From: Candidatus Koribacter versatilis Ellin345
GTDB lineage: Bacteria; Acidobacteriota; Terriglobia; Terriglobales; Acidobacteriaceae
Length of the DNA: 64,000 nt
NCBI RefSeq assembly: GCF_000014005.1
Contig: NC_008009.1
Location: forward strand, 2,046,001 to 2,110,000
Direction: 5' to 3'
Part shown: positions 1 through 64,000 of the stretch, piece by piece
How the letters are laid out: every line of letters begins with the position of its first letter
Numbering within the stretch: position 1 is the first letter of the stretch
Notes under the pieces: model-generated
What the model was told of the DNA's origin: nothing
What the model saw: the letters and a program-made list of their open reading frames with translations, nothing else
The model's database searches: none
Position numbers and translations under genes: made by a program

Positions 1-125
1 GCCGCGGGTGAGTTATTGAGGGCTGCTGAGACGGTGCCTGCTGTCAGGCCGAGTTTCTCGGCGATCGTCTTCAGGGTTACGCGCGGCGGGCCGCCGGAGT
101 CTGAGAGCTTTTTCCTGGGAGCCAT
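1..125 (-). CDS. LacI-family transcriptional regulator (N-terminal part only)
   Basis: The minus strand from position 125 reads MAPRKKLSDSGGPPRVTLKT, then IAEKLGLTAGTVSAALNNSP, and runs off the window at base 1. This is the LacI-family DNA-binding head: a helix-turn-helix with the T-x-x-x-[IV]-A-E-x-L-G start and the TVSxALNN recognition helix. Only about 41 residues are visible, so the sugar-binding domain and its ligand cannot be judged. It is divergent from a GH116-GH5 glycosidase pair, so control of those genes by a released sugar is a reasonable inference. The ATG at 125-123 fits the usual short basic stretch before the HTH. Confidence 0.85.
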   Translation of the reverse strand, partial: MAPRKKLSDSGGPPRVTLKTIAEKLGLTAGTVSAALNNSPA

Positions 126-501
126 TTCATCCCCAACGATCCGTAAATGGCCGAATCGTTTCTGGTGCCTCGGTCTGGCCTAAACTCGGTGATATGAAGC
201 TATCGTTCTGCGAGCCTCACTATTGAACCGTGAAAGCCCGCGTTTTCTGTTCTTTGCGAATCCAACCGTGAGTACTGCTATACATCGTCGAGCTGAGCCT
301 AGAAACAATGTAGCGGTGACGCCCCACGGCGTGTGTAAATTGTATTGTTTTTTAGAATAACAATATTCTGAGCGCTTGGCGATCATGTATCTGGAAGCTT
401 TGAACAAAACCGATTTTTCTTTGCCAGAATAACGATTTTCTTCTACTATTCTGCGGGTTTTGCTGTGCCATTGTTTCGACCCAGTTGTTTCAGGAGAGTT
501 C
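126..501. promoter_or_regulatory. Divergent intergenic region with two AGAATA/TATTCT dyads
   Basis: This 376-base gap separates the lacI-type gene (leftward) from the GH116 gene (rightward). It holds two dyads built from the same half-sites: AGAATA at 354-359 facing TATTCT at 364-369 (4-base spacer), and AGAATA at 426-431 facing TATTCT at 447-452 (15-base spacer). AGAATAACRAT is also a direct repeat at 354-364 and 426-436. Placement is right for operators of the adjacent regulator, but classical LacI operators have a central CG, which these lack. I see no convincing -35/-10 pair and no gene. Confidence 0.45.
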
Positions 502-2937
502 ATGCCCAAGCGGCGACTGTCAGTCCTATTCGTGCTAACCGCCCTATTTTTCTTCAGCTCCAGCTTTTCATATGCCGGAGATGATATTCCGGAGGCGGCG
601 TGGCGGCGACCCATCGGCGCGCCATTACAAAATGCCGGTGGCAAGAAGCCGGGATTACCAATTATTGACGACGGTTATTGGCAGGGCGCGCCAGTCGGTG
701 GCTTTGGGGCTGGCACTTTTTCCCGAACCTATCGCGGAAATTTCGAACGCTGGCATGTGAAAGCGGGAATTCACAAATATCAGAATGTTCCGGCGAATCA
801 GTTCGCAGTTTTCGCGCAAGCGGACGGCGATGCTGCGGTGGCGCAGGTGCTCTCCACGCAAAAGCCGGAGCATGGCGAGCTCTCTTCGTGGAATTGGACG
901 TACCCGGTTGGCGCCGGCGACTACGCTGCGCTCTATCCGAAGTCCTGGTTTGCATACAAGTCGCCACAATTGCCGATTACTCTTACGCTCGAACAGTTTT
1001 CGCCGGTGATCCCCGATAACTACAAGGAATCCAGCTATCCGGTTGCGGTCTACAACTGGTACGTCACAAATCCTTCGCAGAAACGCGTGACGGTCTCGAT
1101 CCTGTTTTCGTGGACGAATATGGTCGGGTGGTTCCGCGATACGACAACGGGCTTCGGTGCGGCGCTGAATTCACAAGACATCAACCACTACAAATCTGAG
1201 GCGATAAAGTCGAGCCAGATGCAGGGCATCGTTTTCGATCGACTGCGCTCGGAGCCGGTTTCGGATGAGTGGGACGGCCAGTTCGCGATTGCTTCGCTTG
1301 CAGGAAGTGGCGTTGAAATTTCTTACCTGACGACGTATCGGCCCTCGGGTGACGGTTCGGACGTATGGACGCCGTTCGCGAAGGACGGGCGCTTGCCCAA
1401 CGTTGCGGCAGGGCTTGCCAGCAGCGGAGACTCGCTGGCTGGAGCGATCGCCGTTCGATTCACGTTGGCGCCCGGAGAAAAGCGGACGATTCCGATGGCG
1501 CTCGCCTGGGATCTGCCGTTCATTCAGTTCGGCTCGGGCCGTAAATGGGCGCGCCACTACACGCGTTTCTTCGATCGCTTCGGCACGAACGCCTGGAAAC
1601 TCGCGCGCACCGCGCTCGAGCAAGGGAATGACTGGAGCCGCCAGATTGATGCGTGGCAGAAGCCGTATATCAGCGATGAATCGAAGCCGCTTTGGTATCG
1701 TGGCATGCTCTTTAATGAGCTTTATGACCTTGTGGATGGCGGCACGATGTGGGCGCACGAAGTCGGCACGCCTGGCAATCCGCATCATCCCTCAGCGGTG
1801 AAGGACGATAGCTTCAGCTACCTCGAGTGCTTTGACTACGCTTATTACGGAACGCTCGACGTCCGCTTCTATGGATCGTTCCCACTCGCGAAGTTCTGGC
1901 CGGAGATCGAGAAGCAGGAGATGCGCGAGTATGCCGACACGATCCCGGAGAACATCGATCAGAAATACATCTGGGCTTGGAAGTCGGACAATGAACACAA
2001 ACTGGAACCGACGCAGCGCAAGGTCGCTGGATCTGCGCCGCATGATTTAGGCAGCCCGCTGGAAGACGCGCTGATTCTGCCGAACCAGTACAACTACCAG
2101 AGCGTGTCGTTCTGGAAGGACTTGAACAGCAAGTATGTGTTGATGGTGTGGCGCGACTATGTCATGTCCGGCAGTAAGGACAAAGCGTTTCTGCAATACA
2201 ACTACAACGCCGTGAAGCAGTCGATGCAATTCCTGCGTCAGTTCGACAAGAACAACGACGGGCTCATCGAAAATGACGGATATCCCGACCAGACTTACGA
2301 CAACTGGTCAGCACGCGGCGAGAGCGCTTATAGCGGGAGCCTGTATCTCGCGGCTCTGCGGGCCACGGAGGAGATGGCCAAACTTCTTGGCGACCAGCGC
2401 ACCGCGGCTGACACCGCTGCACTCTTCAAGCGCGCGCAGGACAGCTTTGTCAAGAAGCTCTGGAACGGCACGTATTTCAATTACGACGTCGGCAGCTCCT
2501 ACAAAGACGCCATTATGGCCGAACAGTTGGCAGGGCAGTGGTATGCCTCGCTGACCGGCCTTGGCGACCTCGTGCCACGAGATATGCAACATTCCGCGTT
2601 GAAGAAGGTTTATGACTTCAACGTGATGAAATTGCAAAATGGCACGATGGGCGCACTGAATGGCATCAGCGCATCTGGAGAAGTGTTGAAGGACAATGAG
2701 CAGACCGAAGAGGTCTGGACTGGCGTCACCTTCGCAGTTGCGGCGACGATGCTGCAGAACGGATTGCGCGAAGAGGGCTTCAACACCGCGAAGGGCGTGT
2801 ACAACGTCGTTTACGACCAGAAGGGCTATTGGTTCCGAACGCCTGAAGCATACGACACCAACGGAATGTATCGCGCGAGCATGTATATGCGTCCGGGCGC
2901 GATCTGGTCGATGGAAATGGTGCCGGCTGCGAAGTAG
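502..2937 (+). CDS. GH116 family glycoside hydrolase (beta-glucosidase/glucosylceramidase type), secreted
   Basis: An 811-residue protein with an N-terminal signal peptide (MPKRRLSVLFVLTALFFFSS..SYA) followed by a GH116 catalytic region resembling non-lysosomal glucosylceramidase GBA2 and archaeal beta-glucosidases. In this family the nucleophile is Glu in the YLExxxY block and the acid/base is Asp in the Q-T-Y-D-x-W block; here these are Glu442 (FSYLECFDYAYYGTLDV) and Asp600 (DQTYDNWSARGESAYSG). It should hydrolyse beta-linked glucosides or xylosides outside the cytoplasm. I chose ATG 502 rather than an upstream in-frame ATG at 460 because AGGAG lies at 492-496 and the signal peptide starts there. 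The GH5 gene follows after 18 bases, suggesting co-transcription. Confidence 0.85.
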   Translation: MPKRRLSVLFVLTALFFFSSSFSYAGDDIPEAAWRRPIGAPLQNAGGKKPGLPIIDDGYWQGAPVGGFGAGTFSRTYRGNFERWHVKAGIHKYQNVPANQFAVFAQADGDAAVAQVLSTQKPEHGELSSWNWTYPVGAGDYAALYPKSWFAYKSPQLPITLTLEQFSPVIPDNYKESSYPVAVYNWYVTNPSQKRVTVSILFSWTNMVGWFRDTTTGFGAALNSQDINHYKSEAIKSSQMQGIVFDRLRSEPVSDEWDGQFAIASLAGSGVEISYLTTYRPSGDGSDVWTPFAKDGRLPNVAAGLASSGDSLAGAIAVRFTLAPGEKRTIPMALAWDLPFIQFGSGRKWARHYTRFFDRFGTNAWKLARTALEQGNDWSRQIDAWQKPYISDESKPLWYRGMLFNELYDLVDGGTMWAHEVGTPGNPHHPSAVKDDSFSYLECFDYAYYGTLDVRFYGSFPLAKFWPEIEKQEMREYADTIPENIDQKYIWAWKSDNEHKLEPTQRKVAGSAPHDLGSPLEDALILPNQYNYQSVSFWKDLNSKYVLMVWRDYVMSGSKDKAFLQYNYNAVKQSMQFLRQFDKNNDGLIENDGYPDQTYDNWSARGESAYSGSLYLAALRATEEMAKLLGDQRTAADTAALFKRAQDSFVKKLWNGTYFNYDVGSSYKDAIMAEQLAGQWYASLTGLGDLVPRDMQHSALKKVYDFNVMKLQNGTMGALNGISASGEVLKDNEQTEEVWTGVTFAVAATMLQNGLREEGFNTAKGVYNVVYDQKGYWFRTPEAYDTNGMYRASMYMRPGAIWSMEMVPAAK

Positions 2938-2955
2938 CCGGGGAACAGGATCAAC

Positions 2956-4053
2956 ATGCTTCGCCGTCTTGCAGTTGTCTTTGCATTGGTATCCATTGTT
3001 GCGTTTGCGCAGGACTCACCGGCATTCCGCCGCGCGCAACATCTGCGCCACGGGATCAACGTCAGTGAATGGTTTGCCCAATCGAACGACTACAGCCCGC
3101 AGCGGCTGCGCACGTTCACAAAACTCGAAGACATTGATCGCATTAAGAAGATGGGCTTCGATCACATCCGCATCAGCATTGATCCGCAGGTCTTCGACTG
3201 TTTCCGCTGGAACTCGAACTGTGAGCGCGTGCAGGTGCTGGATGACGTGGTGAACCGGGCGGCCAATCAGGACCTCGCGGTGATGATTGATCTTCATCCG
3301 AACAGCGAGTACAAGAAACAAGTCGCAACGAACGGTGACGAAGCACAACGTGCTGCACTGCTTTGGGAGCGCATCGCCGCCCACTATGCAAAGTCGAATC
3401 CGGATCTACTCTTCTTCGAGTTGATGAACGAGCCGGAACTCGGCGATGCGTACAAATGGAACGGAATCCAGGAGGCCCTCGCGGCATCCGTGCGGCGGGC
3501 GGCGCCGCAGCACACGATCATCGTTGCGGGAGCTCGCTACTCCGATATTGAAGACCTGGTCAGGATGCCCGACTTTGCCGATCACAATCTGATCTTCAAC
3601 TTCCACTACTACGAGCCCCACACCTTCACGCATCAAGGCGCTAGCTGGGGATCTGCCTATTGGCTACGCACGCAGGATTTGCCGTTCCCGGCAACACCAG
3701 AGAACATGGCACCAATTCTCGCGCAGCAACCTGATGACTTTACGCGCTGGCAACTGGAGGAATTTGCGCTCTCCAACTGGAATGCCGCCCGCATTGAAGG
3801 AGAGATGGCCTTTGCCGCCGATTGGGCTAAGCGCCACAACGTTCCGCTGATTTGCAATGAGTTCGGAGCTTATCGCGAACACACTCGTCCCGAGGATCGT
3901 ATGCGCTGGATTTCTGCGGTACGCGGCGCGTTGGAGAAAAATCATATCGGCTGGACGATGTGGGATTACCAAGGCGGGTTCGGTGTGGTTCACGTGAAGG
4001 ATGGTCAAGTCACCGAAGACGCTGCGGTACTGCAAGCGTTGGGGCTGAAGTAG
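2956..4053 (+). CDS. GH5 family endoglucanase-like glycosidase, secreted
   Basis: A 365-residue protein with a short signal peptide ending near VAFAQ and a (beta/alpha)8 GH5 domain. Visible landmarks are HGINVSEWF near the N-terminus, FDHIRISID, the acid/base motif ELMNEPE (Glu159 in N-E-P), the HYYEPHTFTHQG strand, and the nucleophile strand LICNEFGAYR (Glu302). GH5 enzymes retain configuration and cleave beta-1,4 or beta-1,3 glucans and mannans; the exact substrate cannot be read from sequence alone. It follows the GH116 gene in the same direction, consistent with a polysaccharide first cut by GH5 and the products trimmed by GH116. Its stop lies five bases from the convergent VCBS/ASPIC gene. 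Confidence 0.85.
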   Translation: MLRRLAVVFALVSIVAFAQDSPAFRRAQHLRHGINVSEWFAQSNDYSPQRLRTFTKLEDIDRIKKMGFDHIRISIDPQVFDCFRWNSNCERVQVLDDVVNRAANQDLAVMIDLHPNSEYKKQVATNGDEAQRAALLWERIAAHYAKSNPDLLFFELMNEPELGDAYKWNGIQEALAASVRRAAPQHTIIVAGARYSDIEDLVRMPDFADHNLIFNFHYYEPHTFTHQGASWGSAYWLRTQDLPFPATPENMAPILAQQPDDFTRWQLEEFALSNWNAARIEGEMAFAADWAKRHNVPLICNEFGAYREHTRPEDRMRWISAVRGALEKNHIGWTMWDYQGGFGVVHVKDGQVTEDAAVLQALGLK

Positions 4054-4057
4054 CCGC

Positions 4058-5746
4058 TTAGAAATGATCGAGTGGATTGCAGCCTTTGGCTTCTACGGCA
4101 GCGTAGCCTTTGCCGCTCGCGAGATTCTTGAACTCTTCCGTGCGTCCGCTCGGCCACGAGATCTCGACACGATCGATTTTGTCGCGCTGGCCCACCCCGA
4201 ACGTCAACGCCAGCTCCGATTGCGAGAGGTAGCTCGAACCGCTATGCACAATGCGCGATTGCGTAACGCCAGCGGACGTTACCTTCACTGTTGCGCCGAT
4301 TGCATCGCGATTTGACTTCGTTCCTGTGAGATGGAAGCGAATACTCCGGTTACCGCTGCTGAGGTCGTTGCGGTACAAGTAGGCCGGGCCGGCATTGGTC
4401 GTAAGCAGGAGGTCGAGGTCGCCGTCGCGGTCAAAGTCTCCGTACGCGAGGCCTCGTGCGACTTTAGGCGTGGCGAAGTCTGCGCCGATGCTTCCAGCGA
4501 TGTCGCGGAATTTTCCGTGGCCATCGTTGAGGAAAATCTGCGGCGCTTGCTCGAAGTTCACGTCGCGCCGAACGGCACGAACAGTGTCATCAATGTGGCC
4601 GTTGACGGCGATCAGATCCAGCGCTCCATCGAGATTTAAGTCTGCGAATGCGCAGCCGAAGCCGAGCATGCGTCGCGAAGGCCCTCCGACGCCGGCCGTC
4701 ACTGCGACATCGTTGAAGTTGCCGGCGGCATCGCTCTTGTATAGTCCGATCATCTCGTTGTCGAAGTTCGTAACCGCAATGCCGGGTCGGCCGGAGTTCT
4801 CGAAGTCGCCAACGTCAATGCCCATGCCCGCGCGCGCTTTGCCATCCATACTGAACGCGAGGCCCGTCTCTACTCCAACGTCCTGAAATTTCCCATTCTT
4901 CAAGTTGCGATAGAGCTTGTTGGGTTGGGTATCGTTAGCAACAACCAGGTCCGGCCAGCCATCGCCATTACTGTCGAGCATCGCGACGCCTAGAGATTTC
5001 GAGCTTGAGTCGAATATCCCGCTCTTCGCGGTGACGTCCTCAAAGGTTCCATCGCCACGGTTGCGCAGCAGCCAGCAGGTTTCGCCGCGATACGCTTCGG
5101 GTGTGCAGTATGACTTATGTTTGCCATCAATGCTGCAAGAGATGTCGGTTTCAGGCGACCACTTCACATAGTTGCAGACGAACAGGTCGAGGAACCCGTC
5201 GCGATCGAAATCGAACCAGAGAGCACTGGTGCTGAGTGCCGTCCGTTTGTCGAGACCGGCGGCCTTGGTGACGTCAACGAACGTCCCCTTGCCAGTGTTT
5301 TTGAAGAGCCTGCTCTGGCCTACGCAGGTAACAAAAATGTCGGGTAAGCCATCGTTGTTGTAGTCGGCGACCGCCACGCCCATGCCGTACATCTCGACAT
5401 CGAGGCCAGCGGCCTTGGTGACGTCAGCGAAAGTTCCGTTGCGATTGTTGCGGTAGAGCTTGAGAGTCGACCGCTGTTTACGATGAGCGGGCCAATCCGT
5501 GCCGTTGACCAGGAGAACATCGAGCCAACCGTCGCCATCATAATCGAGGAAGGCGCAACCCGGACCGAGTGTCTCGGGAAGCAGTTTCCCGCCATACGCG
5601 CCGTTGTTGTGTCGAAAGTCGATCCCTGCGGCTTTTGTGACATCCACGAGTTTGAACCCGGGATTCGGCGCGGTCTGCGCAAAAGTTGGTAAAGACTGCG
5701 CGAGGCCTAACAAGCCCATGCCATACAGGAACCCGCGCCGGTTCAA
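4058..5746 (-). CDS. CRTAC1-like VCBS/FG-GAP repeat protein with C-terminal ASPIC/UnbV domain, exported
   Basis: A 562-residue protein with a twin-arginine-like leader (NRRGFLYGMGLLGLAQSLPT), then several VCBS/FG-GAP blades with Ca-binding D-x-D-x-D-G signatures (FLDYDGDGWLD, VADYNNDGLPD, WFDFDRDGFLD, FADLNLDGALD, YGDFDRDGDLD), and an ASPIC/UnbV C-terminus (IGATVKV..., VEISWPSGRTEEF). Family members are secreted beta-propellers related to CRTAC1, often of unknown role. The start is a TTG at 5746 that shares bases with the TGA stop of the upstream response-regulator gene, so translation is probably coupled. It is the last gene of a four-gene operon with a two-component pair, which suggests it is linked to that signal rather than to the neighbouring glycosidases. 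Confidence 0.85.
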   Translation of the reverse strand: MNRRGFLYGMGLLGLAQSLPTFAQTAPNPGFKLVDVTKAAGIDFRHNNGAYGGKLLPETLGPGCAFLDYDGDGWLDVLLVNGTDWPAHRKQRSTLKLYRNNRNGTFADVTKAAGLDVEMYGMGVAVADYNNDGLPDIFVTCVGQSRLFKNTGKGTFVDVTKAAGLDKRTALSTSALWFDFDRDGFLDLFVCNYVKWSPETDISCSIDGKHKSYCTPEAYRGETCWLLRNRGDGTFEDVTAKSGIFDSSSKSLGVAMLDSNGDGWPDLVVANDTQPNKLYRNLKNGKFQDVGVETGLAFSMDGKARAGMGIDVGDFENSGRPGIAVTNFDNEMIGLYKSDAAGNFNDVAVTAGVGGPSRRMLGFGCAFADLNLDGALDLIAVNGHIDDTVRAVRRDVNFEQAPQIFLNDGHGKFRDIAGSIGADFATPKVARGLAYGDFDRDGDLDLLLTTNAGPAYLYRNDLSSGNRSIRFHLTGTKSNRDAIGATVKVTSAGVTQSRIVHSGSSYLSQSELALTFGVGQRDKIDRVEISWPSGRTEEFKNLASGKGYAAVEAKGCNPLDHF

Positions 5747-6369
5747 GACAGCGTCACCAGGCCGTTCTTGATCGCATAGACCACCAGTTCAGCCGTGTTG
5801 TGGATGCCAAGGCCCTCCATGATGTTCGCGCGATGCACCGACACCGTATTTACGCTGAGCGATAGATCGCTGGCGATTTCCTTGTTCGATTTGCCGCTTA
5901 CGATGAGTTGAAGAATCTCTAATTCGCGGTTCGTAAGCCCCATGCTCTTGTTGCCCTTGAGGGTTGGCTTTTCGACTTTCGGATCGAGGACAGTCTCTCC
6001 GTTTGCTACGCGGCGTACTGCCTGGATTAAGTCAAGATCTATGGCGCTTTTTAAGATGTAGCCGTTCGCCCCCGCTTCCAGCGCGAGCCGTACCCAAGTA
6101 TCTTCGGAATGCATCGTCAGCATCAAAACAGCGATATCAGGCCACTGCGTGCGGATCTGCTTGGTTGCATCCATGCCGCTCATGCCGGGCATAGCGCAGT
6201 CCATAACCACCACACGCGGGTGGAGTTCGCCGGCCAGTTTGACGGCCTGCGCTCCGTCGCCAGCCTCGGCGACGATTTCAATCTCTGGATCATCCTCAAG
6301 CATCAGGCGGAATCCGCGCCGCACCAATGCATGGTCGTCGGCCAATAGGACAGGAATCTTCTTCTTCAT
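5743..6369 (-). CDS. NarL/FixJ-type response regulator
   Basis: A 208-residue regulator: receiver domain (VLLADDHALVRRGFRLML, phosphoacceptor Asp57 in VVVMDCAMPGMSG, Lys near YILKSAID) and a LuxR-type HTH (LTNRELEILQLIVSGKSNKE, then LSLSVNTVSVHRANIMEGLG). The ATG at 6369 overlaps the stop of the kinase gene by four bases (ATGA), which decides this start over a longer frame beginning at 6435. It should be phosphorylated by the kinase encoded immediately upstream and bind DNA as a dimer. Its own stop overlaps the TTG start of the VCBS/ASPIC gene. Confidence 0.93.
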   Translation of the reverse strand: MKKKIPVLLADDHALVRRGFRLMLEDDPEIEIVAEAGDGAQAVKLAGELHPRVVVMDCAMPGMSGMDATKQIRTQWPDIAVLMLTMHSEDTWVRLALEAGANGYILKSAIDLDLIQAVRRVANGETVLDPKVEKPTLKGNKSMGLTNRELEILQLIVSGKSNKEIASDLSLSVNTVSVHRANIMEGLGIHNTAELVVYAIKNGLVTLS

Positions 6370-7697
6370 GCGTTCAATCGTTCCTTCGGTACTGCCAGCC
6401 GGACCAGCGTTCCGCCGCCCGGAGCAGGGAGCCATTTAATGTTACCGCCTAGTAGCTCTGCGCGCTCGCGCATGGCGACTACGCCAATGCCACGCCGTGA
6501 TGGGTCCGGCTGAAACCCCTTGCCGTGGTCCTCGACTTCGAGCAGGAGCCGCCCTGGTTCAAACTGCAGGCGCACCCACGCTTCCTGCACGCTCGCATGT
6601 CGTACTACGTTGTTCAGGGCTTCCTGAAGAATTCTGTAGATGTGAATTCCCGCGCCGCTTCCCACCAATTGGGAAGAACCGCTCTTACCATAGTGGATCG
6701 TAATCGCGTTCTGACGCTCCATCATCGGCAAGTACCAGTCAATCGCGTGTTCCACACCGGCTTCATCCAGCACCACGGGATGGAGTGCTTGGGAGAGGCT
6801 GCGTACGCTATCAAGAGTGGACTGCGCCATCTCACGGACTTCGTGCAGATCTCGTGCCCAGGTGCTACCTGCGGGCGCTTGCTTCTCGGCCCGACCGAGG
6901 AGGGAACCGATTGCTGTGAGAATTTGACCAAACTCGTCATGCAATTCGCGCGAGACGAATTGCAGCGTGGATTCCTGCGTCGCGATGAGCTTGTGCGCCA
7001 GTTCACTGCGTTGTTCGGAAAGGTGCGCGAGCCTTGCAAAGAGCTGGCGGTTCGACAACGTGATTAGCACGCCGGTTACAATGATCGCCGCCAGCGTTGC
7101 CGCGAGAAAGACGAAGACGTTCCTCTCGACGCCCGCATAAATTGATTCGATCTGGTGAGCCGCCTCTTCTTCTGCGCGATTGTTTTCCACCAATTGGCGG
7201 GAGACCGTTGAACTCAGTCCAGCCTCATGGGTTTGCAGCGCTGGAATCAGAGCACGGGCGGCCTTCTCGTCACCGCCGTTTGCGACTGCGAAGACATGGT
7301 CCACCTCCGCCCAAAAGTCGGAAACCGAAGTCGCCAGGTATTGCCGTTGTTCAGGCGTGCGATGCGCGGCTGCCAGCTGATCTTCCTTCAGCAAGGCGTC
7401 ATCCAGATCTACGCGTAAACGCCGGAATTGGCTCTCCCACGCCGTCAGGGGATACGGCTCATCGCCCTGCAGCATGTCGCGCATCGCCAAGGCGAGCGCA
7501 TTGAGGTTGTTCTCGATTCGCAACAGTTGCAGCGAGTCGCGACGATTACGATCCACGAGATCAGTTTGCACCGCTCGCAGATGTTTGATCTGGACTCGAA
7601 TGTAAAAGGAGTAGACCAGCACCGAACAAAGGATGACTACGAGCGCGAGGAGCAGCCCACGGGTGGGCGTTCGGCGCTGGTCTACTGTTTTCGACAC
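6366..7697 (-). CDS. NarX/DegS-type sensor histidine kinase
   Basis: A 443-residue membrane kinase with a GTG start at 7697. TM1 is near residues 14-33, a periplasmic four-helix-like region covers about 35-190, and TM2 is near 193-214. The cytoplasmic part is a HisKA_3 dimerisation domain with His253 in SRELHDEFGQILTAIGSL, followed by HATPase_c with an N-box (QEALNNVVRHA) and G-boxes (DHGKGF, RRGIGVVAMRER). It phosphorylates the regulator encoded next in the operon. Its start lies 16 bases after the stop of the secreted protein gene at 7714, so that secreted protein is a candidate accessory sensor component. The signal is unknown. Confidence 0.92.
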   Translation of the reverse strand: MSKTVDQRRTPTRGLLLALVVILCSVLVYSFYIRVQIKHLRAVQTDLVDRNRRDSLQLLRIENNLNALALAMRDMLQGDEPYPLTAWESQFRRLRVDLDDALLKEDQLAAAHRTPEQRQYLATSVSDFWAEVDHVFAVANGGDEKAARALIPALQTHEAGLSSTVSRQLVENNRAEEEAAHQIESIYAGVERNVFVFLAATLAAIIVTGVLITLSNRQLFARLAHLSEQRSELAHKLIATQESTLQFVSRELHDEFGQILTAIGSLLGRAEKQAPAGSTWARDLHEVREMAQSTLDSVRSLSQALHPVVLDEAGVEHAIDWYLPMMERQNAITIHYGKSGSSQLVGSGAGIHIYRILQEALNNVVRHASVQEAWVRLQFEPGRLLLEVEDHGKGFQPDPSRRGIGVVAMRERAELLGGNIKWLPAPGGGTLVRLAVPKERLNA

Positions 7698-7713
7698 GTA
7701 CGATGGCCGCCGA

Positions 7714-8223
7714 TTACTTCGCTTTGAAGGTCACGTACTTCTTGCCTGCGTAGAGACGGAATCCGCCATCAGCCGCGGCGATTTTCAACGGCACCGGGTG
7801 CTTCTGGGCATCGTCTTGTTGGGATGCGACGTTGAACACCTCATCGGCGGCCACGTTCAGGACGTTGAACTTTCCATCTTTGGTGAAGCCGAACCCGTAT
7901 TCACCGGGACCAAGTTCCTTGTCGCCGACCGTGATCTTGGTCTCTGTGATCAGCAGACCCTGATACTTCGCCTGGACATCGGTCGAATAGCCCGAGTTGT
8001 CCACCAGAGCGGCGATGAACAGCTTGCCATTGTCGAAGCGAACGGCACCCGAGTTCCGCGTCTGTACCGGCGCGGATTGCCCGTCGAAGAAGTACGTCGA
8101 GGGAAGAATGGTCTTCATGTCGGCAGGTTCGAGCACGCCGGTTTTCTTGGCTTGGGCCAAGGCCGCTACCGTGCAACTGAGCAATAAGGCTATGGACAGC
8201 GTCGCGCGCATCCACGTCTTCAT
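7714..8223 (-). CDS. Secreted protein of unknown function, first gene of the two-component operon
   Basis: A 169-residue protein with a clear signal peptide (TLSIALLLSCTVAALAQA), so I chose ATG 8223 over an upstream in-frame start at 8346. The mature part is beta-rich and soluble-looking (GAVRFDNGKLFIAALVDNSG, ELGPGEYGFGFTKDGKFNVL). I do not recognise a family. It lies 16 bases upstream of a sensor kinase gene in the same direction and is probably co-transcribed with kinase, regulator and VCBS/ASPIC protein. A periplasmic ligand-binding or envelope role is possible but unproven. Confidence 0.75.
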   Translation of the reverse strand: MKTWMRATLSIALLLSCTVAALAQAKKTGVLEPADMKTILPSTYFFDGQSAPVQTRNSGAVRFDNGKLFIAALVDNSGYSTDVQAKYQGLLITETKITVGDKELGPGEYGFGFTKDGKFNVLNVAADEVFNVASQQDDAQKHPVPLKIAAADGGFRLYAGKKYVTFKAK

Positions 8224-8348
8224 GAATCGATCTCCAGTCCGGAAAGTGTGGTGAGCCAGTGTACGATGCGCAACGGCCCCGTCGCTACATTTTGTTCGCT
8301 TTTCGTCCTCGTCCGCAGCGCCATGGTGCACTAGAATATCGTTCATCT

Positions 8349-9260
8349 ATGAGGACCTTTGCGCGGCAGTCGCGATGGCTCGCTCCTATCCTGGCGCTTT
8401 GTGGATGCGCCGCACTCTCACAACCGAATCAACCCGAACCCAAGCGGCCACGTATCACCGGTTTCGCGCACGTCGCTGTATACGTCACCGACTTGTCGAA
8501 GGCGCAGCATTTCTACGGCGACATCCTCGGATACGAAAAGATCTCGCCCACTCTTTACCGCGTGAACACTACGCAGTCCATCGAACTTGAACAGAGTTCG
8601 AAAGATACCGACGATCGTATCGCGCACATCGCTTTTCTCACCGACTCGGCCGACGGCATGCTTGCCTATCTGCGCGCGAAAGGAATCAAGGTGCCGGACA
8701 AGGCCAACGATGGCCGCAACGGTGCTCGCTGGTTTGCGCTGACCGACCCTGCCGGACAGGCGATCGAGTTCCTTCAAGAAAAACCACAGCCGGCGCCTAA
8801 GACTGCGAAGCCTCCAGCTTCGAAGCAAATTATCCACGTCGGCTTCATCGTGCGGGATCGTGCTGCGGAAGAGCATTTCTATCAGGACATCCTCGGCTTC
8901 CGTCTTTATTGGCATGGTGGCATGGAGCCCAACCGCACCGACTGGGTTGCACTCCAGGTTCCCGACGGCACCGTTTGGATCGAGGAAATGCGTGCCGACG
9001 AACATCCCAGCAAGCAGGATCTCGGCGTCTTGAACCACTTTTCTCTAGGCGTAGAAAAGATGACAACCGTGATCCCGAACCTGAAGGAACACGGATGGGT
9101 TCCAGTGGGCGATGATGGAACCGCCCCGGAGATTGGCAAAGACGGTAAGTGGCAGTTCGATATCTTCGATCCGGACCTGACGCGCGTGGAGTACATGGAA
9201 TTCCGGCCAACTCAGAAGCCCTGCTGCTCCGATTTCACCGGCCCGCATCCGCACGACTAA
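8349..9260 (+). CDS. Double VOC (glyoxalase/dioxygenase-fold) protein, probable lipoprotein
   Basis: A 303-residue protein with a hydrophobic leader ending in LALCGC, a possible but imperfect lipobox, followed by two VOC modules. Module one starts at ITGFAHVAVYVTDLSKAQHF and module two at QIIHVGFIVRDRAAEEHFYQ; each has the HVA/HVG metal-ligand strand and an acidic ligand near its end (AIEFLQE; RVEYMEF). VOC proteins bind a divalent metal and act as glyoxalases, epimerases, dioxygenases or resistance proteins, so the reaction is open. ATG 8349 is preferred over a longer frame from 8259 because the signal sequence starts here. A TAGAAT hexamer at 8332-8337 would give a leader of only a few bases. 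Confidence 0.8.
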   Translation: MRTFARQSRWLAPILALCGCAALSQPNQPEPKRPRITGFAHVAVYVTDLSKAQHFYGDILGYEKISPTLYRVNTTQSIELEQSSKDTDDRIAHIAFLTDSADGMLAYLRAKGIKVPDKANDGRNGARWFALTDPAGQAIEFLQEKPQPAPKTAKPPASKQIIHVGFIVRDRAAEEHFYQDILGFRLYWHGGMEPNRTDWVALQVPDGTVWIEEMRADEHPSKQDLGVLNHFSLGVEKMTTVIPNLKEHGWVPVGDDGTAPEIGKDGKWQFDIFDPDLTRVEYMEFRPTQKPCCSDFTGPHPHD

Positions 9261-9282
9261 CTTGGTTCGAAGGATCTCGCCA

Positions 9283-10140
9283 ATGGTGAACCGCCGCGAC
9301 TTTCTGAAGACAGCTGTCGCCTCTCTGGCTGCTGATGCGTTGCCACTGCGTGCATTGGGCGCCGAAGGGCCGTCGATCGGCTTGCAACTGTATACCGTGC
9401 GGAAGCAGGCGCAATCTGCATTGCCCAGTGTTCTCGCGCGTATCAGACAAATCGGATACGAAGAGGTCGAGACCTATTGGAACCTCTACAAACATCCGGC
9501 CCCGGAGCTGCTCAAAATGATCGGCGACGCTGGCCTGCGCGTGCCAAGCGGTCACTTCGACTACGAGAAGGTCGAGCAGTCGTTCGATTACGCTCACCAA
9601 CTCGGCCTTCAATACATGGTTTGCCCCATGTTGCCAAAGACGATGCAAAATCGCTCGCTCGATGATTTCAAACGGGCTGCTCAGCAATTCAATAAATGGG
9701 GTGAGAAGGCCAAACAAGCTGGGATGCGTTTTGCGTTCCACAACCACAACTACGAGTTCCAGCGTTTTGGTGAACAGACGGGCTACGACGTGCTTCTGTC
9801 GGAAACCGATCCAAAACTCGTGTGGTTCGAGCTTGATTGTTATTGGCTGACTCAGGCAGGCGGGGCACCCGTAGAGATGATCCATCGACTGGGAAGCCGG
9901 GTGAAGTTGCTGCACATCAAGGATCGCCTGCCTGGCGTCGCCACTTCGCAGAAACTCGGAAAGCCTGCCGAACACTTCACAGAAGTTGGCACAGGTACTT
10001 TGGACTTCAAGGCGATCGCCGAAGCGGCGCGGGCGGTCGGTGTCGAGCACTACTTTGTGGAGCAGGACACTATTATCAGGCCGGTGTATGAGAGTCTTCA
10101 AACAAGCTACGAGGGTGCGCGACGGCTACTCTCCGAATAG
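9283..10140 (+). CDS. Sugar phosphate isomerase/epimerase family TIM barrel, Tat-type leader
   Basis: A 285-residue protein with a twin-arginine-like leader (NRRDFLKTAVASLAADALPL) and an AP-endonuclease-2/xylose-isomerase-like TIM barrel. Typical blocks are SIGLQLYTVR (strand 1), IGYEEVETYW, VPSGHFDYEK, FAFHNHNYEF (metal-site His), WFELDCYWL, LLHIKDR and YFVEQDT. The metal ligands of the superfamily (Glu, Asp, His, Glu) appear present. Members isomerise or epimerise sugars such as inosose or hydroxypyruvate; substrate unknown. ATG 9283 with GAAGGA upstream is chosen over a TTG at 9262. It follows the VOC gene by 22 bases and is probably in the same transcript. Confidence 0.82.
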   Translation: MVNRRDFLKTAVASLAADALPLRALGAEGPSIGLQLYTVRKQAQSALPSVLARIRQIGYEEVETYWNLYKHPAPELLKMIGDAGLRVPSGHFDYEKVEQSFDYAHQLGLQYMVCPMLPKTMQNRSLDDFKRAAQQFNKWGEKAKQAGMRFAFHNHNYEFQRFGEQTGYDVLLSETDPKLVWFELDCYWLTQAGGAPVEMIHRLGSRVKLLHIKDRLPGVATSQKLGKPAEHFTEVGTGTLDFKAIAEAARAVGVEHYFVEQDTIIRPVYESLQTSYEGARRLLSE

Positions 10141-10141
10141 C

Positions 10142-10171
10142 AAAAAAAAAGGCTCGGCGGAGAGCCGAGCC
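10142..10171 (-). terminator. Strong intrinsic terminator (minus strand)
   Basis: Perfect 8-bp stem GGCTCGGC/GCCGAGCC with a 5-base loop, followed on the minus strand by nine T. On the plus strand the A-run precedes the hairpin and no T-run follows, so it is oriented for minus-strand transcription although both flanking genes are on the plus strand. Confidence 0.75.
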
Positions 10172-10290
10172 GTCCGAAAAACCGGCGGGAGACCGGTCTC
10201 GGTGGTCGAGTGTCGTCACACAAAAAACCCGTGCGGGGTAATTGTGCCCCAAGAAAATTGTTTGACACATATGACGGCAATCGGAAGACA
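10142..10290 (-). ncRNA. Candidate small RNA with stacked intrinsic terminators, minus strand
   Basis: Read on the minus strand, the gap between two plus-strand genes holds three hairpin-plus-U-tract signals. The last is GGCTCGGC/GCCGAGCC (10164-10171 with 10151-10158) followed by nine T (10150-10142), a textbook intrinsic terminator. Before it lie ACCGG/CCGGT followed by TTTT, and GGGG/CCCC followed by a GGGTTTTTT run near 10212-10245. No minus-strand gene ends here, so the terminators most simply serve an independent short transcript. TTGACT near 10293 could be a -35 but the -10 is weak, so the 5' end given is approximate. Hairpins stabilising the 3' end of the upstream plus-strand mRNA are the alternative. 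Confidence 0.4.
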
Positions 10291-10357
10291 AAGTCAATAG
10301 GAAAATGTTTAGAGAACCGGTTTTTTAGAGGGTTTCACGAAGGAAGGGCAATTTTAA

Positions 10358-11248
10358 ATGCGTTTGCTGGTTTTCGATGTCGGAGGAAGCCATATCGCCG
10401 GGGCCTTAGCGGATACCGAGAGCATGTCAATGCTCCCAAGGCAGAGTGTCGCTGTGGATAGCCACGGTTCCGCGGACATCTTTTACGTTGCGGTCGAGCA
10501 ACTTGTGAGCGAACTCTTGGCCGCTGCGGCCTTAAATATTTCGGCAATCGATGGCATGAGTTTCGGCTTTCCCGGGCCCTTCGATTACGCCGCCGGTGTT
10601 AGTCATCTTAAACATAAGTATGAAGCGCTGAATGGTCGTAACCTTCGTGTTGAACTCTCGGCACGATTCGAAATGCCCGGTCATCGCATTCAATTCGTAA
10701 ACGACGCAGATGCATTCCTTTTGGGAGAATTGACGCAAATATCGATTTCCGATATTTCTCGCTCTATCGGGATCACGCTCGGGACCGGAGTCGGATCTGC
10801 CTTTGCGATTGGCTATGCCGTTCTGCATGAGGGCGAAGGGGTGCCGCCCGGAGGAGAAATCTGGAACCTGCCGAGGGACGGCGGAATTCTCGAGGACTCC
10901 ATTTCCACGCGCGCCATTGTGGGTTCCTACGAGTCGAAAGCCGGTAAGCGACTGACCGTTAGACATATCGCCGAAAGATGTCCCGGGGATGCCGCCGCCG
11001 TGCAGACTTTTAAGAAATTCGGCTCTACCCTCGGAGAGTCATTGCGGGCCATTGCCGAGCCATTTCACGCTGATCGCATCATCTTCGGCGGGGCGATCTC
11101 ACGTAGCGCGGATCTCTTCCTGCCCACCGCTTCTGAGATTCTTGGCGCAAAGATCGAACTTAGCGTCTCAACTCTTTTTGAGGACGCCGCGCTCTACGGC
11201 GCCGCCGCGCACTGGAAACGCGCAGCCGTCCGAAATTTGACTTCATAG
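10358..11248 (+). CDS. ROK-family sugar kinase or regulator-like protein
   Basis: A 296-residue protein of the ROK group in the actin-like ATPase fold. The phosphate-1 motif is LLVFDVGGSHIAGALAD, the phosphate-2 region is ITLGTGVGSAFAIG, and PPGGEIWNLP and RIIFGGAISRSADLF correspond to the sugar-contact and adenosine regions. It has no N-terminal HTH, so a kinase is more likely than a NagC/Mlc-type repressor. The usual ROK zinc motif (CxCGxxGCxE) is absent; the corresponding segment is GILEDSISTRAIVG. An AAGGAAGGG box precedes the ATG. It lies upstream of the acetylesterase gene and presumably phosphorylates a released hexose. Confidence 0.78.
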   Translation: MRLLVFDVGGSHIAGALADTESMSMLPRQSVAVDSHGSADIFYVAVEQLVSELLAAAALNISAIDGMSFGFPGPFDYAAGVSHLKHKYEALNGRNLRVELSARFEMPGHRIQFVNDADAFLLGELTQISISDISRSIGITLGTGVGSAFAIGYAVLHEGEGVPPGGEIWNLPRDGGILEDSISTRAIVGSYESKAGKRLTVRHIAERCPGDAAAVQTFKKFGSTLGESLRAIAEPFHADRIIFGGAISRSADLFLPTASEILGAKIELSVSTLFEDAALYGAAAHWKRAAVRNLTS

Positions 11249-11263
11249 CCCGGAGCTCAATTC

Positions 11264-12775
11264 ATGCGCTTTTCGTTGAAACTTATCGCCATTGTCCTAT
11301 GCCTTGCCTCGTGCGTCTTCGCAGAGGTCTCGCTACCAGCCGTACTCTCCGACGGTGCAGTTTTACAGCGCGGGATGCCTATCCATTTCTTCGGAAGAGC
11401 GGCACCGGGCGAGGCGATCACCATCTCGTTGAACAAGCAATCGAAGAGCACGACGGCGGACTACGTCGGCCGCTGGCACCTCTATCTCGCGCCGGAAGCC
11501 GCCGGCGGCCCATATGACGCTACGGTGAAGGGAAGCAACACGATCACCGTGCACGACGTTCTGATCGGCGATGTTTGGGTCGCATCCGGACAGTCCAACA
11601 TGGAGTATCCGATGGAAGGCTGGGGAGGAACTCCAAAGCAGAATCTCGATGAGTTTCCCAAAGCCAACTTTCCGACGTTGCGCTTCTTCCAGACGCAACA
11701 TGCTTACTCCGATCACCCGTTGATGGACATCCCGAAGCCTGCCAAGTGGGTCGCGTGCACTCCGGAAACCGCGAAGAAGTTCTCGGCGGTCGCGTATTAC
11801 TTCGCCAAGAACCTCATAGAGAAGGAAAAGGTGCCCGTCGGCATCATGGAAGCTGATTGGGGTGGCAGCGTCGCCGAAGCTTGGACGAGTCTGGACGGTC
11901 TATCAAGCAAAGCCGGTCTGATGCCGATCTTCGCGAATCGCGCCACGATGATGGACAAATACGTGGATGAGGCCGAGATCATCGGCCCGCAAGAACAGCG
12001 CTTAAAAGATGAGGCTAAGGCAAAAGGCCAGCCCGAACCGTCGTTCCCGTGGCATCCGGATCCGCATAGCTGGGCTCCATCTGAGCTCTACAATGCAATG
12101 ATCTCGCCGCTCACGCCCTACCCCATCCGCGGAGTCATCTGGTATCAGGGTGAGAGCAACTCCGCCTACGATCGCGCCCCGCATTATGCGGAACTGTTCC
12201 AGACTATGATTCGCGACTGGCGCAATCATTGGGGGGTCGGGGACTTCCCATTCCTCTTCGTGCAGATCTCCGCGTACAAATCTAGCGAAGCAGAGCACTG
12301 GGGATCGCTACGGCAGACACAATTGGAGAGTCTGGCACTGCGCAACACGGGCATGGCCGTGACGATCGATGTTGGGAATCCCGACGATGTGCACCCAACG
12401 GACAAGGTGACCGTCGGGTCGCGTCTTGCGCTTGCCGCTCGTGCCCTCAGTTACGGCGAGAAGATCGAGTACTCCGGCCCTCTCCCGCGCCAGGTCACGC
12501 GCGAAGAAAAAGCCCTCCGCATCTCATTCGATCACGCGGAGAGCTTGCAGGCAGGGAAGAATGGCTGGTGTGGATTCGAGGTTGCAGGAACCGACGGCAA
12601 GTTCTCGCCGGCTACCGCGAAGATCGAAGCTACGCAGATTGTTGTCTCGAGCCCGGCAGTCAGTGAGCCAGTTTCCGTGCGCTATGACTGGACGAATGCG
12701 CCTGATTGCTTCTTCTACAACCAGATGGGTTTGCCCGCTTCTTCCTTCGAAGCAAGTTTGCCACTGTTTCACTGA
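11264..12775 (+). CDS. Sialate O-acetylesterase-like SGNH/SASA carbohydrate esterase, secreted
   Basis: A 503-residue protein with a signal peptide (LKLIAIVLCLASCVFA) and the SASA (DUF303) architecture. Catalytic blocks are VWVASGQSNMEYPMEG (nucleophile Ser in GQSN), IRGVIWYQGESNS and VGNPDDVHPTDK (Asp/His of the triad). The family removes O-acetyl groups from sialic acids or from acetylated xylan and related plant glycans; in a soil acidobacterium the latter is more likely (inference). The start lies 15 bases after the ROK gene. Its stop abuts, with no gap, the stop of the convergent TolC-type gene. Confidence 0.87.
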   Translation: MRFSLKLIAIVLCLASCVFAEVSLPAVLSDGAVLQRGMPIHFFGRAAPGEAITISLNKQSKSTTADYVGRWHLYLAPEAAGGPYDATVKGSNTITVHDVLIGDVWVASGQSNMEYPMEGWGGTPKQNLDEFPKANFPTLRFFQTQHAYSDHPLMDIPKPAKWVACTPETAKKFSAVAYYFAKNLIEKEKVPVGIMEADWGGSVAEAWTSLDGLSSKAGLMPIFANRATMMDKYVDEAEIIGPQEQRLKDEAKAKGQPEPSFPWHPDPHSWAPSELYNAMISPLTPYPIRGVIWYQGESNSAYDRAPHYAELFQTMIRDWRNHWGVGDFPFLFVQISAYKSSEAEHWGSLRQTQLESLALRNTGMAVTIDVGNPDDVHPTDKVTVGSRLALAARALSYGEKIEYSGPLPRQVTREEKALRISFDHAESLQAGKNGWCGFEVAGTDGKFSPATAKIEATQIVVSSPAVSEPVSVRYDWTNAPDCFFYNQMGLPASSFEASLPLFH

Positions 12776-14077
12776 TTATTTGCCGGTCTGGTACCGCAAT
12801 GCCGCGAGCGTGCTCTCGTATTCATACTGCGCGTCGGCATTTCCAATGGCAGCCTGGGTCTGCGCCAGTTGAGCCTGGCTCAACTCCACGATCGAGCTCA
12901 GTCCGAGCTTGTAGCGAGTCTGCGCGAGGTCTAAGGCAAGGTTTGCCTGCTGCACCAACTGTTGCGCCACCGCCATGCGCTGGTACGAGGTCGTTGACTG
13001 CAACCACGTGGTCTGGACATCCCTCGCGATGCGATCACGCAAGTCGCGGACTTGCTCCTGCGCGGCTTTGGCTTCGAAATCGGCTTGCTTCGCGCGCGCC
13101 GAGTAGAGAAATCCGTTGAATACCGGCAGGCTCAGGTTTACCCCAGCTGCTCCATACCACGGCGTGAGTTGATCGGCGCGGACAGGAGTATCGCCGAATG
13201 CCGCCAGCGCGGAGATGGTAGGGCGATTCAAATCATGTTCCGCACGGCGGAAACGCTCCGCTGCCTGATAACGATCGTTAAGAGCGATCAAATCCGGTCG
13301 GGACTGAAAGGCCGCGGCAGTGAGATCTTCCGCGTTCGTCGCCGGTGCGGGCGGGGTTGCAAGTTCGTCAACCAGCAGATACGGCTGTTGCTTCTCAAAG
13401 CCCAGCAGATTGTTGAGGTTGGCAAAAGAAGCTGCTTGCCGATTTTCGGCGTCGAGCAGCAGAAGCTTTGCCTGCGCCAAATTAACGTTTGCAAAACTGA
13501 GGTCAAGTTGCGATTTGAGTTTCGCGTTCGTGAGCGCCTGGATCTGGTCCGCCGTTGCCTGGCGTGCCGACACCGTTTCTTTGGCTACGTCGAGCGTGGA
13601 CTGGGCATCGAGCGCGTTGTAGAACGCGCGATCCACTGCGAAAGTTATGTCGGCGGTCGTTGCCTGTTGGGAGGCGACCTCCGCCTCCTCGCGATATTTC
13701 GCGCTCGCGACGAGGTTGTGCATACGTCCGAAGTCGTAAATCAACTGGCTTAGGTTTACACCCGCCGCTGCACGCTCGTAGATGACTGGATTGTTCAACC
13801 CGCCTGCGGTAATCCGGCTGCCCTCATGCGAATCAACGGCCGTCACGTTGAGGGTTGCCGTCGGCATCGCGTTCGACCGTACCTCTCGTGTGACCTGGCG
13901 TTGCGCCAGTGCGAGCAATTTCGCAATTGAGATTTGCGGATTGTTCTTCAGCGCCATTTGTTCCGCATCCGCAACCGTTAATTTTATCGACGAGGGTGCG
14001 GTGGAATTCGTCTGACCTGTTTGTCCGAACGAAAGAGAACCAAGTAGTAGTAGGGACGAGAGGGCTTTCATTCTCAT
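12776..14077 (-). CDS. TolC-family outer membrane efflux protein
   Basis: A 433-residue protein with a signal peptide (MKALSSLLLLGSLSFGQT) and two outer-membrane efflux repeats: long amphipathic helices, e.g. LTVADAEQMALKNNPQISIA, and the conserved YDFGR and FNGF turns near the membrane-barrel strands. It should form a trimeric channel-tunnel receiving substrate from the RND pump encoded just upstream. ATG 14077 overlaps the pump stop by four bases (ATGA) and is preferred to an upstream in-frame start at 14116. It is the last gene of the adaptor-pump-channel operon. Confidence 0.9.
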   Translation of the reverse strand: MRMKALSSLLLLGSLSFGQTGQTNSTAPSSIKLTVADAEQMALKNNPQISIAKLLALAQRQVTREVRSNAMPTATLNVTAVDSHEGSRITAGGLNNPVIYERAAAGVNLSQLIYDFGRMHNLVASAKYREEAEVASQQATTADITFAVDRAFYNALDAQSTLDVAKETVSARQATADQIQALTNAKLKSQLDLSFANVNLAQAKLLLLDAENRQAASFANLNNLLGFEKQQPYLLVDELATPPAPATNAEDLTAAAFQSRPDLIALNDRYQAAERFRRAEHDLNRPTISALAAFGDTPVRADQLTPWYGAAGVNLSLPVFNGFLYSARAKQADFEAKAAQEQVRDLRDRIARDVQTTWLQSTTSYQRMAVAQQLVQQANLALDLAQTRYKLGLSSIVELSQAQLAQTQAAIGNADAQYEYESTLAALRYQTGK

Positions 14078-17000
14078 GCCTGCACCACCGGCCTTTCTTC
14101 GCGACGATGCAACCACAGGTACGCTGCGGGTACGAGAAACACCGTCACGATCACCGACAGCGTCAATCCGCCAATGATCGCGCGGGCCAGCGGTGCATAT
14201 TGCTCACTTCCTGCCTCCAGCGCCAATGCCATGGGGATCATGCCGAGGATCGTCGCTAGAGACGTCATCAGCACCGGACGCAGCCGCATTCGGCAAGCCG
14301 TCGCGACCGCTTCGGCAATTGGCATTCCCGTCTTCCGCAGTTCGCGCGCCACGTCGACGATCAGAATGCTGTTCGACACCACGATGCCAGTCATCATGAT
14401 TACGCCCATCAAAGACATGACATTCAAAGTAGTGCGTGTAGCCCACAAGAACAGCAGCACTCCCGTTATTCCCGGCGGGATCGCCAGCAGAATGATGAAC
14501 GGATCGAGGAACGATGCAAACTGGGCCATCAGGATGAGGTACACCAGCACGATAGAAAGAATCAGTCCAAGGCCGAAACTCTTGAACGACTGGTTCATGC
14601 CTTCGACCGAGCCGCGCATCGTCACCCGCACCCCCTCCGGCGCCTTCGTTTCCGCAATGATCTTGTTTACTCGGGTTGCAAGCGAGCCGAGGTCCTGTCC
14701 CGACGGCGCCACGTAGATGTCGATCACCCGTCGCAGTTGGTAGTGGTCCACCTCCGTCGGCGAATCCACCACTTTCACGTCCGTTACCGCACCGAGTTGC
14801 GTGGTCTCTTCCCCATGGTCTGAACGCAGCGGGATCTGTTTCAGATCGTTCAACGACTTCACTTGCGAATCCGGATACTGCACGGTGAGCATGTAATCGT
14901 TGCCCGATCTTGGATCTACCCAGAAACTTGGGGCGATCATCTGGTTCGAAGTGAGCGCGGTGATCACGTTATCCACGACCTCGCGCGAATTCAATCCGAG
15001 GCGCGACGCCATCTCGCGGTTCACATTGAGCTTCAATGCGGGATAGTCGAGGTCCTGCGGTATGAGCACATCACTCACTCCACGCTCCTTCGCAATCTTC
15101 CCCTGAAGTTCCTGTGCGACGTTGTACGCATCATGCAAATGATTACTGCTGACCTGGATATCAATCGGCGCCGGTAAGCCGAGATTGATTACGGCATCCA
15201 CCAGTCCGCCCGATTGTAAGTACGTCGAAAGCTCCGGCAAATCGTCTGCCAATTTGTGCCGCACCCGGCGCATATATTCGTAGCTTCCGACCTTGTGGCC
15301 TTCTTTCAAACTCACCTGGATCGTCGCCGTATGCTGGCCCGAGTTGCTCGTGTACATCGATGAAAATCCCGGCGTCACGCCGATGTTCGAAACGACCATC
15401 CCGAGGTCATCGTTCGGGACAATCTCGCGAATGTCCTTTTCGACGCGCTGCGCATACGCGTCCGTCAGTTCAAGCCTAGTTCCCGTAGGCGCCTTCAGGT
15501 TCAAAACGAACTGCCCAGGATCTGTGCGCGGAAAGAACGAGACGCCAAGAAGAGGGTAGATGGCCAGGCTGAACGCACAGACACCGAGAATGCTGATCGT
15601 CGTCGCAATCGGCCGCAGCAACGTCTTGCCCACCGCAATGTCGTAACGCATGAGCATACGGTTGTAGGCGTGGTTGAACTTGCCTACGAAGCGGCTGAAC
15701 CAGTTCGCGTGAGCTCCGACGTGCCCTGCTTCGTTGTGCGCGTTCTTGATGAACTGTGCGCAGAACAACGGTACGACCGTCATTGCCACCATGTACGACG
15801 CAAAGAGCGAGAACACCACCGCCGCCGCCAATGCTGTGAACAAGAACCGGCTCACGCCGTAAAGGAACACGACCGGGAAGAACACAATCGTTGTTGTAAA
15901 CGTCGCGGCCAGTACCGGCAACGCTACTTCGCGTCCACCGCGTTCCGCTGCGATCTCCGCTGGCTCTCCGTTCTCAAGGTGCCGGAAGATGTTCTCCAGC
16001 ACCACGACCGAATTATCAATCAAGCGCGAGAACGCCAAAGCCAGTCCGCCGAGCACCATCGTGTTGATGGTTCCGCCACTCGCGTTAATCGCGAGGAACG
16101 CAGCAAGAGCTGACAGCGGGATCGACAACATGACGGCAACTGTCCCGCGTACGCTACCGAGAAAAATGAGAATCATCAACGCGGTCAACACCAGGCCAAT
16201 GCCACCTTCGTTGATCAGGTTCCGAATCGCCGTCTTCACGTACACCGACTGGTCGAACACCACTTTCGCGGTCAAACTCTTCGGTACGTCTACCAGGTCT
16301 TTCAGCGATTTCTCAACGCCATCCACAATCGCGATCGTGTTGCTGTCGCCGCCTTGTTTCAGCACCGGCAAGTACACGGACTTTTGTCCGTCGACGCGCA
16401 CCATGCTCGTTTGGATCTGCGCTGCGTCTTGCGCGTGCCCAACATCTCCCACCAGTAGCGAAGCGTTGCCTACAGTTTTCAGCGGAAGGCGATTGATCTC
16501 CTCGATGTCCGGAAGTTGACTGTTGGTGTACAGGTTGAAGTCTTTCGGCCCAATACGAACATCGCCTGCGGGCAGGATCATGTTCGAATTGTTGACAGTC
16601 CGAACCACGTCCATCACGCTCAGTTGCGCCGCCTGCAATTTCACCGGATCCACATACACCTGGATCTGCCGGTACTTTCCACCGAAAGGCTGCGGAACCG
16701 AAGCGCCAGGCACGTTCGCCACCTGGTTGCGTACGTTGTACTGGCCAATATCGCGCAGTTGCGTCTCGTTAAGTCCCGCGCCCTTCAGTGTGATCAGGCA
16801 GACCGGCAAGCTCGAGGCGTCGAACTTCAAGATCACCGGCGGCAGGGTTCCCGGCGGAAGTTTGCGCAAATCTGCCATGGCAAGATTCGAAATCGTGCTG
16901 ACGGCCGCGTTTGGATCCGTGCCCGGTTGGAAATAGACCTTGATGAGACTTACACCCGGCAACGATCGCGATTCCATGTGATCAATCCCGCTGCCCAAGG

Positions 17001-17208
17001 TGAAGAAGCGCTCGAAGCGTCCGGTGATGTCGGTTTCAATTTGCTCCGGAGGCATTCCGGAATAAAACGTCGCAACCACCACCACGGGGATCTTGATCTC
17101 AGGAAAGAGATCGACCGGCATGCGTGCCGTCATCGTAGTTCCCACCACAAGAATGACCAGGCAGAGCATAATGATGAAAAACGGATACTTGATAGCGAAT
17201 CGCGACAT
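14074..17208 (-). CDS. RND efflux pump inner-membrane transporter (AcrB/HAE1-like)
   Basis: A 1044-residue, full-length RND permease: TM1 at the N-terminus (FFIIMLCLVILVVGTTMTAR), large periplasmic loops after TM1 and TM7, and TM2-6 and TM8-12 clusters. It pairs with the adaptor (upstream, 1-base TAATG overlap) and TolC protein (downstream, 4-base overlap). In TM4 the pair that is Asp407-Asp408 in AcrB appears as Asp398-Asn399 (FSRLIDNSVVVLENIFRHLE), so one proton-relay acid is replaced by Asn. Substrate is unknown; drugs, lipids or secondary metabolites are all possible, and the metal-exporter CzcA signature is not evident. Confidence 0.93.
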   Translation of the reverse strand: MSRFAIKYPFFIIMLCLVILVVGTTMTARMPVDLFPEIKIPVVVVATFYSGMPPEQIETDITGRFERFFTLGSGIDHMESRSLPGVSLIKVYFQPGTDPNAAVSTISNLAMADLRKLPPGTLPPVILKFDASSLPVCLITLKGAGLNETQLRDIGQYNVRNQVANVPGASVPQPFGGKYRQIQVYVDPVKLQAAQLSVMDVVRTVNNSNMILPAGDVRIGPKDFNLYTNSQLPDIEEINRLPLKTVGNASLLVGDVGHAQDAAQIQTSMVRVDGQKSVYLPVLKQGGDSNTIAIVDGVEKSLKDLVDVPKSLTAKVVFDQSVYVKTAIRNLINEGGIGLVLTALMILIFLGSVRGTVAVMLSIPLSALAAFLAINASGGTINTMVLGGLALAFSRLIDNSVVVLENIFRHLENGEPAEIAAERGGREVALPVLAATFTTTIVFFPVVFLYGVSRFLFTALAAAVVFSLFASYMVAMTVVPLFCAQFIKNAHNEAGHVGAHANWFSRFVGKFNHAYNRMLMRYDIAVGKTLLRPIATTISILGVCAFSLAIYPLLGVSFFPRTDPGQFVLNLKAPTGTRLELTDAYAQRVEKDIREIVPNDDLGMVVSNIGVTPGFSSMYTSNSGQHTATIQVSLKEGHKVGSYEYMRRVRHKLADDLPELSTYLQSGGLVDAVINLGLPAPIDIQVSSNHLHDAYNVAQELQGKIAKERGVSDVLIPQDLDYPALKLNVNREMASRLGLNSREVVDNVITALTSNQMIAPSFWVDPRSGNDYMLTVQYPDSQVKSLNDLKQIPLRSDHGEETTQLGAVTDVKVVDSPTEVDHYQLRRVIDIYVAPSGQDLGSLATRVNKIIAETKAPEGVRVTMRGSVEGMNQSFKSFGLGLILSIVLVYLILMAQFASFLDPFIILLAIPPGITGVLLFLWATRTTLNVMSLMGVIMMTGIVVSNSILIVDVARELRKTGMPIAEAVATACRMRLRPVLMTSLATILGMIPMALALEAGSEQYAPLARAIIGGLTLSVIVTVFLVPAAYLWLHRREERPVVQA

Positions 17209-18461
17209 TACTCGCTACCCCCTTGCGTGCTGGAGGTAAGCACCGTCGCAACGCTGCTCTCTTTCGGACTTACCAATTCGCCGACCTGGTACGCGCTCGC
17301 GTTCCCCACAACAACGCGCTCACCCTCTTTTAGTCCCGTGAGCACCTGCACGAAATTTGGTTCCTCGATACCTATAGCGATCGCGCGCTCCTCGATCCGA
17401 TCGCTGGAATTCACCACCAGGACGCTTGCTTTGTCTCCAGAACGATGCACAGCCAACACCGGGATGCTAAGCGCATCGGCGATCTGGTCCGTATGTAGCG
17501 TGACTTGGGCATACATGCCGGACGAAAGCTTGTATTGCGGATTTGGCACGTCAATTTCGACCTGCATAGTGCGCGTCGCTCTGTCCAGCGAGTCCGTATA
17601 TCGCGCCACTCTGCCGGTGAAGTGCTCACTGGTCGCGGATACCACCACGTCGGCCGTTTGTCCTTGGTGAATCGACGGAACCACGGATTCCGGCACTGGG
17701 ATCCGCAACCGGAGCGTCCTTACCTCGGCCAGCTTCACGACAGGCTGGGCGCTACTGCTTGATGTTCCTGCCTGTACCAGTGCCCCGGTATCGGAGTACC
17801 GCCACGTAACCACGCCGTCGAATGGGGCCGTGATGCGTGAGTAATCCGACATCGCAGAGACCTGGCTCTTCGACGCACGCGATACATCCAATCCCTGTTC
17901 CGAGGCCGCTACTGCAGCCTTCGCCGCCTCGACCTGCGCTTCCGACGCGCGGTCCTTGGCATTCGCGTCATCCAACTCCTGCTCCGCAATCAGCCCCGGT
18001 CGCGCCTCTGACGCCTGTTTCAGTCGAATGGCTGCAGCATGCAGCGCTTGGTGATCGGCCTCAGCCTGCGCTTCCTGGTGCTTTGTCCGTGTGATTTCCT
18101 GCTGGCTGCGTTTGATGCCGGCATTCGCACCTTCGACTTGCGCCGTCAGCTCTGGCACTTCGAGCACCGCAAGCTCCTGCCCGGTATGTACCCGGTCCCC
18201 GATATCCACGCCTATGTGCCGAATGTACCCAGCCACTTTTGCGTGGATTTCCACTTCCTGGTACGGGAGAAATTCACCTGCGACCGAGATCGAATTTCCG
18301 ATCGGCTGTTTCTTCGCGATCGCTACCGTGGCCCGCGGCGGACTAGAGGCGCTCGCCACCGAAGATGAATGGGAGCTACAGGAGGATGAGGTAAAAGCAA
18401 TTGCAGCGCACAGTGACGCCGCTCCGAGCAGGAGCAACGCGCGCTTGCGAGTAGGCTGCAT
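17208..18461 (-). CDS. RND periplasmic adaptor (membrane fusion) protein
   Basis: A 417-residue HlyD/AcrA-like adaptor with a lipoprotein-like leader (LLLGAASLCAAIAFTSSSC). The order is typical: lipoyl half-motif (VEIHAKVAGYIRHIGVDIGD), alpha-hairpin coiled coil (about residues 100-190), second lipoyl half and beta-barrel (ITAPFDGVVTWRYSDTGALV), and the membrane-proximal domain (YAQVTLHTDQIADALSIPVL). ATG 18461 with a purine-rich AGAGAGAAG upstream is preferred to 18515. It bridges the RND pump and TolC channel. First gene of the operon; the small secreted-protein gene 121 bases upstream may share its promoter. Confidence 0.9.
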   Translation of the reverse strand: MQPTRKRALLLLGAASLCAAIAFTSSSCSSHSSSVASASSPPRATVAIAKKQPIGNSISVAGEFLPYQEVEIHAKVAGYIRHIGVDIGDRVHTGQELAVLEVPELTAQVEGANAGIKRSQQEITRTKHQEAQAEADHQALHAAAIRLKQASEARPGLIAEQELDDANAKDRASEAQVEAAKAAVAASEQGLDVSRASKSQVSAMSDYSRITAPFDGVVTWRYSDTGALVQAGTSSSSAQPVVKLAEVRTLRLRIPVPESVVPSIHQGQTADVVVSATSEHFTGRVARYTDSLDRATRTMQVEIDVPNPQYKLSSGMYAQVTLHTDQIADALSIPVLAVHRSGDKASVLVVNSSDRIEERAIAIGIEEPNFVQVLTGLKEGERVVVGNASAYQVGELVSPKESSVATVLTSSTQGGSE

Positions 18462-18582
18462 GGTCTTCTCTCTTGTTCCGGTGCAGGCAGCCTGCACCTT
18501 GAAGCAATGTCGCAATCAGGAACTCTGAGTGTTCGAGAGAAACCCGTTGCGGACGTCAGTTGTAGTTTTTACGAGCGACTGA

Positions 18583-18885
18583 CTAGGAGAGAGCCGAGGG
18601 AGGAGGCCGGTTGTAATAGGAACCGGGGAGCCGGCGAGGGGAAAGGGTGCGGTCTGCGTGAAGCGGCTGCCGCACGTAATGCGAGACCGGGATTGGCACA
18701 AACGTCGGGGTCGGTGACGCCGATTCGAAGCTCGTTGTCTTTAAATTCCGCTGCTGCGTCGGAGACGGCTGCGCCTTTGCGGCGTGGTGTTCGCCCGTGC
18801 CTAGGTGCCGGGGCCGGTATACGCTCGTGAGTGAGAGCAACGACACCAATACCAACGCCACCGCTAGGTAGTCTTTGCGGAACAT
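18583..18885 (-). CDS. Small proline-rich single-pass or secreted protein, unknown
   Basis: A 100-residue reading frame beginning MFRKDYLAVALVLVSLLSLT, with one hydrophobic segment and then a polar, proline-rich tail (SASPTPTFVPIPVSHYVRQP). I recognise no family. It lies upstream of and collinear with the efflux adaptor. Codon use looks normal for the window and the hydrophobic N-terminus supports a real gene, but no homology evidence is available here. Confidence 0.5.
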   Translation of the reverse strand: MFRKDYLAVALVLVSLLSLTSVYRPRHLGTGEHHAAKAQPSPTQQRNLKTTSFESASPTPTFVPIPVSHYVRQPLHADRTLSPRRLPGSYYNRPPPSALS

Positions 18886-19113
18886 GGCTAGGATTCTGGT
18901 GGATGCGAGCAGGCGTCTCACTTCCTCTATTGGACGTTACAGACGGATGAAAGTCAATGCGTTAGACTTGCTTCGCGCCCTGCCAAGTCGTGATTTTTCG
19001 ATGAATCGGCGCATCCATTTTGCACTGGAGCCGGACCTTACAACCGGAGCTCACGAACCTCACCGTCATTGCGGTTGTCGTTCTGGTAGACATAGTTTTC
19101 TGGTAGAGGGGTT

Positions 19114-19321
19114 ATGGGAGTCGACATCAGTTTGCCCAGGGCTGTTGTTCAGTTTGATCGGACTCATGCTGACCTGCTTTGATTTAATCCGTGATAAGTC
19201 GATCTACAAACGTTCTATGGAAGTGAACGTGAACATCGAGTGGGGCGTCGTACTCCTCGTTTTCGGTGAAATCTTCCTCGTCTTCGGATCTCGAGGCGGC
19301 CGATCCGGAGCACGCTCGTGA
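19114..19321 (+). pseudogene. Small two-TM membrane protein gene with an apparent frameshift
   Basis: ATG 19114, preceded by a GAGGGG box, opens MGVDISLP and then stops early in frame. If the reading frame shifts at about 19138 it continues as GLLFSLIGLMLTCFDLIRDK, then SMEVNVNIEWGVVLLVFGEI and FLVFGS to a stop at 19321. The joined protein (about 68 residues) has two membrane helices and resembles the small hypothetical membrane proteins common in Acidobacteria (from memory). One inserted base, or loss of two bases that would restore LP-I-GLLF, explains it. The stop overlaps the galK start as GTGA, so the second frame is the translationally coupled one. Sequencing error or true decay cannot be told apart here. 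Confidence 0.6.
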
Positions 19322-20514
19322 CCGCCCCCAGCAACGAGAGCACGTCTGAGATGGTGCAATCCCTGATCGCGCGATTCAAGGAGCACTACGGCGAGACTCC
19401 GCGGATTTTCCGCGCTCCCGGTCGGGTCAATCTCATTGGCGAACATACTGACTACAACGAGGGCTTGGTTATGCCTGCCGCCATCGACTTCTATACCTGG
19501 GTCGCGGCCTCGCCCCGCAACGATCGTCTTCTGCGCGTCTGGTCTCAGCAATACAACGAGCAATTTGAAATTTACCTCGATGAAGTACAAGGGCCGCCAC
19601 GGAAACATTGGAGCGATTACGTCCGCGGCATGGCCGGAGTTTTGGAATCCGCGGGCTACACGCTTAATGGTGCGAACCTTCTAATCGACGGTCACGTGCC
19701 AGTCGGAGCCGGACTCAGCTCCTCCGCTGCACTGGAACTCTCGACCGGTCTCGCCCTTTCCGGTGTGTCTGGAATTGAGATCGCTCGTCTCGACCTCGTC
19801 ATGCTTTCGCAGAAAGCCGAAAACAACTACGCGGGTGCGATGTGCGGCATCATGGACCAGTTCATTGCCGGCTTTGGTCATGCCGGAAATGCCATTCTTC
19901 TCGACTGCCGCTCGCTCGAATACTCGCTGCTGCCGATCGCGTCAGATGTACGGCTCGTGATCTGCAATTCCATGGTGAAGCATGACCTCGCCGCCGGTGA
20001 ATACAACCATCGCCGCGCCGAGTGCGCCGAAGCCGTGAAGCTTCTGCGGAGGTCATATCCACAAGTCACCGCATTGCGAGACGTCACGACGGAAATGCTG
20101 GAATCACATCGTTCCGACCTTTCAGACCTTATCTACCGGCGCGCGCGGCACGTCGTCACGGAAAATGACCGTACTGCCAACGCCGCCAAGGCGCTCCGAT
20201 CGAATCATCTCGACGAGTTAGGCCGCCTTATGTTTGCTTCGCACGCCAGCCTCCGTGACGACTACGAAGTAAGTTGCCGCGAACTCGACCTGCTCGTCGA
20301 ATTCGCGTCCAAGGTCGAAGGTCTCATCGGTGCGCGTATGACGGGCGGCGGTTTCGGCGGTTGCACCATCAACCTGGTACGTGCGGACGCTGTAAATGCG
20401 TTCCGTGCCGAGATCATTGCAAAATATAAGCAGGCGACCGGCCGCAGAGCCGACGTGTTTATTTCGTCTGCCGCTGAAGGAGCGCAACAAGTGAAAGTCG
20501 AGGCCGAGCAGTGA
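19318..20514 (+). CDS. galK: Galactokinase
   Basis: A 398-residue GHMP kinase. The galactokinase signature is GRVNLIGEHTDYNEGLVMP, the ATP loop is VPVGAGLSSSAALELSTG, and the C-terminal GHMP motif is GARMTGGGFGGCTINLV. It converts D-galactose to galactose-1-phosphate, the first committed step of the Leloir pathway, in the cytoplasm. The start is a GTG at 19318 sharing bases with the upstream frame's TGA. It is followed by galE and galT with the same GTGA overlap at each joint. Confidence 0.95.
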   Translation: MTAPSNESTSEMVQSLIARFKEHYGETPRIFRAPGRVNLIGEHTDYNEGLVMPAAIDFYTWVAASPRNDRLLRVWSQQYNEQFEIYLDEVQGPPRKHWSDYVRGMAGVLESAGYTLNGANLLIDGHVPVGAGLSSSAALELSTGLALSGVSGIEIARLDLVMLSQKAENNYAGAMCGIMDQFIAGFGHAGNAILLDCRSLEYSLLPIASDVRLVICNSMVKHDLAAGEYNHRRAECAEAVKLLRRSYPQVTALRDVTTEMLESHRSDLSDLIYRRARHVVTENDRTANAAKALRSNHLDELGRLMFASHASLRDDYEVSCRELDLLVEFASKVEGLIGARMTGGGFGGCTINLVRADAVNAFRAEIIAKYKQATGRRADVFISSAAEGAQQVKVEAEQ

Positions 20515-21506
20515 AGGTACTTGTCACGGGAGGCGCAGGATATATCGGCAGCGTCGTTGCCGCCGCGCTCGTCGAGCGAGGACACAGCGTTGTTGTCTAC
20601 GACAACCTCAGCAATGGGCATCGCGCCGCAGTTCCCAGCGCTGCGCAAGTCGTTGCCGGCGATATCGGTGATCGAGCGATGCTCGATGCCACGCTTCGCA
20701 ATGGCGCATTCGATGGAGTCATGCACTTCGCGGCATTCATCGAAGCCGGCGAGTCGATGCGTTTTCCCGAAAGGTTCTTTCGCAACAACACCGCGAACAC
20801 GCTGACGTTACTCGAACTCATGCTTGAGCATCGCGTCTCGCGCTTCGTTTTCTCCTCGACGGCAGCGCTTTACGGGAACCCTGAGCGCACGCCCATCGAA
20901 GAATCTGACCCACTTAAGCCCACCAACGCCTATGGCGAATCGAAACTGCTCGTCGAGCGGATGCTCGAGTGGTTCCACTCGATCCACGGCCTGTGCTACG
21001 CGAGCCTCCGGTACTTCAATGCTGCCGGAGCTACCGCCACGCTCGCGGAAGATCATCATCCGGAATCGCACCTGATCCCCATCGTTCTGGAAGCGGCGGC
21101 AGGGAAGCGCGATTCGATTGCGATCCATGGCACAGACTATCCAACTCCCGACGGCACTTGTGTTCGCGACTACATCCATGTCTCCGATCTTGCAGATGCG
21201 CACCTTCTTGCGTTGGAACGCCTCGGTCGAGACGAGCAACCGGAGCGATTGATCTACAATCTCGGCAACGGGCACGGCTCCAGTGTTCTGGAAGTGATCG
21301 AGGCCGCGAAGCGCGTGACGGGCAATCCCATTCAGGTGAAAGAGGGTCCCCGCCGCGCCGGCGATCCCGAAATCCTTGTTGCCAGTTCGCAAAAGATCCG
21401 CAAAGAACTCGGGTGGAGCCCTAAGTACACTGACATCGACACCATTATTGAGAGCGCGTGGAGATGGCGCAACTCGCACCCGAAGGGCTACGGAGACGAA
21501 CAGTGA
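20511..21506 (+). CDS. galE: UDP-glucose 4-epimerase
   Basis: A 331-residue short-chain dehydrogenase-fold epimerase. The NAD-binding start is [20 protein letters not shown], the catalytic Ser/Thr strand is [13 protein letters not shown], the Tyr-x-x-x-Lys pair is in NAYGESKLL, and RYFNAAGA and [14 protein letters not shown] are GalE signatures. It interconverts UDP-galactose and UDP-glucose. GTG start overlaps galK by four bases. Confidence 0.95.
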
Positions 21507-22549
21507 GTGACGCGACGAAGTCCACGCCGCATCGGCGTTTCAATCCGCTCACTGGCGAATGGATCCTCGTCTCTCCGCACCGGACCCAACGTCCCTGGCA
21601 AGGTCAGGTTGAGAAAGCCCCGCGTCCCGCCGCTCTCGAGTACGACCCCGAGTGCTACCTCTGTCCCGGCAATGCTCGCGCCGGAGGACACCGCAATCCG
21701 CCGTACATATCTACGTTCGTTTTTGAGAATGACTACGCCGCTCTCAAGCCCGATATCGTTGAGTTCGAGCGGAACGAATCGGGCTTGCTCATCGCACAAA
21801 GTGAACGCGGTATCTGCCGCGTCCTTTGTTTCTCACCGCGACACGACCTGACTCTATCGCGTATGGATCCGCCTGCGATCCGAACTGTCGTCGATCTCTG
21901 GTCGCAGCAGTATGTCGAACTCGGCGGCAAATCCTGGATCAACTACGTGCAGATCTTCGAGAACCGCGGCGAGATGATGGGTGCCAGCAATCCGCATCCC
22001 CACGGACAGATCTGGGCCAACTCGAGCGTTCCGAACGAACCCGGCAAGGAACAGCTCTCTCAGCAGAAGTATCGCGATTCGCGCGGCTCATGCTTGCTCT
22101 GTGATTGCGTTAAGTTGGAAACCAAGGCCGCCGAGCGCGTCGTGTGCGAAAATGGCGGTTTTGTCGCGCTCGTGCCTTTCTGGGCGGTGTGGCCGTTCGA
22201 AGTGTTGCTCGTTTCCAAGCGCCATGCGCGGGATCTCACCGTTCTGAGCGACTCCGAGCGAGACGCGCTTGCCGACATCCTCAAGCGTCTGACCACGCGC
22301 TACGACAATCTCTTCGAGATCTCATTTCCGTATTCAATGGGCTTTCACCAAGCGCCAACCGACGCTCAGTCCCACGACGAATGGCACCTGCATGCGCACT
22401 TCTATCCGCCGCTGCTACGCTCGGCAAGTGTCCGGAAATTTATGGTGGGATACGAAATGCTGGGCACGCCCCAGCGCGACATCACCGCGGAAAGCGCCGC
22501 GAAACGTCTGCGCGAACTGAGTGAAGTTCATTATCTCGATCGCGAATAA
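21503..22549 (+). CDS. galT: Galactose-1-phosphate uridylyltransferase
   Basis: A 348-residue HIT-superfamily transferase. Visible features are [20 protein letters not shown] at the N-terminus, zinc-ligand Cys pairs (CYLCPGN), the active-site [12 protein letters not shown] with the uridylylated His, and a C-terminal HQAPTD...[11 protein letters not shown] block. It swaps UMP from UDP-glucose to galactose-1-phosphate. GTG 21503 overlaps the galE stop as GTGA; the longer frame from 21458 lies inside galE. The gene ends five bases before convergent hypE. Confidence 0.95.
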
Positions 22550-22554
22550 CGACG

Positions 22555-23607
22555 TCAGCAAATCCGTGGAAGAGGTTCGCCGCGTTCCATGTCGAGGATG
22601 CGCTTTGTCCCAAGCAGATTTTCGAGCGTGACCAGCGAGGCGGGCGCCTCGGCCACGGTTCCGATCCGCTTGGCCTGCGCCGACACGGCGTGCTTCCGCA
22701 TGATATCCAGCGCATTTTCCGCATCTCTTTCAGCAACGAACCCAACGAATCTGCCTTCATTCGCCAGGTAGAGTGGATCCAGGCCCAGAATTTCGCACGC
22801 TCCGCGCACGCCTTCTTCCACGGGAACGCTGCGTTCAGCGATATGAATTCCAAGCTTGCTCGATTCGGCAATCTCCACCAGCGTGGTGGCCAATCCGCCC
22901 CGCGTCAGATCGCGGAAGCAATGAACTTCGATGCCGGCTTCGAGTAGCGCAAGCACTGGCTCTGCGAGCGGAGCGCAGTCAGATTCAATCGCCGTCGCGA
23001 ACTCCAGTCCTTCTCGTGTAGCCATCACGGCTACGCCGTGTCGGCCAACGTCGCCACTGAGAAGGATCGCGTCGCCCGAACGGACCGCGCTCGGTCCGAT
23101 CGTTTGCGTATGCTCAATGACGCCGACGCCGGCGGTGTTGATGAAGAGTTTGTCGCACTTGCCGCGGTCCACAACCTTGGTATCGCCGGTGACGATATGC
23201 ACGCCCGCGGCCTCAGCGGTCGCGCGCATGGAAGCAATCACGCGCTCCAGCGTTTCGAAGGGAAGTCCTTCTTCCATGATGAATGCTGCGCTCAGGAACA
23301 GCGGCCGGGCACCGCACATTGCGAGATCGTTCACGGTGCCGCTCACGGCCAGGGAGCCGATGTCCGCACCGGGAAAAAACAGTGGGCTAACAACGTAGGA
23401 GTCCGTCGTGAAGGCGAGCCGCGCGTTTTTCACGTCGAAGACTGCGCCGTCGTGCCGCGTCGCGAGCTGGTCGTTCTGGAACGCTGGAATGACGTATTGC
23501 TCAAGGAATTGGTGCATCAGGCGGCCACCGCCTCCATGCGCCAGTAGCACAACGGCCGAGGTATTTAGTGGCAGGGGACAGTTGAGGGAAAACGATTTCA
23601 CGCTCAT
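22555..23607 (-). CDS. hypE: [NiFe]-hydrogenase maturation protein HypE
   Basis: A 350-residue PurM/HypE-family protein: N-terminal [23 protein letters not shown]-synthase-like ATP-binding blocks ([39 protein letters not shown]), and the diagnostic C-terminus EPLPRIC ending in the Cys that carries the thiocarbamate dehydrated to thiocyanate. It supplies CN ligands to the Fe(CN)2CO cofactor together with HypF. Start overlaps hypD by four bases (ATGA). No hypF, hypA, hypB or hydrogenase subunit is in this window. Confidence 0.95.
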
Positions 23608-24719
23608 CGTTCGCTCCCGACCGCGGCCTTAGCTTCGTGCCGCCGGTATTGGTAGTACGCAGCACAGGCGCCTTCATTCGAGACCATTGTCGCTCCCAGT
23701 GGATGATCTGGCGTGCAGCGCCCGCCGAACGCCGGACACTCCTGCGGCTTCTTCACACCACGCAAAACCTCTCCGGCGATGCACTCGCGGTCCTCTTCTA
23801 CCGTGAGGTCCGCGACACCGAAGCGCAACTCCGCGTCGTATTCGGCGAACTCCGCTGCGAGACCGAAGCCGCTCTGCGGGATCTCGCCAACGCCGCGCCA
23901 CTTGCGCGGAATCACACGAAAGACCTGGCCGATGAGATCCTGCGCCGGAACATTGCCAAACTCGCGCACCGAGCGCGCGTACTGGTTCTCAACCTCAGCG
24001 CGACCGTTCTCAAGCTGCCGTACGCACATCAACACGCCCTGGAGAATGTCGAGTGGCTCAAAGCCGGTGACGACGATCGGCACGCGATATTTCTCTGATA
24101 GCGGCCGGTACTCTTCATATCCCATCACAGTGCAGACGTGTCCGGCAGCCAGAAACGCTTGCGTGCGGTTGTCGGGTGCGCTCAGCACGGCCTCAATCGC
24201 GGGCGGCACAAGCACGTGCGAGACGAGCACCGAGAAGTTCGAGATGCCTTGCTGCTTGGCTTGGAATACGGCCATGGCATTGGCGGGCGCGGTGGTTTCG
24301 AAGCCAACCGCGAAGAAGACAACCTGCTTCGTTGGGTTCGCTTTCGCAAGCTCTAGTGCGTTCATCGGCGAGTACACGATGCGCACATCGCCGCCCCTGG
24401 CTTTCACGGTGAACAAATCTGTGTGCGATCCGGGCACTCGAAGCATGTCGCCATACGAACAAAAGATGACGTCGGGCCGCGTCGCAATCTCGCAAGCTTT
24501 GTCGATCAACTCGAGTGGCGTGACGCACACTGGGCAGCCGGGACCATGGAGGAGCGTGATCTTGTCGCGCAGGATTTCGTCAATCGCGTACTTGACGATG
24601 GTGTGGGTCTGACCGCCGCAGACTTCCATGATGGACCAGGGGCGCGTGGCTTCGGTTCGAATGGCGCGTGCGTATTGCTCAGCTTTTTCGCGGTCGCGGT
24701 ACTCATCGACAAACTTCAT
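23604..24719 (-). CDS. hypD: [NiFe]-hydrogenase maturation protein HypD
   Basis: A 371-residue HypD. Conserved cysteine motifs are visible: [19 protein letters not shown] and [18 protein letters not shown], plus C-terminal cysteines ([16 protein letters not shown]) that bind a [4Fe-4S] cluster. HypD with HypC assembles the Fe(CN)2CO unit. Both ends overlap hypC and hypE by four bases, so the three are translationally coupled. Confidence 0.95.
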
Positions 24720-24964
24720 TTGAGCTCCTCGAGTTCGCCGAGTTCACCCATTTGTTGCAAGTAGCCGAGCACAGTTGTGGCTTCGGCTTCGTCAACGACG
24801 CTGATGGCGAAGCCGACGTGGACCATCACGAAGTCCGCGATTTTGGCCTCTGGAACGAAGGCCAGGTTGATTTCTTTTTGGACGCCGCCGAAGTTGACGA
24901 CGCCGCTGCGCAGTTCGCGCTCGCCGGTGATGCTCTCGATTTTTCCCGGCACGGCCAGGCACAT
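24716..24964 (-). CDS. hypC: [NiFe]-hydrogenase maturation chaperone HypC/HupF
   Basis: An 82-residue HypC-family chaperone starting [14 protein letters not shown]; the invariant Cys2 (after Met removal) binds iron and the hydrogenase large-subunit precursor. A GGAGGG ribosome-binding site sits nine bases upstream. First gene of hypCDE. A CRP-like palindrome lies about 60 bases upstream, so the operon is probably under control of a CRP/FNR-superfamily regulator. Confidence 0.94.
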
Positions 24965-25016
24965 GGACGCGGTCCCTCCAACGGGCTGAGTTTAGCGAGT
25001 GGAGCGAAGAGTGCGG

Positions 25017-25032
25017 AGTGATGCGAATCACA
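25017..25032 (-). promoter_or_regulatory. CRP/FNR-superfamily operator upstream of hypC
   Basis: Read toward hypC the site is TGTGATTCGCATCACT, matching the CRP consensus TGTGA-N6-TCACA at nine of ten defined positions and symmetric over GTGAT/ATCAC. Its centre is about 60 bases before the hypC start. It fits CRP spacing (N6) rather than FNR TTGAT-N4-ATCAA. Confidence 0.6.
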
Positions 25033-25310
25033 AAGAAGAAAGATTTTTGGGTTTTTTGGCGGCCTGTTTTACGAAGTTAACGGGAAGAAACAAGGAAAAC
25101 TTACCGTAAAACCCGAAGTTAGAAGTTGGTAAACAACTTTTTCTAAGTGCTTATTTATTGATGATTTGCAGCAGTATGACGTTTTTTGTCAACAATCCAG
25201 CTCCCGGGTTTTATTCTCCAAACCGCGCAAAAGGTGATCCTGACCGCGTGAATTTTTCAATTTTGTCGAGGTTGCCGCAAAGGTGGTATAGAAAAAACGA
25301 AAGGTTTTGC

Positions 25311-25324
25311 TTACTTATCAGTAA
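25311..25324. promoter_or_regulatory. Short inverted repeat, possible PadR operator
   Basis: TTACT-TATC-AGTAA is a perfect 5-4-5 dyad 92 bases upstream of the padR start. PadR proteins usually autoregulate through palindromes near their promoter, so this is a candidate site, but it is short and upstream of the apparent promoter. Confidence 0.3.
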
Positions 25325-25378
25325 ATAGGCATTTGTCCCTTGATTCTGGGGGTTCGGACCACTGATTCTGCCTTCGGG

Positions 25379-25408
25379 TTGACAGTCTACCTGAGCGGGG
25401 CGGATACT
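25379..25408 (+). promoter_or_regulatory. Promoter of padR-ADOP, probably leaderless
   Basis: TTGACA at 25379-25384, an 18-base spacer and GATACT at 25403-25408. Transcription would start within a base or two of ATG 25417, and no Shine-Dalgarno box is present, so the padR message is probably leaderless. Confidence 0.55.
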
Positions 25409-25416
25409 TGGGTCGA

Positions 25417-25785
25417 ATGGCGACCCGAGAGAACAATGACGAACGTATTGCCCTGTTGCAGGGGACACTAGACCTGCTCATCCTGAGAACGCTGCTGCTG
25501 GGACCCTGTCACGGACAGGGGGTAGCGCGGTCGATTCGACGACAATCGGAGGAAGTGCTGTTTGTGGACCACGGGTCCCTTTACGTGGCACTGCAACGGT
25601 TGGAAGACCGTGGGTGGATCCGTGCCAAGTGGGGCGTGAGTGACAACAACCGCAAAGCGCGATTTTATTCGCTGACTTCGAAGGGGCGCGAACAGCTGAC
25701 GGAAAAGACCAGCGAATGGCGACGGCTGACGCGGGCGATGGGCTTGATCCTCGATGGCGCCGATGCGCAGGGCGAGGAGGTATGA
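25417..25785 (+). CDS. PadR-family transcriptional regulator
   Basis: A 122-residue PadR regulator with the typical winged helix: [20 protein letters not shown], then the wing region [20 protein letters not shown] and [16 protein letters not shown]. In Acidobacteria this short form (PadR-s1) normally precedes an ADOP permease and is thought to control it. ATG 25417 is preferred to TTG 25408 because the promoter geometry places the transcript start there. Its stop overlaps the permease start as ATGA. Confidence 0.9.
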
Positions 25786-28454
25786 GGATGTTCCGACGGA
25801 AACGCAGCGCGAAAGATTTTGAAGAGGAAATCCAGGCGCACCTCGAGTTAGAAGCGGACGACCTGCGGGGCGAAGGTCTAAGTGAAGGTGAAGCGCGCCG
25901 GAGAAGCCGAGTTGAGTTCGGCAATGTAGGCGCCGCGGAGGAGCGGTTCTACATGAAGGACCGCTGGGCAGCACTGGAAAACGCGATTCGACGGGTCCGG
26001 TTCGCGTGGAGGTCGCTGGCGCAGAGCCCGGGCTTTACGATCACCGCGATCCTGACATTGGCGCTCGGCGTGGGCGCGAATACTGCGGTCTTCAGTGTAA
26101 TGAATGCGGTGCTGCTGCGGTCGCTGCCGGTGGAAGATCCGGAGCGCGTGGTGTACCTGCGCACATCGAATACGCCGAGCTCGGTCGGCACGATCAGTTC
26201 CACGGAGACATTTTCGTATGTGGTGTTCGACGCGCTGCGTCGAGAAGGCAAGGGCCTTGCGCCGGTGATGGCGTTTGCGCCGTTGTCGAACGACAAGGTT
26301 TCGGTTCGTTATGGCGCCCAACCGGAAACGGCGGAAGGCGACACGGTGAGTGGCGGGTATTTTTCGGGCCTGGGCGTGAAGCTGCCGCTGGGGCGAGGCT
26401 TCACGGACGAAGATGAGCGCACGCACGCGCCGATTGTGGTGCTGAGCCACAAGTATTGGGTGCGGCGCTTTGCGAGCGATCCGAAGGTGCTCGGGCAGAC
26501 GTTCCACGTGAACGGCGCGCCGATGACGATTGTGGGGGTGGCGGCGAACGGCTTTGAAGGAACTGAGGCCGCCTCGTCGACGGAGTTTTGGATCCCCTTC
26601 CAGAGCCGGCCCGAGTTGAATGCATATGGCAATGCTCCGGAAAACGGGAAAACTTTCATCAACAATCCGAAGTGGTGGTGCTTGCACCTGATCGGCAGGA
26701 TTGCGCCGGGCATGACACACGCACGAGCGGTCGCGGAGTTGCAGCCCGTGTTTCAGCGCGCGGCATCTGAAGGATTGGGCACGCCCAAGCCGGAGGAAAA
26801 GCTGCCGGTGCTGAGCTTCGCTGACGCGAAGAGTTTTCCAGGATACGACGAGGAGTACGGAAAGCCACTACGCATGTTGATGGCGATGGTGGTCCTGGTG
26901 CTCGTTATCGCGATGGCGAACGTGGTGATGCTGCTGCTGGCGAGGAATGCGCACCGTCGGCGGGAGTTTGCGCTGCGACAGGCGTTGGGAGCGGGACGCG
27001 GCGATCTGTTCCACCAGTTGGTGACGGAGAGCATTCTGCTGGTGACGGCGGGTGGAGCGCTGGCCTGGGCGTTCGCAGTAATGGCGACACGGTTGTTGGC
27101 GAACTGGGCGCACATTGAATCTACGCTCGCCCCGGACCGATCGGTGATGCTGTTCACACTGGTGGTGCTCACGATTGCGTTGTTCGTGTTCGCGTTAATT
27201 CCGTTGCGCATGGTTTTGGCGAGCGGAGCGGAACAAGCGCTGAAGGTTTCGTCGGCGACGGCGCAGACGGACGCGGGAAGGTCGCGGACGGGGAAGATCA
27301 TCGTGACGCACCAGATGTCGTTGTGCCTGGTGCTGCTGGTGGGAGCGGGACTGCTGGTGCGCACGCTAAGAAACCTCGAAAGCACTCCCATCGGAATGCA
27401 GTTGGATGGATTGGTAGTGTTTGGAGTGAAGCCGGACATCAAATCCGTGCCGCAAGGTGTGGCGTTCTACGTGGACCTGATGAACCGCCTGCGAGCACTG
27501 CCCGGCGTGCAAAACGTCACGGTGATGGAAGAGCGCATCGGCACCTGGTGGTCGAACAACTTCAACATGCTGGTTGACGGGAAGCTGCCGGAAGTTGCGA
27601 ATGGCGCCGCACGGACAGTGCGCAACAACACTGTGGGGCCAAAGTTTTTCACGACACTGGGCGTGCCGATTCTCGAGGGACGAGACTTTGCGGATTCCGA
27701 TACTGCGAGTTCGCCGCGGGTGGGGATCATCAACGAGGAGTTTGCGCGGAGGTTCCTGCCGAACCAGAATCCGCTGGGTCATTTGATTGGTCCGGCCGAT
27801 TTGCCTTCGTTCCAGATGACGATCGTGGGCGTGGTGAAGGACCACAAGTATCGCAGCATTACGGAGACGCCGATACCGATGGCGTGGTTCAACTACGCGC
27901 AGATCCCGATGATTGGGTCCATGCACGTGGAGATGCGAGTCTCGGGGCCGCCGCTAGCGATTTTGCCGTCGGTGCAGAAGACAGTGCTGGAGATAGACCC
28001 GAACCTGCCGCTGCTTCGTCCGATTACGCAGCGAGCGCAGTACGACCTGACGATTTCGAACGAAATCCTCTTTGCGCGCCTGGCGGGATTTTTCGGGCTG
28101 CTCGCAGTGGTGCTGGTGGCGACGGGGCTGTATGGAACACTTGCGTACCGAGTGAGCATGCGGACGGCGGAGATTGGCGTGCGCATGGCGATTGGTGCAC
28201 GACGCGGGCAAGTGGTATGGATGATTTTGCGCGACAGCTTCCGGTTGACGGCGATTGGGGTGGGGATTGGGATTCCGCTGGCGATGCTGGTGGGCAATGC
28301 GCTGGCGAGTTCGTTGTATGGCGTGAAGCCGATGGATGCTGCGAGCTACCTGGGCGCGATGGTCGCCGTGGGAGTGGTAGCACTGGCGGCGAGCGCGATT
28401 CCGGCGGCGCGGGCGGCGAATGTGAATCCGTTGCGGGCGCTGCGGGCGGAGTAG
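25782..28454 (+). CDS. ADOP-type duplicated ABC permease (MacB/FtsX-like)
   Basis: An 890-residue permease with the ADOP layout: a cytoplasmic N-terminal helical segment ([20 protein letters not shown]), TM1 ([20 protein letters not shown]), a MacB periplasmic core, an FtsX block ([20 protein letters not shown]...), then a second periplasmic core and a second FtsX block ([20 protein letters not shown]...). It ends [11 protein letters not shown]. No ATPase gene is adjacent, hence 'orphan'. ADOPs probably work with a remote MacB-type ATPase in lipoprotein or small-molecule export. GAGGAGG precedes ATG 25782, which overlaps padR by four bases. Confidence 0.9.
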
Positions 28455-28486
28455 TGAAATCTCAGGCGTTCTTGTGAAGATAGGGG

Positions 28487-28533
28487 TCCTTCGACTCCGA
28501 ATTCGCTGCGCGAATTCTCCGCTCAGGATGACA
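28487..28533. repeat. REP-like palindromic repeat
   Basis: The stretch TCCTTCG ... CTCAGGATGACA is a diverged copy of the repeat core at 35078-35102, here with an inserted perfect hairpin GAATTCG-CTGCG-CGAATTC (28499-28517). It sits just after the ADOP stop in an intergenic gap, as expected for a REP/BIME-type element. Confidence 0.55.
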
Positions 28534-28550
28534 GAGGTTCATGAGGCACG

Positions 28551-28589
28551 TGTCATGGCTGCATGTCATGGCTGCGTGTCATGGCTGGG
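28551..28589 (+). repeat. 13-bp tandem repeat, three copies
   Basis: TGTCATGGCTGCA, TGTCATGGCTGCG and TGTCATGGCTGGG follow each other exactly. The 199-base gap between the ADOP gene and the convergent MBL-fold gene holds this and the REP-like element and no gene. Confidence 0.8.
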
Positions 28590-28653
28590 AATCTTCTAGG
28601 CGGCAGAAGCGCGATAGCTTTCGAGCGAATTGCATTCAGTCCTTCCTGCCAAG

Positions 28654-29715
28654 TTAACGCAAGCTTGCTTCAGAGAACATGGCCTTCACGAGTTCGGCAG
28701 TCATGTCGTCGAACGATGCGCCGAGGTCGGGATCATCGCCCGCAAAGCGCTGGCGGAATGACGAGAGATTGATGCCGGGCTTGACCTGATCGAGAGTGAG
28801 GGACAGTGCCGGGCCATTCTGCACAAGCACGGCGTCCATTTGGTCGAGCGCTGAGCGAAGCAGATCGTGCTCGAGTTGGACGAAGCTCTTGTCATGCATC
28901 ACGGGGCCGTGTCCGGGAATGATGGTTTGCCAATCGAGTTGGGCGAGTTTCTCGAGGGTGGTGACCCACTCCGACGGATAGCCATCGTAGATATAGGGAA
29001 GCGGGTAGACCACGAGGTCGCCGGCGACGACAATCTTCTCGCGAGGAAGGAAAACGATGGCATCGCCTTCGGTGTTGCCGCGGCCCAGAAACTTCACTTG
29101 GACTTCGCGATGACCAAGATCGATGGTGAAGTCGTGATCGAAGGCGAGCGTCGCACTTTGAAACTTCAGGGCGTGGAGTTCGTTCGAGTCCGGAAGGCGA
29201 ACATCAATCGCGTGCTGCACCTGCGCTTTGTCAGCGTTGGTCAGTACGTTGCCATCGGGAGTTTTGCCGGTTGCGAGCATTTGGCGAAGGCGCAGGAGAT
29301 TCTCGTCGAAGCGCTGGCTGGAGGATGGGCCGAACATGTCCATCGCCTTTTTGGTTGCGGTGGTGGCGATGATGGTGGCGGCGGGATAGGCGTCGAGGTA
29401 GGCACGATTCCCGATGTTGTGGTCGTTGTGGAAGTGCGTGTTCAGGATGAAGGCGACAGGCTTGTCGGTCCAAGTGCGGATGGTTGCGATGTCTTGCTGC
29501 GCAACGGACGGAAGGAAGCAGGTATCGACCACGAAGACCTGGCGGTCGCCAATGATGACGGTAGTGTTGCCGCTGGCCGCGGGACCTTGCGGATGCTCGA
29601 TGGCATATACACCTTCGGCAAGCTTAGTGATTTTGCGCGCGGAGTCGGCGCGCGCGGAAAACGGAACAAGCAGAAGTGTGAAAACGATGGAAGAGATGGT
29701 GCAGGTCGATCGCAT
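28654..29715 (-). CDS. Secreted metallo-beta-lactamase-fold hydrolase
   Basis: A 353-residue protein with a signal peptide (TISSIVFTLLLVPFSARA) and an MBL fold. Metal ligands are visible in THFHNDHNIGN (HxHxDH), in VAGDLVVYPLPY (Asp) and in IIPGHGPVMH (His). The HxHxDH type with two zinc ions covers glyoxalase II-like, lactonase and quinoprotein-relay-associated hydrolases as well as class B3 lactamases; the substrate is not predictable here. ATG 29715 gives a full signal peptide. It is monocistronic. Confidence 0.87.
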   Translation of the reverse strand: MRSTCTISSIVFTLLLVPFSARADSARKITKLAEGVYAIEHPQGPAASGNTTVIIGDRQVFVVDTCFLPSVAQQDIATIRTWTDKPVAFILNTHFHNDHNIGNRAYLDAYPAATIIATTATKKAMDMFGPSSSQRFDENLLRLRQMLATGKTPDGNVLTNADKAQVQHAIDVRLPDSNELHALKFQSATLAFDHDFTIDLGHREVQVKFLGRGNTEGDAIVFLPREKIVVAGDLVVYPLPYIYDGYPSEWVTTLEKLAQLDWQTIIPGHGPVMHDKSFVQLEHDLLRSALDQMDAVLVQNGPALSLTLDQVKPGINLSSFRQRFAGDDPDLGASFDDMTAELVKAMFSEASLR

Positions 29716-29811
29716 TGAAACCGACTGTACGCAGAAGCGGGTTGCGGCATTGGGTCGAGGGACGAGTCGTGGGTCGAAGGTGGCGAGCGCACGTTGCGGG
29801 GGCAGAGAAAA

Positions 29812-29846
29812 GCCCCACCCTACGGACTACGTCCGTAGAATGGGGC
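29812..29846. repeat. Palindromic repeat hairpin (GGGGCACCC family)
   Basis: Inner stem CTACGGAC/GTCCGTAG with loop TAC is nested in outer GCCCCA/TGGGGC and followed by ACCC. A second hairpin with the same CCCCACCC...TGGGGCACCC skeleton lies at 51666-51697. It also lies just past the stop of the minus-strand lipoprotein gene, where it may act as a weak terminator, though no T-tract follows. Confidence 0.5.
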
Positions 29847-29859
29847 ACCCTGTTATGAA

Positions 29860-31437
29860 CTATCGGTGTTCGGGCCGATCTGGCTTCGAGTCTTTGGAAG
29901 GCCTGCTCTGTTGTTGTGGCGCCTGCCGCGTTGCAGGCTTGGCTGGCGGTTGCGTCCCGGGGTGGGGCTGTGGCGCAGGGCGTGTGCTGGGCTGTGCCTG
30001 ATGTGTCGGCGGCTTTGGTTGCGGAGTAGGCCGCGTGTTCGGCTGAGGCGTCGGCCTCGTGGAAGGTTGCGGCGTCGGTCGCGTCGCGGGCTTTGGTTGC
30101 GGAACCGGGTGCGTGTTCGGTTGCGGCGTTGGACGGGTGGAAGGTTGCGGAGTGGGCCTCGTGCTCGGCTGAGGTGTTGGTTTCACGCTCGGTTGAGTGG
30201 TGGTGGGCCGCGGAACAGGACGCGCTTCGGGACGAGCAGGAGAAACGGGCGTGGGACGCGTACTTGGCTGCGGAGTTGGACGTGCGACGTTGTTTGGTTG
30301 GTTCGGCCTGGCGCCGGCAGCTGGTCGCGGAACCGGGCGTGCGGCGATCGCGGGCGCGACCGGCTTTGCCGCCTCGATCGGTCTGGGAGCAGCGGCAATC
30401 GCGGGGCGTCCTTTGTTGACGGACGCGAACTGTTGGCGATCGCGCATGGCATTGTGCTGGTTCTCGATCTGCGTGGTCATCGGCGGGATACGCTGCTGAC
30501 GGACAGCAACTGCTTCTGCGCGCGTGGGACGGCGGGTGATGCCGCCGGGGCCGTTGTAGCTGACGCGGTTGTTGTTATTGACGATGACCGTCTTGTTGTA
30601 GACGTTGGTGATATTGGTGACATTCACGTTGTTGACGGAACGGTTGTAGTAGAAGTTGTTGCCGTGCCAGTAACCACCGTGGTAGCCGGATCCGACGTAT
30701 CCAAAGCCGTAGTTAATGCCACCGTACCAGCCTACGTAGTGTCCCCAATAGCCATAGTGGAAGCGATAGACTCCGCCGCCGAAACCCCAATAGCCGGGCG
30801 TCCAGAGGAAGCCGACTTGCGGCGGGCGCGCCCAGGCGCCGGGCACCCAGTAGTATCCGGCAGGAGCATAGCTCCAGTACCCGGGAGTCCAGACGTAGCC
30901 GGGACTGGGACACATGGGCTGCTGGTACTCGGGAATTGGGGGCGGCGCTTGATGGGCCTGAATTGCAGGCTGGCCATAGCTGCTGTCTTGTTGGGACAGG
31001 TCCTGGTCGTAATCCTGATTGTTGTCGCCGTATCCAACATTGTTGCTGTTGTCGGGATAGCTCTGCGAGGCGGGAGCTTGCGCCTGGGCTGGCTGAGAAC
31101 CCTGGTCGGGATACTGCTGTTGCTGACTGGCATTGCCCTGGTTCTGCGCCGGTTGTTGCTGGCTAGCGCTTTGATCCTGAGCAGGATAGCTCTGCTGGTC
31201 GCTCGTGGGTTGGTCGGTGGGGTTGCCGTTGGCGTCGACTGGCGGGAGATTGCCGTTGTCCTCAGGATTTTGTGACTGAGCAGCCTGCGACTGGTCGGGC
31301 TGAGCGGCTTGTTGTTGCTGCGGTGCTGCTGCGTTGGCCGTCGGAGCGCTTTGTTTGTTGCATCCGGTGAGCGAGAGGCCGGCGACGATCAGGAGCGCGG
31401 CTAGGGAAGAGCGGGAGAAGTTCAGCATGTACGGCAT
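29860..31437 (-). CDS. WxxGxW-repeat lipoprotein with Gln-rich N-terminus and Pro/Arg-rich tail
   Basis: A 525-residue protein in four parts: lipoprotein signal (LLIVAGLSLTGC), a Gln/Pro/Ser-rich linker of about 150 residues, a tyrosine/tryptophan-rich segment with repeated W-x-P-G-x-W units (GYVWTPGYWSYAPAGYYWVP, then LWTPGYWGFGG), and a C-terminal low-complexity tail of RPTPQPSTRPTPQPNT-type repeats, very basic. The WxxGxW repeat family is known in outer-membrane-anchored proteins of unknown role. ATG 31437 or the in-frame ATG 31428 could start; AGAGGTGG sits just before the first. A surface or wall-binding role is inference. Confidence 0.8.
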   Translation of the reverse strand: MPYMLNFSRSSLAALLIVAGLSLTGCNKQSAPTANAAAPQQQQAAQPDQSQAAQSQNPEDNGNLPPVDANGNPTDQPTSDQQSYPAQDQSASQQQPAQNQGNASQQQQYPDQGSQPAQAQAPASQSYPDNSNNVGYGDNNQDYDQDLSQQDSSYGQPAIQAHQAPPPIPEYQQPMCPSPGYVWTPGYWSYAPAGYYWVPGAWARPPQVGFLWTPGYWGFGGGVYRFHYGYWGHYVGWYGGINYGFGYVGSGYHGGYWHGNNFYYNRSVNNVNVTNITNVYNKTVIVNNNNRVSYNGPGGITRRPTRAEAVAVRQQRIPPMTTQIENQHNAMRDRQQFASVNKGRPAIAAAPRPIEAAKPVAPAIAARPVPRPAAGARPNQPNNVARPTPQPSTRPTPVSPARPEARPVPRPTTTQPSVKPTPQPSTRPTPQPSTRPTPQPNTHPVPQPKPATRPTPQPSTRPTPQPNTRPTPQPKPPTHQAQPSTRPAPQPHPGTQPPAKPATRQAPQQQSRPSKDSKPDRPEHR

Positions 31438-31839
31438 TCCACCTCTAAGAGTCTTTGATGACGAACGCGTTACGCGGAAGGAGCTTATCTTGCAATTGGC
31501 GTTTCGGCGATGAGCACTTAGGTGGGGAATGCTTGTGGAGAAAAAAAGACGCCGTGGTTCGAGGACCACGGCGTTCGCCACTTGCGATAAAGCGTTTCAC
31601 CCCAAGCTTTGTAGTTGGCGGCGGGAGATCGCTGGATCTGGTGGTGCGTCCGGCTGAACTCGGGCAACGCCATCCGACTGCGGAGTGGGCAGCGGGATAT
31701 GAGAACGAGGGGATTCTGACAAGGAAGCGAAGAACTTGGAAGTATCGGGGGGTATGCTACAGTAACAGAAATAAATCCTTGCGATTGAGTCGCTTGGGTG
31801 AATTGTTACGGCTGTTACATGGTACGCTACAAGCCCTGA
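31438..31839. other. Divergent intergenic region with terminator-like hairpin and TGTTAC repeats
   Basis: About 400 bases. It holds a minus-oriented terminator hairpin (31541-31574), TGTTAC repeated at 31804-31809 and 31813-31818 and inverted at 31763-31768 (GTAACA), and a TACAAG hexamer at 31828-31833 seven bases before the plus-strand gene, suggesting a short or absent leader. I found no credible gene. Confidence 0.5.
31541..31574 (-). terminator. Intrinsic terminator in the leader of the lipoprotein gene
   Basis: Perfect 10-bp stem ACGCCGTGGT/ACCACGGCGT, loop TCGAGG, followed on the minus strand by seven T. It lies about 105 bases upstream of the minus-strand lipoprotein start with no minus-strand gene before it, so it would end either a leader transcript or a separate small RNA. 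Confidence 0.6.
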
Positions 31840-33084
31840 ATGGTTGACCGCGAGCAATTTCCGAAGCAGATCGACCGGCTGGTCGCGAGCCGGACACTGC
31901 ACGGATCAGAGTCGCTGTGTAAATTGCTCCGGTACCTGGCGGCGCATGCGATTGAGCATCCGGGCACGCCGCTGAAGGAATATCAGATCGCGACCGAGGT
32001 CTTCGGACGAAGGCCGGACTTCGACCCACAATCCGATTCGACGATCCGCGTGCAGGCCGGAAGGCTGCGGGCGAAGGTCGCGGAGTACTACGCGTCGGAA
32101 GGGGAAAGCGATCCGGTCGTGGTGGAGCTGCCGAAGGGAAGCTACCTGCTGAACTTCCGGTATCGGACGCCGGTTCCTAAGGAAGAGCTGGTGAATCATG
32201 CACCGGTGCATGAACCAGTGACGGTGGCGCCACAGAAATCATACGGCGGGATGGCGGCAACTTTGGCCGTGCTTCTGGGACTCGCGGTGGTGACGATTGG
32301 TTATTTGCTGCTGAATGGAAGGGTGAAGACGGATACTGCGTCGGCGGCGACGGCAGGACCGCTGGCGCCGGCAGAGTTCCAGGTGTTCTGGAGGAAATTT
32401 CTGTCGGGTCCAGAGGAGCCCTGGGTGGTGTTCAGCAATGCGGAGTTTGTGGGGCGTCCGGAGACGGGGATGCGCTACTACGATAAGCAGCGCGATGCGA
32501 ACACGCCTCCGTACGACCACTACACCGGCGTTGGAGAAGTGCTTTCCATTCACGAACTGGACCAGGTGTTCAATTCGTTGCACCGGCGGATTCGGGTGAA
32601 GCGCGGCAGTTTGTTTTCGCTGGATGACGCGAAGAACAACGATTTGATATTTATTGGTTCGCCGTCAGAAAACCTGACACTGATGGAGATTCCGAGCACG
32701 GATGACTTCCGGTTCGATCGAGTGAAGACAGGACCGAGGGCCGGCGACCTTGCGGTGATCAATGTGCATCCGCAAGCGGGAGAGCAACCGTTCTACCTAG
32801 CGAGTCGGGCGGGTGATCCGCTCGTTGAAGACTACGCGGTGGTGGGAATGATGCCGGCGTTGAATCCGCAGCGGACGGAAGTGATCCTCGCCGGAACGAC
32901 GACGTTCGGTACGCAGGCGGCGGTGGAATATGTTTGCCGGCAGAGTTCGGTGAAGCAATTACTCGATCGGCTTGGAACGTCGGGGGGCGAGGTGAAGCCA
33001 TTCGAGGCGATCCTGCATATTAAGGTGGCGAAGGGCGTGCCGGTCGAGACGGAGTTGGTCGCGGTACGGCTGAGGAACCAGTAG
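31840..33084 (+). CDS. Winged-helix regulator-like membrane protein with extracytoplasmic domain
   Basis: A 414-residue protein: an N-terminal winged-helix segment (ESLCKLLRYLAAHAIEHPGT, PDFDPQSDSTIRVQAGRLRA, PKGSYLLNFRYR) of the type common in Acidobacteria, one TM helix near residues 137-158 (MAATLAVLLGLAVVTIGYLL), and a roughly 250-residue outer domain with no family I recognise (PWVVFSNAEFVGRPETGMRY). The ToxR-like layout suggests a one-component membrane regulator. ATG 31840 has no Shine-Dalgarno box. Target genes unknown; the serine hydrolase 55 bases downstream is a candidate. Confidence 0.72.
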   Translation: MVDREQFPKQIDRLVASRTLHGSESLCKLLRYLAAHAIEHPGTPLKEYQIATEVFGRRPDFDPQSDSTIRVQAGRLRAKVAEYYASEGESDPVVVELPKGSYLLNFRYRTPVPKEELVNHAPVHEPVTVAPQKSYGGMAATLAVLLGLAVVTIGYLLLNGRVKTDTASAATAGPLAPAEFQVFWRKFLSGPEEPWVVFSNAEFVGRPETGMRYYDKQRDANTPPYDHYTGVGEVLSIHELDQVFNSLHRRIRVKRGSLFSLDDAKNNDLIFIGSPSENLTLMEIPSTDDFRFDRVKTGPRAGDLAVINVHPQAGEQPFYLASRAGDPLVEDYAVVGMMPALNPQRTEVILAGTTTFGTQAAVEYVCRQSSVKQLLDRLGTSGGEVKPFEAILHIKVAKGVPVETELVAVRLRNQ

Positions 33085-33139
33085 AACCGCGGGCTGTCGC
33101 CACTTTCCAAAAAAGAAGAACCTAGTACACTCTTGCGCT

Positions 33140-34573
33140 ATGGCCACGTGGCGCGGGTTCTTCATCGTTCTCCTTCTAAGCTGCGGCGCAATTGGTGCGC
33201 CGGCACAAACCACAAATTCTGACGCGATTGATCAGTACGTGCTCGCGGAAATGGGCAGACAGCATATTCCGGGGCTGGCGCTCGGAATCTATCGCAACGG
33301 CAAGATCGAGCGCGCAAAGGGATATGGGCTGGCGAATATCGAGCTGGATGTAGCGGTTAAGCCGGAGACGATTTTCCAGTCGGGATCGGTGGGGAAGCAG
33401 TTCACAGCGACGGCGATCATGATGCTGGTGGAAGAAGGGAAGGTCGGCCTCGATGACAGCGTGCGGAAGTATTTTCCAGAAGCGCCGGAGACCTGGCAAA
33501 ACGTCAAGATCAAGAACCTGCTGAGCCATACTTCGGGCCTATCGGAGTATGAGTCGGCGGACAAGACAAAGCCGGGCGGACCGATCAACCTTCGCGCGGA
33601 TGTCTCGGAAGATGAGTTGGTGAAGATCATCGAGACGTTTCCGATGGACTTCCAGCCGGGCGAGAAGTGGTCGTATCGCAACACGAACTATGTTCTGCTT
33701 GGCGTAATCATCCATAAGCTGACGGGGAAGTTCTACGGCGACTTCCTCCAGGAGCGGGTCTTCCAGCCGCTGGGCATGAAAAGCACTCGGATCATCAGCG
33801 AGGCGGACATCATTCCGAACCGCTCAGCCGGGTACCAGTTGGTGAAGGGCGAATGGAAGAACCAAGATTGGGTCTCGCCCTCCTTCAATTCAACGGCCGA
33901 CGGCGCGCTCTACTTCAATGTTGTCGATCTCGCGAAGTGGGACGAGGCTCTTTATAGCGAGCGGCTGCTGAAACGGTCGAGCTTCGACCAGTTGTGGACG
34001 GTCTTCAAGCTCAACGATGGAAAGCCGAACAGTGCAAACTACGGTATGGCGTGGGAGATCAATGATGTCAACGGGCACAAGATCATTGAGCACGGTGGAG
34101 CGTGGCAGGGATTCACTACGCATATCGCGCGATACGTGGACGACAAGCTGACGGTCGTTGTGCTAACGAACCTAGACTCGGCGCATTCGAGTCCGGGGAA
34201 GATTGCCCACCATGTAGCGGGGCTCGAGAACGCGGCGCTGATGCCGCCAGAAAAGAAGGCGATTGAGGACAAGGAGCCGCAAATTACCGGAAAACTTCGC
34301 GTCATCGTGGAGCAGTTTGCGCGAGGCAAGGCGAATCCCGAGGACTTCACGCCGAAGGTGCGGTCCAAGCTTTTTCCGGATGAAGCGAAAGAGTTGCAGC
34401 AGGCGCTGAGCGACTTCGGTCCGCTGGAGTCGTTTGCGTTGATCGGCCATGAAGCCGGTGCGGTGAGACATTACACCTATCGGGTTAAGTATCGCGATAC
34501 GTCGATCCAGATGGAATTTCTGCTGGATGAGCAAGGACTAGTCGACGGGATGGAGCTCAAGGACGATGAGTAG
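33140..34573 (+). CDS. Secreted serine hydrolase, class C beta-lactamase/esterase-like
   Basis: A 477-residue protein with a signal peptide (FFIVLLLSCGAIGAPAQ) and the penicillin-binding-like fold. Catalytic elements are Ser83-x-x-Lys86 (QSGSVGKQFTA), Tyr in WSYRNTNYVLLG (YxN) and IEHGGAWQGF (HGG, replacing KTG). A C-terminal extension of about 120 residues follows. Such proteins are usually D-aminopeptidases, esterases or peptidoglycan-processing enzymes rather than resistance enzymes. A TACACT hexamer at 33126-33131 with no ribosome-binding site suggests a very short leader. Confidence 0.85.
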   Translation: MATWRGFFIVLLLSCGAIGAPAQTTNSDAIDQYVLAEMGRQHIPGLALGIYRNGKIERAKGYGLANIELDVAVKPETIFQSGSVGKQFTATAIMMLVEEGKVGLDDSVRKYFPEAPETWQNVKIKNLLSHTSGLSEYESADKTKPGGPINLRADVSEDELVKIIETFPMDFQPGEKWSYRNTNYVLLGVIIHKLTGKFYGDFLQERVFQPLGMKSTRIISEADIIPNRSAGYQLVKGEWKNQDWVSPSFNSTADGALYFNVVDLAKWDEALYSERLLKRSSFDQLWTVFKLNDGKPNSANYGMAWEINDVNGHKIIEHGGAWQGFTTHIARYVDDKLTVVVLTNLDSAHSSPGKIAHHVAGLENAALMPPEKKAIEDKEPQITGKLRVIVEQFARGKANPEDFTPKVRSKLFPDEAKELQQALSDFGPLESFALIGHEAGAVRHYTYRVKYRDTSIQMEFLLDEQGLVDGMELKDDE

Positions 34574-34695
34574 CACCCGCTTCGCGGACGAGTGGAACCG
34601 CTGCCAGTGTCGCGGATTGTCGCGTGTTGTCCGAGTCGGCCGGTGTATTCTGATTGAGTCTTTCTACGATGTAAGTAGCTGCTGAAAGGCCCCGA

Positions 34696-35049
34696 TTGGA
34701 CAGTAGAACGAAGTTACCAACCGCTCTCGCGGGAAAACCAAAATCTGAACTACTCACCTGCTGGAAGGACATTGCGCGGTTCTTTGGTAAGGGTGTGCGT
34801 ACGGTGCAACGTTGGGAAGCACTCGGCATGCCGGTGTATCGTCCAAACGGCGATAACTGCGCGGTGTTTGCCGATCCGGAAGAACTGCAGCGGTGGGCGA
34901 TGTTGCGATCGAGCCTGGTGGTGGAGATGGAAAAACATCTCGCCCGCGAGCTCACCCAGTCAGAGCGGCGTGTGATCCTGCTCGCGGAAGAGATCATTCG
35001 ACGCGAGGCTTCACACTCTGTCGGTCACGAAACTTCTTCTGAGATTTAG
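34696..35049 (+). CDS. Small helix-turn-helix protein (MerR-like DNA-binding)
   Basis: A 117-residue protein containing TCWKDIARFFGKGVRTVQRW followed by EALGMPVYRP, a MerR/AlpA-type HTH widespread in Acidobacteria. The C-terminal half is helical and charged. The start is TTG 34696, with GAAAGG seven bases upstream; no ATG fits. No effector domain is visible. It is followed by the 83-bp tandem repeat region and appears monocistronic. Confidence 0.7.
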   Translation: MDSRTKLPTALAGKPKSELLTCWKDIARFFGKGVRTVQRWEALGMPVYRPNGDNCAVFADPEELQRWAMLRSSLVVEMEKHLARELTQSERRVILLAEEIIRREASHSVGHETSSEI

Positions 35050-35060
35050 TTTTGAATAGT

Positions 35061-35282
35061 GCGAAGCAGAACAGCAGATCCTTCGCTGCGCTCAGGATGA
35101 CAGGAGAGAGTAGTGGCGCTTCGGGCGGTAGCGTGGGCTGGCCGCGAAGCGGAACAGCAGATCCTTCGCTGCGCTCAGGATGACAGGAGAGAGTAGTGGC
35201 GCTTCAGGCGGTAGCATGGGCTGGCCGCGAGGCGGAACAGCAGATCCTTCGTTGCTGCGCTCCTCTGGATGACAAGAGGGAG
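35061..35282 (+). repeat. 83-bp tandem repeat with REP-like core, about 2.7 copies
   Basis: Unit starts are at 35061, 35144 and 35227 (exact 83-bp period). Each unit begins GCGAAGC(A/G)GAACAGCAG, contains the imperfect palindrome GATCCTTCGCTGCGCTCAGG, and continues through GGATGACAGGAGAGAGTAG to GGGCTGGCCGC. The third copy is partial and its core is altered. The region 35050-35335 holds no gene. Single diverged copies of the core lie at 28487-28533 and 36803-36844. Confidence 0.88.
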
Positions 35283-35335
35283 AGGGGCGAGGAGAGAGCG
35301 TTGTGGTAAACGCGCCGCTGAGAGCGGAAGCGTGG

Positions 35336-36745
35336 CTATTTCTTCTTCTTTTGTTCGGCGCGCTTTTTCGTGGCCCAGCCTTCTTTGACTACCTGGCGAC
35401 CGCGGCCGATCGCCAGTGCATCGTCGGGGACGTTTTCGGTAATGCATGATCCCGCGCCGATGTAGGAACCTTTGCCGAGTTCGATGGGCGCGACGAGTGT
35501 CGTGTCGCTTCCGACGAAGACGTTGTCGCCAATTATGGTTCCAAATTTATTCACGCCATCGTAGTTGCAAGTGATGGTGCCCGCGCCGATGTTCACTCCG
35601 GTTCCGATCTCCGTGTCTCCAAGGTAGGTAAGGTGATTGGCTTTCGACCCTTTACCGACGCGAGTTTTCTTGGTCTCGACGAAGTTGCCGATGTGGGCTT
35701 CTTCACCGATGTCGCTGGCGGGACGGAGGTGGCAGTAGGGGCCAAGAAGTGCGCGCGCCGCGACCTTGGAGGAATCTACAATGCAGCCGTGGCGCAGAAG
35801 AACGCCGTCGCCGATGGTGGAGTTGGAGATCACGGTGTAGGACTTGATATGGCAGTCAGCGCCGATCTTTGTGTTGCCGAGAAGCTGGACGAAAGGCTCG
35901 ATGATGGTGTCGGGACCGACTTCGACGTCACTGTCGATCATGCAGGTTTCCGGCTTAAAAATCGAGACACCGGCCGACATGAGTTGCTGACATTTCTGAA
36001 GCCGCAAATGGGCGTCGAGCGAGGCGAGGTCCTGGCGCGTGTTGACGCCGAGAACTTCGTGGGAATCGTCAGCGCGAATGGCGACGACTTTTTCACTGGC
36101 GCCGCCGAGGATTGCAGCCATGTCGGTTAGGTAGTACTCGCCATGCGGATTGTCGGTGGTGAGCTTGTCGAGGTTGGCGAAGAGCGGTTGCACCCGGAAG
36201 GCGTAGATGCCGCTGTTGATTTCGCGATTACGCGCCTGCTCGGGCGTGAGCTGCTTTTGTTCCACGATGCGATCCACTTCGTCGGATTGTCCAGCATGCT
36301 TGCGGAAGACGCGTCCGTAGCCGAAGGGGTCGGGCGGTTCCGTGGTGAGGATCGTCATGGCGGCAGCGTGCTCGCGATGGAAGGCGAAGAGGCGCTCGAC
36401 AGTGTCGGTGCGGATGAGGGGGACGTCGCCGGAGAGGACGAGGACATCGTCGAAGTCCTTGAGCGCGTCGCGAGTTTGCAGGATGGCGTGACCGGTGCCG
36501 CGCTGCTCCTTCTGCTCTACGAACTGAATGCCGCTGGCCTGCATGGCTTCGCGGACACGGTCGGCTTCATGGCCAATGATGGCGAAGATCTGCGACGGCG
36601 GAACGACCTTAGCGGCGGCAGCGACGACGTGGTCGAGTAACGGCTTGCCAGCGATTTCGTGAAGTACTTTAGGGTGTTTCGATTTCAGGCGCGTGCCTTT
36701 GCCGGCCGCGAGAATCGCTATGGCAAACTTGCGATTGGTGGTCAT
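35336..36745 (-). CDS. glmU: Bifunctional UDP-GlcNAc pyrophosphorylase / glucosamine-1-phosphate acetyltransferase
   Basis: A 469-residue GlmU. The uridylyltransferase domain starts AIAILAAGKGTRLKSKHPKV with the GxGTRMxS/K loop, followed by EQKEQRGTGHAI and LVLSGDVPLI. The C-terminal half is a left-handed beta-helix of hexapeptide repeats (IGADCHIKSYTVISNSTIGD, VGKGSKANHLTYLGDTEIG, GAGTITCNYDGVNKFGT). It makes UDP-N-acetylglucosamine for peptidoglycan and lipopolysaccharide in the cytoplasm. ATG 36745; the Lys-rich C-terminus is normal for the family. Confidence 0.96.
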   Translation of the reverse strand: MTTNRKFAIAILAAGKGTRLKSKHPKVLHEIAGKPLLDHVVAAAAKVVPPSQIFAIIGHEADRVREAMQASGIQFVEQKEQRGTGHAILQTRDALKDFDDVLVLSGDVPLIRTDTVERLFAFHREHAAAMTILTTEPPDPFGYGRVFRKHAGQSDEVDRIVEQKQLTPEQARNREINSGIYAFRVQPLFANLDKLTTDNPHGEYYLTDMAAILGGASEKVVAIRADDSHEVLGVNTRQDLASLDAHLRLQKCQQLMSAGVSIFKPETCMIDSDVEVGPDTIIEPFVQLLGNTKIGADCHIKSYTVISNSTIGDGVLLRHGCIVDSSKVAARALLGPYCHLRPASDIGEEAHIGNFVETKKTRVGKGSKANHLTYLGDTEIGTGVNIGAGTITCNYDGVNKFGTIIGDNVFVGSDTTLVAPIELGKGSYIGAGSCITENVPDDALAIGRGRQVVKEGWATKKRAEQKKKK

Positions 36746-36802
36746 TGTTCAGAGTTTAGCTGGAAAAGCAAAAACATTGAAACACGAAGGGAACGAAGGT
36801 CA

Positions 36803-36844
36803 GAACAGCAGATCCTTCGTTGCTTCGCTCCTCGAGGATGACAG
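36803..36844. repeat. Diverged REP-like core
   Basis: AGAACAGCAGATCCTTCGTT followed by GCTTCGCTCCTCGAGGATGA and CAGGAGA matches the tandem repeat core at 35071-35110 with a changed loop. It lies in the gap between glmU and the upstream secreted-protein gene. Confidence 0.7.
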
Positions 36845-36914
36845 GAGACAGCGAGGTTAGGCGAGAGTGTCTTGGGTTGGCCGCTAAGAGGCTTCGTTGC
36901 TACAAAGTTTGGCG

Positions 36915-37796
36915 TTATCGCAGCGCGGCGCTGCCGCCATTTTCGGCGACCGTGTCGTCGGTCTTCTTCATTAGCTCGATGCCTTGGGCGATGGTCAGGT
37001 CGGGTTTGACCGGTTGGAAGTCGGACATGGTTTCGTCTTCCTGGATGTTGAGAGACTTCATCATGAGGACTTTGCCGGTGAAGTGCAGGTAGGAGCGGGT
37101 GGTGTCCCAGCGATCGCCGCCGATGTTGGTCTGTTCAATGACAAAGCGGCCGCCCTTGTCGAGATGGCCGAGGATCCCCCAGCCGAACTCGACTTGGTCG
37201 ATGAGCGTGCCATCGAGTTTGGCGATGCGCTTGGCGTTGGCGTCGATGAAGAGATCGCCTTTCATGCCTTGCAGAACCTTCGACTCGTGATTTGGCGGGG
37301 CGAAGTTGGGATCGGGCTCGAACGCATAATGAACGAGCTTGCCGGTTTTGCCGTCTTCCAGTCCGACGTACTTGAAGGTGAAGGCGTCTGGAATTGAGCC
37401 GAGGACGCGGTTGGCGTGCTCTTCGTCTTCCTTCTGCTGCTGTTGTTTCTTGTGCAGGGCACTGGGATCACTGAGCAAGCGATTGACGCGAGCATCGTCC
37501 TGGGCGCGCTCCTGCGCTGACAGCGGATGACCGTTGAGGGCGATGAGGCGGCTGATCACTCCCTGGCTGGTTTCGACCATCAACTTGGTGGTGGTGGCCT
37601 TCACCTTCTTCTCCATTTCTTTCCACATGAAGTGTTGGCCATTGCTGTGGGCGTGCAACTCGTTGTACACGGCGTCGCGTACGAACTGTCGGGAGTTGGC
37701 TTGGTATTCCGGAGATTGCGCGTAAGAAGTCGCAAGCATGCTGACGCATAGCAATGCCAGGATGGCGAGGGTGCGTCGTGCGGCTGTGCTGATCAA
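36915..37796 (-). CDS. Secreted protein of unknown function (possible lipoprotein-sorting-like fold)
   Basis: A 293-residue protein starting at TTG 37796 (CGGAG six bases upstream), with a signal peptide (RRTLAILALLCVSMLATSYA). The mature part begins with a helical, charged region (WKEMEKKVKATTTKLMVETS; KKQQQQKEDEE) and ends beta-rich (GDLFIDANAKRIAKLDGTLI; RFVIEQTNIGGDRWDTTRSY), loosely like periplasmic LolA-type folds, but I would not name it. A longer frame from 38066 is rejected because it would read through the structured leader. Its transcript appears to begin far upstream, with a terminator hairpin about 110 bases before the start. Confidence 0.72.
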   Translation of the reverse strand: MISTAARRTLAILALLCVSMLATSYAQSPEYQANSRQFVRDAVYNELHAHSNGQHFMWKEMEKKVKATTTKLMVETSQGVISRLIALNGHPLSAQERAQDDARVNRLLSDPSALHKKQQQQKEDEEHANRVLGSIPDAFTFKYVGLEDGKTGKLVHYAFEPDPNFAPPNHESKVLQGMKGDLFIDANAKRIAKLDGTLIDQVEFGWGILGHLDKGGRFVIEQTNIGGDRWDTTRSYLHFTGKVLMMKSLNIQEDETMSDFQPVKPDLTIAQGIELMKKTDDTVAENGGSAALR

Positions 37797-37904
37797 AGGG
37801 CACTCCGTTCCGGAGATTCTACTCTGACTTATTAGACGTGGAGCGCGGGATTGTCCGTTGCTTTTTGTTGCTCGATGATGAGAGCGGGCGAGGGTTGCAG
37901 ATGC

Positions 37905-37928
37905 AAAAAAGGCCAGCTTGCGCTGGCC
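37905..37928 (-). terminator. Intrinsic terminator at the end of the structured RNA
   Basis: Perfect 7-bp stem GGCCAGC/GCTGGCC, tetraloop, followed on the minus strand by TTTTTT. Oriented for minus-strand transcription coming from about 38140. Confidence 0.75.
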
Positions 37929-38140
37929 GGGGTAGCGGAGAGAATTTATGAGAGCGTCGGTTGACCGGAAGAAGACAGTCCCATTTGATTTGATGTCGCC
38001 GGTCACTGACCAAACCGCTGTTCCCCTGGTTTTCGGTCTCGTCAGTGAGAGCGACCTTCCAGCCAACCGATACCCGTACTAAAGCACACGAATGGCCAAA
38101 GCCGCCCGGCAGCTCAGGGCAAAGCTGCTGCTGGAAGTAG
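37905..38140 (-). ncRNA. Candidate structured RNA or attenuating leader, class unknown
   Basis: On the minus strand several stems can form: GCTGGAAG/CTTCCAGC (38130-38137 with 38056-38063), GCAGCT/AGCTGC (38109-38114 with 38123-38128), CAACCGA/TCGGTTG (38064-38070 with 37957-37963), GCGAC/GTCGC (38051-38055 with 37995-37999) enclosing GTCAGTGA/TCACTGAC (38041-38048 with 38003-38010). The segment ends in GGCCAGC-TTGC-GCTGGCC followed by six T (37928-37905). The first and third stems cross, so they would be either a pseudoknot or mutually exclusive. It is about 110 bases upstream of a minus-strand gene, so a cis-acting leader or a separate small RNA both fit. I could not match it to 6S, SRP, tmRNA, RNase P or a known riboswitch core. 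Confidence 0.5.
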
Positions 38141-38143
38141 TTC

Positions 38144-38185
38144 TTTATCAATGGGTTAGAAAATGACTAGTAACTCATTGATAAA
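38144..38185. promoter_or_regulatory. 10-bp inverted repeat at the RNA/leader promoter
   Basis: TTTATCAATG (38144-38153) and CATTGATAAA (38176-38185) are exact inverted copies with 22 bases between. The arms lie just upstream of the structured RNA; GATAAA within the left arm (minus strand) could be a -10. A dimeric regulator spanning two turns is plausible. Confidence 0.45.
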
Positions 38186-38418
38186 TTGCGAACCGATGTG
38201 TCATCGGAGTGCTGAAAGGTGTGTGTCGGGGTGCCATCCCAGAGTATTGAAGTTCCTGCACGAAATGGGAGGAACCGGGGAAGTGATGGTGTGTCACCGA
38301 GATAGGAGGCTTTTTGCTTGCGCGTGAGAATTGGAGCGCCTAAGCTAAACAGCGCATCGATCTGCACATTTCCGAGGGCAAAGGACCGCTCGAGGTTGGT
38401 TTGCATTGGGAGCGTTTC

Positions 38419-39027
38419 ATGTGGAAGTCGAATAAGAAGGAAGAGGAGCACAAGGCAGCCCCGGCTCCGGCACCAGCGCCCGCGTATCATCCGCCCGCGC
38501 CGCCGCCGGCACCGCCTGTGGCCGCGGCTCCGGTAGCACCGGTCGTACAACCACCGAAGATGGAGGTCCAACCTAAGATGGGCGACATTGCGCACATTGG
38601 AAAATCAGTGATCATTCGCGGCGAACTTTCGGGCAGCGAAGATCTTTTCCTGGATGGCGAAGTAGAAGGCAGCATCGATCTGAAGGGCCATGCGCTGACA
38701 ATCGGGCCGAATGGCCACATTAAGGCGAATGTGCATGCCAAGGAAGTCGTTGTGCACGGACGGGTGGATGGCAATATTCGCGCGGCGGACCGTGTGGAAC
38801 TGAAGAAGTCGGCGGTGCTTTCGGGCGACATCTTTACGCAGCGCATCATGATTGAAGACGGCGCGTACTTCAAAGGCGCCATCGATATCCAGAAGGCGGG
38901 AACCGAACCGAAACCGGAGCCGAAGAAGGAAACTGCTGCGGCCGCTGCGACGAATGCGACCAACACGTTCAGTTCGAGTTCGACGTTTACACCGGCATCG
39001 CAGGCACCGCTGATCGAGACAAAATAG
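38419..39027 (+). CDS. Bactofilin
   Basis: A 202-residue bactofilin: a disordered Ala/Pro-rich N-terminus (APAPAPAPAYHPPAPPPAPP), then the beta-helical DUF583 core (IGKSVIIRGELSGSEDLFLD, GHIKANVHAKEVVVHGRVDG, YFKGAIDIQKAG) and a short Ala/Thr/Ser tail. Bactofilins polymerise without nucleotide and scaffold cell-wall enzymes or curvature. ATG 38419 has GGGAG seven bases upstream; TTG 38401 is less likely. An intrinsic terminator follows the stop. Confidence 0.92.
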   Translation: MWKSNKKEEEHKAAPAPAPAPAYHPPAPPPAPPVAAAPVAPVVQPPKMEVQPKMGDIAHIGKSVIIRGELSGSEDLFLDGEVEGSIDLKGHALTIGPNGHIKANVHAKEVVVHGRVDGNIRAADRVELKKSAVLSGDIFTQRIMIEDGAYFKGAIDIQKAGTEPKPEPKKETAAAAATNATNTFSSSSTFTPASQAPLIETK

Positions 39028-39049
39028 CGTAGACAAATTCGGTGGTAGC

Positions 39050-39073
39050 AAAGGCGGCCTGCGGGCCGCTTTT
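39050..39073 (+). terminator. Intrinsic terminator after bactofilin
   Basis: AAAGGCGGCC/GGCCGCTTTT forms a 10-bp stem with one G-T pair and loop TGCG, ending in TTTT. It lies 23 bases after the bactofilin stop. Confidence 0.75.
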
Positions 39074-39079
39074 GTGCGT

Positions 39080-39110
39080 TTGGCGAGGAGGAACTCGCAA
39101 CGGTTACAAT
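39080..39110 (+). promoter_or_regulatory. Promoter giving a leaderless methyltransferase message
   Basis: TACAAT at 39105-39110 ends six bases before GTG 39117, with TTGGCG at 39080-39085 as a possible -35 (19-base spacer). A GAGGAGG-like box at 39085-39092 is too far upstream to serve as ribosome-binding site. Confidence 0.45.
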
Positions 39111-39116
39111 ACGGAC

Positions 39117-39785
39117 GTGGCCCCAGGCTTTTTCAGTAAATTTTTCGGCGGTGGAGAAAAGAATGCCGCCGGCGAGCCCGTGTCGTCGAAAGACCGCATC
39201 CAGCGGCGGTCTACCGGATTCCAGGAATTCATGAAGACGATTGGGCGCGAGGAGAACATCTGGGTCCTCGACCTTGGGCCGACCTCACCGAGCAATATTA
39301 AGATCATCACCGAGCGCGGGCATCGCATTTATAACGAAGACGTGCTCAAGGAAGCGAACGGCGCGGAACTCAAAACCAAATCCATCGACCCCTGCAAGGA
39401 AGGGCAGACGGTGGTGGACGTGACCCGTTACCTCGCGGAGAACCTGAAGCACGATCGCGAGAAGTTTGACGCGGTGATGGCCTGGGACATTCCGGACTAT
39501 CTGCCCGAAGAAGTGGTGAAGCCGACCATCGAGCGGATCCACACGATCATGAAGCCCGGCGGGATGCTGCTGGCGTTCTTCCATACAAAAGATGCGGGGC
39601 CGGATGCGCCGTACTTTCGCTATCACATTGCGGATGCACAGACACTGGAACTTCAGAAGGGGCCGCAGTTCCGCCTGCAGCGGGTATTCAATAACCGGCA
39701 CATCGAGAATTTGTTTCGCGACTATGCGTCGATTAAGTTTTTTCTGGGGCGCGACAACATTCGCGAAGTGCTGGTAATTCGGTAG
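39117..39785 (+). CDS. Class I SAM methyltransferase-like protein
   Basis: A 222-residue protein. The block NIWVLDLGPTSPSNIKIITE resembles methyltransferase motif I (normally D-x-G-x-G, here D-L-G-P-T-S), followed by FDAVMAWDIPDYLPEEVVKP (motif IV region) and MKPGGMLLAFFHTKDAG. The weak glycine loop leaves open whether it still binds SAM. GTG 39117 is chosen because a TACAAT hexamer places the transcript start at or next to it. It lies between bactofilin and the TetR export operon, with no clear link to either. Confidence 0.65.
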   Translation: MAPGFFSKFFGGGEKNAAGEPVSSKDRIQRRSTGFQEFMKTIGREENIWVLDLGPTSPSNIKIITERGHRIYNEDVLKEANGAELKTKSIDPCKEGQTVVDVTRYLAENLKHDREKFDAVMAWDIPDYLPEEVVKPTIERIHTIMKPGGMLLAFFHTKDAGPDAPYFRYHIADAQTLELQKGPQFRLQRVFNNRHIENLFRDYASIKFFLGRDNIREVLVIR

Positions 39786-39834
39786 TTTCCTAGACAATTT
39801 CTAGCGGTAAGGACGTTCGTCGAGTACGAGCGAC

Positions 39835-39878
39835 TTGACATTTTTGTGCAACCAGTAATTAATTAATGCATCAATTAA
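39835..39878 (+). promoter_or_regulatory. tetR promoter with overlapping 20-bp palindromic operator
   Basis: TTGACA at 39835-39840 is a perfect -35. The palindrome TTAATTAATGCATCAATTAA (39859-39878; arms match at seven of eight positions around central TGCA) covers the expected -10 and transcript start and ends three bases before ATG 39882. This is the expected layout for an autorepressing TetR regulator. Confidence 0.7.
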
Positions 39879-39881
39879 ATT

Positions 39882-40568
39882 ATGCACACGAAAGCCAAAG
39901 TGAAGACGAAGGTGGGGCGACCGGCAGCAAGGCTGGGGCTTGGCGCCCGAGAACTTCTGCTGAATGCGGCGACAGAGCTCTTCGCGGAATCGGGGGCAGG
40001 CGCGACGACGTTTGCCATGATCGCAAAGCGCGCAGGGTTGACGCCGGCAATGCTGCACTACTACTTCAAAGATCGCGATGAGTTATTCGATGCGGTGGTT
40101 GAGGAGCGCCTTTTACCGCTCATTCGAAATGTGTGGGGGCCGGTGCATGCGGGCGAAGACGCGGCGCAGATCGTAGAAGGGGTCGTCGGACGGTTGCTGG
40201 AGGGCGTGGAGAAGGCACCGTGGCTACCCTCCACATGGATGAGGGAGATTTTGAATGAAGGTGGCGCGCTTCGGGAACGGATTCTCGAGCGGTTGCCATA
40301 CGAGAAGCTGCGGATCCTGGGGAACGCTATTGCACGCGGGCAAAAGGACGGATTGCTGAACCCGGCGATCGTGCCGCTGCTGGCGGTGCCATCGACGATT
40401 GGGTTGGCGATGCTGCATATGGCGACGGCGAATACATGGGCTGCGATTCTCCACCAGGCACCGCTCAGCCGGGAAGCGATGAGGAAACACATCACCGGGT
40501 TGTTGTTAGATGGGCTCTGCCATAAGGGCAGAGCCTCGGCCAAAACTATTTCACGAGAGAAAAAATGA
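39882..40568 (+). CDS. TetR-family transcriptional repressor
   Basis: A 228-residue TetR regulator: N-terminal HTH (RELLLNAATELFAESGAGAT, then MIAKRAGLTPAMLHYYFKDR) and a helical ligand domain ending in a CHKGRASAK tail. First gene of a five-gene ABC-2 export operon; its stop overlaps the next start as ATGA. A 20-bp palindrome at its promoter argues for autoregulation and hence substrate-induced export. A perfect hairpin GGCTCTGCC/GGCAGAGCC (40511-40533) lies inside its 3' end. No Shine-Dalgarno box precedes ATG 39882. Confidence 0.9.
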   Translation: MHTKAKVKTKVGRPAARLGLGARELLLNAATELFAESGAGATTFAMIAKRAGLTPAMLHYYFKDRDELFDAVVEERLLPLIRNVWGPVHAGEDAAQIVEGVVGRLLEGVEKAPWLPSTWMREILNEGGALRERILERLPYEKLRILGNAIARGQKDGLLNPAIVPLLAVPSTIGLAMLHMATANTWAAILHQAPLSREAMRKHITGLLLDGLCHKGRASAKTISREKK

Positions 40569-41557
40569 TGAACCGAGGACAAAAGTCTCTCTTCCTTCGG
40601 GGCCGCGTTTTGCGTGGCCTGCTGATCCTGGTATTCGCAACGATGGGTTTCGTCGGATGCTCGAAGCGAGGGGATAGCGGATACCAGGGGTACGTCGAAG
40701 GCCGATATGTGTATGTTTCAACGCCGCAGGCGGGACGCCTTGATCACCTGGCGGCGGCGCGCGGCGACACTGTGAACGCGAGCCAGGCACTGTTCACGCT
40801 GGATCAAGAGCCAGAGCATTCCGCAGAGTTGCAGGCGCGCAAGACGCTGCTCGCGGATGAAGGAAGACTCGCCGATCTGAAGACGGGGAAGCGCCCGCCG
40901 GAGAAAGATGTGATCTCGGCGCAGTTGGCGCAGGCGAAGGTCGAGTTGCAGAAGTCGGAAGATCTGCTCAAGAGCGACGAGGCGCAATACGCGGCGGGAG
41001 GATTTTCGCTGACGGACTTGATTAGCGCGCGGGCGGCGGTTGCAGCGAATGCTGCGATCGTTCGGCAGTTCCAGAGCAACCTTGAGGTAGCGGCGTTGCC
41101 GGGACGTGAGGAGCAAATTGCAGCACAGGCTGCAGTGGTAGCGGCGGACAAGGCAGCACTGCAGCAGGCGAAATGGAAGCTACAGCAGAAGCAGGTTGCC
41201 GCGCCGAAAGATGGGCTGGTCTTCGACACGCTGTACCGGGAGGGCGATTGGGTTGCGGCGGGAACGCCTGTAGTGCAGATGCTGCCACCGGCGAATGTCG
41301 AGGTGCGGTTCTTTGTTCCCGAGACGATTGTGGGAAAGCTGAAGATCGGGCAGAAGGTGAACGTTCACTGTGACGGTTGCGACGCAGAGGTGGCTGGAGA
41401 GATCAGCTTCGTGTCGAACCAGGTGGAGTACACGCCTCCGGTGATTTACAGCAACGAGAACCGTTCCAAGCTGGTGTTCATGGTGATCGCGAGGCCTGCA
41501 GCGGACAAAGCGGCTTCGTTGCATCCGGGCCAGCCTGTGGAGGTGACGCTGCCATGA
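40565..41557 (+). CDS. HlyD/YbhG-type membrane fusion lipoprotein
   Basis: A 330-residue adaptor with a lipobox (ATMGFVGC), lipoyl half-motif (YVEGRYVYVSTPQAGRLDHL), a long coiled-coil hairpin (about residues 80-205), second lipoyl half (APKDGLVFDTLYREGDWVAA) and barrel (VEVRFFVPETIVGKLKIGQK). It should couple the inner-membrane ABC-2 transporter to the OprM-like channel, as in YbhGFSR-type exporters. ATGA overlaps at both ends. Confidence 0.9.
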   Translation: MMNRGQKSLFLRGRVLRGLLILVFATMGFVGCSKRGDSGYQGYVEGRYVYVSTPQAGRLDHLAAARGDTVNASQALFTLDQEPEHSAELQARKTLLADEGRLADLKTGKRPPEKDVISAQLAQAKVELQKSEDLLKSDEAQYAAGGFSLTDLISARAAVAANAAIVRQFQSNLEVAALPGREEQIAAQAAVVAADKAALQQAKWKLQQKQVAAPKDGLVFDTLYREGDWVAAGTPVVQMLPPANVEVRFFVPETIVGKLKIGQKVNVHCDGCDAEVAGEISFVSNQVEYTPPVIYSNENRSKLVFMVIARPAADKAASLHPGQPVEVTLP

Positions 41558-42501
41558 ATACCGCAGGGAATAGCGAATACGCAATTGATGTCGAAGGCCT
41601 GAACAAGCATTTTGGCAACAAGCATGTGGTGAACAACGTTTCGCTGCGAGTGCGGAAAGGAGAGATCTTCGGATTTCTCGGTCCGAACGGCAGCGGCAAG
41701 ACAACGACGATCCGAATGATGTGCGGGCTGCTGAAGCCGGATTCGGGGACTGGCACGTGTCTTGGCTTTGACATTCAGCGCGAGAGTGCGGCGATCAAGC
41801 GCAATGCCGGCTACATGACACAGCGGTTTTCGTTCTGGGATGACCTGACGATTACGGAGAACCTCGATTTCGTTGCGCGGATGTATGGGCTTCCGAACCG
41901 GAAGGAAGTAGTGCGGCAGACGATTGCGGATTTGGGGCTGTCGAGCCGTGCGAACCAGTTGGCGGGCCAGTTGTCGGGGGGATGGAAGCAGCGCATGGCG
42001 CTGGCGGCGTGCATGCTGCATAACCCGCAATTGCTGCTTCTCGATGAGCCGACGGCGGGGGTTGATCCGAAAGCCAGGCGCGATTTCTGGGATGAGTTGC
42101 AGGGACTCGCGGCGAAGGGAATCTCGGTGCTGGTGAGCACGCATTACATGGATGAGGCGTCGCGTTGCCACAAGCTCGCCTACATTGCATACGGCAGGCT
42201 GCTGGCTGAGGGAACAGGAGCAGAGGTGATCGCGAGCCAGAAGCTGAGCAGTTGGTCAATTTATGGTGACCACCTGATTGAATTGCAAGAGAAGTTGCGA
42301 ACGCTGCCAGGCGTGGACCAGACGGTGATTTTCGGAGATGGTCTGCACGTGAGCGGAGCCGATGCTGCGGCGCTGGAGGAAAGCGTACGGCAGGCCGCGG
42401 CGGGTAAGAACTTGCGGGCTGAAAAGATCGACACAGGGCTAGAGGATGTCTTCATTTACATGATGACCCGCTCTGCCGATAACTTCGGAGGCCAGCAATG
42501 A
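41554..42501 (+). CDS. ABC-2 transporter ATP-binding protein
   Basis: A 315-residue ATPase: Walker A FLGPNGSGKTTT, Q-loop near YMTQRFSFWDDLTI, signature QLSGGWKQRMALA, Walker B LLLLDEPTAGVDPK and H-loop VLVSTHYMDEA. The last 80 residues form the extra domain usual in ABC-2 exporter ATPases. ATG 41554 overlaps the adaptor stop as ATGA. A frame extending upstream to 41377 is just read-through of the overlapping adaptor. Confidence 0.94.
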   Translation: MNTAGNSEYAIDVEGLNKHFGNKHVVNNVSLRVRKGEIFGFLGPNGSGKTTTIRMMCGLLKPDSGTGTCLGFDIQRESAAIKRNAGYMTQRFSFWDDLTITENLDFVARMYGLPNRKEVVRQTIADLGLSSRANQLAGQLSGGWKQRMALAACMLHNPQLLLLDEPTAGVDPKARRDFWDELQGLAAKGISVLVSTHYMDEASRCHKLAYIAYGRLLAEGTGAEVIASQKLSSWSIYGDHLIELQEKLRTLPGVDQTVIFGDGLHVSGADAAALEESVRQAAAGKNLRAEKIDTGLEDVFIYMMTRSADNFGGQQ

Positions 42502-43640
42502 GTGCGCACAGCCGTTTCTCGTTCAGCCGCTGGTGGAGCATCGTGCGCAAGGAGGGTCTCCAACTCCGACGCGATCGGGTCACGTTCGCGATGATCGTTG
42601 GCGTTCCGATACTGCAGATGGCGCTATTTGGATACGCGATCAACACGGATCCGAAGCACCTCGATACGGCGATCGTGGATGCCGATAAGACGGACATCAC
42701 GCGCAGCCTGGTGTGGTCGATGAAGAACTCCGGTTACTTCAAATTCGTCGGCGAGCTGCCGAACGAAGAGGCCGGCAAAAAAGCTCTGGACCAGGGGAAA
42801 GTGCTTTTCGTTGTCAACATTCCGGCCGGATTCACGCGGCAACTGTTGCGCCACGAGCATCCGGCTTTATTGGTGGAAGCGGATGCAACGGACCCTACGG
42901 CGGCTGGTAACGCAATTTTCTCACTCAACGGGATAACGCAAACGGTGATGCAGCGGGAGCTGACCGGGCCATTGGCGTCGCTGGCGGGTACTCAGGCACC
43001 GTTCGAATTGCGGGTTCACCGAATGTACAACCCGGATGGCATTACGCAATACAACGTGGTGCCTGGACTGATGGGCGTGATTCTCACACTCACGATGGTG
43101 ATGATGACCGGCCTGGCGATTACGCGCGAGCGTGAACGCGGGACGATGGAAAACTTGTTGGCGATGCCGTCGTTGCCGATCGAGGTGATGACGGGAAAAC
43201 TGATTCCGTACATCGGCATCGGGCTGATCCAGGTAACGATCATCCTGCTGGCGGCGAGATTTGTTTTCAATGTGCCGTTTTTCGGGAATATCGGCGCGAT
43301 CTACCTGGTTGCGATGCTGTTCGTGGCTGCGAACCTGACGGTGGGAATCACGCTATCGTCGATGGCGCAGAACCAACTGCAAGCGGTGCAACTGACAGTG
43401 TTCTACTTTCTGCCGAACATTCTATTGTCGGGGTTCATGTTCCCGTTCCAGGGCATGCCGAAGTGGGCGCAGGTATTGGGAAACCTTCTGCCCCTCACCT
43501 ATTTCAACCGGCTGATACGGGGAATCATGTTGAAAGGGAATGGGTGGGAGAACTCATGGCCGAGTGTATGGCCGCTCATTGTGTTTACGGTCGTAGTTAT
43601 GTCGATCGCGGTAAAGACTTACCGCCAGACGTTGGATTGA
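42498..43640 (+). CDS. ABC-2 type permease (YhhJ/YbhS/R-like)
   Basis: A 380-residue permease: cytoplasmic N-terminus and TM1 (VTFAMIVGVPILQMALFGYA), a roughly 140-residue extracytoplasmic loop, then five TM helices (VVPGLMGVILTLTMVMMTGL, ITRERERGTMENLLAMP coupling helix, FFGNIGAIYLVAMLFVAANL, FYFLPNILLSGFMFPFQGMP). Only one permease gene is present, so a homodimer is likely. It overlaps the ATPase by four bases. Confidence 0.92.
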   Translation: MSAHSRFSFSRWWSIVRKEGLQLRRDRVTFAMIVGVPILQMALFGYAINTDPKHLDTAIVDADKTDITRSLVWSMKNSGYFKFVGELPNEEAGKKALDQGKVLFVVNIPAGFTRQLLRHEHPALLVEADATDPTAAGNAIFSLNGITQTVMQRELTGPLASLAGTQAPFELRVHRMYNPDGITQYNVVPGLMGVILTLTMVMMTGLAITRERERGTMENLLAMPSLPIEVMTGKLIPYIGIGLIQVTIILLAARFVFNVPFFGNIGAIYLVAMLFVAANLTVGITLSSMAQNQLQAVQLTVFYFLPNILLSGFMFPFQGMPKWAQVLGNLLPLTYFNRLIRGIMLKGNGWENSWPSVWPLIVFTVVVMSIAVKTYRQTLD

Positions 43641-43649
43641 GGTGAATCC

Positions 43650-45144
43650 ATGGTTGGATCTTTGAGATTTGGGATCGTCGCGGTAGTCGCTGGTGCTCTG
43701 ACGGGATGCACGGTTGGCCCGCGGTATCACGCGCCGGCGCGTCCGTCGGTGGGAACCTACACGCCGGAGCCGCAACCGACGAAGACGGTGCAATCTGCGG
43801 GAAAAGACGGTGCGTCGCAAACGATCAAACGCTCGAGCGACATTCCGGCAGAGTGGTGGACGGTATTTCAGTCGCCGCAACTGGACCGTATGGTGCATGA
43901 AGCGCTCGCGAACAGCCCGACGCTTGCGCAGGCGAATGCTCGTTTGAAGCAGGCACAAGAAGAGTCGAATGCGCAGACGGGGGCGGCGAAGTATCCGACG
44001 GTAAGCGCGAACGGAAGCGCGACGCGGGAGAAACTCAATCTCGCGACTTTTGGCGTACCGTTTCCCAGCCCAGGGCCGTTCACGCTTTTGAATGGTTCGG
44101 TGGTGGTGTCGTATGCGCTCGACATTTTTGGCGCGAAGCGGCGATTGATTGAAGGCCTGAATGCGCAGGTGGAATTCCAGGAGTGGCAGTTGCAAGGCGC
44201 GCGATTGATGCTCGCAGGAAATGTGGCATCCGCGGCGATTCGGCAGGCAGAAGTGCGGGCGCAGATGGATGCGACGCGGAGCTTGCTGGCATTGCAGGAG
44301 AAGAGCGTAAGTATCGCCGAGAAGCGCTATGCGGCGGGGGGATTTTCTGAGTATGACGTGCGCAGTCAGCAAAGAACCCTGGCGGAGATACAGGCGAGTT
44401 TGCCGCCGCTGGAGCAACAGCTCGACAGCTTGAACCACCAGCTTGCATTTCTGATGGGAAAGACACCGGCGGAGGCGCAGGTGCAAGCTTTGAGCCTCAA
44501 TGGTCTGCATCTTCCGCAGGAGTTGCCGGTGAGCGTGCCGTCGGAAATGGTACGGCAGAGGCCGGATATCCGGGCGGCAGAGGCGCTGCTGCACCAAGCG
44601 AGCGCAAACGTTGGCGTGGCGACGGCGAATTTATATCCGCAAATTACGCTTTCAGGAAGCGCTGGCGGGATCGGGACGAGCTTTACTGAGGGCGGCGCGG
44701 TGTGGAATGTTGGCGCATCGTTGAGCCAGCCGATTTTCAACGGCGGACAGCTGCGAGCGGAGAAGCGGAAGGCGGTTGCTGCCTACGATGAAGCGGGCGC
44801 GACGTATCGGCAAACGGTTCTGGAGTCATTCCGCGAGGTGGCGGATGTTTTGCGGGCGATTGAGCACGATGCGCAGACCCTGAAGTCGCGGACGGAGGCA
44901 GCGTCCCCAAGCTGAGAGGGCATACGACATTGCGTCGAAGCGATATGCGGCGGGTGGAATCAGCCAGGTGGCACTGCTCGATGCCCAGAGAGGGATGTTG
45001 CAGACGCAACTCGATCGCGTTTCGTCGCAGGCGGCACGATATTCGGATAGCGTGACACTGTTGCAGGCGCTGGGCGGAGGCTGGTGGAATGGGCCCGTCA
45101 CGCAGGGTGGAGCGACACGAGCGTCGGCGGTTCAGCCGCGGTGA
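43650..45144 (+). pseudogene. OprM/NodT-type outer-membrane factor lipoprotein gene interrupted by a frameshift
   Basis: ATG 43650 (GAGGTG upstream) opens a lipoprotein leader (VVAGALTGC) and a nearly complete NodT-family channel (EWWTVFQSPQLDRMVHEALA; YALDIFGAKRRLIEG; RPDIRAAEALLHQASANVGV). The frame ends at 44915, about 75 residues early. Removing one C from the CCCC run at 44905-44908 restores EAASQAERAYDIASKRYAAG, then LLDAQRGMLQTQ and LLQALGGGWW, exactly the conserved C-terminus, to TGA 45142-45144 (about 497 residues). Either a sequencing/assembly error, a recent mutation or slippage at CCCC. Last gene of the TetR export operon. Confidence 0.9.
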
Positions 45145-45161
45145 GTCATCTGCTGGAGAAG

Positions 45162-45188
45162 AAAAAGGCGCTCAGGCAGGTGAGCGCC
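45162..45188 (-). terminator. Intrinsic terminator of the 45211-45723 gene
   Basis: GGCGCTCA/TGAGCGCC with loop GGCAGG, followed on the minus strand by TTTTT (45166-45162). It sits 22 bases beyond the minus-strand stop and between it and the convergent outer-membrane-factor gene. Confidence 0.8.
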
Positions 45189-45210
45189 CCTTTGTGTCGG
45201 TGCAGGCCAG

Positions 45211-45723
45211 CTATTGATTCATCAGCGGGACCTGCGACGCGAGTTTCAACTCGACGATCATGTTGGTGCGACGGTCGATCTGGAAGAACATGGCGGTTTT
45301 CTTGGGTGAGACGACCTTCTCGAATTCCGGTATCCACTTGATGCGGAGGTTAGACATGTCGGTGTCGGCCTTAAGCCAACGGTTGATGAAACTGTTGGCA
45401 TCGGCGTCCGTCATAGTGGCGTACTTGTCAGCGTATTCCTTGATGAGCGCGTAGCGAGTGTCATTGATTTTGGCGACTTCACCGATGTACCTGTCGTAAA
45501 CAGGCCAGAACTTCGTTGCCTCAGTATCGGTGAGAGTCATGTTGGAGGCGACAATCTGCTTTTTGGCGGACTTGATGTCCTGGCGCATCATCTTGATAGC
45601 GTCATCGGTGAGCTGTTCGGCGGTTGCGGCTTTCGGCTCAGGTGCGGAATTTTGCGCGGACGCGAAGGAGGATACTCCCACCAGACAAAGTAGAACAATC
45701 GAGAACGCAAGCTTCTTCTTCAA
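45211..45723 (-). CDS. Secreted helical protein of unknown function
   Basis: A 170-residue protein starting at TTG 45723 with AAGGAG eight bases upstream. The signal peptide is KKKLAFSIVLLCLVGVSSFA; the mature part is almost all helical and charged (QDIKSAKKQIVASNMTLTDT, FWPVYDRYIGEVAKINDTRY), reminiscent in composition of Spy/CpxP-type periplasmic chaperones, but no LTxxQ motif is present. It shares a 20-bp upstream element, at the same distance from the start, with the neighbouring OmpA-like gene, so the two are probably co-regulated envelope proteins. Confidence 0.78.
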   Translation of the reverse strand: MKKKLAFSIVLLCLVGVSSFASAQNSAPEPKAATAEQLTDDAIKMMRQDIKSAKKQIVASNMTLTDTEATKFWPVYDRYIGEVAKINDTRYALIKEYADKYATMTDADANSFINRWLKADTDMSNLRIKWIPEFEKVVSPKKTAMFFQIDRRTNMIVELKLASQVPLMNQ

Positions 45724-45780
45724 GATGAACTCTCCTTGAATTCGACTACGAAAAGGCTAAGGAAATCGGCGGTCGTGGAG

Positions 45781-45800
45781 AACTAGCAAAAGTGACAGAG
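45781..45800 (-). promoter_or_regulatory. Shared upstream element, copy 1
   Basis: Plus-strand AACTAGCAAAAGTGACAGAG matches the element at 46783-46802 at 17 of 20 positions. The near edge is 58 bases upstream of the start codon in both cases. Read toward the gene it contains TGTCAC, which resembles an ECF-type -35, but no convincing paired -10 was found. Confidence 0.55.
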
Positions 45801-45827
45801 CGTTGCAAGAGAACAGAATGCAGGGAA

Positions 45828-45854
45828 AGCTGGCGGGCGCGGGGCTCGCCAGCT
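45828..45854 (-). terminator. Probable terminator of the OmpA-family gene
   Basis: AGCTGGCG/CGCCAGCT forms a perfect 8-bp stem with an 11-base loop, followed on the minus strand by TTTCCC. The T-tract is short, so it is less certain than its neighbour. It begins 11 bases after the stop. Confidence 0.55.
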
Positions 45855-45864
45855 CGTACGGTGC

Positions 45865-46725
45865 TCAGTTTCCAGCGGGTGAGAGGCCCTTGTTGACCAT
45901 GACCTTTACTTCTACGCGTCGGTTCTCTTTGCGGCCCGTGGCCGTCTCGTTGGATGCCACGGGATTAGAAATTCCCATGGCGCCTGGCGAAACGATGTGA
46001 CGCGGGGGAACGCTGCAATCCTGCATCAAGAAGTTAACGACCGCGAATGCGCGGTCTTTGCTGAGGGTCTGATTCATTGCGGCGTTGCCGGTGGAATCGG
46101 CGAACCCTTTGACTTCGATAATGTAGCCGGTAAGCTTCGTGGCTTCGGCTGCAAGGTCGGTCAATGCTTTCTTGTCCGCGGCTGCAAGGGAAGATTTTCC
46201 TGAGACGAAGTAGACGACAGCTTCCTTCTTGACGTCGAAGTCAGTGAGATCGTCGAAGCGCTTGTTGACGGCTTGTTGGTTCTCATCGATCTGCTGCTTG
46301 TTGGTGTCGATATTCTCTTTATTTTCCCCAATCGATTGCTTGTTGGCATCGACCTTTTGTTCCGTAGGGGTGAGGCCGGCCTGGATCATGCTCGCGGTCT
46401 GGAGATCGTCTTTGCTGAAGGTGATCTCTTCGGCGATGAACTTGCCACCGGCGTCCAGTGCGCCCTTCACGCTGACTTTCAAGCCAGGAATGAGGCTTGC
46501 CCACGACATTTGTTGCTTGCGAAGACCGAGGCCCTTCGGCGATTGGACCTTGGTTGAATCGGTGAGGGTTACGTCCTGATTGCCGTCAGCAGTTTTCAGG
46601 GACAGGACATCGGACGTGCGCGTTGTGATCAGGCCTTTGATTGTTTTGGCATCGCCAGCGAAAGCGGAACCGGCAAAGCAGAGTACGAGACAGAGCGCAA
46701 TGATCCATACCGCAGCTTTTTTCAT
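45865..46725 (-). CDS. OmpA-family protein with coiled-coil linker
   Basis: A 286-residue protein: signal peptide (AAVWIIALCLVLCFAGSAFA), an N-terminal beta domain of about 90 residues (KTIKGLITTRTSDVLSLKTA), a short heptad linker built on repeated N-K-x-x-I-x-E/D-N units (DANKQSIGENKENIDTNKQQ), and a C-terminal OmpA peptidoglycan-binding domain (VYFVSGKSSLAAADKKALTD, FADSTGN, LSKDRAFAVVNFL, ENRRVEVKV). No membrane barrel is visible, so it is probably periplasmic and wall-bound. AAGGAG lies upstream. Confidence 0.88.
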   Translation of the reverse strand: MKKAAVWIIALCLVLCFAGSAFAGDAKTIKGLITTRTSDVLSLKTADGNQDVTLTDSTKVQSPKGLGLRKQQMSWASLIPGLKVSVKGALDAGGKFIAEEITFSKDDLQTASMIQAGLTPTEQKVDANKQSIGENKENIDTNKQQIDENQQAVNKRFDDLTDFDVKKEAVVYFVSGKSSLAAADKKALTDLAAEATKLTGYIIEVKGFADSTGNAAMNQTLSKDRAFAVVNFLMQDCSVPPRHIVSPGAMGISNPVASNETATGRKENRRVEVKVMVNKGLSPAGN

Positions 46726-46782
46726 AGCGGAGTAGCTCCTTGGAAGGTAGTCCTAAAACTACGGCCAGGAGCGAGCATCGAA

Positions 46783-46802
46783 AACTGGCAGAAGTGTCAG
46801 AG
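46783..46802 (-). promoter_or_regulatory. Shared upstream element, copy 2
   Basis: Plus-strand AACTGGCAGAAGTGTCAGAG, 58 bases upstream of the OmpA-family start, 17 of 20 identical to the copy at 45781-45800. The intervening leader sequences are otherwise much less similar, so this is more likely a conserved binding site than a recent duplication. Confidence 0.55.
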
Positions 46803-46820
46803 GCGCGAAGGGGCTATTTC

Positions 46821-48083
46821 TCAGAGATAACTCAACCACCAATCACGGCGTCGTTTTTTGAGTCGCGAGAACCAGAGGCAGGCTGGATACAGGGCGGCAA
46901 GCGTCGCGAGCCAGAAGGCGTAGACAACCCAAAGAGGAAATCCGAAGTCGGGAGGAAAGAGTTTGGGGTCACCGCCCATAGAAGGTGCGGGAAGCAGGAG
47001 GAATGAAGTGTGGCGATAGTAGACGAAATTCATCAAGATGCTGCCGAGGTGAATGACGAAGAGATGCGTAGCGTAATAGAAGAACGGAACGCGTCCGAAG
47101 ACCACGAAAGGGTTGGCTTCGGAAAGGCCCATGTTTTCGAGACGCGAAAGGACGATGAACGCGGGGCCGAGCGTCATCAATAAGAATTCGAGCGACGGCG
47201 GGTATTTAGTGACGTTGAGGAAGGAAAGCACGGTGAGGGTTGCGGTGGACTGATGGATCCAGCGAGAAGGATCGCCGTAGATGTTGATGCCACGCACGAC
47301 GAAGAAAGCAGCGGTCATGGTCAGGCCAAGGCGCAGCAGGAAACTTTGACGACGCGCGAGATCCCAAAGGAACACGGTGCCGAGACAGAAGCCGGCGGAC
47401 ATGACGAAGATCCACGGAACTATCGGATAGGCGGTGACGAAGTTGAATCCTGCGACCGTGAAGAGGCCTTGCTGATGGAGGATGTCCCAGAGCCATGCAA
47501 AGCGGCCGAACTTATCGGCGGTCAGCGGGTCGAAGGCGTTGTGGATCACGATCACGAGAAGACTCAGCGGCGCGAGAACGCGGATTGGGAGATGCGCGAG
47601 TGCAGCGAGAGCGATCATCGATGCGCCGAGTCCCCAGAGGATAAGCAGAATGATGACGGATCCACGGTAGCTCACCTGCGAGAACATCACGACGCGCAGG
47701 ATCGTATTTTCGATAAGAATGAGCCAGAGGCCGCGGGTCAGGAGGAACCATGAGAGTTCGCGCTTGGTGTGATTGCCGCGCGACATCCAGAGAAATGCGC
47801 CGATGCCGGCGGTAAGAAAAAAGACCGGGGCGCAGAAGTGGGTGATCCAGCGGGTGAGGAAGATCGGCGCGGTGGTGCGGGTAAGGTCGGTGGGGGAGAA
47901 CTGCATCGCGCCGCGATGGACGAAATCGCGAATGTGGTCGATGGCCATCAGCATCATGATGGCGCCGCGAAGAATGTCCACCGATTGGAGGCGCTTCGAT
48001 CGGGCCGAAGTCGCTTGATTGAGAGATAAAAATGGACGGCTGCTCATCCGCGAATACCCACAGTGGGGAAGATGGTATCGCAT
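46821..48083 (-). CDS. DUF1624/YeiB-like multi-pass membrane protein (acyltransferase-related)
   Basis: A protein of about 420 residues with roughly ten TM helices. The N-terminal block RLQSVDILRGAIMMLMAIDH followed by IRDFVH is the DUF1624/heparan-alpha-glucosaminide N-acetyltransferase signature; conserved Arg and Asp in TM1 and a downstream HFCAPVFFLTAG helix fit. Such proteins are thought to move acyl groups across the inner membrane. ATG 48083 has GAGG eight bases upstream; ATG 48047 is an alternative. It is divergent from the six-TM gene at 48183. Confidence 0.8.
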   Translation of the reverse strand: MRYHLPHCGYSRMSSRPFLSLNQATSARSKRLQSVDILRGAIMMLMAIDHIRDFVHRGAMQFSPTDLTRTTAPIFLTRWITHFCAPVFFLTAGIGAFLWMSRGNHTKRELSWFLLTRGLWLILIENTILRVVMFSQVSYRGSVIILLILWGLGASMIALAALAHLPIRVLAPLSLLVIVIHNAFDPLTADKFGRFAWLWDILHQQGLFTVAGFNFVTAYPIVPWIFVMSAGFCLGTVFLWDLARRQSFLLRLGLTMTAAFFVVRGINIYGDPSRWIHQSTATLTVLSFLNVTKYPPSLEFLLMTLGPAFIVLSRLENMGLSEANPFVVFGRVPFFYYATHLFVIHLGSILMNFVYYRHTSFLLLPAPSMGGDPKLFPPDFGFPLWVVYAFWLATLAALYPACLWFSRLKKRRRDWWLSYL

Positions 48084-48182
48084 TGGTTCGGCCTCGCGAG
48101 TGATCCACTCGGGAGGATTTGGAGATGTCCACTTGGAGCCGCCGGTTGACGGAAAACTTGATCGGCTGCGACACTCGGAGCG

Positions 48183-48893
48183 ATGGCTTATAAGGGGAAG
48201 ATTGAGTTCGCTCACGAACGCAAGATTCGTGAGCGCAACACCACCGTTTACCGCATTTGTCACCTGCCGATCTGGATTTGGGTGTTTTTCCTGGCGCCGG
48301 GGCCGCTGACGTTCAGCCTATTCGCGCATGGATTCAATCGCTACAACGCGATGTGGCTCGGAGTGGTGCTGATTGGCGTTTTCATCGCGGGCTACTTCGC
48401 GCAGTTGCCGGGCTGCGAACATGGGCCCTACATCATCCGGTTCGATGAGGACAAACCGAATCCGTTGTACCGGAAGGTCTGCTACACGTTCGCGTGGAAT
48501 GCGGCGCTGAACTTTGCGCTGCTAAATTTGGCGGGGCTGGTAATCGCGGTCGTGACGGGTACCTGGTACATGAAGCAGATTTACAACACCGCGTACTTCG
48601 CCATTCTGGCCGTCGTGCTTTTGTTTGGACTGCTCCAGCAATTGCCGCGGTGTAAGCGGTCAACTAAATACGAAGGCATCGAGCGGCGGTATTTCTACGG
48701 GACAGTGTGGTCGGTGACGATTGCGCAGACGGTGCTGCTCATTTTGTGGAAGGCGCTGCCGCGGAACCACACGATCGATATTGCGGAACTCATTGTGTAC
48801 GTCGTGGTACTGGCGTCTGTAGGCGTACTGGCGGTGAAGGGGAGGCTTCCGCGGACGCGGCCGATCTTGCCGGGAGAGGTGATCGCGGAGTGA
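48183..48893 (+). CDS. Six-TM membrane protein of unknown function
   Basis: A 236-residue protein with six predicted helices (LPIWIWVFFLAPGPLTFSLF; WLGVVLIGVFIAGYFAQLPG; FALLNLAGLVIAVVTGTWYM; YFAILAVVLLFGLLQQLPRC; VWSVTIAQTVLLILWKALP; VYVVVLASVGVLAVKG). Two QLPxC motifs follow TM2 and TM4, suggesting an internal duplication. I recognise no family. The start ATG 48183 is close to the divergent DUF1624 gene. A good terminator follows. Confidence 0.78.
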   Translation: MAYKGKIEFAHERKIRERNTTVYRICHLPIWIWVFFLAPGPLTFSLFAHGFNRYNAMWLGVVLIGVFIAGYFAQLPGCEHGPYIIRFDEDKPNPLYRKVCYTFAWNAALNFALLNLAGLVIAVVTGTWYMKQIYNTAYFAILAVVLLFGLLQQLPRCKRSTKYEGIERRYFYGTVWSVTIAQTVLLILWKALPRNHTIDIAELIVYVVVLASVGVLAVKGRLPRTRPILPGEVIAE

Positions 48894-48897
48894 TGTC

Positions 48898-48913
48898 GTC
48901 CGCTAAAGCGGAC
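48898..48913. repeat. Hairpin GTCCGCT-AA-AGCGGAC
   Basis: Perfect 7-bp stem with a two-base loop directly after the 48183-48893 stop. No T-tract; part of the short intergenic gap. Confidence 0.5.
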
Positions 48914-48936
48914 TCTCGACGTGGAGCTTGGCTTGT

Positions 48937-48967
48937 CCCACCACTCTCGTGGTGGGCTTATTTATTG
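48937..48967 (+). terminator. Intrinsic terminator after the six-TM gene
   Basis: CCCACCAC-TCTC-GTGGTGGG perfect 8-bp stem followed by CTTATTTATTG. It lies between the convergent six-TM and lactate permease genes. Confidence 0.7.
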
Positions 48968-48992
48968 CGTCGCTGCGCGACTCTCTGATTTC

Positions 48993-50753
48993 TTAGCGAA
49001 TCACCAACTTCGTAAACGGATACACATATGCCTCCAAGGTCACGACGATTCCAACTAGCGCGGCCAGAGCAATCGAGTGGAAGAAGACGTAGCGGAGGAT
49101 TTTGCCTTCGTGGCCGTACCACTCGGTGGCGGTGCTAGCGACAACGATGCTTTGGGCGTCGATCATTTTGCCCATGACCCCGCCGGCGCTGTTGGCGGCG
49201 CACATGAGCGTGGGTGAGAGATTCAGTTGCTGCGCGCTGATTTTCTGAAGGCTCCCGAAGAGGACGTTGGATGCGGTATCCGAGCCGGTGAGGGCGACTC
49301 CGAGCCAGCCGAGCATGGTTCCGAAGAACGGATAGAGCATGCCAGTGCGTGCGAAGGCCAGGCCCATGGTGGCATCGAGGCCGCCGTAGCGTGTGAGGAA
49401 GCCGATAGCCATCATGGCGCTGATGGTGAGAAGTGAATAGCGCACCTTCATTAACGTCGTTCCGTAGTTGCGAATGAGCTTGGGCAGGCTCAGGCCCATG
49501 ATGAGTCCGGCGAGGATCGAAGCGATGAAGATGCCGCTGCCGGTTGCCGAAAGCCAACTAAGCACGAAGACGGCGGCTTCTTTCGCCGGTGCGGGAACTA
49601 CCGGCGGTACGCGCAGCACCATCTTGTCGAGGCCGTGCACGGCGAATTTCGGTGCGGAGAGCTTGTCGAGGAAGGTCTTGGCTTGAGGGGTTCCCCAGAT
49701 AAATACGCAAACGCTCAGGACGATCCACGGGAGCCAGGCGCGAAAGACTTCGCCGCCGGTGTAGCGATTGGGATCGTGGCCAACATTCTCGCCTTCGCCG
49801 GGGAAACGCCATACGCGCTTCGGCTTCCAGAACTTCATGAAGGTAATGAGCGCCGCCATCGAGATGACAGCGGCCACGATGTCCACCAGCCAGGGACCGT
49901 GGAAGTTCGACATGAGGTATTGCGGGATTGCGAAACAGATTCCTGCAACGGCAATCGCAGGCCAGATTTCGAACATGTCGCTCCAGCCAACGAAGGCGAC
50001 GATTAGCCAGAAGGGAACCAGCAAGGAGAAGAAGGGGAGGATGCGTCCAACCTGCGCGCCGAGAACCATCTCGCTGATGCCGGTGACGCCTTTGAGTCCG
50101 AGAATTGGTGTTCCCAATGCACCGTAGGCAACCGGAGCAGTATTCGCAATGAGCGAGAGTCCCGAAGCTTCGAGCGGACGGAAGCCGAGGCCGATGAGGA
50201 TCGTTGCGGTAACGGCGACGGGCGTTCCAAATCCTGAAGCGCCTTCAAAAAACGCCCCGAAACAAAACGCGATCAGCAACAACTGGAGGCGCCGGTCCTG
50301 AGTGACATTCATGAGGCTGTGCTGCATGACTTCGAAGCGTCCGGTGACGACAGTGAGGTTGTAGAGAAAGATGACGTTGATGATGATCCAGCCGATGGGG
50401 AGCAGGCCGTATCCGGCGCCGTAAACCATGGTGGCCGCAGCCATGCGGCCGGGCATATGGAAGGCGAAGATGGCAACGATCATCGCGGCGGAGAGCCCAA
50501 GCACGGCGGACCAGTGCGCGGGGACTTTCGTCGAAGCGAGTGCGCCGAGAAGGACGATCACCGGAATGGAAGCGACGATCGTAGAGATTAGCCAGCTACC
50601 GAGCGGGTCGTAACCCTGCGACCAGGGAGCACCGGCGGGCGGCATCCGCAGAATCACGGTGGCGGCGATCGCGAGCAGGACGACGACGGCGAGGGGAATC
50701 CACGGGGAAGCAGTGGGTTTTGCGGTAGACGGGGCCGGCGTGCTGGAGGACAT
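48993..50753 (-). CDS. lctP: L-lactate permease
   Basis: A 586-residue LctP-family (TC 2.A.14) permease with 13 or so TM helices. Diagnostic stretches include FCFGAFFEGASGFGTPVAVT, LSLIANTAPVAYGALGTPIL and MCAANSAGGVMGKMIDAQSI. It imports lactate or glycolate with protons. ATG 50753 with AAGGAG ten bases upstream is preferred to a longer frame from 50819. No lactate dehydrogenase gene is adjacent. A TGTCAG/CTGACA dyad lies upstream in the divergent region. Confidence 0.92.
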   Translation of the reverse strand: MSSSTPAPSTAKPTASPWIPLAVVVLLAIAATVILRMPPAGAPWSQGYDPLGSWLISTIVASIPVIVLLGALASTKVPAHWSAVLGLSAAMIVAIFAFHMPGRMAAATMVYGAGYGLLPIGWIIINVIFLYNLTVVTGRFEVMQHSLMNVTQDRRLQLLLIAFCFGAFFEGASGFGTPVAVTATILIGLGFRPLEASGLSLIANTAPVAYGALGTPILGLKGVTGISEMVLGAQVGRILPFFSLLVPFWLIVAFVGWSDMFEIWPAIAVAGICFAIPQYLMSNFHGPWLVDIVAAVISMAALITFMKFWKPKRVWRFPGEGENVGHDPNRYTGGEVFRAWLPWIVLSVCVFIWGTPQAKTFLDKLSAPKFAVHGLDKMVLRVPPVVPAPAKEAAVFVLSWLSATGSGIFIASILAGLIMGLSLPKLIRNYGTTLMKVRYSLLTISAMMAIGFLTRYGGLDATMGLAFARTGMLYPFFGTMLGWLGVALTGSDTASNVLFGSLQKISAQQLNLSPTLMCAANSAGGVMGKMIDAQSIVVASTATEWYGHEGKILRYVFFHSIALAALVGIVVTLEAYVYPFTKLVIR

Positions 50754-50884
50754 AGGGGCGTGTCTCCTTCGGCGAGTTGCTATTGCTTGCTCTTGGATGC
50801 GAGCCGCAGATTCGCGCACGACGATATACGAGAGCTTCAGTCTTCGCCAACCACCGAAAAGCGCTAGTCTCGCCGGCTATTGCG

Positions 50885-50907
50885 TGTCAGCCCTGACACA
50901 CGCGTGT
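50885..50907. promoter_or_regulatory. Dyad TGTCAG-CC-CTGACA with adjoining ACACGCGTGT
   Basis: A 6-2-6 perfect dyad at 50885-50898 runs into a second palindrome, ACACGCGTGT (50898-50907). Both lie in the divergent gap between lctP and the L,D-transpeptidase gene, about 130 bases upstream of each start. Regulator unknown; it does not match the LldR operator as I know it. Confidence 0.4.
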
Positions 50908-51036
50908 TCCGGTACCCACGTTTCAGACCCGAATCTTTCCGCTAAGTGCTTCTTTCTCAATCACTCCAGCATTGGTCAGGACGGTGCATTTCCTGTAGGC
51001 GCAAGGCGAACGGAAATTAATCCAGAGGTGAACGAA

Positions 51037-51654
51037 ATGCGGCGGCTGATCGGTGAACTCGACGGAAAAGCGAAGTGGATGGGAACGGTGGTTCTTCTGC
51101 TGGCAATGCGCGCGACCGCGCAGACCGTCCAGGCGACGGAAGCAAGACCGATGGAAGCTCCTAGGCCGACGCGGCTGATCCTGGTGAGCATTCCGGACCG
51201 CAAGCTGGCCCTTCTGGAAGACGACAAAGTAGTGAAGGTTTATCCAGTGGCGGTTGGGAAAGATTCGACACCGAGCCCTGAAGGCACGTTCACGATCAAG
51301 AGCCACGTGACCAACCCGACCTATTACCACGAAGGCAAAGTGGTGGCACCGGGACCGCAGAACCCGCTGGGTTCGCGCTGGATGGGCCTGAGCGAAAAGG
51401 GATATGGCATCCACGGAACGAACGCACCGAAGTCGATCGGCAAGGCGGCTTCGCATGGATGCATCCGGATGGCGAAGAAGGACCTGGAAGAACTCTTCAC
51501 CCTGGTGAAGGTGGGCGACGGGGTGGACATCCGCGGCGAGCGGGATGAACAGATGGCGCAGGTATTCGGAGTTGAGGCGGATGCAACGCCGGCAACTACG
51601 GTGGTGGCGGCGATACAGAACGCGCCGGTAGCAGCTTCGGCGGGTGGTTTCTAA
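51037..51654 (+). CDS. YkuD-type L,D-transpeptidase
   Basis: A 205-residue exported protein (signal segment KWMGTVVLLLAMRATAQT) with a YkuD domain: ILVSIPDRKLALLEDDKVVK, TPSPEGTFTIKSH, YGIHGTN and the catalytic SHGCIRM (Cys nucleophile, His). It forms 3-3 cross-links or attaches proteins to peptidoglycan. ATG 51037 follows CAGAGGTGAAC; the frame extending to 50659 lacks a start signal and crosses the lctP promoter. About 40 residues after the domain are Ala/Thr-rich. Confidence 0.9.
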   Translation: MRRLIGELDGKAKWMGTVVLLLAMRATAQTVQATEARPMEAPRPTRLILVSIPDRKLALLEDDKVVKVYPVAVGKDSTPSPEGTFTIKSHVTNPTYYHEGKVVAPGPQNPLGSRWMGLSEKGYGIHGTNAPKSIGKAASHGCIRMAKKDLEELFTLVKVGDGVDIRGERDEQMAQVFGVEADATPATTVVAAIQNAPVAASAGGF

Positions 51655-51665
51655 CGGACGAAAAT

Positions 51666-51697
51666 CCCCACCCCTAACAAGTTAGGGTGGGGCACCC
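51666..51697. repeat. Palindromic repeat hairpin (GGGGCACCC family)
   Basis: CCCCA-C-CCCTAAC, two-base loop, GTTAGGG-TGGGG gives a 12-bp stem with one bulged C, followed by CACCC. It shares its outer skeleton with the hairpin at 29812-29846. Located just after the transpeptidase stop; no T-tract. Confidence 0.5.
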
Positions 51698-51735
51698 AGT
51701 GTGAGTAAGTACAGAGGAAGCAGTGGAGGTGAGCC

Positions 51736-51948
51736 ATGCAAAGCGCAATGACAATCTTGACGGTGGTAGGCGGGCTGGTGTTTTCGGTGTCGTGCGCACT
51801 GCTGGTGGAGGAGCTGATCTTCGGCGGACTGTTCAAGCTTTTCTTCCAGAAGAAGTCGGATCAGAGCAAGACCTGGTTTATCGGTAGCGCCGATCGGCCA
51901 GTGCTGATTCCGGTGAAGGTCGAACAAAAACAGCGTAGGGCGAAGTAG
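51736..51948 (+). CDS. Small single-TM membrane protein upstream of the SPFH gene
   Basis: A 70-residue protein: TM segment MTILTVVGGLVFSVSCALLV followed by a basic tail (KKSDQSKTWFIGSADRPVLI). GAGGTGAGCC precedes the ATG. It ends 20 bases before the SPFH gene and is probably its partner, in the way small NfeD-like or short helper proteins accompany SPFH proteins; however it shows no NfeD OB-fold. Confidence 0.7.
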   Translation: MQSAMTILTVVGGLVFSVSCALLVEELIFGGLFKLFFQKKSDQSKTWFIGSADRPVLIPVKVEQKQRRAK

Positions 51949-51968
51949 CAACTTTTAAGGAGGTTGCC

Positions 51969-53282
51969 ATGTTGGTGTTCAAGCATTTGCTGATGTTGTC
52001 GGGAGTGGCGCTGATCGTGGTGGCCGCTGCGATCGTTGCGTATGACTTCTTTCTGAAAATTCAATTCCGCCGGGCGGCCGCCGGAGGAGTTCCAATCGCC
52101 AAGCCTGAGCCGGTGCGCTGGCGGATGACGACGGTCTTCTTCGCCCTGGCATGGGCGCCGATGTTGATTGCCGCCAGCATCGCAGTGGTTTCGAGTGGAG
52201 AGGCTGGCGTGCGCGTAAGTGAGACGAGCGGGACATTGAGCGGCACGCTGTATCCGGGAGTGCACTTCGTTACGCCAGTGCTCGAGCACGTGGAAACCTT
52301 CGATACGCGCGACAAGCTATTCACGACCGGAGTGGCCGAGGATGCGAAGGCTGCAAGTGGACACGGCAAAGGTGCGCTGACTGTCCAAGCGAAGGAAGGG
52401 CTCTCGCTGGGGCTGGCGATCACAGTGCGTTATCGCTTGGATCCGAAGCGGCTCGACTACATCCAGTCGCATTTGCCGCAGCCGGTGGAAACCGAACTCG
52501 TCCCGCCCGTGGTGGCGAGTGCGTGGCGTGAGGTCGCGCCGAATTACACGGTCAGGGAGATGTTCAGCGCGAAGCGTGAAGAGGTGCGACAGCGCGCGGC
52601 GGGGATCATTACTGCAAAGCTCGCGAAGGACGGCGTGATAGTGGAAGAAGTCATGCTGCGCGATATCCAACTGCCGCCGGAGTATGCGAAAGGCTTGGAA
52701 GACCTGCTCCTGAAAGAACAACAGAACGATCAGCTTTCCGTGCAGACCGAGATGCAACAGAAGCAGGTGCGGATTTCGGAACTCGAAGCCGAAGCTGACA
52801 AGGCGCGGTCGGTGAAGCAGGCGGAAGGCGCGGCACAGGTGAAAGTTCTCGAAGCCAAGGGTGAGGCCGACGCCATGCAATATACGCTGCCGCTGAAGGA
52901 GAAGCAGATCCAACAGTCGAAGTTGGAAGCGGAAGCGCGCAAGGAATCGACGATTAAGAATGCCGAGGCTGCGGCTGAAGCGAAGGTGATCGACAGCAAG
53001 GCGGAGCTACAGCGTCGCAACATGCTGGCCGACGCCGAGGCCAACCGCATTCGGGTGACGGCTTCGGCAGATGCCGAGCGGCTGCGTCAGGAAGCTGCGG
53101 TACTGAAACAGAATCCTCTGCTGATCAACAAGATCGTGGCCGAAAAACTATCGGACAAGATCCAGGTGATGATGGTGCCGAGTGATGGGAAATTCTTCTT
53201 CGCGAACGATGTCATGAAGAGCTTCGGCGCGCCGGGCTCGGCGAGCAGCGAAGAAGCGGAACCGCAAGGGGGCTCACACTAA
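51969..53282 (+). CDS. SPFH/prohibitin-family membrane protein
   Basis: A 437-residue protein with two N-terminal TM helices (MLSGVALIVVAAAIVAYDFF; TVFFALAWAPMLIAASIAVV), a band-7/SPFH domain (GVRVSETSGTLSGTLYPGVH, VTVRYRLDPKRL-like strand, FSAKREEVRQRAAGIITAKL) and a long charged coiled coil (about residues 255-370, rich in K/E/A, e.g. ELEAEADKARSVKQAEGAAQ). Such proteins form large rings that organise membrane microdomains or guard FtsH proteases. A strong AAGGAGG box precedes ATG 51969. Confidence 0.9.
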   Translation: MLVFKHLLMLSGVALIVVAAAIVAYDFFLKIQFRRAAAGGVPIAKPEPVRWRMTTVFFALAWAPMLIAASIAVVSSGEAGVRVSETSGTLSGTLYPGVHFVTPVLEHVETFDTRDKLFTTGVAEDAKAASGHGKGALTVQAKEGLSLGLAITVRYRLDPKRLDYIQSHLPQPVETELVPPVVASAWREVAPNYTVREMFSAKREEVRQRAAGIITAKLAKDGVIVEEVMLRDIQLPPEYAKGLEDLLLKEQQNDQLSVQTEMQQKQVRISELEAEADKARSVKQAEGAAQVKVLEAKGEADAMQYTLPLKEKQIQQSKLEAEARKESTIKNAEAAAEAKVIDSKAELQRRNMLADAEANRIRVTASADAERLRQEAAVLKQNPLLINKIVAEKLSDKIQVMMVPSDGKFFFANDVMKSFGAPGSASSEEAEPQGGSH

Positions 53283-53453
53283 GAGCGACGGAGTGGGCGG
53301 GGTCTCCAACTCCACTGCACTCCGTGCGGTTTCGCATACGGGATTCGCCATCTGGTGTGGCGAATGAAAAGCCGGGTGAGGGAGGAGCCGCCGCCCTCTC
53401 CTCATCCGGTTCGACATTGTGGATACAGCGGCGGAGGATTTCATGGGGCGGCG

Positions 53454-54689
53454 ATGAAGTTCGGCATCTATAATGCGCGGCAGAGCATGACTCTCCAACG
53501 GCTGTTTTTCGGGCTCCTGGCGCTGGTTCTCAGCGTGACGCCAGTTTACGCGGCGACTCCGGAAGCATGGGCGGCGCCGGCGGCGAGGCTGGCGAAAGAG
53601 ATTGCGAATATCTCGGGGCCGGGGACAGTTGTACTCACTCTGAAAAACCAATCCACCATTTCTACTGATGAGGTCGCGGCGATCCGGCGCGCGATCGAAG
53701 CGCAACTGCGTGTGAACGGCGTACAGATTCGTTCGGCAGAAAACGCTGCCACGACGGTTGCGATGACGCTCTCCGAAAATCTGCAAGGCTGGCTTTGGGT
53801 TGCCGAGGTGACGCAGGGGAGCGAGACGAAGGCGGCGCTGGTGAGCGTCGCGCGGGCGGGGAACGTCGCAAGCGCGGGAACCGGACCGGCGATGACGCTG
53901 AAACGTACGCTGGTGTACTCACAAACAACATCGATTCTCGATTTCGCGACGATTCATGCCGGCAACGACACGCATCTCGTGGTGCTTGATGCTGCGAATG
54001 TGTCTTTATATAAGTCCACGGGAACGAAATACGAGTTGGAGCAGGCGTTTCCGATTATGCATTCGCGAGCATTTCCGCGAGACCTGCGCGGAAGGCTCAC
54101 GCTCGGGAAAGACCATCTTTTCGACGCGTATTTGCCCGGCGTGATCTGCTCGAGCAATGCAGCGACACCAATCACGGTGAACTGCCACGAGAGCGACGAT
54201 CCCTGGCCGCTCGGCTCTCAGAAAGCGCTGTTCAATTCGGCGCGGGATTTCTTTACCGGCGCGCTGTTCCCGGGGATTGGCAAGCCGGTTAGCCCATTCT
54301 TCACTGGCGGGGAGCTGCCGCGCAGCAACTACACGTTGTGGATCTTCACCGGCGTGGATGGCGTGGTTCGCGAGAGCGACGGGATGAACGAACGTCGGGT
54401 GCCAGGATCCATCAGTGGCGATTGGGGAAGCGACCTGGCGGGGGTACGAACGGCTTGTGGATTGGGAACACAGTTGCTGGTTACATCGGCAGGCGATGTA
54501 GTGGATTCGATCCGAGCCTATGAGGTGCCGGACCGCGAACCGGTGCTGGTGAGCGCGGCCTTGGGATTCGACGGACCAATTATGGCTCTGTGGACCTCGA
54601 TGGATGGCACCACGGCGAATGCGGTGGTTCACAACACGACAGGAGGACGATATGAAGCGTACAACGTTTCTGTTGCTTGTAATCAGTAG
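53454..54689 (+). CDS. Secreted protein of unknown function, first gene of an SBP/two-component operon
   Basis: A 411-residue protein with a signal peptide (LFFGLLALVLSVTPVYAATP), an N-terminal domain of about 110 residues (VVLTLKNQSTISTDEVAAIR; VRSAENAATTVAMTLSEN-like) and a C-terminal region with repeated beta-strand/Asp-Gly patterns (ILDFATIHAGNDTHLVVLDA) suggesting a beta-propeller. No family recognised. ATG 53454 is chosen; ATG 53487 would place the signal peptide closer to the start. Its 3' end overlaps the solute-binding protein gene by 38 bases, so they are co-transcribed. Confidence 0.72.
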   Translation: MKFGIYNARQSMTLQRLFFGLLALVLSVTPVYAATPEAWAAPAARLAKEIANISGPGTVVLTLKNQSTISTDEVAAIRRAIEAQLRVNGVQIRSAENAATTVAMTLSENLQGWLWVAEVTQGSETKAALVSVARAGNVASAGTGPAMTLKRTLVYSQTTSILDFATIHAGNDTHLVVLDAANVSLYKSTGTKYELEQAFPIMHSRAFPRDLRGRLTLGKDHLFDAYLPGVICSSNAATPITVNCHESDDPWPLGSQKALFNSARDFFTGALFPGIGKPVSPFFTGGELPRSNYTLWIFTGVDGVVRESDGMNERRVPGSISGDWGSDLAGVRTACGLGTQLLVTSAGDVVDSIRAYEVPDREPVLVSAALGFDGPIMALWTSMDGTTANAVVHNTTGGRYEAYNVSVACNQ

Positions 54690-55995
54690 CGTCCTTCTGA
54701 CGTCATTAGGATTCGCGCGCACCAGGCCGCGACAGGGTGGAACGTTGCGGGTAGAGATGCGCGCCGAAGCTTCGCAGTGGATGAACTCGGCCGTCCGGAT
54801 GCTGGTGTTCGATTCGCTCACGCAAATGGACGATAGTGGACACGTCGGTCCCGCATTGGCGGTGCGCTGGGATTCGCAGAGCGACGATCGTCGGTGGCAA
54901 TTCTGGTTGCGCCCGGATGTGCGTTTTCATGATGGCACACCTTTATCCGCGGCAACAGTAGTGCAGTCGTTGACGGCCCAGGCTTGCGTTGGGTGTCCGT
55001 GGCGGTCGGTACATGTGTCGGGTGACTCGGTGGTGTTTGAGTCGGAGACGCCGGTGCCACAACTGCCCGCGCTGCTGGCGAATTCGCGTTACGCGGTTGG
55101 GCGGCGCGATGAGAGCGGTAACCTGGTAGGTACCGGGCCTTTCCGATTCGCAGCGATGGTGAATGGCGCAGCGACGCTGAGTGCGGTGGAGGATTCGTCG
55201 CGGGGGCGGCCGTACGTGAATGCAATCGAGGTGCGAGGGCAGCGGTCGTTACGGGATCAGTGGATGGATGTGAGCGTCGGTCGGGCAGATGTGGTGGAGG
55301 TTCCGGCCGAGCTGCTACGACGGGCGCAGCAGGAACACATGCGACTGCTGATTTCGCGCGATGTGGATTTGATTGCGCTGGTAATTGATGATTCAGATTC
55401 TGCAGTGCGGGATGCGCGAGTGCGCGAAGCTCTGGCTCTGAGTATCGATCGCGGCGCGCTGTTCAACGTCGTATTTCAGAAGCAAGGTGAGGTCACCGCG
55501 AGTCTGTTGCCGAACTGGTTGAGCGGATATTCATTTGCGTTTCTGTCGACACCGAATCTCTCGAAGGCGAAGGAATTGAGGTCGCAGCTCGATAAGCCGG
55601 CGGACCTGACACTGAGCGTAGAGGGCGGCGATCCCGTGCTTCAACTGATTGCGGACCGAGTCGCCTTGAACACGAAAGATGCGGGGCTGACCGTTCGTGC
55701 ATTGAGTACACCGGGGCGAAGCACATTGCGTTTGTTGCGACTGCACGTGGAGGAGACGATGCCGGGAGCCGCATACGTTACGTTGACGGGACAGCTTGCA
55801 CAAGGAGAGCGCTCCCCGGCGGAGGATGTGGTCGCGGTGTTTCACCAGGAGCAGGAATTGCTCGCGAAGCGAACCGTAGTCCCACTGCTGTATACGCCGC
55901 GGTCAGTGGCATATGCGCCGCGGGTGCATGACCTCGCGCTGAGCCCAGATGGCGGGTTACGCATGGCAGACTTCTGGTTGGAGGACGCGAAGTGA
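54652..55995 (+). CDS. Family 5 extracellular solute-binding protein (peptide/nickel type)
   Basis: A 447-residue protein: signal peptide (TTFLLLVISSVLLTSLGFA), then SBP_bac_5 hallmarks QGGTLRVEMR, WQFWLRPDVRFHDGTPLSAA, VGTGPFRF and REALALSIDRGALFNVVF. It is shorter than typical DppA/OppA proteins (about 500-540) and no permease or ATPase gene is near. AGGAGG precedes ATG 54652 and the stop overlaps the histidine kinase start (GTGA). The context points to a sensing rather than a transport role (inference). Confidence 0.85.
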   Translation: MKRTTFLLLVISSVLLTSLGFARTRPRQGGTLRVEMRAEASQWMNSAVRMLVFDSLTQMDDSGHVGPALAVRWDSQSDDRRWQFWLRPDVRFHDGTPLSAATVVQSLTAQACVGCPWRSVHVSGDSVVFESETPVPQLPALLANSRYAVGRRDESGNLVGTGPFRFAAMVNGAATLSAVEDSSRGRPYVNAIEVRGQRSLRDQWMDVSVGRADVVEVPAELLRRAQQEHMRLLISRDVDLIALVIDDSDSAVRDARVREALALSIDRGALFNVVFQKQGEVTASLLPNWLSGYSFAFLSTPNLSKAKELRSQLDKPADLTLSVEGGDPVLQLIADRVALNTKDAGLTVRALSTPGRSTLRLLRLHVEETMPGAAYVTLTGQLAQGERSPAEDVVAVFHQEQELLAKRTVVPLLYTPRSVAYAPRVHDLALSPDGGLRMADFWLEDAK

Positions 55996-57776
55996 ATCTG
56001 CGCCAACGCCTGCTGCTCGTGTTCTCGCTGACAGTGATCATCGCGGTGGGAGCAGTGGGCTACATCGTTTCGCTGCGCACGCGCGAGGCTTTCGCGCAAG
56101 CGGACCAGGAGCGTACGAGTGGACTGGTCGCGCAGTTTCACCGCGAGTTTGATCGGCGTGGCGCGGATGTCAAGGCGCGGCTGGGGCGGATGGCGGCCAG
56201 TGATGAGGTGAGCCGCATTGCATTTGATTTAGGGCGAGGCGGCGATTCGTCCATTTACTTGAGCGAGGCGGGAACGCTGGCGCAACAGTACGGTCTCGAC
56301 TTCCTCGAAATGCTCGGACCCGACGGTAGCATTATCAGTTCGGCGCAGTGGCAAGCGCGCTTTGGATATAAGGAGACGATTCCGGAGAACAGCAGCACGG
56401 CGTTCCTGAAGCGCGAAGAGTTGACGAACGGAAGCGCGGTGGGCTTGTTTGCAGTGAAAACGCTGCGTGCCGGCGATACGACTGTGTATCTCGTGGGCGG
56501 CGAGCGGCTCGATCGCGAGTTCCTGCAGTCATTGGCGACACCGGTGGGTACGCAGGCGTTGCTGTATCGCGTCGGCGAGAGCGGGTTTCAGTCGCAGAAT
56601 TTGATCGGGCTAGAGGGAGCGGTTGTCGCGCCGGAGAAGTATCGTCCACTGCTGATGCTGGCGATGCATGATCGCAAGGAAGTCAGCGCGATTGTCGCTC
56701 CGACGGCGGATCGCAAAGACAGTCTGTACATGACCGCGATCCCGCTGAGCGATCGCTCGGGGCAAGTGGTCAGCGTGCTGATGATTGGTAGTCCTCGTCG
56801 CGGGTTGATCGAATTGCAAGATCACATCCGCGCGGTGGCGCTGACGGTGGGCGGGCTCGGCATTCTGCTGGCGATTGCCGTGAGTTTGTGGATCACCGGA
56901 AGAGTGACGCGGCCGATTGTCGAATTGGCAAATGCGTCGCGGCAGGTTGCTGCTGGAGAGTTGAATGTCTCGGTGAGTCCGCATGGTGCGAGCGGTGAGG
57001 TTGCAGAGTTGGCAGAGGCCTTCAATCGCATGACTTCGCAACTGCTGGAGCAACGCGAACGGTTGGTACAGAGCGAACGCGTCGCGGCGTGGAGAGAATT
57101 AGCGCGTCGGCTGGCACATGAGTTGAAGAACCCGCTGTTTCCGCTGCAACTGACTGTCGAGAACATGGTGAAGGCGCGCGAGGTGATGCCGGAGGAGTTT
57201 GACGAGATATTTCATGAGAGCGCGACGACGCTGATGGCGGAGATCCAGAACCTGAAAGGGATTATCCAGCGCTTCAGCGATTTTTCGAAGATGCCACAGC
57301 CACAGTTGCAGGCGGTGAAGGTGAACGAGATCGTGGAACGCGTTGCGACGCTGCACGCTCCGGCACTGGCAAATCGCGAGCATCCTGTGAAGATGGAAAT
57401 GCAACTGGATGCAGCGGTGCCGGTGATCGCCGCTGATCCGGAACTACTGCATCGGTCTCTGTCGAACCTGGTACTCAATGCATTGGATGCGATGCCGCAA
57501 GGTGGCACGATCACAATGCGCACTGCAGCGCGCGAAGAGACGGTGCGGATTGAGGTTGCCGATACCGGTACCGGCCTGACCAAGGAAGAATGCGAACGGC
57601 TTTTCACGCCCTATTACACGACCAAGCAGCATGGCACGGGGCTGGGATTGGCGATTGTGCAATCGGTGATCACCGATCATGGCGGCACTATTGGAGTGGA
57701 GAGTGCGCCGGGACAGGGCGCGACGTTTATTATTGAACTTCCGCGACGCACCGCCGCCAGCGGAACGACCGCATGA
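55992..57776 (+). CDS. NtrY-like membrane sensor histidine kinase
   Basis: A 594-residue kinase with GTG start. TM1 (LLLVFSLTVIIAVGAVGYIV), an extracytoplasmic domain about residues 31-280, TM2 (about 281-302), HAMP, then HisKA with His376 (ARRLAHELKNPLFPLQLTVE) and HATPase_c (LSNLVLNALDAMPQGG; DTGTGL; GTGLGLAIVQSVITDHGG). The HELKNPL box and partnership with an NtrC-type regulator place it with NtrY-like kinases. It overlaps the SBP gene and the regulator gene by four bases each, so all are coupled. Confidence 0.93.
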   Translation: MNLRQRLLLVFSLTVIIAVGAVGYIVSLRTREAFAQADQERTSGLVAQFHREFDRRGADVKARLGRMAASDEVSRIAFDLGRGGDSSIYLSEAGTLAQQYGLDFLEMLGPDGSIISSAQWQARFGYKETIPENSSTAFLKREELTNGSAVGLFAVKTLRAGDTTVYLVGGERLDREFLQSLATPVGTQALLYRVGESGFQSQNLIGLEGAVVAPEKYRPLLMLAMHDRKEVSAIVAPTADRKDSLYMTAIPLSDRSGQVVSVLMIGSPRRGLIELQDHIRAVALTVGGLGILLAIAVSLWITGRVTRPIVELANASRQVAAGELNVSVSPHGASGEVAELAEAFNRMTSQLLEQRERLVQSERVAAWRELARRLAHELKNPLFPLQLTVENMVKAREVMPEEFDEIFHESATTLMAEIQNLKGIIQRFSDFSKMPQPQLQAVKVNEIVERVATLHAPALANREHPVKMEMQLDAAVPVIAADPELLHRSLSNLVLNALDAMPQGGTITMRTAAREETVRIEVADTGTGLTKEECERLFTPYYTTKQHGTGLGLAIVQSVITDHGGTIGVESAPGQGATFIIELPRRTAASGTTA

Positions 57777-59158
57777 CTGCGAAAGCTGAAATCCTGATTG
57801 TGGACGACGAGGCGAACACACTGGCCTCCTTATCGCGCGCGTTTCGTCTGGCCGGTCATGAGGCAACGGTGTGTGACAACGCTGTGCGAGCACTGGAGAT
57901 TGCGAAATCCAAGCCGTTCGATTTGATCTTGAGTGATGTGGTGATGCCCGGGCGCGATGGTCTTACGTTGCTGGAAGATTTGAAGACTGCGGGTGTGCAA
58001 GCGCCGGTGGTGATGATGTCTGGCCAGGCGCACATCGAGATGGCGGTGAAGGCGACGCGACTTGGTGCATTGGATTTCCTGGAGAAGCCGCTTTCGACCG
58101 ACAAGCTACTGCTGACAGTCGAAAATGCACTGAAACTCAAGCGGCTTGAGACGGAAAACCGCGATCTTCGTAGTCGCGTGGGCAAACACGAGATTGTTTG
58201 GAAGGGCGAGGCGATGCGCCGGGTTATGGCGCAGATTGATCGCGTCGCGGCCAGCGAAGCTCGCGTATGCATCTACGGCGAGACGGGTACTGGAAAAGAG
58301 CTTGCAGCGCGGACGCTTCACGAGAAGAGTCCGCGCAAGGCCGGGCCGTTCATCACGCTGAATTGCGCGGCGGTGCCCGCGGAACTGATCGAGTCAGAGT
58401 TGTTCGGCCACGAAAAGGGATCCTTCACCGGTGCAGCGCAGCGGCATATCGGCAAGTTTGAGCAGGCGCATCGCGGAACTCTGTTTCTTGATGAAATTGG
58501 CGACATGCCGCTAGCGATGCAGGCGAAGCTTCTGCGCGTGCTGGAAGAGGGTGAGGTCGAGCGCGTCGGCGGAGATAAATCGATACCTGTCGATGTGCGC
58601 GTTATCGTTGCGACCCACCGTAACCTTGAAGACCTGGTGAAAGAAGGGAAGTTTCGGCAGGACCTGTTCCATCGCGTGTATGTGTTTCCGCTGATCCTTC
58701 CGCCACTGCGGACGCGCCGCGAAGACATTCCTGTGCTACTTGAACACTTTGCCGCGCAGGTGTGTTTGCAGAATGGCTGGAAGCCGGTGCCGTTTACGGC
58801 AGAAGCCGTCGAGGCCCTGCAGCGATATTCGTGGCCGGGCAACGTGCGCGAGATGCGCAACGTTGTGGAGCGACTGCTGCTGCTGGCGGTGGCGGGAGAA
58901 GTTGACCGCGCCACTGTTGAGTTGGCACTACCCGAAGCTCAGACCGCCACTAGCGATACGGGCAGTGGGCCGCTGTCGTCCCGTGTGGCGCAGTATGAGC
59001 GCGAGGTGATTCTGGCGGAGTTGCAGCGGCAGAAGCATCACATCACCAACACGGCGAAGGCCCTCGGTCTTGAGCGCAGCCATCTTTATAAGAAATGCCA
59101 GGCGTTGGGGATTGATTTGCGAGCGGTGCGCGGAACGGCGCCCGGCGCGGTCCGCTAA
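57773..59158 (+). CDS. NtrC-family sigma-54-dependent response regulator
   Basis: A 461-residue regulator: receiver with Asp55 (LILSDVVMPGRDG), AAA+ domain with Walker A GETGTGKELAA, the sigma-54 contact loop EKGSFTGAA (GAFTGA with Ser at position 2), Walker B LFLDEIGDMP, the R-finger region RFRQDLFHRV-type (KFRQDLFHRVYVFPLILPPL), and a Fis-type HTH (ITNTAKALGLERSHLYKKCQ). It should open sigma-54 promoters when phosphorylated by the kinase encoded just upstream. Targets are not in view; none of the nearby genes shows an evident -24/-12 site. Confidence 0.95.
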   Translation: MTAKAEILIVDDEANTLASLSRAFRLAGHEATVCDNAVRALEIAKSKPFDLILSDVVMPGRDGLTLLEDLKTAGVQAPVVMMSGQAHIEMAVKATRLGALDFLEKPLSTDKLLLTVENALKLKRLETENRDLRSRVGKHEIVWKGEAMRRVMAQIDRVAASEARVCIYGETGTGKELAARTLHEKSPRKAGPFITLNCAAVPAELIESELFGHEKGSFTGAAQRHIGKFEQAHRGTLFLDEIGDMPLAMQAKLLRVLEEGEVERVGGDKSIPVDVRVIVATHRNLEDLVKEGKFRQDLFHRVYVFPLILPPLRTRREDIPVLLEHFAAQVCLQNGWKPVPFTAEAVEALQRYSWPGNVREMRNVVERLLLLAVAGEVDRATVELALPEAQTATSDTGSGPLSSRVAQYEREVILAELQRQKHHITNTAKALGLERSHLYKKCQALGIDLRAVRGTAPGAVR

Positions 59159-59185
59159 TGAAGCAAGCATACGCAAATCAAGAAA

Positions 59186-60241
59186 TCAGCGCTGGAACCG
59201 ATTCGGAGCCAATGGGCGCAGATCGATCTCCGGAGTTCTACCTTCAATAAGCGCGGCCATGACCTCGGCGGTCGCAGGCGCGAGAAGAATCCCATCACGA
59301 TAGTGTCCGGCAGCGATGTAATGGTTCGGCGCCAATTTGCCGAGGAGGGGGCGTCCGTCCGGAGTGCCGGGCCGGAGGCCCGCCCATGCGTCATGAGTGC
59401 GCATATCTTTCACGGCCGGCAGGATGGATTCGGCGGAAGAACGAAGCTGCTGAATGACGTCCGGGTTCACTTGTTTGTCGAAGCCCCCTTCTTCGAGGGT
59501 GGAGCCGATAATGATTCGTCCATCGCTACGAGGGACGAGGTAAACATCGGTGGCGCGGATGACGTGGCGCAGCACCGGCGGGTGTGGCGTGGGGTGGGCG
59601 AGTGGAACCACACAGAGCATTTGTCCTTTGACCGGTCGGGTTGGGTTCGGGGGCATGAGCTGTCCGGCCCACGCCCCGCCGCAGTTCACAATCGCTGCAG
59701 CGTGATAGATGGTCTGCTCGGTTCGAACCTCATTGTCTGTAACTGAGAGAACCGGAGAACCACTGGCGACGTCGCCGCCACGATGTTTGAAAGCACGCAG
59801 CAATGCGGAGCAGAGAAGCCGCGGATCGACCCAGCTCTCGGGTAAGAAATAGGCATTCGCACGCGGAACGACGCCGGGCTCGATAGTTACGACTTCTTCT
59901 GCGGTGAGTGCTTTCGATTTCGGATGCAGCGCCGAATATGACGACGGATCGAGGAACGTGATCACGCCTTCATTGCGGAGATCAACTTTTTCCTGGGACT
60001 CGTCTTCGAGCTCATGGACGAACTCCGGGTACATGGCGGCGCTGATCTCGGCGAGCGGCTGCATCAGGCGGTCGTTGTGCGGATCGCAAACGGCAATCAT
60101 GCCAGCTGCTGCGTACGAGGCCTCGCGGCCGGGCTCGCCGCGCTCGACAACAAGAACGCGAAGCCCGGATTTCTGGAGCTTCCAGGCGAGCGAGAGGCCG
60201 ATGACACCGGCGCCGATGACGATGACGTCGTGGGAGCGCAC
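59186..60241 (-). CDS. thiO: FAD-dependent glycine oxidase-like protein (thiamine biosynthesis type)
   Basis: A 351-residue D-amino-acid-oxidase-fold protein: FAD-binding start SHDVIVIGAGVIGLSLAWKL, VERGEPGREASYAAAGMIAV, VNCGGAWAG, RPVKGQMLCVV, and the C-terminal RPGTPDGRPLLG and HYRDGILLAPATAE typical of ThiO. It oxidises glycine to iminoglyoxylate for the thiazole ring, although no other thi genes are near. The frame is open to an ATG at 60292, but I choose GTG 60241: TACAAT lies at 60254-60249 (minus strand), seven bases before, implying a leaderless message, and the protein then starts as the family does. Confidence 0.87.
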   Translation of the reverse strand: MRSHDVIVIGAGVIGLSLAWKLQKSGLRVLVVERGEPGREASYAAAGMIAVCDPHNDRLMQPLAEISAAMYPEFVHELEDESQEKVDLRNEGVITFLDPSSYSALHPKSKALTAEEVVTIEPGVVPRANAYFLPESWVDPRLLCSALLRAFKHRGGDVASGSPVLSVTDNEVRTEQTIYHAAAIVNCGGAWAGQLMPPNPTRPVKGQMLCVVPLAHPTPHPPVLRHVIRATDVYLVPRSDGRIIIGSTLEEGGFDKQVNPDVIQQLRSSAESILPAVKDMRTHDAWAGLRPGTPDGRPLLGKLAPNHYIAAGHYRDGILLAPATAEVMAALIEGRTPEIDLRPLAPNRFQR

Positions 60242-60290
60242 GGCCTTATTGTAAAGGGTCGTAGTGTATGCTTCTGGCCGACGGGAAGCC

Positions 60291-62561
60291 ATGATTGGGT
60301 CAACGATTTCTCACTACAAACTGCTCGACAAACTGGGCGCGGGCGGCATGGGCGTGGTGTATCGCGCGGAGGACACGCGACTGGGGCGGCAGGTCGCCTT
60401 GAAGTGTCTCCCGGCCGAGTATGCCGCCGATCCGCAGATGGTGGAGCGCTTCCTGCGCGAGGCGCGATCGGCGTCGGCGTTGAATCATCCGAATATCTGC
60501 ACGATTCACGAGGTAGATGTTGCCAATGGGCAGCACTTCCTCACTATGGAGTTGCTCGAGGGGCAAAGTCTTCGCGATCGCATTGCGTCGGGGCCGATAG
60601 CGACGGACGAGTCGATCCGGATTGCGGTCGCAGTTGCGGACGCACTTGATGCCGCACATGAGAAGGGTATTGTTCATCGCGACATCAAGCCGGCGAACAT
60701 TTTCCTGACGGAGCGTGGCGAAGCGAAGGTGCTCGATTTCGGGCTGGCGAAGCTGGAAAGCTCGAATCTCGCGATGTCGGCGACGGTGGATGCGAACCTC
60801 ACGAGCCCGGGGCAGGCGATCGGCACGATTGCGTACATGTCGCCGGAGCAGGCGCGCGGCATCGACGTAGATGCCCGAAGCGATTTGTTTTCGCTGGGGG
60901 TTCTGATCTATGAGATGGCGACGGGAGTTCCACCGTTTCCGGGTGCAACGTCGGCGCTGATTTTTGACGCGATTCTCAACCGGCAGGCGACACGTGCGTC
61001 GAAGGTGAACGCTGCGACGCCGGCGGGATTGGAGAACATCATCGCGAAGCTGCTGGAGAAAGATCCGCGGTTGCGCTACCAGAGTGCGGCGGACCTCCTG
61101 GCGGACTTGCGTCGATTGCAGCGGGACGGTGGTACCGCCAGCGTTGCTGCGGCGATGCCCGCGCAGAGGGCCCGGAAGACGAGCAAGGCGATTGATTCGA
61201 TCGCGGTGCTGCCCTTCAAGAACGCGACGGGCGATGCTGAACTGGAGTACATCGGGGAGGCGATCGCTGAAGGTGTGCTCGACGGGCTCTCGCACCTGCC
61301 AAAGGTGAGGATCGTTCCGCGCAGCAAGGCATTTCGTTTTCGCGACGAGGCTGAGGATCCGCAGAGCGTTGGAAAGAAGCTTGACGTTCGAGCGGTGTTG
61401 ACCGGACGGGTGAGCAAACGCGGCGATCAACTGAACATTCGCGCCGAACTTGTCGATGTAGCAAAAGACGCGCAGCTCTGGGGCGCACAGTTTAGCCGCA
61501 CGGTGAACGATGCTCCCGATCTCCACGAAGAGATTGCAAAGCGCGTGGCTGAGAAGTTAGAGGGGCCGTCGTCTGCGGGATCGAAGGGTGGGAAGAAATC
61601 CGAGAAGGTCGAAACCACTTCCGTTAATAAAGAGGCACAGGCCTTGTATTTACGCGGCTCGCACCACTTAAACAAGTGGACTGCCGACGGTGTGCAGCTG
61701 GGCATTGAATTGTGCAAGCAGGCGATTGACCTTGAGCCAACTTACGCCGAGCCTTACGCGGCAATGGCGATGTCGTATGCGGTTTCGGGTGTCCTCGGCT
61801 CCTTGGACGCGGAGCTTTCCCAGCGACAAGCGAAGGCGCTTGGGCAGAAAGCACTTCAGCTAAATGAAGCTCTTCCGGAGGCACACGCGGCGTTGGCGAT
61901 TGTCTGCTACTTTACTTTCGAGCTTAGTGCGGCCGTACGGTTTGGCGAGCGCGCGATCGAGTTGGCTCCAGACCTGCCCATCGCCCGCTATGCTTTGGCG
62001 ATGGGTCTCTCCACCAAAGGACGGATCGAGGAAGCCACTTCAATTCTGCGTGAGGCTGCCGATACGGATCCTCTCATGCTGCCGGTGAACTACGCCTACG
62101 GCCTGATGCTCTACTACAGTCATCGTTGGGATGAAGCCGCAGCCCAACTGCGGAGAGCGCTCGAGGTCCTCCCGACGATGCAACTTGCGCAAGGGATGAG
62201 AAGCGTCGCGCTGGCGCGAGGCGGCCGCCACGAGGAAGCAAAAGCGCAGTACCAGGAGTTCATCCGCGATCATCCGACTACACCTTGGGGAACGATCGAA
62301 GCCTACCTCGCAGCGCTCGCCGGCGAACGAGAGAAAGCCATGCAATTGCTAGCGGTACCCAGAACCCATCCGATTTCCTTGTTCTTTGCTGCCGGCGCGT
62401 ACGGCGCACTAGGAGAACTCGACCTCGGATTCATTGAACTGGAGCGCGCCCGTGAGGTGCGTTTTAGCGTGTTGTGCACTGCCCGGGCAAATCCGATCTT
62501 CGATCCTTACCGTTCGGATCCTCGGTGGCCCGGGTACCTGGAGTCGCTGCGTCTGAACTAG
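60291..62561 (+). CDS. Ser/Thr protein kinase with TolB-like linker and TPR repeats
   Basis: A 756-residue protein. The Hanks-type kinase domain covers about residues 1-275: [13 protein letters not shown] glycine loop, Lys38 (VALKCLP), catalytic Asp131 ([10 protein letters not shown]), DFG at 149, and [14 protein letters not shown] middle domain begins [20 protein letters not shown], the TolB/CyaA-associated type common in such acidobacterial kinases. About 380 residues of TPR-like helical repeats follow ([47 protein letters not shown]). No TM helix is obvious. The start [10 protein letters not shown] is canonical; GTG 60264 with AAAGGG upstream is an alternative. Confidence 0.9.
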
Positions 62562-62684
62562 CCACTGCTCGCGGAGCCGAACGCTGGAACCACAACTATC
62601 ACGTCAGTACTTTCGCGCAGCTTATTTCGCGGTGGCGGCTGGAGTTACACTCTTTGCCAAGTTCCTGGAGGGCAGGCCGTGGGT

Positions 62685-64000
62685 ATGAAGTCTCGGGTTT
62701 GGGTGATGTTATTGGTTCTCCTGGCTTCGGCTGGCGCATTCGCGACCAAGGGCGATCCGATCAAGGCGCGCCTTGGGCGTTCGTATCGCTTCGAGCGCGG
62801 AGGATGGGTCTATGTTCACCTGGAAGGCAAGCCAGCGGACCTTGGGTTCCAGCAGGGCTACCTGCTGTCAGCGGAGATCGAAGACGGTTTCAAAGTCGTG
62901 CAACTGAGAGACACCCATGTCAGCAAGCACGACTGGGACTTTTTTCGGAAAGTCGCCCATGACATCTTCTGGCCGAAGATCGATCCCGAGTACCAGGCGG
63001 AGTTGAAGGGCATCCAGGAGGGGCTGGCGGCGAAAGGCTCGGAGCTCACCCTCGACGATGTGGTCGCACTCAATGGCATGGAAGAGATTGCTGATTACTA
63101 CGTTCCGTACCTGAACCGGCTGCAAGGCAAGCTGAATCCCAAGGGCGCGGTGGCGCAAGGGAACTGCAGCGCGTTCGTGGCTACGGGTAGCTATACGGCC
63201 GACGGCAAGATCGTGATCGCGCACAATAACTGGACGTCGTACATCAGCGGCGAGCGCTGGCGGATCATTTACGACGTGGTGCCCGAGCATGGCCTGCATT
63301 TCATCATGGATGGCTATCCGGGGACGATCACCAGTGGCGACGATTTCGGTATGAACTCGGAAGGCCTGGTGGTGACGGAGACGACGATCTCCGGCTTTGC
63401 CGGTTTCGATCCGGCAGGGAAGCCGGAATTTGTGCGTTCGCGCAAGGCGATGCAGTATGCCAAGGACATCGATCAGTGGATCAAAATCATGCAGGAGAGC
63501 AACAACGGCGCATATGCGAATGACTGGCTGCTGGCGGACCGCAAGACCAACGAGATTGCGCGCGTGGAACTGGGTCTGCTGCACTCGGCGGTGGATCGGT
63601 CGACGGACGGCTACTTCGTTGGCTCGAACTTCCCGACTGATGATGCTTTGATTCACGACGAGACGAACTTCGATGTAAAAGATGCCAACAGCTCGCCGAA
63701 TGCGCGGCGCAAGCGTTGGGAACAGGTCATCCAGCAGAACAAGGGCAAGATTGATGCCGACTTGGCGCGCAATTTCATGAGCGACCACTATGACGCCTTC
63801 GACAGCAAGAAAGAGGCGGACCTGCGATCGTTATGTGGGCACGGCGATACCGATCCGCGCGCCGAGAAGGTGTGGGAGCAGGATCCGTTCGAGCCGATGG
63901 GCGCAGTGAATGGCAAGACGGCTGACTTCCAGATGGTGAAGAGGATGAGCTTCTATGCGCGGACGGGGCATCCGTGCGGCGAGAAGTTCAAAGCCGAGCA
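62685..64000 (+). CDS. C45/phospholipase B-like Ntn hydrolase, C-terminus cut by window edge
   Basis: ATG 62685 opens a frame that runs off the window (438 codons). Signal peptide: VWVMLLVLLASAGAFA. The mature part has LEGKPADLGFQQGYLLSAEI, a helical region (ELKGIQEGLAAKGSELTLDD) and the nucleophile segment AVAQGNCSAFVATG with Cys161, then IVIAHNNWTSY, LHFIMDGYPGTITSGDDFGM and NSEGLVVTETTI. This matches the autoprocessing acyltransferase/phospholipase B-like superfamily, in which the chain is cleaved to expose the N-terminal Cys. It likely cleaves an amide or acyl ester outside the cytoplasm. GGAGGGCAGG lies upstream. Confidence 0.8.
   Translation, partial: MKSRVWVMLLVLLASAGAFATKGDPIKARLGRSYRFERGGWVYVHLEGKPADLGFQQGYLLSAEIEDGFKVVQLRDTHVSKHDWDFFRKVAHDIFWPKIDPEYQAELKGIQEGLAAKGSELTLDDVVALNGMEEIADYYVPYLNRLQGKLNPKGAVAQGNCSAFVATGSYTADGKIVIAHNNWTSYISGERWRIIYDVVPEHGLHFIMDGYPGTITSGDDFGMNSEGLVVTETTISGFAGFDPAGKPEFVRSRKAMQYAKDIDQWIKIMQESNNGAYANDWLLADRKTNEIARVELGLLHSAVDRSTDGYFVGSNFPTDDALIHDETNFDVKDANSSPNARRKRWEQVIQQNKGKIDADLARNFMSDHYDAFDSKKEADLRSLCGHGDTDPRAEKVWEQDPFEPMGAVNGKTADFQMVKRMSFYARTGHPCGEKFKAE

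Follow-up and report, generated by a model that had tools for sequence, protein, structure and literature searches.

A predicted sigma-54-controlled structured RNA beside a secreted-protein gene in Candidatus Koribacter versatilis and its acidobacterial relatives

The window analysed here, a stretch of 64,000 nucleotides from the genome of the soil bacterium Candidatus Koribacter versatilis Ellin345 (a single contig of 5,650,368 bases), contains a non-coding gap located between a minus-strand gene for a secreted protein and a divergent gene for a bactofilin. The features recognised in and around this gap are collected in Table 1. A preliminary description of the region 37905-38140 reported a structured minus-strand segment ending in an intrinsic terminator, and both the structure and the terminator (37928-37905) have been borne out: the minus strand of positions 37903-38150 (248 nt) folds with -101.3 kcal/mol and a z-score of -3.9, a value equalled by none of 200 shuffled sequences, and the plus strand of the same 248 nt gives a z-score of -1.1. 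The extent had to be redrawn, the predicted RNA being better delimited as 37905-38073, preceded by a promoter that reaches to 38100.

Table 1. Features of the locus in window coordinates, with strand and remarks
Feature	Start	End	Strand	Remarks
Secreted-protein gene	36915	37796	-	Follows the RNA in the same orientation in every copy found
ECF-sigma-like promoter, GCAAC-N20-TCTAA	37832	37861	-	Before the secreted-protein gene, downstream of the RNA terminator
Predicted RNA, about 169 nt	37905	38073	-	Start deduced from promoter spacing; end taken as the terminator end
Intrinsic terminator of the RNA	37905	37928	-	GGCCAGC-GCAA-GCTGGCC-T6
Pyrimidine-rich linker, rod to terminator	37929	37953	-	CCTCC in some relatives, absent from the window copy
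Closing stem P1, 3' arm	37954	37971	-	Folding and covariation in alignment A3
3'-side bulge, conserved core AAUGGGACUG(C/U)C	37972	37994	-	Alignments and window fold
Upper helices and apical hairpin of the rod	37995	38055	-	Covariation and fold
Apical loop AAAACCAGGGGAACAG, closed by CCG/CGG	38018	38033	-	Nearly invariant in 29 rows
Closing stem P1, 5' arm	38056	38073	-	Folding; A3 helix columns 6-21 with 142-157
Predicted sigma-54 promoter, TTTGG-N10-GC (-24/-12 elements)	38084	38100	-	Motif present at 26 of the 29 loci
Upstream inverted repeat TTTATCAATG/CATTGATAAA	38144	38185		Might bind an activator of the sigma-54 promoter
Divergent bactofilin gene (PF04519)	38419	39027	+	E 2.8e-26; conserved neighbour

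The overall shape predicted for the RNA is a single long rod, built from a 17-bp closing stem, a bulge on the 3' side with the core AAUGGGACUG and an apical loop exposing AACCAGGGGAACAGCGG. In the fold of the window sequence, the closing stem P1 comprises 17 pairs with a single mismatch (38073-38056 with 37971-37954) and incorporates the stem 38064-38070 with 37957-37963, which had already been pointed out and is real. A one-sided bulge of 23 nt, inside which four weak pairs are predicted (37979-37982 with 37972-37975), lies above P1, and two more helical segments occur between this bulge and the apical loop around AACCAGGGGAACAG. At minimum energy, the predicted fold contains both the rod and the terminator hairpin. 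When the distinct copies of the RNA were folded separately, the same closing and apical stems were recovered in 30 of 31 copies (mean z-score -3.6), the sole exception being L042, in which the 5' part is left unpaired. The apical loop and the 3' bulge represent two nearly invariant, largely unpaired elements of a molecule whose stems covary, and they are likely to be its working parts, because the stems change while both elements stay the same. By eye, the AGG...CAG of the apical loop (38018-38033) could pair with the CUGCCU of the bulge (37972-37994) in many copies; such a tertiary contact is broken in some copies, and the near invariance of both elements prevents it from being examined by covariation. 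No conserved peptide is encoded by the RNA in the copies compared, and a leader peptide beginning at an in-frame ATG of the bulge was rejected, the corresponding peptides diverging after the first few residues and varying in length from 7 to over 40.

Upstream of the rod, the motif TTGG-N10-GC, which has the -24/-12 arrangement of sigma-54 promoters, begins 23-26 nt before model position 1 at 26 of the 29 loci, compared to expectations of 0.09 (dinucleotide shuffles) and 0.05 (flank background), using a pattern which, like the ECF pattern described below, was adjusted after looking at the loci. From the spacing usual between a sigma-54 promoter and its start, the transcript would begin near 38073, which agrees to one or two bases with the position where the closing stem opens. 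The three loci devoid of the promoter pattern, L042, L043 and L044, have the lowest scores of the 29 with the covariance model R1 (see below). These three look like divergent or partly replaced copies, possibly decaying, and both the apical loop and the bulge are altered in L043. A match to rpoN is present in 192 of 200 family genomes, G000 included; among the RNA-bearing genomes, none was found in G136 and G210, which are 87% and 90% complete, respectively. Further upstream, an unsupervised motif search on 15 chosen loci returned two palindromic motifs with log-likelihood ratios (LLR) of 49 and 57, the maxima in 12 shuffles each being 29 and 30, and the window copy is a weak match to both. 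A dyad recognised by eye exceeds shuffles by a modest margin; among eight alternative spacings, spacing 2 is raised as well. The palindromic motifs are candidate sites for an activator and, as far as can be read from these sequences, the RNA is probably switched on by a special class of bacterial activators.

At the other end, an intrinsic terminator occurs within 130 nt at 18 of the 29 loci, compared to 1.8 in shuffles, and none is recognised within this distance in 11 of the 29 copies. The latter include five of the six members of the g70 group, the sixth of which, L025, possesses a terminator about 74 nt after the rod. CCTCC occurs within the first 60 nt beyond the stem in 10 of the 29 copies, compared to 3.7 expected. 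The preliminary description had also reported a second stem, 38130-38137 with 38056-38063, crossing the one now included in P1, and had deduced from this crossing either a pseudoknot or two alternative folds. The two segments are indeed complementary, but 38130-38137 lies at least 57 nt upstream of the predicted start, beyond the promoter at 38100-38084, and 38056-38063 pairs with 37964-37971 in the predicted fold. Moreover, a 7-nt upstream complement of the 5' arm occurs in 2 of the 29 loci only, namely the window and L026. Neither the pseudoknot nor the alternative folds are supported, and the crossing of the two stems is most likely accidental.

Homologues of the RNA have been searched for at different taxonomic depths. 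Among 61 genomes (the window's own and 60 relatives), eight gave a blastn match; the window copy and L002-L005 were kept, and three matches were discarded as chance after reading their alignments. The sequences L006-L013 were left out as chance, L008 and L010-L013 being judged from their BLAST alignments alone. Two covariance models were derived, R1 from the five copies kept (window and L002-L005) and R2 from 29 copies. R1 matched 30 of 200 family genomes, including L045 (G215, E 0.04), which lacks the loops and was removed as false before all counts were made. R2 matched 33 of 398 family genomes, 32 of which are counted, G623 (E 0.00998) being excluded and G168, known by its coordinates only, being included. 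Beyond the family, the 10 matches of R1 in 150 order-wide genomes and the 8 matches of R2 in 399 class-wide genomes all belong to the own family, keeping in mind that such large searches use stricter filters and lose weak matches, so that an absence outside the family is not proven by them. An exact-pattern scan of genome contigs returned 17 stretches, among which a single one, L048, carries a non-acidobacterial title (Deltaproteobacteria); its rod is not formed, and it was read as a coding sequence and rejected. For fourteen of the 17, the contig is as long as one already hit by R1 in the family genomes. Two other sequences, L123 and L124, are taken as duplicates of L046 and L052 in view of their equal R2 scores and of the 31 distinct copies among 33 rows. 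The exact pattern is absent from viral contigs, and a distant blastn search of plasmids gave no match. So far, the RNA has been found in one acidobacterial family only.

A loss of the stems in homologues had been named beforehand as one of the outcomes that would refute the proposal; the stems are conserved, with covariation in the aggregate. In the alignment A3, fitted with R2, changes on both sides occur in 33 of 39 pairs, including 12 of the 14 pairs of the P1 helix (columns 6-21 with 142-157), and 86.6% of the cells are paired, compared to 74.3% in column shuffles and 27-50% when the partners are slid; the corresponding figures for the earlier alignment A2 were 32 of 39 and 84.1%. An alignment fitted with R2 leans towards structure, and the control consisted of a structure-blind MAFFT alignment, from which the window row was removed, read against the fold predicted for the window sequence by itself. 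This blind alignment still contains 70.6% of paired cells, compared to 57.8% in a tree-aware null, and 137 cells with double changes, compared to 62 in the same null. None of the 300 nulls reaches either observed value, and none of 300 does so for the fitted alignment. A per-pair test similar to R-scape detected no significant pair on the fitted A3 alignment and a single one on the blind alignment, a shortfall which we attribute to the low power offered by 31 copies with gapped stems. Covariation is strong in the aggregate tests only.

The gene for the secreted protein follows the RNA at 29 of 29 loci, and also at L123 and L124 and, judging from coordinates, in G168; the distance between the RNA and the gene reaches about 2.6 kb at L088. 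The protein has no Pfam family above the cut-off. Its AlphaFold2 model (mean pLDDT 85) displays a weak similarity to MucB/RseB and LolA-type proteins in Foldseek (best E 6.7e-4, TM about 0.23), which gives only a hint of a possible role in the cell envelope. Between the RNA and this gene, the motif GCAAC-N18-21-TCTAA, which we take to resemble a promoter of ECF sigma factors, is present at 24 of the 29 loci, the window included, compared to 0.04 expected; a narrower pattern with a shorter spacer was found at 15 of 29 and the widened spacer raised this number to 24. On the other side of the RNA, a bactofilin gene and a methyltransferase gene are encountered at 23 of the 29 loci, and two of the six other sequences end near the RNA.

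The secreted-protein gene is much more widespread than the RNA: it has matches, often multiple, in 197 of 200 family genomes, whereas the RNA is found in about 29 of the same 200. Among 21 loci devoid of the RNA, 13 keep the bactofilin gene beside the secreted-protein gene, and the ECF-like motif, widened by one letter to TCTAA or TCTAC, occurs in 11 and is absent in 10. This motif probably marks an ECF sigma regulon. Within a single genus, positions 390-788 of L103, which bears the RNA, correspond to 13 nt in L110, which has none. The missing segment of about 400 bp comprises the promoter, the RNA and the terminator; the ECF motif is kept, and the flanks are about 82% identical on both sides. 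Similarly, in a second genus, comparison of L107 with L111, L116 and L118 reveals that the RNA is missing between matching flanks (69-94% identity, the upstream flanks 69-73%). On a tree of 50 downstream proteins, the presence of the RNA changes 6 times, compared to a mean of 16.2 and a minimum of 11 in shuffles, and repeated loss is the simplest reading, since the location of the RNA hardly varies. Taken from these comparisons, a self-contained transcription unit fits better than an obligate leader, while being compatible with read-through, and the secreted-protein gene, with its own putative ECF-type promoter, would be a conserved neighbour of the RNA rather than an obligate target.

The region had been left unassigned to any known class of RNA, and in a search of Rfam 15 no family reached its gathering score at the RNA locus. 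At L018, L020, L024 and L030, the only match at gathering score was a tRNA located outside the RNA. Relaxed searches with E up to 10 gave only weak matches at the locus (best E 0.31); in six copies, nothing matched at E values of 0.5 or below. The RNA resembles 6S RNA (RF00013) in being a long hairpin shaped like a rod and interrupted by unpaired bases inside. However, 6S RNA displays a bubble resembling an open promoter, in contrast to the one-sided bulge of the present RNA, and this identity was rejected, the genome possessing its own 6S RNA at C1:3414874-3415065 (94 bits, the only match above cut-off); the only other 6S match in the genome, of 16.7 bits, does not lie at the RNA locus. With CsrB and RsmZ, the RNAs that sponge CsrA/RsmA, it shares GGA-containing unpaired elements, but repeated GGA hairpins were not seen by eye. 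A role as a sponge of CsrA, a commonly sequestered protein, was rejected because CsrA was found in none of the 29 RNA-bearing genomes by a search which detected it in the controls E. coli, B. subtilis and T. maritima. Acido-1 (RF01686) and Acido-Lenti-1 (RF01687) have likewise been reported as candidate non-coding RNAs of Acidobacteria (PMC2864571), and neither was matched by the RNA region in the Rfam searches. A copy of Acido-Lenti-1 scoring 54.7 bits, above its gathering score, lies at 48937-48982 (+) of the window, 11 kb from the RNA. Among the matches listed in the literature on structured or small RNAs of Acidobacteria or Koribacter, sigma-54 included, none describes this RNA, which most likely represents a previously unlisted family of a known kind.

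In this respect, the sigma-54-dependent small RNAs, especially the enterobacterial GlmY and GlmZ, which bind RapZ and regulate glmS (GlmY being activated by QseF), offer the closest working analogy. The likeness concerns a predicted sigma-54 promoter with possible upstream dyads, a short structured RNA, an intrinsic terminator and the occurrence of Hfq-family proteins in the genomes. GlmY of E. coli is described as a sigma-54-dependent small RNA of envelope homeostasis (PMC6075780, PMC9841335), and GlmZ is reported to carry a lateral bulge and to consist of three stem-loops (PMC9841335), in contrast to the one rod and terminator found here. Rfam gave no GlmY/GlmZ match at gathering score, nor at the locus when E values as high as 10 were allowed, and both structure and sequence differ, so that the resemblance is one of analogy and not of membership. 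A link to these RNAs through the neighbouring glmU gene (35336-36745 in the window) was also rejected, glmU being near the RNA at only 2 of the 29 loci, both of them in the own genus.

The preliminary description hesitated between an attenuator of the secreted-protein gene and an independent small RNA. The second of these is strengthened by the promoter, the terminator, the covariation and the absence of the whole block from some relatives, and, on these sequence comparisons, the gap appears likely to hold the gene of a structured non-coding RNA that is independent and has start and stop signals of its own. As a cis-acting leader, the sigma-54 transcript would normally end at 37905 unless the rod senses a signal that permits read-through into the gene. 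This reading, which draws on the same gene lying downstream in the same orientation in every copy found, on the 11 of 29 copies without a recognised terminator and on the near invariance of two elements that could form a binding pocket, is weakened and seems rather unlikely. An ECF-like promoter stands between the RNA and the gene at 24 of 29 loci; gene and promoter persist where the RNA is missing (the motif in 11 of 21 RNA-less loci, not in 10); the gene occurs in 197 of 200 family genomes, compared to about 29 for the RNA; and adjacency to the bactofilin gene at 13 of 21 RNA-less loci makes linkage alone weak evidence. In addition, the minimum-energy fold holds rod and terminator together, and the competing arm proposed earlier lies outside the predicted transcript. 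The lack of the ECF-like motif in 10 of the 21 RNA-less loci and the weakness of four Hfq matches weigh very slightly in favour of the attenuator and against the independent RNA.

A particular form of the independent RNA, whose likelihood overlaps with that of the more general reading, would be a scaffold or an RNA sequestering a protein, in which an RNA-binding protein would dock onto the rod and its 3' bulge, as RapZ is bound by GlmY and GlmZ. We consider this form possible but less likely than not. The sigma-54 control reported for GlmY (PMC6075780), the lateral bulge reported for GlmZ (PMC9841335) and the conserved elements that keep their sequence while the stems covary all point to it, whereas the single rod with its terminator, set against the three stem-loops given for GlmZ (PMC9841335), the lack of an Rfam match and the lack of a CsrA match in all 29 genomes argue against it. 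Chance complementarity in a non-functional gap accounts well for the outermost stem of the preliminary description; for the locus as a whole it is highly improbable in view of the homologues, the promoter, the terminator, the aggregate covariation and a fold and loops kept in 31 distinct copies.

For the independent RNA, the following working is proposed. An enhancer-binding protein, responding to some signal, would activate the sigma-54 promoter at 38100-38084, giving rise to a transcript that would run from about 38073 and stop at the terminator 37928-37905. Judging from its anatomy, the RNA would then act in trans through its two conserved elements, either regulating by antisense pairing or binding a protein. 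In the part of the family that possesses CCUCC before the terminator, this segment could block the ribosome-binding sites of target mRNAs. Hfq-family proteins, which occur in 29 of 29 RNA-bearing genomes (as strong matches in 25, and as weak ones only in G002, G062, G102 and G118), could assist the RNA.

One review table lists 4 distinct annotated small RNAs in Acidobacteria compared to 345 in Proteobacteria (PMC9029176). Few regulatory RNAs have been catalogued in Acidobacteria, and the present one adds a predicted promoter class, start, end and fold, together with two candidate surfaces. Since its parts are predicted and genomes with and without the RNA exist in the same genus, the promoter dependence, the partner and the effect of the RNA are directly accessible to experiment. 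As a tentative picture, which we consider less probable than not, the RNA may stand for a new sigma-54-controlled class, known so far from one acidobacterial family, whose covarying rod would offer two nearly invariant surfaces, AACCAGGGGAACAGCGG and CCAAUGGGACUGCC, for recognition by a dedicated protein or small molecule, an accessory regulatory device repeatedly lost as a cassette of about 400 bp beside an ECF-controlled envelope-protein gene. The RNA would also provide an example of a single locus bringing together the sigma-54 control of an RNA and the apparent ECF control of a secreted protein.
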